Origin: Bordetella parapertussis
Lineage (GTDB): Bacteria; Pseudomonadota; Gammaproteobacteria; Burkholderiales; SG8-41
Assembly: GCA_945864585.1 (NCBI GenBank)
Contig: CAMBCF010000048.1
Coordinates: 1-36,214 of the forward strand
Reading direction: 5' to 3'
Length of the DNA stretch: 36,214 nt
Made by a program: the position numbers and the translations under genes. Below the pieces are notes generated by a model. That model ran no database searches. It was not told the DNA's origin and was given only the letters and a program-made list of their open reading frames with translations. Below are positions 1-36,214 of this stretch, piece after piece (the first letter of the stretch is position 1; each line of letters opens with the position of its first letter).

Positions 1-2
1 CG

Positions 3-845
3 GAATCCGCCTATCCGTCCAAACCTGTTCGCATGCTTATCCCGTTTGCCGCCGGTGGTGTCGTCGATATTACCGGGCGGCTGCTTGGTGTCGCCATGAG
101 CGAGAATCTCGGACAGCCGTTCAACGTGAACAATCGCGCCGGTAGTGGCAGCGCGGCGGGTGCGGAGGCCGTCGCCAAGGCGCCAGCCGATGGTTATACG
201 CTGCTGATGACCAGCAGCAGTCGCGCCCATCACCCGTCGCGCCCCAAGCCGCCGCATGATGCGTTGAAAGGCCTGGCCGCGGTTAGCCTGATCGGCGTCA
301 CGCCTGGCGTGCTGGTGGTGCATCCGGCGGTGCTGGCGAAAAGCGTCAAAGAACTGCTCGCGCTCATGAAAGCAAAACCGGGGCAGCTTAATTTTGGCTC
401 CGGCGGCGTGGGCACATCAACGCATCTGGCGTTCGAGTTGTTGCAGGACGTGGCCGGCGTCAGCGCCGCACATATACCGTATAAGGGTATCGGCCCCGCC
501 CTGCTCGAGGCCGCCGCCGGGCAGGTGCAATTAGTGATAGCCGGCGTCCCGGCCGCGGCCGGATATGTCAATCAAAATCGTTTGCGCGCCTTGGCGGTAT
601 CCGGCGCCAGGCGCTCGCCCACGTTCCCCGAACTGCCGACCCTCGCGGAGGCGGGTGTGCCGGGCTACGAGTACAGCACGTGGTATGGCCTATTGGTTTC
701 CGCCGCCACCTCAAAAGCCATTGTTTCGAAGCTGAATCAAAGCGCAGTCAAGGTTCTCGGCAACGCCGGCTTGCGCGTCAAGCTCGAGCAACAAGGCGTA
801 GAAGTCGAAGCCACTACGCCGGAGCTGTTCGCGGCCAGACTATAA
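3..845 (+). CDS. Bug/TctC-family periplasmic solute receptor, 5' partial and C-terminally eroded
   Basis: The gene enters from the left edge; the frame is already open at base 3 and reads YPSKPVRMLIPFAAGGVVD, the hallmark start of the mature domain of tripartite tricarboxylate (Bug/TctC) receptors. These proteins bind carboxylates or other small solutes in the periplasm, often without a linked transporter. Family landmarks follow in order: NNRAGSGSAAGAEAVAKAPADGY, then the GSGGVGTSTHLAFELL and HIPYKGIGPA segments that line the ligand cleft. The signal peptide lies outside the window. The reading frame ends at TAA 843-845 about 20 residues earlier than the other receptors here; past the TAA the same frame reads WEEFSGDAV and then stops, like a shortened version of the usual tail that begins at a conserved Trp. 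The C-terminus therefore seems eroded, and function is uncertain. Family assignment is firm. Confidence 0.85.
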   Translation, partial: ESAYPSKPVRMLIPFAAGGVVDITGRLLGVAMSENLGQPFNVNNRAGSGSAAGAEAVAKAPADGYTLLMTSSSRAHHPSRPKPPHDALKGLAAVSLIGVTPGVLVVHPAVLAKSVKELLALMKAKPGQLNFGSGGVGTSTHLAFELLQDVAGVSAAHIPYKGIGPALLEAAAGQVQLVIAGVPAAAGYVNQNRLRALAVSGARRSPTFPELPTLAEAGVPGYEYSTWYGLLVSAATSKAIVSKLNQSAVKVLGNAGLRVKLEQQGVEVEATTPELFAARL

Positions 846-871
846 TGGGAAGAATTCAGTGGAGATGCAGT

Positions 872-1306
872 ATGAGCCTTGGCAAGATCAGCGCTGTTTC
901 GATTGTGGACGCGAACGTCCTGGCGATTGAATGGGATGACGGAAAGTGCAGCCGGGTTGACTTGAGCGCGATCGTCGCCGGTCACAAAGCGCTTGCCCCG
1001 TTGGCCGATGCGAAACAATTTTCAGGCGTCAACATCTCGGCCGATGGCTGGTCGCTGGAATGGCCCGGCGGGATCGATTTCGGGACGACGCAGTTGCGAA
1101 GGTGGGCCGACGAGCAAGCAGGCGAGGCCATGCCGTCCGCAGACTTTAGACGCTGGATGGAAACCAACGGCCTGACTCTCGACAGCGCAGCTAAGGCGCT
1201 CGGCCTTTCGCGCCGGACGATTGCTTACTATCTGTCCGGTGAGCAGCCCGTGCTAAAAACCGTGATGTTGGCGACGATTGGTTACGCACGTCAAAAAGCA
1301 GCGTAG
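872..1306 (+). CDS. DUF2442-like protein with C-terminal helix-turn-helix
   Basis: A protein of 144 residues. The first half (about residues 1-75) has the pattern of DUF2442 proteins: an opening VDANVLAIEWDDGK strand pair, a VDLSAIVAGHKALAPLADAKQF segment and an acidic W/G-rich SLEWPGGIDFGTTQLR end. The second half (about 90-140) looks like a short XRE-type helix-turn-helix: TLDSAAKALGLSRRTIAYYLSGEQPV. This architecture is known for small DNA-binding proteins, sometimes partners of toxins; no toxin gene is adjacent here. I chose the ATG at 872 because GGAG at 861-864 is a well-placed ribosome binding site and the domain begins there; the frame is open further upstream but only over the previous gene. 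Likely a small transcriptional regulator; target unknown. Confidence 0.75.
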   Translation: MSLGKISAVSIVDANVLAIEWDDGKCSRVDLSAIVAGHKALAPLADAKQFSGVNISADGWSLEWPGGIDFGTTQLRRWADEQAGEAMPSADFRRWMETNGLTLDSAAKALGLSRRTIAYYLSGEQPVLKTVMLATIGYARQKAA

Positions 1307-1319
1307 TCGTAGACAGCGT

Positions 1320-2381
1320 CTACTTCAGCATCTCCGCCACCGCCATACCCAGATCGCTGGTATTGCCTTTGCCGCCGAGATCAGGGGTTTTCGGTCCTTC
1401 CTGCAATACGTTTTCAATCGCTTTAACGATGGCCGCGCCGGCTTCGGGGCAGCCCAGATGGTCGAGCATCATGGCGCCGGCCCAGATCATGCCCACCGGG
1501 TTGGCGATTTTGCGGCCATAGATGTCGGGGGCTGAGCCATGCACTGGCTCGAACAGCGACGGGAACAACTTCTCCGGATTCATGTTGGCGGAAGGCGCGA
1601 TGCCGATGGTGCCGGTGGCCGCCGGGCCCAGATCGGAGAGTATGTCGCCGAACAGATTGGAGCCGACCACCACGTCAAACCAGTCAGGGTGCATCACGAA
1701 GTGCGCGCACAGGATGTCGATGTGAAACTGATCGACTTTGATCGCGGGATACTTTCCCGACATCGCTTTTACACGCTCGTCCCAATACGGCATCGAAATT
1801 GAAATGCCGTTGGATTTGGTGGCGGACGTCAGATGTTTTTTCGGACGCGTGGCGGCGAGATCGAACGCGTATTTCAAAATGCGATCGGTGCCCAGACGCG
1901 AGAACACGGCGTTTTGCGTGACGAATTCGCGCTCGGTGCCCGCGTACATGCGCCCGCCTACGGACGAGTATTCACCTTCGCTGTTTTCGCGCACCACCCA
2001 GAAATCAATGTCGCCGGGCTTGCGGTCGGCAAGCGGGCATTTCATGCCGGGCATCAGGCGCACCGGACGCAGATTGACGTATTGATCGTAGCCGCGGCGA
2101 AATGGGATCAGCAGTCCCCACAGCGAAATATGATCGGGCACGGCGGCGGGCCAGCCTGCGGCGCCAAAGTATACGGCGTCGTGTTTCTTGAGTTGCTCAA
2201 GGCCATCGTCGGGCATCATCACGCCGTGTTTGGCGTAGTAATCGCAACTCCAGTCGAACTCGTCGAACTTGAATTCAATGCCGAATTTGCGGCCCACCGC
2301 CTCAAGCGCGCGCAAGCCTTCGGGCATTACTTCTTTGCCGATGCCGTCGCCGGGGATGACCGCGATGCGAAATTTTTTCAT
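1320..2381 (-). CDS. Tartrate/D-malate dehydrogenase-type isocitrate/isopropylmalate dehydrogenase family enzyme
   Basis: A complete protein of 353 residues in the NAD-dependent beta-decarboxylating dehydrogenase family. It opens with FRIAVIPGDGIGKEVMPEG, has the GAAGWPAAVPDHISLWGLL segment and LRPVRLMPG typical of the tartrate dehydrogenase/D-malate dehydrogenase branch, then WVVRENSEGEYSSVGG (substrate/metal region) and ATKSNG. GSNLFGDILSDLGPAATGTIGIAPSAN carries the metal-binding aspartates, and FEPVHGSAPDI is the nucleotide loop. These enzymes oxidise D-malate, tartrate or related 2-hydroxy-diacids with Mg/Mn and NAD. The ATG at 2381 is preceded by AGGA at a normal distance; a longer open frame upstream runs through the rpmE intergenic region and is not credible. 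It lies downstream of rpmE, separated by a hairpin. The choice between tartrate and D-malate as substrate cannot be made from sequence. Confidence 0.9.
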   Translation of the reverse strand: MKKFRIAVIPGDGIGKEVMPEGLRALEAVGRKFGIEFKFDEFDWSCDYYAKHGVMMPDDGLEQLKKHDAVYFGAAGWPAAVPDHISLWGLLIPFRRGYDQYVNLRPVRLMPGMKCPLADRKPGDIDFWVVRENSEGEYSSVGGRMYAGTEREFVTQNAVFSRLGTDRILKYAFDLAATRPKKHLTSATKSNGISISMPYWDERVKAMSGKYPAIKVDQFHIDILCAHFVMHPDWFDVVVGSNLFGDILSDLGPAATGTIGIAPSANMNPEKLFPSLFEPVHGSAPDIYGRKIANPVGMIWAGAMMLDHLGCPEAGAAIVKAIENVLQEGPKTPDLGGKGNTSDLGMAVAEMLK

Positions 2382-2410
2382 GATGAGTATTCCTGTGATT
2401 ACAAATACAA

Positions 2411-2440
2411 AGGGCAGCCCAGCGTTAACCTGGCTGCCCT
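2411..2440 (-). terminator. Hairpin terminator downstream of rpmE
   Basis: AGGGCAGCC at 2411-2419 and GGCTGCCCT at 2432-2440 form a perfect 9-bp stem with a 12-base loop. Read on the minus strand it is followed by TTTGTATTTG, a weak T-rich tract. It sits between the end of rpmE and the start of the dehydrogenase, so it probably limits read-through from rpmE. Confidence 0.55.
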
Positions 2441-2461
2441 TAATCTCCTGCCCGTGTGAAT

Positions 2462-2713
2462 CTACACAGCAGCCGTGTCTGGTGTTGCCTGAGTGGCCTT
2501 GGTTGCCGGTGTGCGCTTGCCGTATTTCTGGTTGAATTTCTCGACGCGGCCGGCGGTATCGACGATCTTTTGTTTGCCGGTGTAAAACGGATGGCATGAG
2601 GAGCACACCTCGACATGCAAATCCTTGCTCAAGACCGATCTGGATTTCCACGTGACACCGCAACTGCAGGTCACGGTTATCTCATTGTATTCAGGGTGAA
2701 TGTCAGCTTTCAT
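2462..2713 (-). CDS. rpmE: 50S ribosomal protein L31
   Basis: An 83-residue L31 of the zinc-binding (C+) type. [19 protein letters not shown] opens the protein, and the four zinc ligands stand at the classical positions C16, C18, C37 and C40 (CSC and [13 protein letters not shown]). The conserved end [15 protein letters not shown] is followed by an extra alanine/threonine-rich tail of about 17 residues. The start is fixed by the family N-terminus and by AGGA just upstream; the frame is open for another 28 codons upstream but that part has no family match. L31 binds the large subunit near the intersubunit bridge, and the zinc form is usually replaced by a zinc-free paralogue under zinc starvation. 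No rho gene, a common neighbour, is seen nearby. Confidence 0.95.
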
Positions 2714-2839
2714 GGGGGCTTCCTGGCCGGGCGTTCCCGGTAAAAATGACTGTAAAGTGGCTGTAAAAGGCGGCGGATTATCGATGATTTTCATCATCTT
2801 AGCAAGGGTCTTTGGCCCGGCGCCCAGTTTTCCAGCAAA

Positions 2840-2920
2840 CTACAGCAGTTGGTGAGCATTTTGCGGTGCGGACGCGCAGCCGGCGAACCACAGTAAGCCT
2901 GCGCCGAGCGCAGCCCTCAT
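2840..2920 (-). CDS. Possible 26-residue lipoprotein peptide
   Basis: A short frame reads MRAALGAGLLWFAGCASAP followed by QNAHQLL and a stop. It has the complete shape of a lipoprotein signal: short basic start, hydrophobic core and a lipobox (FAGC) with Cys at residue 14, leaving only about 12 residues after the lipidated Cys. It lies 23 bases downstream of the end of another lipoprotein gene on the same strand, so it could be co-transcribed. There is no strong ribosome binding site. It could be a real entericidin-like or lysis-protein-like small lipoprotein, or the 5' remnant of a longer lipoprotein gene that was deleted. Recognised only by its signal pattern. Confidence 0.35.
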   Translation of the reverse strand: MRAALGAGLLWFAGCASAPQNAHQLL

Positions 2921-2943
2921 GCTGCGCAGGGGACCCCCGTGCA

Positions 2944-3360
2944 TCATAGTGCTTGCGCTTCGCTCACCATTCTGCGTCCGCGATTTTCATCGATGCGGCG
3001 CAATGCCATCTTCGTCAGGCCGTCTCGTGCACCGCCATCCGCAGTTTGTTCGACAAAATAAATTTTCCCCGCTTCAGCCTGCACGGTTACCGCTGCGGTA
3101 TGCACGCCGCCGCCTTCAATGCGGTGCGTGCCCGGCGTGACTTCCCAGCGGTAATACGTGCCCTGATGCGTGGAGATCGTGCCGTTGCTCAGCGAAAGTG
3201 GCGCCGAGACCAGCCCATCCACGAGCGGACGCACGATATAGATCACCGCTTTATCGGCAATGGATTCAAATTTTTTGCCTTGAATATCCGCAGCAGTCTG
3301 CGGTAATTGCACACAACCCGCCGTGACAAAAACCATCAGCGAAAAAATGACATAGCGCAT
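2944..3360 (-). CDS. DUF2846-like lipoprotein
   Basis: A 138-residue protein starting MRYVIFSLMVFVTAGC, a signal peptide with lipobox VTAGC and lipidation expected at Cys16. The remainder resembles the DUF2846 type of small periplasmic beta-rich lipoproteins: DKAVIYIVRP near residue 40, a middle YYRWEVTPGTHRIEG segment and a VQAEAGKIYFVEQ strand near residue 100, followed by a charged C-terminus. An AGGAGGG site lies directly upstream of the ATG at 3360. The next gene upstream is divergent (frmA), so the two probably have separate promoters in the 200-base gap. Function of the family is not established; membership is inferred from the AVIYIVRP and PGTH patterns. Confidence 0.75.
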   Translation of the reverse strand: MRYVIFSLMVFVTAGCVQLPQTAADIQGKKFESIADKAVIYIVRPLVDGLVSAPLSLSNGTISTHQGTYYRWEVTPGTHRIEGGGVHTAAVTVQAEAGKIYFVEQTADGGARDGLTKMALRRIDENRGRRMVSEAQAL

Positions 3361-3560
3361 AAACCCTCCTGTGTTAAACCTGACAAAGTGCTGCTGCCGT
3401 CATGCTATCACCCGCGTGTAGCGGAAACAACGTTGCTGTCCCGATGATTTGCAATACCGCAGATCGTCTTGCGCACGCCACGCCGAATTGGTTTAATCCT
3501 TGTATTTAGCAGTGCTGCACAAAACCGTCGGATCTGTAGCCGATTTTTTCAGGAGAATTC

Positions 3561-4670
3561 ATGAAAGTCAAAGCTGCTGTGGCGCACCAGGCGGGTGCGC
3601 CGCTGGTGATTGAGACGGTAGACCTGGAAGGCCCCGCCGCCGGTGAGGTGCTGGTGGAAATCAAAGCTACGGGCATTTGCCATACCGACGAATTCACTTT
3701 ATCGGGCGCGGATCCTGAAGGCCTGTTCCCGTCGATCCTCGGCCACGAAGGCGCGGGCGTGGTGGTGGAGGTGGGGCCGGGTGTCACCACGCTGAAAAAA
3801 GGCGACCACGTGATCCCGCTTTACGTGCCGGAATGTCGCCAGTGCGAGTATTGCATCTCCGAAAAAACCAACCTGTGCCAGTCGATCCGCGTCACCCAGG
3901 GTCAGGGCGTGATGCCCAATGGCAGCAGCCGTTTTTCGCTCGGTGGCAAAAAACTGTTTCATTACATGGGCACCTCCACGTTTTCCAATTACACCGTGGT
4001 GCCGGAAATTTCCCTGGCGAAAATCCGCGAGGATGCCCCGTTCGACAAGGTGTGTTACATCGGTTGCGGCGTCACCACCGGCATTGGTGCGGTGATTAAC
4101 ACCGCCAAAGTCGAGCCGGGCGCGAATGTGGTGGTGTTTGGTCTGGGCGGTATTGGCCTTAACGTGATTCAGGGCGCGCGGCTGGCGGGTGCGAACAGGA
4201 TTGTCGGTGTTGATTTGAATCCCGCTCGCGAAACACTGGCGCGAAAATTCGGCATGACGCACTTTGTGAATCCGAAAGAAGTGGAAGGCGACCTGGTGCC
4301 CTATCTGGTGAACCTCACCCAGGGCGGCGCCGATTACAGCTTCGAGTGCATCGGCAATGTCGATGTAATGCGCCAGGCGCTGGAGTGCTGCCACAAAGGC
4401 TGGGGCGTGTCGGTGATTATCGGCGTTGCCGGCGCGGGGCAGGAAATCAAGACGCGGCCGTTTCAACTGGTCACCGGCCGCGTGTGGAAAGGTACCGCCT
4501 TTGGCGGCGCGAAAGGCCGCCGTGACGTGCCGAAAATTGTCGATTGGTACATGGACGGCAAAATCAATATCGACGATCTCATCACCCACAAACTGGCGCT
4601 CGCCGACATCAATCTGGGGTTTGACCTGATGCACGCGGGCAAATCGATCCGCAGTGTAGTTGTGTACTAA
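3561..4670 (+). CDS. frmA: S-(hydroxymethyl)glutathione dehydrogenase / class III alcohol dehydrogenase
   Basis: A complete zinc alcohol dehydrogenase of 369 residues, the usual length for the class III, glutathione-dependent formaldehyde dehydrogenases (frmA/adhC). Catalytic zinc ligands are visible as C40 and H62 (GHEGAG). The structural zinc site is C92, C95, C98 and C106 (ECRQCEYC...NLC). The NAD Rossmann loop is [14 protein letters not shown]. The class III signature region [19 protein letters not shown] and FKGT-like [12 protein letters not shown] are present. The enzyme oxidises S-hydroxymethylglutathione formed from formaldehyde to S-formylglutathione in the cytoplasm and can also act in GSNO reduction. 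The ATG at 3561 follows AGGAGAATTC. The usual partner, S-formylglutathione hydrolase, is absent; the gene is followed after one base by half of a DUF924 gene, which suggests a deletion just behind it. Confidence 0.95.
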
Positions 4671-4671
4671 T

Positions 4672-5004
4672 ATGTTTCGTGAATCGCCCCGGGCGTTTGC
4701 CACCGACGCGATGGCGCTCGATTGCGCGCGACGCATAACAGCCAAGCACTGGGATCAGCGGCTCAATGCGGCCGAGCGCGGCTTTGTTTACCTGCCGTTT
4801 GAGCATGCGGAAGACACGGATGCGCAACGCGCTTCGCTGCATTTTTACGGCGCACTGGGCCGCCCCGATTTGCTGGAGTGGGCGCAAAAACACTACCACA
4901 TCATCGAACGCTTTGGGCGGTTTCCGCATCGCAATGCGCTGCTGGCGCGCGACTCCACGCCCGAAGAAATCGAGTTTTTGCAGCAGCCGGGTTCGCGGTT
5001 TTAA
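4672..5004 (+). pseudogene. N-terminally truncated DUF924 protein remnant
   Basis: The frame encodes about 110 residues that match only the C-terminal half of DUF924 proteins, which normally have about 180-190 residues: [21 protein letters not shown], then RGFVYLPFEHAEDTDAQ, ERFGRFPHRNALLAR and a STPEEIEFLQQPGSRF end. In complete family members the NMFR motif lies in the middle (…DQFPRNMFR…), so the first 70-80 residues are missing. The reading begins right after the frmA stop: the Asn-Met of the motif overlaps the TACTAATATG junction. An ATG at 4672 could by chance allow translation of the half protein, with no clear ribosome binding site. Best seen as a deletion remnant fused behind frmA. 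The role of DUF924 is not established. Confidence 0.7.
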
Positions 5005-5168
5005 CGGTTGTGCCTGGCGCCGGCTAAGGAATAACTCGTAAACAATTGATTATAAAGAATAATTTATTTAACGGCGTTTGATGCTGATCAAGTCAAGTGG
5101 AAGTCTAAAAAGGGCATAATTCGCGGTCCGCGCGATTTGTCAGCGGATACATAAAAAGGAGCGCATTC

Positions 5169-6149
5169 ATGAAAGTCAGTTTTTCAGCGCGTGTTTCAAC
5201 AATGGTGGTGCTGGCCGTCGCGTGCAGCATGGTTGCAGCACAAGACTATCCCACGAAACAAATCTCGTTGGCAGTGCCGTTTGCCGCGGGCGGACCCACG
5301 GACACGCTCGCGCGCAACCTGGCGGTGGCGATGACCCAGCAACTCAAACAGCAGTTGATCATCGAAAACGTCGCGGGAGCTGGCGGCACCATAGCCGCCA
5401 ACCGCGTAGCGAAAGCCAAGCCCGATGGCTACAGCCTTTTGATCGCACATATCGGTATGGCTACGGCGCCGGCGCTGTATCGCAAGCTGCCGTACAACCC
5501 GCTGACCGATTACGAATACATTGGCCAGGTCGCGGACGTGCCGATGACGCTGATCGCCAGGACCGGCTTGCCGCCGGACAACCTGAAGGAACTGGTCGCC
5601 TACGTCAAGAAAAACAAGGAAAAGCTTAATTTGGGCAACGCCGGTTTGGGCGCGGCGTCGCATTTATGCGGGCTGCTGTTCATGTCGCGCATCGCGGCCG
5701 ACATTCAGACCATCCCGTACAACGGCACGGCGCCTGCGATGATGGCCTTGATAGGCGGTCAGATCGATTTGATGTGCGACCAGACCACCAACACCACCGC
5801 GCAAATCAAGTCCGGTCGCGTCAAAGTGTACGGCACCACGACCAAAACGCGCGTACCATCGCTGTCGATGGTGCCCACGCTCGCCGAGCAGGGCATGAAG
5901 GATTTCGATGTATCGGTTTGGCACGGTATCTACGCGCCCAAAGGCACGCCCAAGCCGGTGATCGATAAACTGGTGGCGGCGCTGCAAGCGTCGGTGCAGG
6001 ATGCACAGTTCAAGTCGCGCATCGCGGAGCTCGGCGCGCAAGCGGTGAGCAAGGACAAGGCCACACCGGAGTCGCTCGCCAAACACCTCAAGGCTGAAAT
6101 CGACAAATGGGGTCCGATTATCAAGAACGCGGGCGTATATGCTGACTGA
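5169..6149 (+). CDS. Bug/TctC-family periplasmic solute receptor
   Basis: A complete receptor of 326 residues. The signal peptide runs to about residue 24 (…VLAVACSMVAAQ) and the mature protein begins DYPTKQISLAVPFAAGGPTD, the family entrance. Further landmarks are NVAGAGGTIAANRVAKAKPDGY, NLGNAGLGAASHL, TIPYNGTAPAMMALIGGQID and the C-terminal EIDKWGPIIKNAGVYAD. An AAAAGGAGCGC site precedes the ATG. It stands alone: an AT-rich 160-base gap lies upstream and an intrinsic terminator downstream, so it is probably monocistronic. No TctA/TctB membrane genes are nearby. The residue after the cleft contains Cys-Asp (IDLMCDQTTNT), where many paralogues have small hydrophobics; the ligand cannot be predicted. 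Confidence 0.95.
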   Translation: MKVSFSARVSTMVVLAVACSMVAAQDYPTKQISLAVPFAAGGPTDTLARNLAVAMTQQLKQQLIIENVAGAGGTIAANRVAKAKPDGYSLLIAHIGMATAPALYRKLPYNPLTDYEYIGQVADVPMTLIARTGLPPDNLKELVAYVKKNKEKLNLGNAGLGAASHLCGLLFMSRIAADIQTIPYNGTAPAMMALIGGQIDLMCDQTTNTTAQIKSGRVKVYGTTTKTRVPSLSMVPTLAEQGMKDFDVSVWHGIYAPKGTPKPVIDKLVAALQASVQDAQFKSRIAELGAQAVSKDKATPESLAKHLKAEIDKWGPIIKNAGVYAD

Positions 6150-6179
6150 GCGCTGATCGAGCGTCGTTGCTGCAACGCC

Positions 6180-6212
6180 ATCCTCCGTTGCGCAAGCCGC
6201 GGGGGATTTTTT
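6180..6212 (+). terminator. Rho-independent terminator after the Bug receptor gene
   Basis: ATCCTCC at 6180-6186 pairs with GGGGGAT at 6201-6207 (one G-T wobble) and is followed directly by five further T. It lies 31 bases after the receptor stop codon and before the CoxG-type gene, so it separates the two transcription units. Confidence 0.7.
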
Positions 6213-6279
6213 ATGCGCATGGCGGATTGCTTTTCCCGCTATGTGCCATTAGAGTAGGCCGCTTTTACGGCTCGGGCAT

Positions 6280-6735
6280 ATGAAATTCGCAGGCGAAATC
6301 ACGGTAAAAGCCCGTCGCGACGCGGTGTTCGCGGCGCTGCGTGATGTGACTATTTTTGCATCGCTGATTGACGGCGTGCACGACCTCACGCCGCTCGACG
6401 ACCGGCGCTTTGACGCCGTGCTCGAAACCAAAGTGGCGTATATGAGTTTCAAGTTCAAGGTCACGATTGAACTCACGCGCGTCGATCCGCCGCACGAAAT
6501 TGCCGCGAAAATCGAAGGCGCACCGCTGGGCCTGGTTGGGCGGCTGACGGCGTCCACGACGACGCGTCTCATCGAGGCGGGCGACGAAACGCGCATTCAG
6601 TATGAGATTGATACCGCGCTCACCGGCAAGCTCGGCAGCATCGGCCAGCCGGTGTTGAAAGCCAAAGCGCGCGACATGGAAAAGCAGTTTGCCAGGAATC
6701 TGCAGGCCCGATTTGACGCGACGGTGGTCGCATGA
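6280..6735 (+). CDS. coxG: CoxG-like SRPBCC-fold protein
   Basis: A 151-residue protein of the CoxG (carbon monoxide dehydrogenase subunit G) family, a START/SRPBCC helix-grip fold. The opening MKFAGEITVKARRDAVFAALRD and the IPG-loop counterpart LIDGVHDLTPLDDRRFDAVLETKV are typical, as is the closing GSIGQPVLKAKARDMEKQFARNL. Full CoxG proteins often carry a C-terminal membrane anchor; this one ends after the domain. Some family members help recruit molybdenum hydroxylases to the membrane or aid electron transfer to quinones. It is the first gene of the hydroxylase operon and overlaps the next gene by the four bases ATGA at 6732-6735, implying translational coupling. The role here is inferred from the neighbours. 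Confidence 0.85.
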   Translation: MKFAGEITVKARRDAVFAALRDVTIFASLIDGVHDLTPLDDRRFDAVLETKVAYMSFKFKVTIELTRVDPPHEIAAKIEGAPLGLVGRLTASTTTRLIEAGDETRIQYEIDTALTGKLGSIGQPVLKAKARDMEKQFARNLQARFDATVVA

Positions 6736-7589
6736 GCCCGTTTGAACTGGCACAGCCGCGCACGCTGCGCGATGCGGTGGGCCTGATCGACGCGGATGAT
6801 GCGTCGGTGCGCGCCATCGCGGGCGGCACGGCGCTGATGCTGATGATGAAATCGGGTGTGTTTCAACCCACACGATTGGTAAGTCTGCGTGGCGTGGAGT
6901 CGTGCTACGCGAAAATTGCAGCCGCGCCGGACGGCGGGTTGCGTATCGGCGCGCTGACCACGTTGTCGGCGCTGGGCCGATCTTCGCTTGTAAAATCCAC
7001 CGCGCCGGTGATTACGCAGACCCTGAAAACGCTGTCGAATGTGCGCGTGCGTAATGTCGCGACGCTGGGCGGCCATCTGGCGCATGCGGACCCGCACATG
7101 GATTTGCCGCCAGTGCTGATGGCGCTGGGCGCACAGGTCGCAACGATAGCGCCGGCGGCATCGCGCACGCTCGCGGTTGCCGATCTTTACACCGGTTATT
7201 ATGAAACCGCGCTGGCAAGCAACGAGCTGATTGCCGAAATTATTGTGCCGTCGCAGAGCGGCAAGCGCGCCGCCTATATCAAATGCACTACGCGCTCGGC
7301 GGACGACTGGCCGACGCTGGGCATCGCGGTAGCGCTGACGGTTGAGGACAGTACTGTGAAAGATGCCTGTCTGGTGGTAAGCGCAGCGACAGAAAAGCCG
7401 CTGCGTCTGCTGGCTGCGGAAGGCGTGTTGCGTGGTCAGAGCGTAAATGACGCCGTACTGCGGCATTGCGGTGAGGCCGCGATGGCAGAGGCGACACTGG
7501 TGAGTGATGCGCGCGGCTCGGCTGCATACAAAGGCGAGTTGCTGCGCGTGTATCTGGCGCGCGCAGTGCGTTGCGCCTTGGCTGCGTAG
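6732..7589 (+). CDS. FAD-binding medium subunit of a molybdenum hydroxylase (CoxM type)
   Basis: A complete 285-residue FAD subunit of a heterotrimeric xanthine-oxidase-family hydroxylase. FAD-binding motifs are IAGGTALMLMMKSGV near residue 33 and ATLGGHLAHADPHMDLPP near residue 113. The C-terminal CO-dehydrogenase flavoprotein domain begins around YIKCTTRSADDWPTLGIAVAL. It transfers electrons from the iron-sulphur subunit to an acceptor such as a quinone. The start codon overlaps the stop of the coxG-like gene. About 47 AT-rich bases separate it from the large-subunit gene. Start GTTCGTGG-free context: the ATG at 6732 is supported by the four-base overlap and by the family N-terminus, in which a PFELAQPRTL-like opening is normal. 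Confidence 0.92.
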   Translation: MSPFELAQPRTLRDAVGLIDADDASVRAIAGGTALMLMMKSGVFQPTRLVSLRGVESCYAKIAAAPDGGLRIGALTTLSALGRSSLVKSTAPVITQTLKTLSNVRVRNVATLGGHLAHADPHMDLPPVLMALGAQVATIAPAASRTLAVADLYTGYYETALASNELIAEIIVPSQSGKRAAYIKCTTRSADDWPTLGIAVALTVEDSTVKDACLVVSAATEKPLRLLAAEGVLRGQSVNDAVLRHCGEAAMAEATLVSDARGSAAYKGELLRVYLARAVRCALAA

Positions 7590-7636
7590 CAGTATTCATC
7601 GTAACTATATGTTTTTATTGATTTTTTTAAAACCGA

Positions 7637-9937
7637 ATGACGAGTTCAAGCAGCACCTCATTTAACGCGATTGGCCGCTCCATCCCGCGTCTCGAAGCGC
7701 GTGCCAAGGTTACCGGCCGCGCCGAGTATGTACACAACATGCGTGTGCCCGGCATGCTGGTGGCGAAGGTATTTCGCAGCACGGTGGCGCATGGACTCAT
7801 ACGCAATATCGATGTCGCCGCTGCGCGCGCGATGCCGGGTGTGTTTGCCGTTTACACCGGCGAGGATATACGTGCGCTTATTGCCGAGCCGTACTACGGC
7901 CCGGCGTTTCACGATCAGCCGATACTGGCGCTCGACAAGGTGCGTCATGTCGGTGAGCCGGTGGCTGTGGTGCTGGCGGCGGACCCGCATGTGGCGGAAG
8001 CCGCCGCGCAAACTATCGTCGCAGAATACGCCGAACTGCCTGCCGTATACGATGAAGTCGAAGCGATGACTTCCAAAGCGGTGGTGCATGAGGTGTTGCG
8101 GCCCGCAGGCACGTTTCCCGATCTCAAACATCTCAAAGACAAGCGCGACACCAACATCGCGCTGGATTTTCATCTGCAGCGCGGCGATGTGGCGCAGGCC
8201 TTTGCCGCCGCTGATCATGTGTTCGAGCACGTGTTTCGCACGCAGCAGGTGCTGCACCTGCCGCTAGAGCCGTTCGCGACGGTGGCCGAGCCGGCGGGTG
8301 ATTTCACGGCGGGCACGCTGATACTGCATACCTCGTCGCAAAGCCCGTCGTTTGTGCGCATTGAGATCGCGCGCCTGTTGGGCTGGCCGGAGAACAAGGT
8401 GCGGGTGAAAGTGCCGTATCTCGGCGGCGGTTTCGGCGCGAAGGTCTATATCAAAACCGAGGCGCTCGCTGCCGCCTGCGCCATGCTGAGCGCCAGGCCG
8501 GTGAAACTCGCGCTGACGATGGAAGAACAGTTCTACATGATTACCAAACACGCCACGACTTTGCGTATCAAGAGCGGCGTAACCAAAGACGGGCGCGTCA
8601 CCGCACGCGAATGCGAGGTGTGGTGGAACGGCGGCGCGTATGCCGACATCGGGCCGCGGGTGACGCAGAAATCCGGATTCACCGCGGCGGGGCCGTATGA
8701 GATAGACAACGTGCGCATCGACTCGTATGCGCTGTATACCAATCTGCCGCCGGCAGGCGCGCTGCGCGGCTTCGGCATACCGCAACTGGTGTGGGCGTAT
8801 GAAAGCCACACTGACATGATTGCACGCGAACTGAAAATTGATCCGCTGGCAATTCGCCGCAAGAATTTGCTGCGCGAAGGGCGTCCGCAGGCTACCGGCA
8901 CACTGATGAAGGATGCTGCGCTCGACACGGTGCTCGAACGCCTGGCAACGCGCATGCAGTGGGATAAGCCGTTTGACCGTGGTAGCGAAACAATGCGCCG
9001 AGGACGTGGCATCGCCATCGGCTTCAAAGCGAGTATCTCGCCGACCACGTCGATGGCTATCGTCAATCTGAATGCAGATGGCAGTTGCCATCTGCATTCG
9101 AGTACCGTGGACATGGGGCAGGGCTCCGATACCGCGATGGCGCAGATGGTGTCCGAAGTGCTGGGTGTGGCAGTCGAAAAAATTACCGTGGTGCATCCCG
9201 ATACCGATGTCACGCCGTACGATATGGCGACACTGGGTTCGCGTTCGACCTACCACATGGGTCACGCGGTCAGGAATGCCGCCGAAGATGCGCGCGACAG
9301 GTTGTTTGCGCTGGCGCGTGAACTGGGCCTGTCGGCGGAAACCACGCCGATAGCGGATATTTTCAAAAAGAAATACGGCATGCAGGCGGGCAATATCGTC
9401 GGTGTCGGCAGCTTTATTCCACCCTACACGCCGCCGGACGCCAATGGTCAAACCGCAGACGCTACACCGTTCTGGATGATCGGCGCGACGGGCGCTGAAG
9501 TTGAAGTCGATACCGAGACCGGTGAGTTCAAGGTGACGCGGCTGGTGAATCTGGTGGATGTTGGCCGTGCCATCAATCCGGCGATAGTTGAAACGCAGAT
9601 TTCCGGCGCGACCATCATGCAACTGGGGTTTACGTTGTTTGAACGCATGGATTTCGATGCCGGGCAGGTCACCAATGCTTCGCTCGCGGACTATAAAATA
9701 CCCGGCATACGCGATGTGCCGCTGCTGATGGAAAACGAAGCGGTGGATGCTGTGCAGCACAGCGGCCCGTTCGGCGCGAAAGGTGTGGGCGAGAGCGGCA
9801 CGTTTGGCGTTTCGCCGGCGATTGCCAATGCCATAGATGATGCGGTGGGCGTGCGCTTGACCAGTCTGCCGCTGACGGCGGAGGCGGTGTATCGCGGCTT
9901 GCGTTTGAAGGTGGGCGACCCTGTGAAGAACGAATAA
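7637..9937 (+). CDS. Molybdopterin-binding large subunit of a xanthine-oxidase-family hydroxylase (CoxL type)
   Basis: A complete 766-residue catalytic subunit. The aldehyde oxidase/xanthine dehydrogenase a/b hammerhead occupies about residues 15-135 (GRSIPRLEARAKVTGRAEYV opens it), followed by the molybdopterin domain. Visible cofactor motifs are VPYLGGGFGAKVY, GALRGFG at 374-380, the DMGQGSDTAMAQM loop and the catalytic Glu at residue 719 in GAKGVGESG. GALRGFG shows that this is not a form I CO dehydrogenase (which has AYxCSFR) and not the AYRGAGR type; it matches hydroxylases of N-heteroaromatics, aldehydes or CoA thioesters. The enzyme would insert a water-derived oxygen next to a ring nitrogen or at an activated carbon. 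The ribosome binding site is weak. The 2Fe-2S subunit gene follows after a 207-base repeat-rich gap, an unusual break in a normally tight operon. Substrate unknown. Confidence 0.93.
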   Translation: MTSSSSTSFNAIGRSIPRLEARAKVTGRAEYVHNMRVPGMLVAKVFRSTVAHGLIRNIDVAAARAMPGVFAVYTGEDIRALIAEPYYGPAFHDQPILALDKVRHVGEPVAVVLAADPHVAEAAAQTIVAEYAELPAVYDEVEAMTSKAVVHEVLRPAGTFPDLKHLKDKRDTNIALDFHLQRGDVAQAFAAADHVFEHVFRTQQVLHLPLEPFATVAEPAGDFTAGTLILHTSSQSPSFVRIEIARLLGWPENKVRVKVPYLGGGFGAKVYIKTEALAAACAMLSARPVKLALTMEEQFYMITKHATTLRIKSGVTKDGRVTARECEVWWNGGAYADIGPRVTQKSGFTAAGPYEIDNVRIDSYALYTNLPPAGALRGFGIPQLVWAYESHTDMIARELKIDPLAIRRKNLLREGRPQATGTLMKDAALDTVLERLATRMQWDKPFDRGSETMRRGRGIAIGFKASISPTTSMAIVNLNADGSCHLHSSTVDMGQGSDTAMAQMVSEVLGVAVEKITVVHPDTDVTPYDMATLGSRSTYHMGHAVRNAAEDARDRLFALARELGLSAETTPIADIFKKKYGMQAGNIVGVGSFIPPYTPPDANGQTADATPFWMIGATGAEVEVDTETGEFKVTRLVNLVDVGRAINPAIVETQISGATIMQLGFTLFERMDFDAGQVTNASLADYKIPGIRDVPLLMENEAVDAVQHSGPFGAKGVGESGTFGVSPAIANAIDDAVGVRLTSLPLTAEAVYRGLRLKVGDPVKNE

Positions 9938-9952
9938 CCACAGATGAAAACA

Positions 9953-10125
9953 AGGTCAAAAGCATTTGCCACAGATTTCACAGATGAACACAGATAACTT
10001 CAAAAGCATGACAGCCACAGAGGATACAGAGAAAAAACCAGAGGTTTCTCTGTGTCACTCTGTGTCCTCTGTGGCTAATGCTTTTGACCTTAGCTCTATC
10101 TGTGTTCATCTGTGAAATCTGTGGC
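9953..10125 (+). repeat. Nested inverted repeat between large and small hydroxylase subunit genes
   Basis: The 207-base gap is filled by a nested palindrome. Bases 9968-9996 are the exact reverse complement of 10097-10125 (29 bases). Between them, GCCACAGAGGATACAGAG at 10014-10031 pairs with 10058-10075 with one mismatch. AAGGTCAAAAGCATT at 9953-9967 is the reverse complement of 10077-10091. The arms are built from variations of CACAGA and CTCTGTG, the style of a dispersed intergenic repeat found in many bacterial genomes. A transcript through it could form a long hairpin; no T tract suited to termination follows. Confidence 0.9.
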
Positions 10126-10144
10126 TAAAAATGGTCTTTAAATA

Positions 10145-10612
10145 ATGAGCACCACCAGCACCATCAACTTCACCCTCAACGGCGAACCTGTCACTGCGCA
10201 GATCGGCACGCACCAGCATTTGGTGGAGGTGTTGCAGGAACGCGGACTCACCGGCGCGCGTGAGAGTTGCGCGCAGGGCTTGTGCGGTTGCTGCACGGTG
10301 CTGGTGAATGAGGTGGCAGTTTCCGGCTGTTTGTATCTGGCGGCGTTTGCCGATGGCGCCGAGGTGCGCACCATTGAACATCTGCCCGGCGGCAAGCTGG
10401 ATGCGGTGCAGGAAGCGTTTATCGAATGCGGCGCGTTTCAATGTGGTTATTGCACGCCGGGGTTTATTTTGATGACGCGGCAACTGCTGGATGAACACCC
10501 TGATCCGTCCGAGGATGATATTCGCCATTACCTGTCGGGCAATCTGTGCCGCTGCGCGGCGTATCCTGAAATCATCAAAGCGGTTAAGCTGGCTGCCAGC
10601 AAACGCAAGTGA
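10145..10612 (+). CDS. 2Fe-2S small subunit of a molybdenum hydroxylase (CoxS type)
   Basis: A complete 155-residue iron-sulphur subunit. The plant-type ferredoxin cluster is ligated by C42, C47, C50 and C62 (ESCAQGLCGCCTV…SGC). The second, alpha-helical cluster is ligated by C100, C103, C135 and C137 (FQCGYCTPGFILMTRQLL and GNLCRCAAYPEI). It passes electrons from molybdenum to the FAD subunit. It lies downstream of the large subunit across a long inverted repeat and overlaps or abuts the UbiD-type gene, so all are probably one transcript. All eight cysteines are present, so the subunit looks functional. Confidence 0.95.
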   Translation: MSTTSTINFTLNGEPVTAQIGTHQHLVEVLQERGLTGARESCAQGLCGCCTVLVNEVAVSGCLYLAAFADGAEVRTIEHLPGGKLDAVQEAFIECGAFQCGYCTPGFILMTRQLLDEHPDPSEDDIRHYLSGNLCRCAAYPEIIKAVKLAASKRK

Positions 10613-10629
10613 GAACGCAAGAACCTAAA

Positions 10630-12084
10630 ATGACGCGAACTGCCGCTAATCCACTGGATCTACGCGCATGGCTGGATGTCGCGCGCAAGCTCGGCGAGTT
10701 GAAGGACGTGCGCGGCGCCGACTGGAATCTTGAGCTCGGTGCGATCAGCGAACTCAACGTCAAGATCGATTCCGCACCGGCGTTGTTGTTCGACGACATC
10801 AAAGGTTACCCGAACGGCTTTCGCGTGCTGACCTGTAGCACCGCGAGTCCCGCGCGTTTGTCTAGTTTGCTGCGCCTTGGCGAAATAAAAACACACGCTG
10901 CTCTGGTGCATAAGCTGCGCGGCTTGCCCAAAACCTGGCAAGCCGCTGCGCCGAAGTTCGAGCCGGTGATCGCCAAAAAAGGCCCGCTGTTCGAGAACAT
11001 TCAATCGGGTGACGCGGTCAATCTCAATACGTTTCCTGCGCCGCTGTGGCACGAAAAAGATGGCGGGCGTTACATCGGCACCGGCTGCATGGTGGTGACG
11101 CGTGATCTGGATAGTGATTGGGTGAACGTTGGCACTTACCGCGTGATGATTCACGACCGCAACACCGTCGGCCTCGATATGATTCCCGGCAAGCACGGCG
11201 CGCAGCAGTACGATAAACACATGAAAGCGGGCAAGCCGTTTCCGGTGGCGATCGTATGCGGCGCCGATCCGCTGGGCTATCTGATTTCCGGCATCGAAGT
11301 GCCCTACGGCATGTGCGAATACAACTACATCGGCGCCATCCTCGGCGAACCGGTGTCGGTGGTGCGCGGCGAGCTTACCGGATTGCCCATTCCGAGTGGC
11401 GCTGAACTGGTGCTCGAAGGCTGGGCGCACCCGGGTGACGAGCGTATCGAAGGGCCGTTCGGCGAGTTTCATGGCTACTATCCGGGCAAGGCAGCGACCG
11501 CGCCGGCGGTGAAGATCGAAAAAATATACTTTAGAAACAATCCGATTATCGTCGGCAGTCCACCGGCGAAACCACCCAATGACTACTCGTATTCCAAGGC
11601 GGTGATGCGCTCGGCGCTGCTGCTGGATGCCCTCGCGGCAGCGGGTGTGCCCGATGTGGCGAACGTGTGGGCGCACGAAATCGGCGGCGCGCGCATGTTC
11701 AATGTGGTGGCTATCAAGCAGCGTTACGCGGGCCACGCACGCCAGGCCGGGCACATACTGAGTCAATGCGGCGTCGGTGCATACATGTCGCGCTACTCGG
11801 TGGTGGTGGATGAAGATATCGATCCGTCGAATTTGCAGGAAGTGATGTGGGCGGTGGCCACGCGCACCGACCCGGACATCGACATCGACATCATCAAGCG
11901 CGGCATGGGTTCAAAGAATGACCCGATGTCGATTGCTTACCGCTATGATGCGCCGTTGACCTCCAAGGCAGTGATCGATGCATGCCGGCCCTACGACTTT
12001 TTGAAGACGTTTCCGGAAGTGGCGGAGGCGAGCAAGGAACTACAGGAACAGGTTAGGGTTAAGTGGGAAGAATTGTTTAAATAG
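10630..12084 (+). CDS. UbiD-family prenylated-FMN decarboxylase
   Basis: A protein of 484 residues of the UbiD decarboxylase superfamily, close to the usual length. Landmarks include DLRAWLDVARKLGELKDVRGADWNLELGAI at the start, the metal/prFMN region NVGTYRVMIHDRNTVGLDMIPGKHGAQQY, AIVCGADPLGY, and HPGDERIEGPFGEFHGYYPG, which contains conserved acidic residues of the active site. Family members reversibly (de)carboxylate aromatic or alpha,beta-unsaturated acids using prenylated FMN made by a UbiX protein; no ubiX is in this window. I chose the ATG at 10630; a GTG at 10609 overlaps the previous stop codon and would add seven residues. Its place directly behind the molybdenum hydroxylase genes suggests the hydroxylated acid is its substrate, but either enzyme may act first. 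Confidence 0.92.
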   Translation: MTRTAANPLDLRAWLDVARKLGELKDVRGADWNLELGAISELNVKIDSAPALLFDDIKGYPNGFRVLTCSTASPARLSSLLRLGEIKTHAALVHKLRGLPKTWQAAAPKFEPVIAKKGPLFENIQSGDAVNLNTFPAPLWHEKDGGRYIGTGCMVVTRDLDSDWVNVGTYRVMIHDRNTVGLDMIPGKHGAQQYDKHMKAGKPFPVAIVCGADPLGYLISGIEVPYGMCEYNYIGAILGEPVSVVRGELTGLPIPSGAELVLEGWAHPGDERIEGPFGEFHGYYPGKAATAPAVKIEKIYFRNNPIIVGSPPAKPPNDYSYSKAVMRSALLLDALAAAGVPDVANVWAHEIGGARMFNVVAIKQRYAGHARQAGHILSQCGVGAYMSRYSVVVDEDIDPSNLQEVMWAVATRTDPDIDIDIIKRGMGSKNDPMSIAYRYDAPLTSKAVIDACRPYDFLKTFPEVAEASKELQEQVRVKWEELFK

Positions 12085-12109
12085 TAACTGGCTCAATAGG
12101 GCATGAAAG

Positions 12110-12240
12110 TGCTTCCCGCCTTCGGCCCCCTCGCTACGCTCTCCCCGGCCCTTCTCCCGGAGGGAGAAGGGAGAAAGTCCCCTCTCCCTCCGGGACAAGG
12201 GAACACTTGAAGCGTAGCAGAGGGTTAGGGTGAGGGAAGG
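12110..12240 (+). repeat. Intergenic hairpin repeat rich in CTCCC/GGGAG
   Basis: The 190-base gap between the UbiD-type gene and the next Bug receptor carries a hairpin, CCCTTCTCCC at 12149-12158 pairing perfectly with GGGAGAAGGG at 12162-12171, loop GGA. A second, less perfect CTCCCTCCGGGACAAGGG block and a GAGGGTTAGGGTGAGGG tract end near 12238. This is the composition of a common dispersed repeat in proteobacterial intergenic regions. It may act as a terminator-like structure, but there is no T tract. Confidence 0.7.
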
Positions 12241-12275
12241 TTTTTAGAATTGCCGCCAACAAGTCGGAGAAAAGT

Positions 12276-13235
12276 ATGAAGCAAATTCTTGCAGGTTTGT
12301 TTTTTACGCTGCCGCTCACGGTGGCGGCACAGGACTACCCAACCAAATCCATCCGCGTGCTGGTGTCCTTCGCGCCCGGCGGCGTGGTGGATACCTCGAC
12401 GCGTATTGTCACCGGCAAGATTGCCGAGGCGCTGGGCTGGCAATTCGTGGTGGATAACCGTCCGGGGGCCAACGGCTTTATCGGCGCAACTGCGGCGGCG
12501 AAGGGGAACCCCGACGGTTACACCGTGCTGTCGGCGCACACCGGTGAATTTGCGGTGAACCCGGTGATGTTCAAGACCCTGCCCTACGATCCCGAGAAAT
12601 CGTTCGTGCCGGTCATCATGCTGAGCGATGCGCCGATGCTGATCGTGGTGAATGCGCAGTCGCCGATCAACAGCATCAAGGAGTTGATCGCTGCGGCGCG
12701 CGCCAAACCGGGTGCAGTCACCTTCGGTTCACCCGGTACGGGATCGGTGAATCACATGGCAAGCGAATGGCTGGCCGCTGCGGCGGGCGTAAAAATGCTG
12801 CATGTGCCGTACAAGGGCGGCGCACCGGCGGTGGTGGCAGTAGCGACCAATGATGTGATATTCACCATCGCCGGCATGCCCGGCGTGTCGCCGCATCTGC
12901 AGGGTAAGCGCGTCAAGGTGCTGGGCATCACCACTGCCAAGCGTTCGCCGCTGGTGCCCGACTACGCCACGGCGCAGGAGATGGGCGTGGCCGGCGTTGA
13001 TGCGTCGATCTGGGTGGGCTTTTTTGTGCCTACGGGTACGCCTGCGGCGATCATCAACAAGCTCTATGCCGCGTCGGCAGACGCCTTGAAGCGCCCCGAA
13101 GTCAAAGAGCGTCTGGCCGTGGTGGGCGGCGCTGAAGCGGTGGCGACAGCGAGCGCAGCGTTTAAAATTCGCATTAACAGTGATATCAAACGCTACAACA
13201 AAGTAGCACAACAAGTTGGCATCAAGCCAGAGTGA
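12276..13235 (+). CDS. Bug/TctC-family periplasmic solute receptor
   Basis: A complete receptor of 319 residues. A short signal peptide (MKQILAGLFFTLPLTVAAQ) leads to DYPTKSIRVLVSFAPGGVVD. Then come NRPGANGFIGATAAAKGNPDGY, TFGSPGTGSVNHMASEWL, LHVPYKGGAPAVVAVATND and the C-terminal DIKRYNKVAQQVGIKPE. A GTCGGAGAAA site stands before the ATG. It is on the same strand and downstream of the hydroxylase/UbiD genes, the usual place for a receptor dedicated to the operon's substrate, although a repeat-rich gap lies between. The C-terminal GGAEAVATASAAF stretch is nearly copied by the receptor fragment at 20185. Confidence 0.95.
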   Translation: MKQILAGLFFTLPLTVAAQDYPTKSIRVLVSFAPGGVVDTSTRIVTGKIAEALGWQFVVDNRPGANGFIGATAAAKGNPDGYTVLSAHTGEFAVNPVMFKTLPYDPEKSFVPVIMLSDAPMLIVVNAQSPINSIKELIAAARAKPGAVTFGSPGTGSVNHMASEWLAAAAGVKMLHVPYKGGAPAVVAVATNDVIFTIAGMPGVSPHLQGKRVKVLGITTAKRSPLVPDYATAQEMGVAGVDASIWVGFFVPTGTPAAIINKLYAASADALKRPEVKERLAVVGGAEAVATASAAFKIRINSDIKRYNKVAQQVGIKPE

Positions 13236-13319
13236 GCGGTTACGTGTTTCCGGGTTGACACGCGCAGGTTGTGTACATACGATGTCCATGAGCATAACTT
13301 TAAAACAGGAGCCATGATT

Positions 13320-13622
13320 ATGCCCGCAGCCGTTGCGCGTGTCGTCGTGCAAGCCACCACGCAAGATAAGAAAGCCATTGCCGCCAAAGCAAAGAAACTT
13401 GATTTGCCGGTGTCAGAGCTGATGCGTGGCGGCGCGTTCGCGTATGAACCGAGTGAAACGGTGGAGGAACTGAGCGTACTCGCCGATGCAGCGAAGCTTG
13501 CGGCAGATCGCGCCGGAGCATCTATTGATCATGCGCTGGACTTTATCGCGGCGAGCAACAAGCGTATCGCGGTGATAGAAAAGAAAGCGGCCAAGCGGCT
13601 TGATCGCAAAGCGCCGCAATGA
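13320..13622 (+). CDS. Ribbon-helix-helix-like small protein
   Basis: About 100 residues, rich in Ala and Lys. The N-terminal half, ARVVVQATTQDKKAIAAKAKKLDLP followed by VSELMRGGAFAYEPS, has the strand-helix-turn-helix pattern of CopG/MobC-type ribbon-helix-helix DNA-binding proteins. The second half (from about residue 50) is predicted helical with many Ala/Asp/Lys and no known motif. ACAGGA at 13305-13310 favours the ATG at 13320; the ATG at 13314 is also possible. The stop overlaps the start of the cytochrome gene (ATGA at 13619-13622), so the two are translationally coupled, an unusual pairing. There is no toxin partner. Annotation as DNA-binding protein is an inference from pattern. Confidence 0.65.
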   Translation: MPAAVARVVVQATTQDKKAIAAKAKKLDLPVSELMRGGAFAYEPSETVEELSVLADAAKLAADRAGASIDHALDFIAASNKRIAVIEKKAAKRLDRKAPQ

Positions 13623-13978
13623 AATCCAAAATAATTTTCATCGCCGCGTGCCTCGCAGGATTTTCCGGCACGCCGTTCGCACAGGAATCACCGGCAGGTG
13701 ACGCCGCACGCGGCTTCAAGGCCTATACGCATCATTTGTGCGATACCTGCCACGGCACGGTAGGTCAGGGCGGCGAGCGTGGCGCGGGGCCGAAAATCGC
13801 GCCCGACGTGTGGCCTTACGCCGCATTTGCGCAACAGACACGCAAACCGCGCCTGGTGATGATTCCTTATTCCGAAAAGACCCTGCCCGAACAAGACCTC
13901 GTGGACATGCACGCCTATCTGCGTACGATCAAAAATCCGCCGGCGGCGAAAGATGTGCCGTTGTTGAGGGACTTTTGA
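13619..13978 (+). CDS. Small monohaem c-type cytochrome
   Basis: A 119-residue secreted protein. A signal peptide of about 21 residues (…ACLAGFSGTPFA) precedes the haem-binding motif CDTCH at residues 41-45. Class I features follow: GTVGQGGERGAGPKI, a candidate distal Met ligand in RLVMIPYSEKT, and the final helix DLVDMHAYLRTIKNPP. It would carry electrons in the periplasm. The start overlaps the end of the ribbon-helix-helix gene. The next gene is convergent and encodes a Tat-exported thiamine-diphosphate enzyme, so a functional link as electron acceptor is possible but unproven. Confidence 0.88.
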   Translation: MKSKIIFIAACLAGFSGTPFAQESPAGDAARGFKAYTHHLCDTCHGTVGQGGERGAGPKIAPDVWPYAAFAQQTRKPRLVMIPYSEKTLPEQDLVDMHAYLRTIKNPPAAKDVPLLRDF

Positions 13979-13994
13979 GGAGTGAAGGTGTGAT

Positions 13995-14107
13995 CGAGTG
14001 AACGGGTGAACGAGTAACATCGGGGACCGGCCCCGCGCTACTCCGTCCTCACTCTTGTGGAGAGCGAAGCGAGGGGGGTGAGCTTGACTCGTTCACCCGT
14101 TCACTCG
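13995..14107. repeat. 21-bp inverted repeat between convergent genes
   Basis: Bases 13995-14015 are the exact reverse complement of 14087-14107 (21 bases, built from GTGAAC and GTTCAC words). Between the arms is a GGGGACCGGCCCC palindrome and a GAGCGAAGCGAGG tract. It lies between the convergent cytochrome and thiamine-diphosphate enzyme genes and could act as a bidirectional structure, though neither arm is followed by a T run. Confidence 0.8.
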
Positions 14108-14122
14108 TTCACGCAGTCAGCA

Positions 14123-16036
14123 CTACCGCCCCTGACACACCGCGTCCACCAGCGCGGGCCGGCCTTGTTTCACCACTGCGATAGCGCGCGCGAGCGCCGG
14201 GCCTAAATTGGCCGGGTCGCTGATGGGGCCTTCCGCCCACACGCCCATGCTCTGCGCGAGCTTGGCAAAATCGATATTGGGATCGGTGATCTCGGTGCCG
14301 ATACGCGCGGTGTGCTGCGGGCGGTTGTGAATCGCCGCCATGCGCGCCACGTGCATGATCTCCTGATGGTAGCAACGGTTGTTGTGCATCACGATCAACA
14401 TCGGAATCTTGTGATGCGCCGCGGTCCACAACGAGCCGGGCGCGTACATCGCGTCGCCGTCGGGCTGGAAATTCACCGACAGTATGCCGCGGTCGCGGTT
14501 GGCGAGTGCAGCGCCCACCGAGGCTGCCATATAGTAGCCTTGGCCTTGTCCGCCGGAGCCGCCGAGCATCTGGTGATATTCATTCACCGGCCACAAACGG
14601 CGCGCCCATGCGATACGGTCACTGGTAACCAGCGACCATTTCTCATTCTTGATCACCTGCCAGGTTTCCGCCGCCAGCCGCGCGGTTGAAATCGGCGAGG
14701 CATCCCAGCCCAGCGTGGCGTTTTGCTTGTCGCGTGCGCGCATCTCGTTGTGCATCTTGGCGTACGTGGCGCGGCGCTGGCTCACCGCCGCGGCATTCGG
14801 CCTGGCACGCTCGATGGCCTCGATTAAATCCGGCAGTGTCGCCTGCACGTCACCGCCGATCGGCAGATCCACCGCCTGATGGCGCTGGAAATCCTGGAAG
14901 TTCGCTTTGAGATACACCTCGCGCATGCCGATGGTAATCACCTTCGCATCGGGCTTGATAATGCGGCGGTAGGTCTTGTAGGGATCGGCAAACGAATTCA
15001 GATTGCCCCACGGATCAGCTACTTCGAGCAGCAGTATCACATCGGCGTCGCGCAGCAAGGTCTGGCGCAGAAACGAGCAATCGAGGTCGTGGGTGTTGGG
15101 AAAATTCATGCGCTGGCCGTTATCGACCACCGGCGCGCCCAGCGCCTCGGCGAGTTCGACCATCAGTTTCACGCCTTCCTGCGAGCGCACCGCGCGATCG
15201 GCGATGATCACCGGCTTTTGCGCGGCGATGAGCATGCGCGCGGCCTCGTTCAACGCGCTGGTGTTGCCCTGCGGCTGTACGATGCGAGACATTTTTGGAA
15301 TGCGCAGTTTCGCGGCATCGTGATTGTCTTCTTCCTGGATATCCATGTCGGTGGTGACCATCACCGGTGCGAACGGCGCGGTCAGCGCGTACTGACAGCC
15401 GCGCACTGTCGATTCGGCGAAGCTTTGCAACGATATCGGCTGATCGTCCCACTTGGTGTAGTCGCGCACCAGATTGCCCGGATCCTGCACGCTGTGATTC
15501 CATTCAACGCCGGGCCGCCGCGTGTCGGAGCGCAGGCCGTTGCCGGCGAAGATCATCATCGGCGCGCGGTCGCACCACGCGTTGTAGACAGCCATCGTCG
15601 CATGCTGCAAGCCCACCGTGCCATGTAGCATCACGCCCATCAACTCACCGGTGGCCTTGCCGTAGCCGTGCGCCATGCCGGCCGCGGTTTCTTCGTGCAG
15701 GCAAGTGAGGATTTCCGGATTCTTGTTGCCCAGATGATTGATGATCGATTCCTGCAGGCTGCGAAAACCGGCCGCAGGATTGATCGCGAGGTACTTGATG
15801 CCGGTGGCTTTGATCACGTCGGCCATGAAGTCCGAGCCGGGATTAGTGATGAAAGTTTCGCTGGGTAGTTTGTTGGCGGCGGGTTTTGCGGCGGTTTCGG
15901 CGGCTTGCGCGATAGTAGTCGTCGCGGCAACGACAGCGCCTGCGGCTGCAGCCGTGCCTTTCAGGAAGGAGCGGCGATCCAGCGTGGGTTGCGCGTCGGG
16001 GGATAGCGGTAGCTTGGGTGGGGTGGTGTCATCCAT
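14123..16036 (-). CDS. Thiamine-diphosphate-dependent enzyme with a Tat signal peptide
   Basis: A 637-residue protein of the acetolactate synthase/benzoylformate decarboxylase superfamily. The N-terminus carries a twin-arginine signal: DRRSFLKG at residues 20-27, an alanine-rich hydrophobic stretch and cleavage near QAAET about residue 47. The three-domain enzyme follows: the ThDP-activating glutamate region CLHEETAAGMAHGYG (HEE at 114-116), a central dehydrogenase-like domain, and the ThDP/Mg domain with PDGDAMYAPGSLWTAAHHK…HNNR, in which Pro replaces the first Gly of the usual GDG. ThDP enzymes are usually cytoplasmic; here the folded holoenzyme would go to the periplasm. Related predicted Tat-exported homologues are known, but the reaction is not established. 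GGAG stands before the ATG. The gene converges on the cytochrome c gene. Confidence 0.9.
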   Translation of the reverse strand: MDDTTPPKLPLSPDAQPTLDRRSFLKGTAAAAGAVVAATTTIAQAAETAAKPAANKLPSETFITNPGSDFMADVIKATGIKYLAINPAAGFRSLQESIINHLGNKNPEILTCLHEETAAGMAHGYGKATGELMGVMLHGTVGLQHATMAVYNAWCDRAPMMIFAGNGLRSDTRRPGVEWNHSVQDPGNLVRDYTKWDDQPISLQSFAESTVRGCQYALTAPFAPVMVTTDMDIQEEDNHDAAKLRIPKMSRIVQPQGNTSALNEAARMLIAAQKPVIIADRAVRSQEGVKLMVELAEALGAPVVDNGQRMNFPNTHDLDCSFLRQTLLRDADVILLLEVADPWGNLNSFADPYKTYRRIIKPDAKVITIGMREVYLKANFQDFQRHQAVDLPIGGDVQATLPDLIEAIERARPNAAAVSQRRATYAKMHNEMRARDKQNATLGWDASPISTARLAAETWQVIKNEKWSLVTSDRIAWARRLWPVNEYHQMLGGSGGQGQGYYMAASVGAALANRDRGILSVNFQPDGDAMYAPGSLWTAAHHKIPMLIVMHNNRCYHQEIMHVARMAAIHNRPQHTARIGTEITDPNIDFAKLAQSMGVWAEGPISDPANLGPALARAIAVVKQGRPALVDAVCQGR

Positions 16037-16293
16037 GGTGGGCTCCTTTGCAAGTATTTGTTTTTATTGAATAATATTTATAAGGGTTGCGGTAGCAGTT
16101 TAAGTGGCGTGCTGCATCAGACACGATGATACGACGCATTGACATGGTAGGCACGTTTTTGTGCCCACCGTTCGGCGTTCCGCATTTACGCGGCGGCGTG
16201 GACAAAACAAAAAGCGTTTTGACCGCTATACACGCGCTGGCGTGCGCCATGTGCGTGTTTGCTATCTCCCACGCCTGCTGTTGTCTTCGGGCA
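16037..16293. other. Gap without a recognisable gene
   Basis: About 257 bases with no gene I can support. GGTAGGCACG and TGCCCACC around 16147-16169 form a short hairpin with a TTTTTG loop, and the sequence has the look of dispersed repeat debris. The first 60 bases, AT-rich, should hold the promoter of the minus-strand thiamine-diphosphate enzyme gene, but I cannot pick one. Confidence 0.5.
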
Positions 16294-16952
16294 TTACTTT
16301 TTGCTTGGCGATGTCAACGTTCGGGGTAACGTCAATCGTGCTTCCAGGCCGCCCGCGGCCCGGTTATTGAGACGCAAGCTGCCGCCATGAATCTCGGAGA
16401 CGCTTCGGGCTATAGTCAAACCCAGTCCAGTGCCTCCGCTGTCACGGTTGCGCGAGCCTTCTACACGATGGAAAGGCTCGAACACTTTTGCGCATCGTCG
16501 AGCAACTCGGAACGCAGACGCAAGCGTGTGATCGGCGTCTTCAGATCATGTGACATCGCGGCCAGCACACGCGTGCGATCACGCAGGTAACCCGCAAGAC
16601 GGGACTGCATGGTGTTGAACGCACGCGCGGCACGCACCACTTCGAACGGCCCTGATTCCTGCAGTGGGGGACGGTTAATGTTTTTTCCCAGTTCCTCAGC
16701 GGCTTCGGCCAGTGTATTGAGCGGGCGTATGGCCCAACGCACCGCAATCAGCGATACCAGCACGACTGCCGTCAACAGTAACGCAATGCTGATCAGCAAG
16801 CGGTAGGGCCAGCTTGCAGTGGCTTGCGCAATCAGTTCCCCGCGATCATGGATATGCACCGCAAAGCTCAATAGCTGCGCGATAATCAGGCCGCCGAGCA
16901 GCACCAGCACCAGCACCAGGCGGCTAAAGACAAAGCGGGGAAGCAGGTTCAT
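16294..16952 (-). pseudogene. Sensor histidine kinase with most of the ATPase domain deleted
   Basis: The 5' part reads as the front of an EnvZ/OmpR-type sensor kinase: two membrane segments (about residues 6-30 and 46-68), HAMP (RWAIRPLNTLAEAAEELGKNI) and the phospho-acceptor H-box AAMSHDLKTPITRLRLRSELL. Immediately after LLDDAQ the frame fails. In the next frame the sequence continues VFEPFHRVEGSRNRDSGG and TGLGLTIARSVSEIHGG, the F and G2 boxes at the very end of the ATPase domain. About 90 residues, including the N and G1 boxes, are missing and the join (near 16480-16490) is out of frame, so the product cannot phosphorylate. A frame ending LLTVTSAQ stops in a four-base overlap with the kinase ATG, possibly the last codons of a lost response regulator. 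Confidence 0.85.
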
Positions 16953-17111
16953 TGTGCGCTGGTAACTGTTAACAGGCCCTAGTGCCGCTGCACCGACCGC
17001 TACCGGGCACGCGCACTAACCCGGGCTGCAGCGGCACGCCAAACCGTGCCGCTGTATGCTCATTTTCGTTCAAGATACAAAGCGCAATTCAAAATCAGTA
17101 AGGAAATGACA

Positions 17112-17777
17112 ATGAAACACACCCTGTTGGCCCGCGCGTTTCCGATGGCAATGCTGGGTGCGCTGCTGCTCACAAACCCGGCCGCGGCGCAGTCGCCCCA
17201 TACCCATGCCCACAGCTTCGGTGACGCGCAGAAGTGGGCGCAGGTTTTCGACGATCCCAAGCGCGATGCGTGGCAAAAACCCCACGAAGTCATTCAGGCG
17301 CTGAAACTCAAGCCGGATGCGGTTATCGCGGATATTGGTTCGGGCACTGGCTATTTTTCCGTGCGTTTCGCAGACAGGGTGCCGCAGGGGCGGGTATACG
17401 GCGTTGACACGGAACCCGACATGGTGAAGTACCTGACCGACCGCGCCAAGCGCGAGGGACTCAAGAACGTGATCGCATTGGCCGCCCAGCCTGGCGATCC
17501 ACGGTTGCCGGAGAAAGTCGATCTGATTATCCTCGTCGATGTCTACCATCACGTGGCAGACCGCGACCGCTACTTCCGCCAACTGCAGAGCTCGCTGAAA
17601 CCCGGAGGACGCATCGCGATCATCGATTTCCGCATGGATTCTCCGGTTGGCCCGCCCAAGGCCGCGCGCATCGCACCGGAGCAGGTCAAAGACGAGTTGA
17701 AGCGCGCGGGCTACGCACTGGCCGAGGAGCATGCGTTCCTGCCGAACCAGTTCTTCCTTATATTCACGACCGGATGA
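17112..17777 (+). CDS. Class I SAM methyltransferase-like protein with signal peptide
   Basis: A 221-residue protein. The first 28 residues (MKHTLLARAFPMAMLGALLL…AAAQS) form a clear Sec signal peptide. The mature part is a Rossmann-type methyltransferase: a motif I ADIGSGTGYFSVRFAD, an acidic motif II end (YGVDTEPDMV), DLIILVDVYHHV (motif IV) and LKPGGRIAIIDFR (motif V/VI). AAGGAA at 17100-17105 best suits the ATG at 17112. Signal-bearing members of this group are common in proteobacterial genomes, yet S-adenosylmethionine is not known to be available in the periplasm, so substrate and even catalytic activity are unclear. A His-rich HTHAHSF segment directly after the cleavage site might bind metal. 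Confidence 0.85.
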   Translation: MKHTLLARAFPMAMLGALLLTNPAAAQSPHTHAHSFGDAQKWAQVFDDPKRDAWQKPHEVIQALKLKPDAVIADIGSGTGYFSVRFADRVPQGRVYGVDTEPDMVKYLTDRAKREGLKNVIALAAQPGDPRLPEKVDLIILVDVYHHVADRDRYFRQLQSSLKPGGRIAIIDFRMDSPVGPPKAARIAPEQVKDELKRAGYALAEEHAFLPNQFFLIFTTG

Positions 17778-17851
17778 TGGGTTTCAGCGGCCAGCGCGTG
17801 CTGGTCAACGGCACGGCGGGCTACCGCCGGACCGTCGCACGATTCAACTGA
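17777..17851 (+). pseudogene. Possible fragment of a multicopper oxidase
   Basis: Starting inside the methyltransferase stop codon (ATGATGG), a 24-residue frame reads MGFSGQRVLVNGTAGYRRTVARFN and stops. Multicopper oxidases of the CumA/CopA type carry a similar stretch (GFxGDxxLVNGxxxxxxxVxxxxYRLR) between their first and second cupredoxin domains. No other part of such a gene is found nearby. The similarity is short and could be chance. Confidence 0.2.
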
Positions 17852-17896
17852 GCATGATGCGAAACTACCTGGCGCAGGCGTGCGTTGCGATGCCCG

Positions 17897-18868
17897 TCAC
17901 TGCGCCTTGATGCCTGCTGCTTTAATCACCTTGGCCCAGGTTGCTAATTCACTCTTGATGATAGCGGCAAATTGTTCGGGCGTGCTGTTGATGAGCGTCA
18001 TCCCCATCCCCGTCAGCTTTTCTTTCATTTCGGGGTTGCTGGAAACACGCGCGATCGCCTGCTGCAGGCGGTCGATGATGGGACGAGGCGTTGCGGCCGG
18101 CGCCAGAACGCCGAACCACTGCGAACTTTCAAAACCCGGCAACGCCGATTCCGTGATCGCCGGCACACCAGGCAGGATCGCCAGCGGCTTGGCGGTGGTG
18201 ACGCCGAGCACACGAATTTTCCCCGACTTGAAATAGGGCAAGGCGGATGGCACCGCGGAAAACATCACCCCCACTTCGCCGGATACCAAGGCGATGTATG
18301 CGGGCGACACGCCTTTGTAAACCACCAGTTGCATTCTGATCCCCGCCATCTGCTGAAAAAGCTCTGCGGTCAGGTGAGGGTGAGTGCCCGAGCCGGGCGT
18401 GCCGCTCATCAATACGCCGGGCTGCGCTTTTGCGATTGCGATCAATTCCTTCACGTTTCGGACAGGCATCGAAGGATGCACCGACACGCACTGCGCTACA
18501 TCGACCACGTTGGTGATCGGGGCAAGGTCATTGACCGTGTCGTACGGCAGTTTTGCAAATATGCTCGGATTGATGGTGAGCGACGGCTGGATCAGCAGCA
18601 GCGTATAACCATCGGGCTGCGCTTTCGCCACGGCATCGGTGCCCAGAATGCCGCTCGCTCCCGCGCGATTCTCCACCACGAACTGCTGCTTGAACGTTTC
18701 AGCGAGTTTTTGCGCAAGCAGGCGCGCGAGTATATCGCTGGTGCCGCCGGGGGCGGATGCGGCCACCAGACGCACGGTGCGCGTCGGGTAGGTTTGTGCG
18801 GGGGCGTCGTGTATGCCTGTGGCCGCGAGTGTTACCACCAGCAAAACATGACGCATAGGTGTTTTCAT
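17897..18868 (-). CDS. Bug/TctC-family periplasmic solute receptor
   Basis: A complete receptor of 323 residues. Signal peptide to about residue 25 (…AATGIHDAPAQ), then TYPTRTVRLVAASAPGGTSD. Further landmarks are NRAGASGILGTDAVAKAQPDGY, LMSGTPGSGTHPHLTAELFQQ, LVVYKGVSPAYIALVSGEV and the closing ELATWAKVIKAAGIKAQ. CCAGGAGACCCG before the ATG is a strong ribosome binding site. It is a lone gene between the methyltransferase region and a convergent-side glyoxalase-like gene. The ligand cannot be deduced. Confidence 0.95.
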   Translation of the reverse strand: MKTPMRHVLLVVTLAATGIHDAPAQTYPTRTVRLVAASAPGGTSDILARLLAQKLAETFKQQFVVENRAGASGILGTDAVAKAQPDGYTLLLIQPSLTINPSIFAKLPYDTVNDLAPITNVVDVAQCVSVHPSMPVRNVKELIAIAKAQPGVLMSGTPGSGTHPHLTAELFQQMAGIRMQLVVYKGVSPAYIALVSGEVGVMFSAVPSALPYFKSGKIRVLGVTTAKPLAILPGVPAITESALPGFESSQWFGVLAPAATPRPIIDRLQQAIARVSSNPEMKEKLTGMGMTLINSTPEQFAAIIKSELATWAKVIKAAGIKAQ

Positions 18869-18994
18869 CGGGTCTCCTGGTTTCGTGCCGTTTGAATGAA
18901 AAGGGCTGCATCGCGTTTGCTACACACGCTCGCCGGCCGTGGCTGCGGCGCTACGCACGTTTGTTTTTGCGCTCTCTTGTCAACAGGCAATTAC

Positions 18995-19387
18995 TCACGC
19001 GATGACTTGGCCAAAACCAATATCGTGGCCATCGAGGTCTTGCGCGCCAAATTCCCGGCATCCATAAGGCTGATCGCAAAGCCCGTAATCAATCCTGGCA
19101 TTTCTGGCAACAAATTCGGCATGTAGCGCTTCCACGTCCGACACCCAAAAGTAGATGTTCCAGAGTTTGTCGCAGACTGTCCAGTGCGGGACCACCTGTT
19201 TCGGGTTATCGGCCTGTTTGAGCATCACATACATCTTGTCGCGGCACAGAATTACAAACGACGGCGGCTCGCCCCAAAAGCGTTCATATTCAAAACCCAT
19301 CGCGTCGCGATAGTGATTTGCCGCCTTCACCACATCTCTTACCAGAAGTACCGGCGCGCTGGCGGTCAGTTTGGCAGTGGTATTCAT
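18995..19387 (-). CDS. Glyoxalase/bleomycin-resistance-fold (VOC) protein
   Basis: A 130-residue single-module protein of the vicinal oxygen chelate superfamily. LTASAPVLLVRDVVKAANHYRDAMGFEYE is the usual first beta-alpha-beta unit, PSFVILCRDKMYVML the second, and VSDVEALHAEFVARNARI then FGAQDLDGHDIGFGQ the C-terminal unit. Members act as glyoxalases, dioxygenases or drug-binding proteins. In the second half a glutamate-like ligand position is occupied by D in DLDGHDIGF. The ATG at 19387 follows GAGGACAG; the frame stays open further upstream into a repeat, which is not credible. Substrate unknown. Confidence 0.85.
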   Translation of the reverse strand: MNTTAKLTASAPVLLVRDVVKAANHYRDAMGFEYERFWGEPPSFVILCRDKMYVMLKQADNPKQVVPHWTVCDKLWNIYFWVSDVEALHAEFVARNARIDYGLCDQPYGCREFGAQDLDGHDIGFGQVIA

Positions 19388-19407
19388 TTTTCTGTCCTCG
19401 ACTGGTT

Positions 19408-19445
19408 GCAAGTGTAGACTGTAAGGCGCGCAGCGTATATTACGC
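19408..19445 (+). repeat. Dispersed repeat, copy A (partner at 20266)
   Basis: GCAAGTGTAGACTGTAAGGC and what follows to ATTACGC recur at 20266-20300 with three substitutions and a two-base gap. The two copies are in the same orientation and bracket the Phd/VapC module and the receptor fragment. Confidence 0.65.
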
Positions 19446-19568
19446 ATAAGTGTCTGTTTTTGTTATTTTTTAATACTTCCATGGCTATGCAGTTGCAATC
19501 GGAAAGATGAGTGCTTGACGAAAAGGTTAGACCAGACCAGACTAACTTCTTTAAAGAGTAGTCAAGTC

Positions 19569-19814
19569 ATGCAAATCACCAATATCTCCGAGGCCAAAAG
19601 CAGCCTTTCATCGCTGGTCGCCCAAGTCGAAAAGGGTCGCAAAATCATCATCGGCAGAGCAGGCAAGCCGGTGGCCATGCTCGTGCCTTATCGCACGGAT
19701 GTCTCCCCGCGCAAGCTTGGCGGAACCTGGACCGGCAAGGTCAAGATCGCGGACGATTTTGACGTGCTGCCGCCTGAACTCGCGGAAGCGTTTTACGGCA
19801 AGCCCGCGCGATGA
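19569..19814 (+). CDS. Phd/YefM-family antitoxin
   Basis: An 81-residue antitoxin. MQITNISEAKSSLSSLVAQVEKGRKIIIGRAGKPVAMLVPY is the standard Phd/YefM N-terminal DNA-binding fold, and the C-terminal part (VKIADDFDVLPPELAEAFYGK) is the usual toxin-neutralising tail found with PIN-domain toxins. The ATG at 19569 matches the family start; the frame is open earlier but with no similarity. It overlaps the toxin gene by ATGA at 19811-19814, the normal arrangement, and should repress its own operon. Confidence 0.9.
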   Translation: MQITNISEAKSSLSSLVAQVEKGRKIIIGRAGKPVAMLVPYRTDVSPRKLGGTWTGKVKIADDFDVLPPELAEAFYGKPAR

Positions 19815-20188
19815 ATTTATTGCTGGATACGCACACCCTTATATGGGCGCTTGAGGGTAATCCGGCTTTATCTGCGGCGGCGCGTGACGCCATTGTCGAT
19901 GGCAACAACATCGTTTTCGTGAGCGCGGTTTCGGTGTGGGAAATCTCCATCAAGAAAGCGCTCGGTAAGCTGGAAGCGCCCGACACGCTGCTCGAAGAAA
20001 TTGTGCGCCATCGATTTACGCCACTGGAAATCACACTGGAACACGGCGACCGCGCAGGTAAATTACCGCCGATACACATGGACCCGTTCGACCGTGTACT
20101 GATCGCGCAGACGCAATCGGAGCAACTCACGCTGGTTACGCGTGATGTGGAGATTCAAAAGTATCAAGTGCAATATCTGGCAGCGTAG
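19811..20188 (+). CDS. vapC: VapC-type PIN-domain ribonuclease toxin
   Basis: A 125-residue PIN-domain toxin. Metal-binding acidic residues are in place: D6 (LLDTHTLIWAL), E44 (VSVWEISIKKALGKL), D91/D94 (MDPFDRVLIAQ) and D112 (LVTRD). The sequence belongs to the VapC group usually encoded behind Phd-like antitoxins. It would cleave RNA (often tRNA) when free of antitoxin. All catalytic residues are present, so it appears functional. The stop codon abuts a fragment of a Bug receptor gene, suggesting the pair was inserted there or that the receptor was deleted up to it. Confidence 0.92.
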   Translation: MNLLLDTHTLIWALEGNPALSAAARDAIVDGNNIVFVSAVSVWEISIKKALGKLEAPDTLLEEIVRHRFTPLEITLEHGDRAGKLPPIHMDPFDRVLIAQTQSEQLTLVTRDVEIQKYQVQYLAA

Positions 20189-20270
20189 GTGGCGCCGAGG
20201 CCGTGGCAACAGCGGGCGCCGCGTTCAACACGCGTATCGCCATCGATATCGAGCGCTACAACAAAGCAAG
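20185..20270 (+). pseudogene. 3' fragment of a Bug/TctC receptor gene
   Basis: Reading on from the last codons of vapC in another frame gives VGGAEAVATAGAAFNTRIA and then IDIERYNKAS. It matches the C-terminus of the receptor at 12276 (VGGAEAVATASAAFKIRIN…DIKRYNKVA). Only about 28 codons remain and the very end is replaced by a dispersed repeat. The rest of the gene is absent. It marks a break point of the toxin-antitoxin module. Confidence 0.8.
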
Positions 20271-20300
20271 TTTAGCCTGTAAGGAGCGCAGCGTATTACG
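20266..20300 (+). repeat. Dispersed repeat, copy B (partner at 19408)
   Basis: GCAAGTTTAGCCTGTAAGGA followed by GCGCAGCGTATTACG is the second copy of the repeat at 19408-19445, same orientation. It replaces the last codons of the receptor fragment. Confidence 0.65.
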
Positions 20301-20307
20301 GGTTTAC

Positions 20308-21285
20308 TCACGCGTGCGCACCCGACACCCGCACGCGCGGATCGAGCGCCGTGCACAGAATATTAACCAGCATATTAATCATGATGAACAGAAAAACGAT
20401 AATCATCAGATACGCCACTATCACCGGCCGATCCAGCACATTGATCGAATCGATCAGCAGCTTGCCCATGCCCGGCCACGCGAAAACTGTTTCGGTAATA
20501 ATGGCGAAAGCGATCAGCGAGCCGAATTCCAGCCCGACCACGGTGACGATGGGGATCAGAATGTTTTTCAGCACATGCACCGACACCACGCGTTTTTCCG
20601 GCACGCCTTTGGCGCGCGCGGCGCGCACATAGTCCTGCACCATCGCCTCGCGCGTGCCGGCGCGCGTGAGGCGGATCAGCAGTGATAATTTGAACAGCGC
20701 GAGATTGGTTGCGGGCATCAGCAGGTGCCTCAGGCCGTCCCATGTCAAAAAGCTCAGCTGCAGCCCCAGCACCTCGACGGTTTCGCCGCGCCCGGTCGAA
20801 GGCAGCCAGCCCAGCCATACCGAAAAAATCACGATCAGCATCAATCCCACCCAGAACGTCGGCAGCGGAAAGCCGAGGATCGATCCCGCCATGATGCTTT
20901 TCGCGGCAAAAGAATCGGGCTTGAGTCCTGCCCACAAGCCCAGCGGCAGGCCGATGACGATGGCGATAATCATTGCGGTCAGTGCCAGCTCAACGGTGGC
21001 GGGCATGCGCTGGAGTATCAGTTGCATCGCCGGTATGTTGGAGGCGAACGATCGACCGAGGTCGCCGGTGAATGCCGCACTCAGAAAACTCCAGTACTGC
21101 ACCCACACCAGCCTGTCGAGACCGAGAGACGCGGTAACACGCGCGATTTCCGTCTGATCGGCCTGCGGGTTGATCAGAATATCCACCGGGTTGCCGATGG
21201 CGTAGACACCTACGAATACCAGCGCGGACATGAGCAAAAGTGCTAACAGGCTTTGGGCCAGGCGGCGCAGGATGAAGGCGAGCAT
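20308..21285 (-). CDS. Dipeptide/oligopeptide ABC transporter permease, DppB/OppB type
   Basis: A complete inner-membrane permease of 325 residues with about six membrane spans. It begins MLAFILRRLAQSLLALLLMS, the typical DppB opening, and has DLGRSFASNIPAMQLILQRMPATVELAL before the permease core. The ABC-contacting EAA loop reads EAMVQDYVRAARAKGVPEKRV. The end ALDPRVRVSGA is normal for the family. Upstream on the same strand, now separated by other genes, are two broken binding-protein genes of the matching SBP_bac_5 family. The second permease (DppC) and ATPases that should follow are missing; downstream are only a receptor fragment and vapC. So it is probably an orphan that can work only if partners exist elsewhere. 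The start at 21285 has a weak AAAGAA site. Confidence 0.92.
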   Translation of the reverse strand: MLAFILRRLAQSLLALLLMSALVFVGVYAIGNPVDILINPQADQTEIARVTASLGLDRLVWVQYWSFLSAAFTGDLGRSFASNIPAMQLILQRMPATVELALTAMIIAIVIGLPLGLWAGLKPDSFAAKSIMAGSILGFPLPTFWVGLMLIVIFSVWLGWLPSTGRGETVEVLGLQLSFLTWDGLRHLLMPATNLALFKLSLLIRLTRAGTREAMVQDYVRAARAKGVPEKRVVSVHVLKNILIPIVTVVGLEFGSLIAFAIITETVFAWPGMGKLLIDSINVLDRPVIVAYLMIIVFLFIMINMLVNILCTALDPRVRVSGAHA

Positions 21286-21436
21286 GGTTCTTTTGAATTG
21301 AGTCGTGCGTAGCGCTACGCAAGCATTCCACAACCGCGTGGCTCGCGCAAGGCGATTAGTGGTTGAATAGAATTGCGTAGCGATCCGCCTGCTATGCGCG
21401 TAGGATGCGCAGGCAACAATAGTCTGGAGAAATTTC

Positions 21437-22393
21437 GTGAGGCACTGCTTTTCAATGTTGTCGTTGCTGTGTATGACGCAGGCAGCCACCGCCCAATCCT
21501 ACCCCACCAAACCCATGCGCCTGGTAGTGCCCTACCCGCCCGGCGGCCCGACAGATTTTGTCGGGCGCGCGGTGGCCGCCAAGCTCACCGAGCTGCTGGG
21601 CCAGACTATGGTGGTGGATAACCGCCCCGGCGCGGGTACGATTATCGGCAGTGAACTGATCGCACGCGCCGCGCCCGATGGCTACAACCTGCTGTTCGGC
21701 ACCGGCGGCGGTACCTTTCTCACACCGCTGATTTTGCCCAAGGTGCCGTACGATCCGCAAAAGGATTTTGCGCCGGTGGCGATGCTGGTGATGAGCCCCA
21801 TGGTGCTGGTGGTGCATCCGTCGGTGGGGGCGAATTCCGTGAAGGAACTGGTCGCGGTCGCAAAAGCCAAGGCAGGGCAGCTCAATTTCTCGTCGGTAGG
21901 CGCGGGGACTGCGCCGCACCTCGGTGGTGAACTGTTCAAATCGCTGGCGGGCGTGGACCTGCTGCATGTGCCGTACAAGGGCACCGCGCCGGCGATGACC
22001 GATCTGATCGCGGGCCGCGTGCACCTTGCATTCAGCAGCATACCGACGGTGCTGACGCATGCGCAGGCAGGCCGTCTCAAGATGCTCGGCACCGGCGGCG
22101 CCAAGCGCTCACCCGCGTTGCCGGACATACCGCCAATCGCGGATACGCTGCCCGGATTTGAACTGGTGACGTGGTATGCGATATTTGCGCCCATGGGCAC
22201 GTCTGCCGCGATCGTCAATCGGTTAAATGCAGAGACCGCGAAAGTGTTGAAAGACGCCGATATTCAAAAACGTTTCGGTGACCAAGGGTTGGAAACTGTA
22301 GTGATGACGCCGCAGGAATTAAAACGTTATACCGAAACGGATGTGGGCCGTTGGGCGCGGCTGATCAAGGCGGCGAATATCAAGGCGCACTGA
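21437..22393 (+). CDS. Bug/TctC-family periplasmic solute receptor
   Basis: A complete receptor of 318 residues. It starts with GTG at 21437, which follows GGAGAAATTTC, and a short signal peptide (…LSLLCMTQAATAQ) leads to SYPTKPMRLVVPYPPGGPTD. Landmarks are NRPGAGTIIGSELIARAAPDGY, NFSSVGAGTAPHLGGELFK, LHVPYKGTAPAMTDLIAGR and the tail VGRWARLIKAANIKAH. It is divergent from the peptide permease and seems inserted into the former peptide importer operon. It is followed by a repeat that shares 22 exact bases with the one at 27705. Confidence 0.95.
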   Translation: MRHCFSMLSLLCMTQAATAQSYPTKPMRLVVPYPPGGPTDFVGRAVAAKLTELLGQTMVVDNRPGAGTIIGSELIARAAPDGYNLLFGTGGGTFLTPLILPKVPYDPQKDFAPVAMLVMSPMVLVVHPSVGANSVKELVAVAKAKAGQLNFSSVGAGTAPHLGGELFKSLAGVDLLHVPYKGTAPAMTDLIAGRVHLAFSSIPTVLTHAQAGRLKMLGTGGAKRSPALPDIPPIADTLPGFELVTWYAIFAPMGTSAAIVNRLNAETAKVLKDADIQKRFGDQGLETVVMTPQELKRYTETDVGRWARLIKAANIKAH

Positions 22394-22398
22394 GGGTT

Positions 22399-22470
22399 CG
22401 TAGCGTGCGCTGTGCGCACGGGTGTTTTGCTGCCTCTCTCGCTGCCGTGCGCATGGCATAAGCTACACGC
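22399..22470 (+). repeat. REP-like repeat sharing 22 bases with 27705
   Basis: Bases 22399-22420 are identical to 27705-27726 (core CGTAGCGTGCGCTGTGCG). A degenerate second arm, GCGCATGGCATAAGCTACACG, follows at 22449-22469, so the element is an imperfect inverted repeat. It sits just after a receptor stop codon. Confidence 0.7.
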
Positions 22471-22482
22471 TTCTGCGCCCTA

Positions 22483-22524
22483 CTACCTGGGCTTGAACAA
22501 AAGCGTAAACGTCGCGAGCGACTC
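22483..22524 (-). pseudogene. Possible 3' tail of a third SBP_bac_5 peptide-binding protein gene
   Basis: On the minus strand the frame reads AVESLATFTLLFKPR and stops at 22483-22485. The intact end of the binding-protein gene at 23404 reads TDEFTFAHLFKPK and stops. The nucleotide match TTGAACAAA.GCG.AAACGT is clear, though short. It would be the last dozen codons of another copy, the rest having been lost upstream. Confidence 0.4.
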
Positions 22525-22671
22525 AACTGCATCAATCATGACCTCAACTGACAGGATGAATCAGAATGCGCATGTCACAGATCGACACAAAGCCCGAGGT
22601 ATCGTCGTATCATCATACAGCCATCGGATGAGATCGTCTCCGGCAGTCAATCAAGCCGCCCAACGTTCACG

Positions 22672-22974
22672 CTAATCGGCGCGCGCAGGTTTTGCGCGCG
22701 TCCGTGTTGAGCGTGTAGTTAGACCTTTCACGACGATCTTGCGCAATTCATTGTTGATTCGAGTTTGATAGCCACTGCCTTGGGCTCGAAAAAAAGCGAT
22801 AACGTCCGAATCGAGGCGCACGGTAGTAAGTACTTTAGTCGGTGCTTTCTGCGGACCGCGACCGCGCTTAAGGATCGGTGGTCCTAGCATTTGTTCGGAC
22901 CAGGGAGGGTTATCGGGGTCTACCCGCTTACTTGAAGTGGTTCTTGGCGACTTCAAGGTAATAGCGTTTTTCAT
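22672..22974 (-). CDS. brnA: BrnA-family antitoxin
   Basis: A 100-residue protein. The N-terminal part VDPDNPPWSEQMLGPP is typical of BrnA, and VLTTVRLDSDVIAFFRAQGSGYQTRINNELRKIV is its ribbon-helix-helix DNA-binding domain. It neutralises BrnT and represses the operon. The gene overlaps the end of brnT by 47 bases; the ATG at 22974 gives the family N-terminus only after about 18 residues, so a later start is possible. The C-terminus is extended by an Arg/Thr-rich tail. Confidence 0.9.
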   Translation of the reverse strand: MKNAITLKSPRTTSSKRVDPDNPPWSEQMLGPPILKRGRGPQKAPTKVLTTVRLDSDVIAFFRAQGSGYQTRINNELRKIVVKGLTTRSTRTRAKPARAD

Positions 22975-23209
22975 GTTTCACCGCCTCGCGTAAGGAAATT
23001 ATGTGGGGCCCGGCACGACGTTCCGTGTACATCAGCACGGCCACTGTGCCTTCCAATAGTCCGAAGGTGACCAAACGTTTCTCACCATAAGACTGACGGA
23101 CGTCTTCACGAGTAATTGTGAAGTTATCCCAAATGACATCGCACCCTACGAAGTCGAACCCGTGATCTTTGATGTTTTCCTGCCGCTTGGTCTCGTCCCA
23201 GGTAGTCAC
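22928..23209 (-). CDS. brnT: BrnT-family ribonuclease toxin
   Basis: A 93-residue toxin of the BrnT family, a RelE-like fold that cleaves RNA. Family marks are WDETKRQENIKDHGFDFVGCDVIWDN at the start, DVRQSYGEKRLVTFGLLEGTVAVLMYTER in the middle and IISLREAVKHEKRYY near the end. Gene order brnT then brnA on one strand is the standard operon. It separates the broken binding-protein gene (23404) from the putative tail of another copy (22483), so it lies inside the remains of a peptide importer operon. Confidence 0.92.
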   Translation of the reverse strand: MTTWDETKRQENIKDHGFDFVGCDVIWDNFTITREDVRQSYGEKRLVTFGLLEGTVAVLMYTERRAGPHIISLREAVKHEKRYYLEVAKNHFK

Positions 23210-23403
23210 GCGTAAATTGTAGTAACAAACTACGGGTTACGCAAGGCAAACATTGAAATGTCGAACGAGAATTAGTCGATCTCCCTTACTTCGATCACGA
23301 ACTGCCGGTCGTGTTGTGTTGCCTCGTAGAGCCTATGCAACGCATCGCGTGACCACGTTCGCGAATGATGCGGTTCGCTGTGCTCACCACATCCTGCGCA
23401 CTG

Positions 23404-25028
23404 CTATTTGGGTTTGAACAAATGCGCAAACGTAAACTCATCCGTGCGCGGCGTGTAGCTGACGTCGCTGCGCATCGCCCAACTGACAATCTGATGATGC
23501 AATGGAATCAGCGGCACATCGTTCATCGCGACGGCGGTGGCTTCGCGGGCGAGGGCTTCGCGTGCCTTGGCATCCACCGAGGCGAGGGACTGGCCGATCA
23601 ACTGATCCAGTTTGGGGTTGGACGAGCGACCCCAGTTCCACGCGCCCCATGCGCGCTCCCGATTCGGCGTGGCGAGCAGCGAACGCAACGCGAGGTCGCC
23701 CGCGAAGGAGCCCCAGCCCAGCAGGGAAAAACTGGTTTCTTCCTTGCGCACGTTGCCTAGAAAGGCGTTGAGCGGCAATGCTTCGACTTTGGTTTGTATG
23801 CCGATGCGCGCGAGCATTTGCGCCACCGCTTGCAGCACTTGCTCGTCGTTGATGTAGCGGTTGTTGGGGCCGGAGAGCGTGACGTTGAAGCCATTGGGGT
23901 AGCCCGCTTCGGCCAGCAGTTTTTTTGCGCCATCGGGGTTGTGGGCTTCGGGTTTCAGTTGCGGGTTGTGGCCAAACACGCCGGGTGACACGATGTTGGC
24001 GGCGTGCACCGCGAGTTTTTCCATCACGCGCTCGGTGATGGCCGGGCGGTTGATCGCCATCGACATGGCGCGGCGCACGTGCACATCCATGAACGGATTC
24101 TTGGCGAGCGGCTTGCCGGCGCTGTCGGTGAGCCACGGCGGTTGATTACGATACTGATCGAGATGCAAAAAGATGGTGCGCCATGACACGGTATGTTCAA
24201 GTTTTAACTTATTGTTTTTTTTTATAGTTTTTCTCTGTCCGCGGGGGGGCACGTGTTCGATCACATCGAGCTCGCCGGAGAGCAGTGCGGCGGTACGCAC
24301 CGGGTCGGTGGGGATGATGCGCAGCGTGAGTTTTTCCCACGCCGGACGCCCGCCCAATAGTTGTCGTTGCGCAGGTACTCGACACGGTCACCGCGCGCAA
24401 AGCGCACGAATTTGTAGGGCCCGGTGCCGATGGTTGCGCGGCCCGATTCAAAATCTTCCGGCGCGGCGTTGGCGGCGGCTTTCCGCGAAACGATCATGAT
24501 CGAATTCAAATCTTCGGGCAGCGCGCCGTAGGGGGTGGCGGTTTTCAAACGTATGGTCAGTTTGTCGACGATCTCCCTGGCGACGATGGCGCGCACGTAC
24601 GCGGCAAATCCGCCGGGACTGCCTTTGATGTTGAACGGGCGTTCGAGCGAAAAAAGCACGTCTTCGGCGGTGAGCTCCGAGCCATCATGAAATTTCACGC
24701 CGGGCCGTAGTTTAAATTCCCAGGTGGTGGCGTCCACTGCGCGCCAGGATGTAGCCAGGCCGGGAATAAGCCGCGTGCGTTCATCCGCATGCACCAGCGC
24801 GTCGAACACATGAAAGCCCACGGTTAGATTCGGCTGCGAGGCGAGAAAATGCGGATCCATGGTGGTGACGTCGGCGGACAGCCCAATGCGCAGGTCGGCG
24901 GCGTGGAGCGTGGCGCATAGCATGATGCTGAGGCATACAGGACTTAGGACTGAAAATTTAGGACTGAGTAACCTCAAGATCACCTCGTGCAATCGAGGCA
25001 TCATCACTTTCCGCCGCCTCTTGTTCAT
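23404..25028 (-). pseudogene. Peptide ABC transporter substrate-binding protein (SBP_bac_5), frameshifted
   Basis: The 5' half encodes a signal peptide and the first lobe of a DppA/OppA-like periplasmic binding protein (DLRIGLSADVTTMDPHF, LATSWRAVDATTWEFKLRPG, VKFHDGSELTAEDVLFSLER, ATIGTGPYKFVRF). At 24353-24355 the frame breaks: the expected YWGGRPAWEKL needs one more G in a G run (minus strand). The 3' half continues in the next frame to FAHLFKPK and the normal end. A second disturbed spot lies at 24220-24255, where a run of seven C and an extra AT replace the expected ADREKLKKNNK with an out-of-frame but compensated stretch. The start region carries a dispersed GGACT repeat inside the signal peptide. 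Either a decayed gene or one with homopolymer sequencing errors. Confidence 0.85.
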
Positions 25029-25035
25029 AACTACC

Positions 25036-25067
25036 CCTCAGTCCCCAGTCCTCAGTCCAAAGTCCTG
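25036..25067 (-). repeat. CAGTCC-type repeat, inverted partner at 24931-24967
   Basis: A tandem-like series CAGTCCC, CAGTCCT, CAGTCCA, AAGTCCT occupies the gap between the two binding-protein genes. A related series in opposite orientation (GGACTTAGGACTG…TTAGGACTGAG) lies at 24938-24967 inside the coding start of the downstream gene. Confidence 0.65.
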
Positions 25068-25069
25068 CC

Positions 25070-26160
25070 CTATTTGAATTCATGCGCCAGCATGCGCTCA
25101 TCCGTGCGCGGCGCATACGTTATGCCCTTGCGCGTGGCCCACAGATTGTGCTGGTGGTAGAGCGGAATAATGCCCAGATCGCCGACTGCGATTTCAGTGG
25201 CCTGTTGCAGCAGGCGTTCACGCCGGGTGTCGTCCACCGTGGCCAGCGCCTGCGTGAGCAGGTCATCCATTTTGACACTGGAGTAACGTCCGCGATTGGC
25301 GGCGCCCATGCCTTTCTGGGTGTTGAACGTCGCCAGCAGCGCTTTGAGCGGCGACGACGCCTCCGCAGTGTCCGAACCCCAGCCGACCAGCAGGAAGCTG
25401 AACTCGAGCTTGCTGCCGCGCGAAAAAACACGCTGGACGGCATCGCGTCCACGCGCGTCGCAATGCCCACCCGCGCCAGCAATTGCGCGATCGCCTGCGC
25501 GATTTGCTCATCGTTGACGTAACGGTTATTCGGTGCGTGCAGCGTAAGCCCGAAGCCGTCGGGGTAGCCGGCTTCGGCGAGCAGTTTCTTCGCGCCCTCG
25601 ACATCATAGGGCTCGAGTTTGAGCGCACTGCTGTAGCCGAACAAGCCTTCGGGCATCAGTCGCCCGGTGGAAACCGCAGCACCTTCCATCACGCGTTCGA
25701 CCAGCGCCTGACGGTTGATGGCTTTGGAAATCGCGCGCCGCACACGCAGGTCTTTGAGCGGATTTTTCTCCAGCGGCTTGCCCGCTTTATCGGTGACAAA
25801 CGGCGAACGCTCGCGATCACTGTCCAGATGCAAATACATCAGCCGGTGCGAAACCGTGCGGTAGAGTGTGAGATCGCTGCTTTTGGCGATGCGCGCAATA
25901 TCCGCGGTGGGCACGTTTTCAATCGCGCGTACATCGCCCGCCAGCAGTGCCGCCACCCGTGTGGGATCGGCAGTGATAATGCGCAGCGTCACTTTATCCC
26001 ACGCGGCTTTGGCGCCCCAATAGGCGTCGTTGCGCGCAAGTTCCATGCGGTCGCCCTTGGCGTAGCGCACGAACTTGAACGGCCCGGTGCCGATGGTGGC
26101 TTTGCCGCTGTTGAAATCCTCGGTCGCCGCACCCTTGGCGGCGCGCGCGGAGACGATGAA
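25070..26160 (-). pseudogene. Second SBP_bac_5 peptide-binding protein, 5' truncated and frameshifted
   Basis: A paralogue of the preceding binding-protein gene. The visible sequence begins abruptly at IVSARAAKGAATEDFNSGKATIGTGPFKFVRYAKGD, which corresponds to about residue 180 of the neighbour, so signal peptide and first lobe are gone. It continues well (LRIITADPTRVAALLAGDV, AKKLLAEAGYPDGFGLTLHAPNNRYVNDEQ) until a run of six A at 25423-25428, where the frame shifts. The expected VFFSRGSKLEFSFLLVGWGSD resumes in another frame, ending YAPRTDERMLAHEFK at 25070. One short ORF with TGA/ATG context near 26160 does not restore a start. Two independent lesions make this a true pseudogene even if the homopolymer shift were an error. 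Confidence 0.88.
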
Positions 26161-26269
26161 TCATGAGAACTCTCCACAAATCGATGGCTTGCAGGATACC
26201 GGATTTTAGCCGGATTGACAGTGTGCCAGCCCCCTTCTATGCTGCATCTTTGATGCTTGGAGTCGCCGC

Positions 26270-27433
26270 ATGAATGTCCCCGCAACCAGCGTGGAAATGA
26301 TCCGCAAGCTGGTCGCTTTTCCCACGGTGAGCCGCGAATCGAATCTCGATTTGATCGACTTCGTGCGCGAGTACCTGAAGCCGTTGGGGGCCGAGGTGCG
26401 TCTGACCTTCGATGATGACAAGCGCAAGGCCAATCTGTTCGCCACACTCGGCCCGCGCTGTGATGGCGGCATCGTGCTGTCGGGGCACACCGACGTGGTG
26501 CCGGTGCAGGGTCAGGCGTGGGATAGCGACCCTTTCACCCTGCTGGAGCGCGACGGCAAATTATACGGGCGCGGCACTTGCGACATGAAAGGCTTCATTG
26601 CAGTGGTACTGGCTTTGCTGCCGGAATTTCTGTCGCGCGGTTTGAAGTCGCCGCTGCATCTGGCGTTTTCGTATGATGAAGAAGTCGGCTGCATCGGCGT
26701 CGGCCGCATGCTTCACGATCTCAAAGCGGCAGGCATCAAACCGCAGTCGTGCATCGTTGGCGAGCCGACGATGATGAAACCGGTGATCGCGCACAAAGGC
26801 AAAAAAAGTTATCGCGCGACGGTGCGCGGCCTGGCGGCGCATTCGGCTTATGCGCCCAGCGGCGTGAATGCCGTGGAAGCGGCGGCGGAGGCGGTGGCGT
26901 ATCTGAAACGCATGGCGCGCCGGCATCGCGACAGCGGGCCGTATGATCGGGGCTTTGATGTGGCGCACACCACCGTACACACCGGCGTGCTGCAGGGGGG
27001 CACAGCGCTGAACATCGTGCCCCACGCATGCAGCTTTGACTTCGAGTTTCGCCATCTGCCGGGCGACGACCCGGAAAAATTATTCGAAGAATTCAAATTC
27101 TATGTCGCAAAAACGCTGGAGCCGGAGATGCAAGCGGTGTTCAAGGATGCGGGCTTTGATATTCAGTTGATGTCGCAGATTCCCGCGATGGACAACAGCG
27201 CGGAAACCGAAGTGGTGGCGCTGGCACAGGGGCTTTCGGGTAATTTTGAAACCGGCAAGGTGTCGTATGGCACCGAAGGTTCGCAGTTTCAGCGCGCGGG
27301 TATTCCAGCGGTGATCTGCGGGCCGGGTTCGATAGAGCAGGCGCACCGGCCCAATGAATTTGTGAGTTTGGAGCAGATCGCGCACAGTGAGGCGTTTTTG
27401 CGCGGTTTGATGTCACGGCTATGCGAGAGTTAA
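26270..27433 (+). CDS. argE: ArgE-type M20 metallopeptidase (acetylornithine deacetylase family)
   Basis: A complete 387-residue dinuclear zinc amidohydrolase. Metal ligands and catalytic residues are visible: H73 and D75 in SGHTDVVPVQG, D105 in GRGTCDMKGF, the catalytic and bridging Glu pair in YDEEVGC (137-138), and the C-terminal His in IEQAHRPNEF. The dimerisation domain spans about 180-290 (AHKGKKSYRATVRGLAAHSAYAP). The WDSDPF and GRGTCDMKGF wording is that of ArgE proteins, which deacetylate N-acetylornithine; in this setting, away from other arg genes, a broader N-acyl-amino-acid deacylase role is possible. The ATG at 26270 gives the expected N-terminus (SVEMIRKLVAFPTVSRESN), preceded by GGAG. 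It is divergent from the decayed peptide-binding genes. Confidence 0.9.
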   Translation: MNVPATSVEMIRKLVAFPTVSRESNLDLIDFVREYLKPLGAEVRLTFDDDKRKANLFATLGPRCDGGIVLSGHTDVVPVQGQAWDSDPFTLLERDGKLYGRGTCDMKGFIAVVLALLPEFLSRGLKSPLHLAFSYDEEVGCIGVGRMLHDLKAAGIKPQSCIVGEPTMMKPVIAHKGKKSYRATVRGLAAHSAYAPSGVNAVEAAAEAVAYLKRMARRHRDSGPYDRGFDVAHTTVHTGVLQGGTALNIVPHACSFDFEFRHLPGDDPEKLFEEFKFYVAKTLEPEMQAVFKDAGFDIQLMSQIPAMDNSAETEVVALAQGLSGNFETGKVSYGTEGSQFQRAGIPAVICGPGSIEQAHRPNEFVSLEQIAHSEAFLRGLMSRLCES

Positions 27434-27435
27434 AA

Positions 27436-27693
27436 ATGTCAATAAAAACAATTAGTTATGAAGCTACCACGTGGGGCGGACTGGTGTTGCCCGTGGGAAC
27501 CCCGCGTGAAATCGTGGCGAAGCTCAATGCCGAAATAAACCGTGCGCTGCAATCGCCACAGTTAAAGGAGCGCTATGCCGCGATAGATGCCGAGCCCGTC
27601 GGCGGCAGCATTGCCGAGTTTGCCGAGTTCGTAAAAAAGGAATCGGCGAAGCGGGGTGAGGTGGTGCGCAAATCCGGAGCGAAGCTGGATTGA
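27436..27693 (+). pseudogene. 3' fragment of a Bug/TctC receptor gene
   Basis: The frame encodes about 80 residues equal to the C-terminal quarter of a receptor: YEATTWGGLVLPVGTPREIVAKLNAEINRAL, then KERYAAIDAEPVGGSIAEFAEFVKKESAKRGEVVRKSGAKLD. In the complete paralogues the YE.STWYGL motif lies near residue 240 of about 320. The 5' three quarters are missing and a chance ATG (27436, or 27421 overlapping the argE-like stop) precedes a short foreign leader. The usual Trp of the KWGxVV tail is Arg here. A degraded remnant, though it could be translated behind argE. Confidence 0.82.
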
Positions 27694-27704
27694 TTGTCGC
27701 GATG

Positions 27705-27787
27705 CGTAGCGTGCGCTGTGCGCACGAATAGTCCCGGTCCCGTGTCTACTATTCGTCCGGTTTATCGCGCGCATGGCGCACGCTACG
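27705..27787 (+). repeat. REP-like nested inverted repeat
   Basis: CGTAGCGTGCGC at 27705-27716 pairs perfectly with GCGCACGCTACG at 27776-27787, and ACGAATAG at 27724-27731 with CTATTCGT at 27749-27756. It fills the gap between the receptor fragment and the deacylase gene. The first 22 bases recur exactly at 22399-22420. Confidence 0.85.
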
Positions 27788-27812
27788 AAAACCATGTTTC
27801 TGGAACGCTATC

Positions 27813-29267
27813 ATGACCAACCCTCACTACGACCTCCTCATCCGCAACGCCACCATTATCGACGGCACGCGCGCCCCGCGTTTTCGGGGCGATATCGGTG
27901 TGCGCGGCGGCAGGATTGCAGATGTCGGTGATCTGCGTAGCGCAAGCACAGACTGTGAAATCGATGCCACCGGCCGTATTGCCGCACCCGGCTTTATCGA
28001 TGTGCATACCCATGATGACCGGCTGCTGTTTTCCGATCCGGCGATGACGCCGAAGGTGAGCCAGGGTGTGACCACGGTGATCGCCGGCAACTGTGGCATC
28101 AGTCTCGCGCATTCGCCTGCTGCGCGTGCCGGGGTGATTACGCCGCCGCTCGATCTGCTCGACAATGACGGCGGCTGGTTTCGTTTTCCGTCGTTCGGCG
28201 CGTATCGCGAAGAGCTTGCCGCGAAGCCCGCCGCCATCAACGCCGCGTGCCTGGTAGGACACACCACCTTTCGCGTCGCGGTGATGGACAAACTCGAACG
28301 CGCGGCGACTCCTGCAGAGATCGCGAAGATGCGGGAGATGGCGCGCGAGTCGCTGGCATCCGGCGCCATCGGCGTATCCACCGGCACTGCGTATTCGCCT
28401 GCGGCCAGTGCGCCGACCGAGGAAATCATCGAAGTGTGCCGCCCGCTCACCGAGTTCGGCGGACTTTACGTTACGCACATGCGCAACGAAGACGATCAGG
28501 TGATCGATTCGATTGAGGAGACCTGCGCCATCGGGCGCGCGCTCAAGGTGCCGGTGGTGATTTCGCATCACAAGACGGTGGGCATCCGCAACCACGGGCG
28601 CTCGGCGGAAACGCTGGCGCTAATCGAACGGCGCATGCGCGAGCAGCCGGTGTGCCTCGATTGTTATCCGTATATCGCGTCATCCACGGTGTTGCGTTAC
28701 GACCGGCTCGCACAATCCTCGCGCATCATCATCACCTGGTCGAAGCCGCATCCCGAATTCTCCGGCGTCGATCTCGACGAGGTCGCGCGCCGGCTCGGCA
28801 TGAGCGAGGCGGATGCGGTGGAGAAAATAAAACCCGCCGGTGCGATCTATTTCATGCTCGACGAAAAAGACGTGCAGCGCATCCTCGCCTTCGACGAAAC
28901 CATGATCGGTTCCGACGGTCTGCCGCACGACGCCAAGCCGCATCCGCGGCTGTGGGGCACCTTCCCGCGCGTGCTCGGCCACTACGCTCGCGACCTCAAG
29001 CTTTTTTCGCTGGAGACTGCGGTCTACAAAATGACGGGATTGCCGGCGAAGAATTTCGGCCTCTCCGGGCGCGGCCTACTGCAACCAGGCGCGCACGCCG
29101 ACATTACGCTGTTCGACGCTGCGTCGGTAATCGATGCGGCGGATTTCAAGAATTCAACCGCGCCGGCGAAAGGCATCGACACCGTCATCGTCAACGGCGA
29201 GATGGTGTGGCGCGACGGTAGCGCGACGGGCAAGCGGCCGGGGCGGCTGCTCACCAGAAAAACCTAG
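27813..29267 (+). CDS. N-acyl-D-amino-acid deacylase / D-aminoacylase family amidohydrolase
   Basis: A complete 484-residue amidohydrolase of the D-aminoacylase group. It opens DLLIRNATIIDGTRAPRFRGDIGVRGGRIADVG. Metal ligands are H65 and H67 (FIDVHTHDD), C94 (AGNCGIS, the cysteine typical of D-aminoacylases), a His in VVISHHK and a catalytic Asp in IGSDGLPHD. The C-terminal ARDL region and the GLLQPGAHADITLFD beta-sandwich complete it. These enzymes release D-amino acids from N-acyl-D-amino acids (some act on N-acyl-D-glutamate), in the cytoplasm. The neighbours argE-type deacylase, Glt importer and Asp/Glu racemase fit a D-amino-acid salvage role. The ATG at 27813 follows the TTTCTGGAACGC site. 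Confidence 0.92.
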   Translation: MTNPHYDLLIRNATIIDGTRAPRFRGDIGVRGGRIADVGDLRSASTDCEIDATGRIAAPGFIDVHTHDDRLLFSDPAMTPKVSQGVTTVIAGNCGISLAHSPAARAGVITPPLDLLDNDGGWFRFPSFGAYREELAAKPAAINAACLVGHTTFRVAVMDKLERAATPAEIAKMREMARESLASGAIGVSTGTAYSPAASAPTEEIIEVCRPLTEFGGLYVTHMRNEDDQVIDSIEETCAIGRALKVPVVISHHKTVGIRNHGRSAETLALIERRMREQPVCLDCYPYIASSTVLRYDRLAQSSRIIITWSKPHPEFSGVDLDEVARRLGMSEADAVEKIKPAGAIYFMLDEKDVQRILAFDETMIGSDGLPHDAKPHPRLWGTFPRVLGHYARDLKLFSLETAVYKMTGLPAKNFGLSGRGLLQPGAHADITLFDAASVIDAADFKNSTAPAKGIDTVIVNGEMVWRDGSATGKRPGRLLTRKT

Positions 29268-29286
29268 CCACAGCAAAGGTATAGCG

Positions 29287-29583
29287 ATGATAGTGACCGT
29301 ATTTCGTTCACGCTTGAAACCTGGGGCACTTCAGGAATATGCGCAATGGGCGGGCAGGATGAGTGAACTGGCAAAGACCATGCCCGGCTACATTTCGCAC
29401 AAGGGCTTCGTAGCGGATGATGGCGAACGCGTCACCCTGGTCGAGTTCGAATCGGAGGCAGCACAGCGCGCCTGGGCCATGCATCCGGAACATCTGGTGG
29501 CGCAACGCAAGGGGCGGCAAGATTTCTACAGCGAGTTCCGCATCCAGATTTGCACCGTGCAGCGCCAGCGTGAGTACCCTTGA
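29287..29583 (+). CDS. Antibiotic biosynthesis monooxygenase (ABM)-fold small protein
   Basis: A 98-residue protein with the dimeric alpha-beta barrel pattern of ABM-domain proteins: MIVTVFRSRLKPGALQEYAQ, MPGYISHKGFVADDGERVTLVEFES and AAQRAWAMHPEHLVAQRKGR. Members include small quinol or haem monooxygenases and isomerases; the substrate is not predictable. It starts 19 bases after the deacylase and ends eight bases before the next start, so a common transcript is likely. No ribosome binding site stronger than AAAGG. Confidence 0.8.
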   Translation: MIVTVFRSRLKPGALQEYAQWAGRMSELAKTMPGYISHKGFVADDGERVTLVEFESEAAQRAWAMHPEHLVAQRKGRQDFYSEFRIQICTVQRQREYP

Positions 29584-29591
29584 GGAAGGGC

Positions 29592-30359
29592 ATGGCGCGA
29601 TTTCGCATAGTCACACTCAACATGAAGCAGGATCACAAGCGCTGGGAGGCGCGGCGCGAACTCATCGCCGGGCAACTGGTTGAGCTTAAACCCGACCTGC
29701 TTGCCCTGAACGAAGTGTGCGTGCCGCGGCAGACTGCGCGCTGGGTGCAGAGCGTTGCGAAACAGCGGATGGGCATCGCGTATGCTCTGGTACAGCAGAC
29801 CAAGGTCAACGGCCTTGCAGCGATCGACGCCGAAGCGCTGCTCACGCGCTTCCCGCTGATGGAGACCGGAAATCTCGATTACCAGGCGCGCGACATGGTT
29901 GCGCTGGTTGCCCGCATCGTCGTCGATGCTGGGCCTGTCGATGTTTACGTTACGCACTTCTACCGCTCGATAGGCGACGATTCGCTGCGGCTGTATCAGG
30001 CGCAGCAGTTGCTGGCATGGATCGACAGCCGCAAGGATGTCGCGGCGCACATCGTGTGCGGGGACTTCAACGCGACGCTGAATAAGCCTTCGGCTGCGCT
30101 CATGGCGACACGTTTGCGGCACACGCAGAGCGCACCGACGGCATTCACGCCGCTCTCCTCAAGCGACGGCGCAGTCTCGCATCCCAATTGGCCGAGGATG
30201 GACCGATGCATAGACTACATCTGGGTCTCCGCAGGCGTGAACATCATCGACAGCGGCGTCTGCTTCGATAAGGCGAGCGCCGATGATGCATCACTGTGGC
30301 CGTCCGATCACGCCGGTGTGTGGGCGGATCTCGAAATAGCCAGCGCTTCGGCGCGGTGA
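29592..30359 (+). CDS. Endonuclease/exonuclease/phosphatase (EEP) family protein
   Basis: A 255-residue member of the EEP/DNase I-like superfamily. Catalytic segments are in order: FRIVTLNMKQ, DLLALNEVCVPR (metal Glu), DVYVTHFYRS, IVCGDFNATLNK (the GDFN motif) and the closing WPSDHAGVWADLE (the SDH motif). Such proteins cleave phosphodiesters in nucleic acids, lipids or phosphoinositols. ATG 29592 follows AGGAAGGG. It has no signal peptide. All active-site residues are present, so activity is likely; substrate unknown. Confidence 0.85.
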   Translation: MARFRIVTLNMKQDHKRWEARRELIAGQLVELKPDLLALNEVCVPRQTARWVQSVAKQRMGIAYALVQQTKVNGLAAIDAEALLTRFPLMETGNLDYQARDMVALVARIVVDAGPVDVYVTHFYRSIGDDSLRLYQAQQLLAWIDSRKDVAAHIVCGDFNATLNKPSAALMATRLRHTQSAPTAFTPLSSSDGAVSHPNWPRMDRCIDYIWVSAGVNIIDSGVCFDKASADDASLWPSDHAGVWADLEIASASAR

Positions 30360-30439
30360 CAGGATTCGAATCTGCCGGTGATTTATCAAAATCGACAGCA
30401 CGGGCCCCGCCACGCGCAACTACCGGCACCCAACTCATC

Positions 30440-31123
30440 ATGCTTAAGCTCTACATCACCAACAAGAATTACTTCTCTTGGTCATTGCGGCCGTGGGTTC
30501 TCATGCGCGAACTCTGTATTGCATTCGAGGAGAAGTTGGTTCCTTTCGGCGGCTCGGCTGATCCGCATAACTTCCGGGCGTTCTCTCCGACGGGCAAGGT
30601 TCCTTGTCTGGTGGACGGCAACACTGTCGTTTGGGATTCCCTGGCCATCGTCGAATACCTTGCCGAGATGTCGCCTCGTGTATGGCCAGCCGATGCGCAT
30701 GCGCGCGCCTAGGCTCGCTGTGCTGCCGCCGAGATGCACTCCGGATTTCCCGATCTTCGCAATATATGCAGCATGAACTGCGGACTGCGGGTTCAGGTTG
30801 ACTCTTACCCCTCAGTGCTTGCTGGCGATATCGCGCGCATTGACGCCCTGTGGCATGAAGGCCGGTCGAGGTTCGGCGGCCCCTTCCTTGCGGGTGCAGC
30901 TTTCACCGCCGTTGATGCGTACTTTGCCCCGGTGGCTTTCCGCGTGCAAACCTACGCCCTGCCGTTGAGTGCTCGCGCCCTCGACTACGCCAAGCGGCTG
31001 CTGGCCCTGCCGTCCATTAAGGACTGGTACGCCGCCGCTGTGAGCGAAACCTGGCGCGACGAGGCGCACGAAGAAGAAGCGCGCCGTGCCGGCATCTGGC
31101 TGCAGGATTTGCGGCAGCGCTGA
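30440..31123 (+). pseudogene. Glutathione S-transferase interrupted by one amber codon
   Basis: A glutathione S-transferase gene of 227 codons. The thioredoxin-like N-domain (MLKLYITNKNYFSWSLRPW, FSPTGKVPCLVDG, VWDSLAIVEYLAE with the Asp-Ser glutathione site) and the helical C-domain are both present in one frame. Codon 91, at 30710-30712, is TAG. Family members have Trp at this site (…ARAWAR…AEMHSGF…), so one G-to-A change of TGG explains it. The rest runs on without further lesion: EMHSGFPDLRNICSMNC, FGGPFLAGAAFTAVDAYFAPV and a normal end. Product of the first 90 codons is only the N-domain. A recent pseudogene, unless the organism suppresses amber codons. It is followed by an attC-like structure. 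Confidence 0.9.
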
Positions 31124-31160
31124 GCCAAGCGGTCAAGACAAATGCGGCCCACCGAAGGAC

Positions 31161-31242
31161 GCCCAACGTTTCGCTTCACCGGCGCCAAACCAGCAAGCGA
31201 GGCGCCGCTGCTTTGGCGTCCGTGTGCAAGCGAGGGTTAGCT
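31161..31242 (+). other. attC-like integron recombination site candidate
   Basis: The 82 bases after the glutathione S-transferase gene start with GCCCAAC (RYYYAAC, the R'' box) and end with GTTAGCT (GTTRRRY with one mismatch, the R' box). The inner arms TCGCTT-CAC-CGG-CGCCAAA-CAGC are repeated as an inverted copy with a few extra bases, as in attC sites, whose arms carry extrahelical bases. Length is in the attC range (57-141 bp). There is no integrase gene in the window and only one site, so the call is tentative; a plain intergenic palindrome would look similar. Confidence 0.4.
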
Positions 31243-31264
31243 TCCACGCTCCTGTGCGCGATGA

Positions 31265-31837
31265 TTACTGCGGTTGAACTGTAATTCGATACTCGATCGA
31301 GTTTGGACTGGCGGACAAAATTTCGACCAGATAACCGGAGATAGGAACACGCCGCTCGCTCGGACCAAGGCGAATAGCGATCGTGTCAGAGGGCATGGCG
31401 ATATGATACGCGGAGCCTGAGCTGATGGTCGTTGGGCTGCCAACCGAGCGGCTGGTTCCAGAGAACTGCGTAGTGCCGCCAGACGTCGCTGCCGTACCAG
31501 ACATCGTTGCGTTGGCAGAACCTGACTGGAAGGACATAGGCGTGCGGGTCAATGTCGTTTCGTTGGACATGACCTGCACAGCTCTCCGATAGAGGACGAC
31601 TTCGCCGTTGGGCTCCACGCCAGCGAAGCGGACTTCGGAGAACCCCTCGTTTGTCTTTCTTCCCCAAATGTCAGCCTTGCCCACAACGTTCGTCAGGCTT
31701 CTTTCTCGATCGATTCGAAGTACCACGTCACCATGACCCGCCAGCAGCGCCCTGCCCAATGTTTGCTGCGTTGACGCGCTACGCTCGATTGAGCCGCAGC
31801 CTGTGAGGACGGTGATTAGCGCCAGGGCACGCCACAA
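31265..31837 (-). CDS. Uncharacterised lipoprotein
   Basis: A protein of about 190 residues with an N-terminal lipoprotein signal: LWRALALITVLTGC with lipobox LTGC. After it, TLGRALLAGHGDVVLRIDRERSLTNVVGKADIWGRK and FSEVRFAGVEPNGEVVLYRR look like a beta-rich envelope domain. A long Ser/Gly/Thr-rich linker follows (SANATMSGTAATSGGTTQFSG…), then a second small beta domain ending EYRITVQPQ. I recognise no family. The start is uncertain: TTG at 31837 gives a compact signal peptide, and the frame is open to 31993 with GTG or other codons. GC content seems lower than the neighbours, which together with the attC-like site beside it hints at transfer. Confidence 0.6.
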   Translation of the reverse strand: MWRALALITVLTGCGSIERSASTQQTLGRALLAGHGDVVLRIDRERSLTNVVGKADIWGRKTNEGFSEVRFAGVEPNGEVVLYRRAVQVMSNETTLTRTPMSFQSGSANATMSGTAATSGGTTQFSGTSRSVGSPTTISSGSAYHIAMPSDTIAIRLGPSERRVPISGYLVEILSASPNSIEYRITVQPQ

Positions 31838-32107
31838 GGGTAGGTTTATCAGATCTCCCGTTGAAGAAGGACGTGGAACACCAGATTGAATGCCTCTGGG
31901 AGCTAACGTGTAATGATCTTCCGAAAAACCAACTATTTCCTGTGTCCAGTCTACCCTCGTCAGAAAAAGCTCGCAATTCCAATGATTTATCACATGTCAT
32001 CAATGACAATAGCGTGTGATAGATTGCAGACCATACCTCAAGTCATTGAAAAACAAGGAACTTAATTACCGACATCTCGGGTGACTCAACACTCAACACT
32101 CCTGGGG
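31838..32107. other. Gap without a recognisable gene
   Basis: About 270 AT-richer bases between the lipoprotein and gltL. The lipoprotein frame extends through part of it but without recognisable content. I see no clear promoter, repeat or RNA; the short direct repeat ACTCAACACTCAACACTC at 32085-32102 is the only structure. Confidence 0.4.
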
Positions 32108-32836
32108 CTAGTGGTGCAAGATCTTCGACAGAAAATGCTGCGCGCGTTCGGAGCGCGGCTTGCCGAAAAAATCTTCCTTGCGGGCATCTTCAGCAATTTC
32201 GCCTGCGTCCATGAACACCACGCGGTGCGCGACACGGCTGGCGAAACCCATTTCGTGGGTGACCACCATCATGGTCATGCCTTCCTTCGCGAGTTCGGTC
32301 ATCACGTCGAGCACTTCATTGATCATTTCGGGGTCGAGCGCGGAGGTCGGTTCGTCGAACAGCATCGCGATCGGGTCCATCGCCAGCGCGCGCGCGATGG
32401 CGACGCGCTGCTGCTGTCCGCCGGAGAGTTGACCGGGATGTTTTTGCGCGTGGGCTTCAAGGCCGACGCGGGTTAGCAGCGACATCGTTTTCTCGGTAGC
32501 GGCATCCACGCTGCGATTCAGCACTTTGATCTGCGCGAGATTGATGTTGTCGATGACTTTCATGTGCGGGAACAACTCGAAATTCTGGAACACCATGCCG
32601 ATGCGCGAACGCAGTCTGGGCAGGTCCGTTTCCGGCGCGCCGACGGATATGTTTTCCACCGTGATTTCGCCCTGGGTGAAGGGCTCCAGCCCGTTGACGC
32701 ATTTGATCAGCGTCGATTTGCCGGAACCCGAGGGGCCGCACACCACCACGACTTCGCCTTTGTCGACGCGAGTAGTGCAGTTTTTCAGCACCTGAAACTT
32801 GCCGTACCACTTACTGACGTTTTTCATTTCGATCAT
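32108..32836 (-). CDS. gltL: Glutamate/aspartate ABC transporter ATP-binding protein
   Basis: A complete 242-residue ATPase of the polar amino acid (GlnQ/GltL) group. Walker A is GPSGSGKST, the Q-loop is [13 protein letters not shown], the signature [16 protein letters not shown], Walker [15 protein letters not shown] and the switch His is in VVTHEM. The family-typical end ([17 protein letters not shown]) is present. It energises the two permeases encoded just upstream. The ATG at 32836 overlaps the stop of gltK by four bases; a second ATG lies three codons in. Last gene of the gltIJKL operon. Confidence 0.95.
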
Positions 32837-33525
32837 ATTCGCCCCACGTTGTAACGCGCCTGCAATCGTTTCACCACATACGACGCGCCAAAGCACAACA
32901 TAAAATACACCAGCGCCGCGAACAAATACATCTCGACCAGCCGCCCGTCGCGCTGCGCGGTCTTGGCGGCGGCGCCCATGAAATCCGTGAGGCCCACCAC
33001 ATACACCAGTGATGTATCCTGAAACAGGATGATGCTTTGCGTGAGCAGAATCGGGATCATGTTGCGGAACGCCTGCGGCAGCACCACTTGCGCCATTGCC
33101 TGCGGGTAGGTGAGTCCCAGTGCGTAGGCCGCGCCGACCTGCCCTCGCGGCACGCTCTGGATGCCGGCGCGGATAATCTCGCAGTAGTACGCCGCCTCGA
33201 ATAGCGTGAAGGTAATCAGCGCCGAATAGAAAGGGCCGAGTCCGGAGGCGTACGGATTGCCGGTGATTTTTTTCATCAGAATCGGCAGCAGAAAATAAAA
33301 CCAGAAAATCACCAGAATCAAAGGCGTTGCGCGCAGCAGATTGACGTAACCGCCCGCCGGCATACTGATGATTTTGTACGGCGACAGGCGCATCAGCGCC
33401 AGCACTGTGCCGAGCACGATGCCGCCCACCATCGCCAGCAGCGTCAGCCCCAGCGAAAACATCATGCCCTGCCACAGGAAGGGCAGCGAGCGCTGAATGA
33501 CGTCGAAGTCGAATTGGCTGAACAT
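32833..33525 (-). CDS. gltK: Glutamate/aspartate ABC transporter permease GltK
   Basis: A complete 230-residue inner-membrane permease of the HisM/GltK type, with about five membrane spans: [30 protein letters not shown] opens it, the lateral [21 protein letters not shown] core follows, and the ATPase-contacting loop reads [31 protein letters not shown] (EAA type). It partners GltJ and GltL for import of acidic amino acids. Stop and start overlap gltL (ATGA), and the gene follows gltJ without a gap, so translation is coupled through the operon. Confidence 0.94.
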
Positions 33526-34254
33526 CTACTTGCCCTGCATGCCGATGTAACCCGGCACGCGCACGCGCGCTTCCAGCCGGCGCATGATAAAGACCACGGT
33601 CAGGGTGATGATGATGTAAACCACGGTGGCGAGCGTGAACGCCTCGAAGGTCTTGAAGGTGTATTCGGAAATCTGCCGCGCTTGCGCGGTGAGTTCGAGC
33701 ACGCCGATGGTGAGCGCGATCGAGGAGTTTTTGAAAATGTTGAGAAACTCGGAGGTGAGCGGGGGGATGATGATGCGGTAGCCCATCGGCAGCAGCACGT
33801 GGCGATACACCTGCGGCAGCGTCAGGCCCATCGCCAGCGCGGCGGCAGTCTGGCCGCGCGGAATAGACTGGATGCCGGAGCGCACCTGCTCGGCCACGCG
33901 CGAGGCGGTGTAGAAGCCGAGGCACAGCACGGCGTTGGTGAATTCCGGCATCGGCAGTCCGGTCTTCAGCCACTTGCCGAAATCCTTGGGCACGAGTTCC
34001 GGCAGCACGAAATACCAGATGAACATCTGCACCAGCAGCGGAATATTGCGAAATACTTCAACGTAAATTGTTGCCGGCACGCGCAGCCACGCCAGCGGCG
34101 TGGTGCGCAGCACGCCCAGCACCGATCCCACGCTGAAGGCGATGATCCACGCGAGTATCGACACCAGTAAAGTCCACTTGATACCGGAGTAAATCCAGTC
34201 GAGGTAGACGCCACCGCCGGAAAAGGCGGGCTGGAGGAAGACGCTGAAATCCAT
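33526..34254 (-). CDS. gltJ: Glutamate/aspartate ABC transporter permease GltJ
   Basis: A complete 242-residue permease. An N-terminal extension typical of GltJ ([32 protein letters not shown]) precedes the shared core, with [18 protein letters not shown] and an EAA loop [32 protein letters not shown]. It ends YIGMQGK directly before gltK. It is separated from gltI by 78 bases that hold a terminator-like hairpin, so the binding protein is probably made in excess of the membrane parts. Confidence 0.94.
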
Positions 34255-34283
34255 GGTGGAGTGACTTTACCGCAATTCAGCAC

Positions 34284-34315
34284 AAAAAAACGGGGCGCCC
34301 GCAGACACCCCGTTT
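34284..34315 (-). terminator. Intra-operon terminator or stability hairpin between gltI and gltJ
   Basis: Read on the minus strand, AAACGGGG at 34308-34315 side pairs with CCCCGTTT at 34288-34295 side, followed by a run of seven T (A7 at 34284-34290 on the plus strand). This is a good intrinsic terminator in a position that would partly end transcription after gltI. Confidence 0.7.
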
Positions 34316-34332
34316 CATGGCGACTTTCTGGA

Positions 34333-35250
34333 TCAGCACTTCATTCTGCCGCACGGCCCAACACCCGTGTCGTTCGGGTTCTTGATCGCTTCTTTCAGCG
34401 CGTCGGACATGGAAAAACCGAGGTTTACGCCCTTGGGCGGGATTTTCGACTGGAACCATTTGGCGTAAATCTTGTTGATCTCGCCGCTCTTGTAGAGGCC
34501 GGCCACCACGCCATCGACCAGTTTTTTGAACTCGGTGTCGTCACGGCGCATCATGATGCCGTAGGGGTCGTCGGAGAGGAATTCGCCGACCACCAGAAAA
34601 TCATCCGGGTTTCTGGCGTTGGCTTTCAGGCCGTAGAGAATGATGTCGTCCATCGGGAATGCCACGGCGCGCCCGGTTTCCACCGCGAGGAACGATTCGG
34701 CATGATCTTTCGCGGGGATGAAATTGATGCCGAGTTTTTTCTCGTCGTTGTACGCCTTCATCGCGCGTTCGTTGGTGGTGCCTTGCGTGAACACCACGGT
34801 CTTGCCTTTCAAATCGTCGTAACCTTTGATCCCGGCATCTTTTTTGACGATGATCTTGGTGCCAGTGACAAAGTAAGTCGGTGCGAAGGCCACCTGCTTC
34901 TGGCGCTCGACACTGTTGGTAGTGGAGCCACATTCTAGATCGATGTTGCCGCCGGTCAGAACGGGAATGCGCGTTTGTGAAGTCACGGGCACGAACTCGA
35001 CCTTGAGGTTGGGCATTTTCAGATTGGCCTTGATCGCATCGACGACCTTCAGGCAGATATCGACGCCGTAACCGACGGGTTGCTGCTTGTCATCGAGATA
35101 CGAAAACGGAATCGACGCATCGCGATTACCGATTTTGATCACGCCGGTATCGCGAATTTTTTTCAAGGTGCCGCCATCCTGTGCGATTGCCACGCCGGTA
35201 AACGCCACGCCTGCGATCAGCGCTGCAAACAAACTGGTGATGCACTTCAT
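34333..35250 (-). CDS. gltI: Glutamate/aspartate-binding periplasmic protein
   Basis: A complete 305-residue type 3 solute-binding protein. The signal peptide ends near residue 23 (…AGVAFTGVAIAQ). The ligand-binding region shows KIGNRDASIPFSYLDDKQQPVGYGVDIC, FVPVTSQTRIPVLTGGNIDLECGSTTNSVERQKQVAF and VVFTQGTTNERAMKAYN, all typical of GltI. Conserved Arg and Thr around SQTRIP and TTNSVERQ bind the side-chain carboxylate of glutamate or aspartate. The ATG at 35250 is preceded by AGGAGTTCAC. It is the first gene of the operon, which runs gltI-J-K-L on the minus strand. Confidence 0.95.
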   Translation of the reverse strand: MKCITSLFAALIAGVAFTGVAIAQDGGTLKKIRDTGVIKIGNRDASIPFSYLDDKQQPVGYGVDICLKVVDAIKANLKMPNLKVEFVPVTSQTRIPVLTGGNIDLECGSTTNSVERQKQVAFAPTYFVTGTKIIVKKDAGIKGYDDLKGKTVVFTQGTTNERAMKAYNDEKKLGINFIPAKDHAESFLAVETGRAVAFPMDDIILYGLKANARNPDDFLVVGEFLSDDPYGIMMRRDDTEFKKLVDGVVAGLYKSGEINKIYAKWFQSKIPPKGVNLGFSMSDALKEAIKNPNDTGVGPCGRMKC

Positions 35251-35336
35251 GTGAACTCCTCATTAATTTTGTGTGGAACGGTCAACCGGGAAACCAAGCT
35301 GGGGTGTGACGAGGCAGGATTCCTACCTTGTTGGTA

Positions 35337-35365
35337 AATCTATCCGATGTGCGATTGCTTGTCCA
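35337..35365 (-). promoter_or_regulatory. Candidate sigma-70 promoter for gltIJKL
   Basis: On the minus strand, TGGACA (bases 35365-35360) and TAGATT (35342-35337) are separated by 17 bases, a reasonable -35/-10 pair, and they lie about 90 bases upstream of gltI. A short palindrome ACCAACAAGGT follows close downstream. Prediction by inspection only. Confidence 0.35.
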
Positions 35366-35478
35366 GTGGGGTTAAAATAAAAAGTGTTAAAAAACAATTA
35401 GTTAAGATTATTCAGTAACCGATGCCGGGCGACCGTGAACAATAAACGCCTGCTGGGCGCCGCGGATGACGCGAAGTT

Positions 35479-36198
35479 TCAGGTGCGCGATGTCCGCGTC
35501 GCAGTTGCGCCACTTTGCCACCAGCGCACGCACGCACACGCCAGCGCGCGCGTGGCATCGATGCAGTGTTCCGCTCCGTTCGAAGGTTGATAGTCCAGCG
35601 CCAGCGGAATTTCCGTGCAGCCGAGGATGATGCGCTGTGCGCCCTGGGCCAACAGCCCGCGCGCGGCGCGCGTGGCCAGTGTGTGAGCCTGCGCGAGATC
35701 GTTGCGTTTAACGCATTCGATGGCCGGCAGCACCAGCGTGCGCTGCTCGTCTTCGCTGGACAACAGGCATTCGACGCCGCGTGCCGCAAGACGCGCCTGA
35801 TAAAAGCCCGCCGCAATCGTGCCTTGTGTCGCCAGCAGCCCAATGCGTTGCACGCCAGCAAGATCAACGCACGCCGCATCGGCAATGTGCAGCATCGGCA
35901 TCCCGCTCTCGGCGACAAGCTCGTCATACCAATAGTGCGCGGTGTTGCAGGCTATGGCCACAGCCGTGGCGCCCGCACGTTTAAGTGTGCGCACGCCTTC
36001 GAGCATATACGGCAGGGGTGATTCACCGTTGCCGGTGACCGCCGGCGGACGGTCGGGCATCTGCGGCACGCTATAGGTGATGACAGGGATGTGATCCTGA
36101 TCGCGGCTGGCGGGCGTTTCCTCGATCAGTTTTTGCAGAAAATCCACCGTGGCCAGCGGTCCCATGCCGCCCAGTACGCCCAATAAGGGTTTGCTCAT
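35479..36198 (-). CDS. Aspartate/glutamate racemase family protein
   Basis: A complete 239-residue cofactor-independent racemase. It begins MSKPLLGVLGGMGPLATVDF, the aspartate racemase signature, and carries both catalytic cysteines: C84 in AIACNTAHYW and C194 in IILGCTEIPLAL. DRPPAVTGNGESPLPYMLEGV is typical of the aspartate racemase branch rather than of MurI. It interconverts L- and D-Asp (or Glu). It lies upstream of gltI on the same strand, about 228 bases away, and supports a link between this importer and D-amino-acid use. The last 15 residues (after RWWQ) are Ala/Thr/Arg-rich and unlike the family. Confidence 0.9.
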   Translation of the reverse strand: MSKPLLGVLGGMGPLATVDFLQKLIEETPASRDQDHIPVITYSVPQMPDRPPAVTGNGESPLPYMLEGVRTLKRAGATAVAIACNTAHYWYDELVAESGMPMLHIADAACVDLAGVQRIGLLATQGTIAAGFYQARLAARGVECLLSSEDEQRTLVLPAIECVKRNDLAQAHTLATRAARGLLAQGAQRIILGCTEIPLALDYQPSNGAEHCIDATRALACACVRWWQSGATATRTSRT

Positions 36199-36214
36199 AG
36201 ATGTGCCGTAGAAT

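Follow-up and report, generated by a model that had tools for sequence, protein, structure and literature searches.

A Phd/VapC toxin-antitoxin (TA) pair stands here between two copies of a short repeat, which lie on the same strand at 19408-19438 and 20266-20296, 858 bases apart, and agree at 28 of 31 bases. Did recombination between such repeats bring the pair to this place, as an earlier note on this DNA had proposed, or do pair and repeats share the place for another reason? The window, by which we mean the whole 36,214-base stretch analysed, is contig C48 of a draft genome (5.0 Mb, 234 contigs, rated 100% complete). The search covered 14 genomes of the genus, the window's own among them. 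The features at issue are the following; R1 is the covariance model of the repeat family and G008 is the closest relative.

18995..19396, minus strand: glyoxalase-family gene, left of REP1 (PF00903, 4.1e-8)
19406..19447, plus strand: REP1, truncated relic of a GTAG-class REP (R1, 24.7 bits; alignment with G008)
19569..19814, plus strand: Phd/YefM-family antitoxin gene, 81 aa (PF02604, 2.7e-10; TIGR01552, 1.8e-6)
19811..20188, plus strand: VapC-like PIN toxin gene, 125 aa (PF01850, 2e-14; homologue alignment)
20185..20264, plus strand: 3' fragment, 80 bases, of a Bug (TctC-type) receptor gene (homology to the Bug C-terminus)
20264..20303, plus strand: REP2, complete GTAG-class REP with its tetranucleotide degenerate, TTAG (R1, 54.7 bits)
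20303..20308, no strand: scar of the dppC deletion, between REP2 and the stop of dppB (synteny with relatives)
20308..21285, minus strand: dppB-type permease gene, intact, its partner dppC lost (PF00528, 8.7e-35)

The two TA genes are co-oriented, phd first and vapC second, and overlap by 4 bases (whole pair 19569-20188). Both products passed the curated cut-offs of the Pfam scan, Phd with 40.3 bits against 29.8 and the PIN protein with 54.7 bits against 23.6. Among 11 aligned homologues the acidic residues D6, E44, D91 and D94 of VapC were invariant and D112 nearly so, and its length of 125 aa is that of its four closest homologues. A search of the PDB by sequence found no relative of VapC, and a promoter scan gave no match; a single terminator-like match was at chance level. 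Judged by its genes and predicted proteins, phd-vapC is an ordinary chromosomal type II TA operon, the pair itself being without notable departures. In this family VapC cleaves RNA, and Phd neutralises VapC and represses the operon; by analogy, the pair presumably works in this usual way. A second TA pair, BrnT/BrnA (PF04365, 1.3e-18; PF14384, 3.4e-17), is encoded on the minus strand at 22672-23209, 2.5 kb from phd-vapC.

The module had also been described as fused to a receptor fragment. This proved wrong, since VapC has its normal length and the fragment is in another frame; the two merely abut. The position of the fragment was described correctly: 80 bases (20185-20264) begin at the vapC stop codon (20186-20188), which they overlap by the bases GTAG, and are followed directly by REP2. 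They match the C-terminus of the window's own Bug gene (12276-13235) and of its orthologues. The whole of that gene had one strong match per genome in the seven genomes tested. Identity of the fragment is 70/80 bases to both G004 and G009, 61/80 to G008 and 60/80 to the own gene, and the lower figure for the own gene than for two other species rules out a fresh copy of 12276-13235. In G001 the Bug gene ends ~20 bases from dppC; a Bug 3' end beside dppC thus occurs in the genus and can be native. The fragment may be the remnant of a native neighbour beside dppC, or foreign debris.

The repeats belong to a dispersed family. When up to 3 mismatches were allowed, a core pattern had 24 copies in the own genome, as against zero for its reversed form, and two in the window, as against none in 100 shuffles. 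R1 was built from 25 copies, 24 of the own genome and one of G008. It gave at least 96 matches in the own genome, a lower bound because only 150 of 3762 candidates were scored, and its matches were present in 13 of the 14 genomes. Most of the 25 aligned copies start with GTAG, and stem variants read by eye among them (CGTAA/TTACG, CGGAA/TTCCG, TGCAA/TTGCA) change in pairs, indicating that stem pairing is kept. Many copies in the own genome are arranged as inverted doublets. On single-strand folding neither window copy surpassed its shuffles; the typed consensus did. Passages of PMC3733652 and PMC2817692 describe GTAG-class REPs as dispersed elements with a GTAG start, an imperfect palindrome of 20-30 bases, stem subfamilies and inverted doublets. 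By these sequence marks the window's family is a GTAG-class REP, an assignment made on the marks described there (PMC3733652, PMC2817692).

A Y1_Tnp gene (PF01797, 4e-8) lies between inverted REPs in G006, and seven Y1_Tnp genes of the own genome had no convincing REP of the R1 family within ~1.5 kb. Y1_Tnp is the family of the RAYTs, the REP transposases; REPINs count, with GTAG-class REPs and their doublets, among the closest known systems. On the own contig C121 (L221, 1066-1281) inverted REPs enclose a 71-aa ORF that has the look of a RAYT lacking its central part. By eye it resembles the Y1_Tnp protein of G006; it has no Pfam match.

The history of the spacer could be read from the relatives. 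G008 is syntenic with the window over the left half and homologous again at dppB, its order being complete REP1, 210 bases, phd, broken vapC, small genes, integron integrase, dppC and dppB. Its Phd protein is 95% identical to that of the window, its vapC is frameshifted and lost after ~10 codons, and its glyoxalase gene is deleted except for the first bases. REP2 (there is no second full REP) and the Bug fragment are both missing from the G008 version of the locus. The 210 bases are absent from the window, where the gap ends inside REP1, whose 3' half is gone; the difference was called a loss in the window because REP1 of G008 fits the consensus and that of the window does not. At the other side similarity to G008 begins again at 20306, three bases past the end of the REP2 match, and REP2 therefore sits on the scar of the dppC deletion. 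dppB was found in 11 relatives, with dppC adjoining it in all 11, and a search of the own genome found no dppC orthologue, the best match being 38% identical. As read from these alignments, REP1 and REP2 each mark the edge of a loss, one of 210 bases and one of dppC. The differences between G008 and the window thus indicate that the spacer was rearranged several times in the two sisters, with REPs at two edges.

The pair is also found away from REPs. G001 carries an intact phd-vapC at another locus (79.5% over 659 bases), with no REP of the R1 family within the 5 kb fetched; the module thus occurs without the REPs. G013 has a homologous phd and a cut vapC at a third genomic place. In G010 and G012, which lack the pair at this spacer, no REP of the R1 family was found there. 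Same-orientation repeats do, then, flank the pair as the earlier note had it, with the 5' copy only a truncated relic, but they do not delimit a mobile cassette, because in G008 and G001 the ends of the module differ from the REPs. In the suggested search for the locus without vapC in relatives, G008 showed phd with a broken vapC, and there, too, the REPs are not the module's ends.

Several further features were noted in and around these spacers. The dppC-side spacer of G008 has a weak R1 match (L106, 5850-5892, 15.3 bits), and a REP-like palindrome of another kind (GTAGGGCGG type, by eye) lies in or near the dppC spacer of G010 (L119, ~5740-5765) and G012 (L108, ~5330-5360). In the window the dppA-type binding protein (23404-25028, minus strand) consists of two overlapping frames, a frameshift, and the fetched G008 stretch is open; with dppC gone and this gene frameshifted, the window's dpp transporter looks decayed. 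A sensor kinase (16461-16952, minus strand) ends early in HisKA, and the G008 gene is interrupted by ~0.4 kb. The integron of G008 (L106, 5937-9165) comprises an integrase (TIGR02249, 470 bits against a cut-off of 265) and small genes, one DUF6817 and one cupin-like, behind the orphan phd. An integron integrase above the cut-off is also present on the own contig C21, and positions 31903-32079 of the window, beside the ORF 31265-31993, are 79.7% like the start of the G008 integron integrase region, possibly an integron relic. Integron cassettes can carry TA genes. The window pair itself is unlikely to be such a cassette: there is no integrase at the spot, and the G008 integron stands beyond phd. 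No attC was seen by eye at the pair.

Whether the repeat also stands beside other TA pairs was assessed by counting. With PIN and Phd genes only, 3 of 38 loci lay within 1 kb of a REP, this locus included, as against ~1.3 expected, and this distance test in the own genome gave no clear excess. With all TA families, pairs stood beside REPs in at least 4 of 31 regions of the own genome, not counting this locus, as compared with 1 of 40 controls (p 0.11), and in at least 7 of 41 regions of relatives as compared with 0 of 40 (p 0.006). Pooled, at least 11 of 72 REP regions carried pairs, against 1 of 80 (p 0.001) or 2 of 80 (p 0.005) control regions, the second control pair being that of L342, where a ribbon-helix-helix-looking protein has no Pfam match. 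Among the families listed, a harsher count that took L284 and L312, which are one orthologous site, once and dropped C34 gave 9/71 against 1-2/80 (p 0.005-0.017). Without L216, L283 and L293, three of the relatives' 41 regions that were already known when the set was compiled, the figures were 6/38 against 0/40 (p 0.011, among the families listed). The excess was weaker per intergenic gap (11/79 against 1-2/53, p 0.015-0.048, again among the families listed). The search suggested by the earlier note thus did find the repeat beside other TA pairs, and the note's interpretation is supported in part. Numerous families are represented among the pairs, some of which stand to one side of the REP and some to the other:

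Own genome: higBA (C121); hicA with a HicB-like gene (C23); ribbon-helix-helix/PIN (C30); DUF433/DUF5615 (C34), which we take to be a TA pair
G008: FitA-like/PIN (same site in G011); MazE-like/PIN
Other relatives: BrnT/BrnA-like (G009); HigB-like/HTH (G012)
G013: Phd/PIN; HI1420-type antidote with a Gp49-like partner

For these counts the own REP regions were taken from the 34 clusters of stronger matches (at least 38.5 bits) among 68 clusters, which without this locus left 33 clusters in 31 regions. The relatives' 41 regions came from ten genomes, among the matches listed and with more than ~7 kb of contig ahead of the REP; the corresponding G008 locus was excluded. Controls were 40 random regions of the own genome, of 60 drawn, and 40 offset regions from the contigs that carry the relatives' REPs, L216 being without a control of its own. 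ORFs coding for 55-175 aa that passed a coding-score cut (78, 65, 88 and 68 proteins in the four sets) were scanned against Pfam. The families listed were the best 25 of 35, 25 of 27, 25 of 43 and 20 of 20, so that unlisted pairs are possible, mostly on the REP side. Matches were placed on ORFs by eye, and 18 candidate TA proteins, with further ones, were checked singly; the C30 antitoxin, the HicB-like protein and the L317 toxin are below the Pfam cut-offs.

Across the genus some intergenic sites are common to REPs and TA pairs. Three sites were comparable between genomes, their junctions being read by eye. On the own contig C121, higBA stands between two same-strand REPs, one of them in a doublet whose spacer has the opposite direction, and G008 has one doublet only at this site. 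The own contig C125 has a REP doublet where G008 and G011 carry a FitA-like/PIN pair and a REP of another stem type, and G010 has a REP doublet where G012 carries a REP and a HigB-like/HTH pair. At these last two sites the REPs are different copies, and what is shared is therefore the site and not the element. Gene-sized REP brackets (gaps of ~0.4-2.5 kb, by eye) numbered at least nine in five genomes among the matches listed. Three of those nine enclose TA pairs (this locus, higBA on C121 and the BrnT/BrnA-like pair of G009 C34), one a Y1_Tnp gene, and the remaining five genes of other or unknown kind. No case was found of a TA unit moved by REP-REP recombination, the nearest being higBA on C121.

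We consider it probable that phd-vapC is an ordinary TA operon in a highly variable spacer between Bug and dpp genes, that its direct repeats are independent REP copies, and that REPs and TA pairs meet at shared spots of turnover. The palindromes would be places of DNA breakage or slippage, or would simply be tolerated in expendable spacers; REPs, TA pairs, integron cassettes and gene fragments would collect at such spacers and get lost, and the Bug piece would be the debris of one such event. Pure coincidence is opposed by the TA excess beside REPs (at least 11/72 against 1-2/80), which is unexpected from chance alone. Sites shared by different REP copies led us to prefer a common niche over a REP-borne cassette. 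Insertion or exchange of phd-vapC by homologous recombination between dispersed REPs, the view of the earlier note, would account for the two same-strand REPs around the pair and for the bracketed higBA and BrnT/BrnA-like pairs, and C121 higBA comes close to what REP-mediated insertion predicts and counts against the common niche. Such recombination nevertheless seems improbable as the origin of this locus: 210 bases of other DNA separate REP1 from phd in G008, the G001 pair has no REP within the 5 kb fetched, G010 and G012 lack an R1-family REP as well as the pair at the spacer, and five of the nine brackets enclose other or unknown genes. The junctions in G008 and G001 and the dppC loss at REP2 thus speak against exchange by dispersed-repeat recombination here, while the wider REP-TA excess favours the broader idea of a link. 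We would give no greater credence to a joint arrival of vapC, Bug piece and REP2 in a single foreign tract, with the Bug piece coming from a gene that flanked it in the donor. The fragment is indeed nearer to the Bug genes of G004 and G009 than to those of the window and G008, and G008 lacks both the fragment and REP2; however, phd was already here in the ancestor shared with G008, the Bug end ~20 bases from dppC in G001 allows a native origin, and 80 bases are too few for a tree.

A little more weight, though still as an unlikely account, falls to the idea that the RAYT transposase or REP recombination makes REP and REP-doublet sites preferred points of TA landing and exchange. In its broad form, which we hold to be equally doubtful, TA pairs of unrelated families (VapBC, HigBA, HicBA, BrnTA, Phd/VapC) would exchange at REP sites, replacing or splitting doublets, in this betaproteobacterial genus. 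The TA excess and the Y1_Tnp gene that inverted REPs enclose in G006 agree with it, but the pairs lie on either side of the REPs, the REP copies differ at two of the three comparable sites, the seven own Y1_Tnp genes have no convincing R1-family REP nearby, and the excess is weaker per intergenic gap. That the junctions arose by assembly error at REP repeats, which a draft of 234 contigs might suggest, is very improbable, for the REPs are short (~40 bases), both flanks are syntenic with G008, and the search of a genome rated 100% complete found no dppC orthologue elsewhere.

It has long been asked how small TA operons, which encode no transposase themselves, move. The locus itself combines a TA pair and a repeat that are each of a familiar type, as are all its parts, and the more useful outcome is a countable association of REP palindromes with TA pairs in the genus. 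Spacers that hold a REP doublet in one sister genome and a TA pair in another form a natural series for the question whether REP sites are involved. If REP sites were TA exchange points, TA genes would in general spread and be lost by way of breaks made by RAYT or of REP recombination. Among the titles listed for REPs or REPINs with TA genes none reports a link, which is weak evidence of novelty with most subscription papers outside the search, and a search on intergenic insertion hotspots of TA genes found nothing. Words beginning 'toxin' do not occur in the main texts of PMC3733652 and PMC2817692.

Compared with known systems, the window's repeat family shares with GTAG-class REPs and doublets, as far as the passages cited describe them, the GTAG tag, paired stem changes, dispersal and inverted doublets. 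The flanked Y1_Tnp gene of G006 is a candidate for a RAYT gene linked to these REPs, with none convincing in the own genome. Like integron cassettes with TA genes, the G008 locus has an integron integrase and small genes behind phd; unlike them, its phd runs against those small genes and lies beyond them. The window pair is like other Phd/VapC (PIN) type II modules in gene order, 4-base overlap, PIN acidic residues and normal length.
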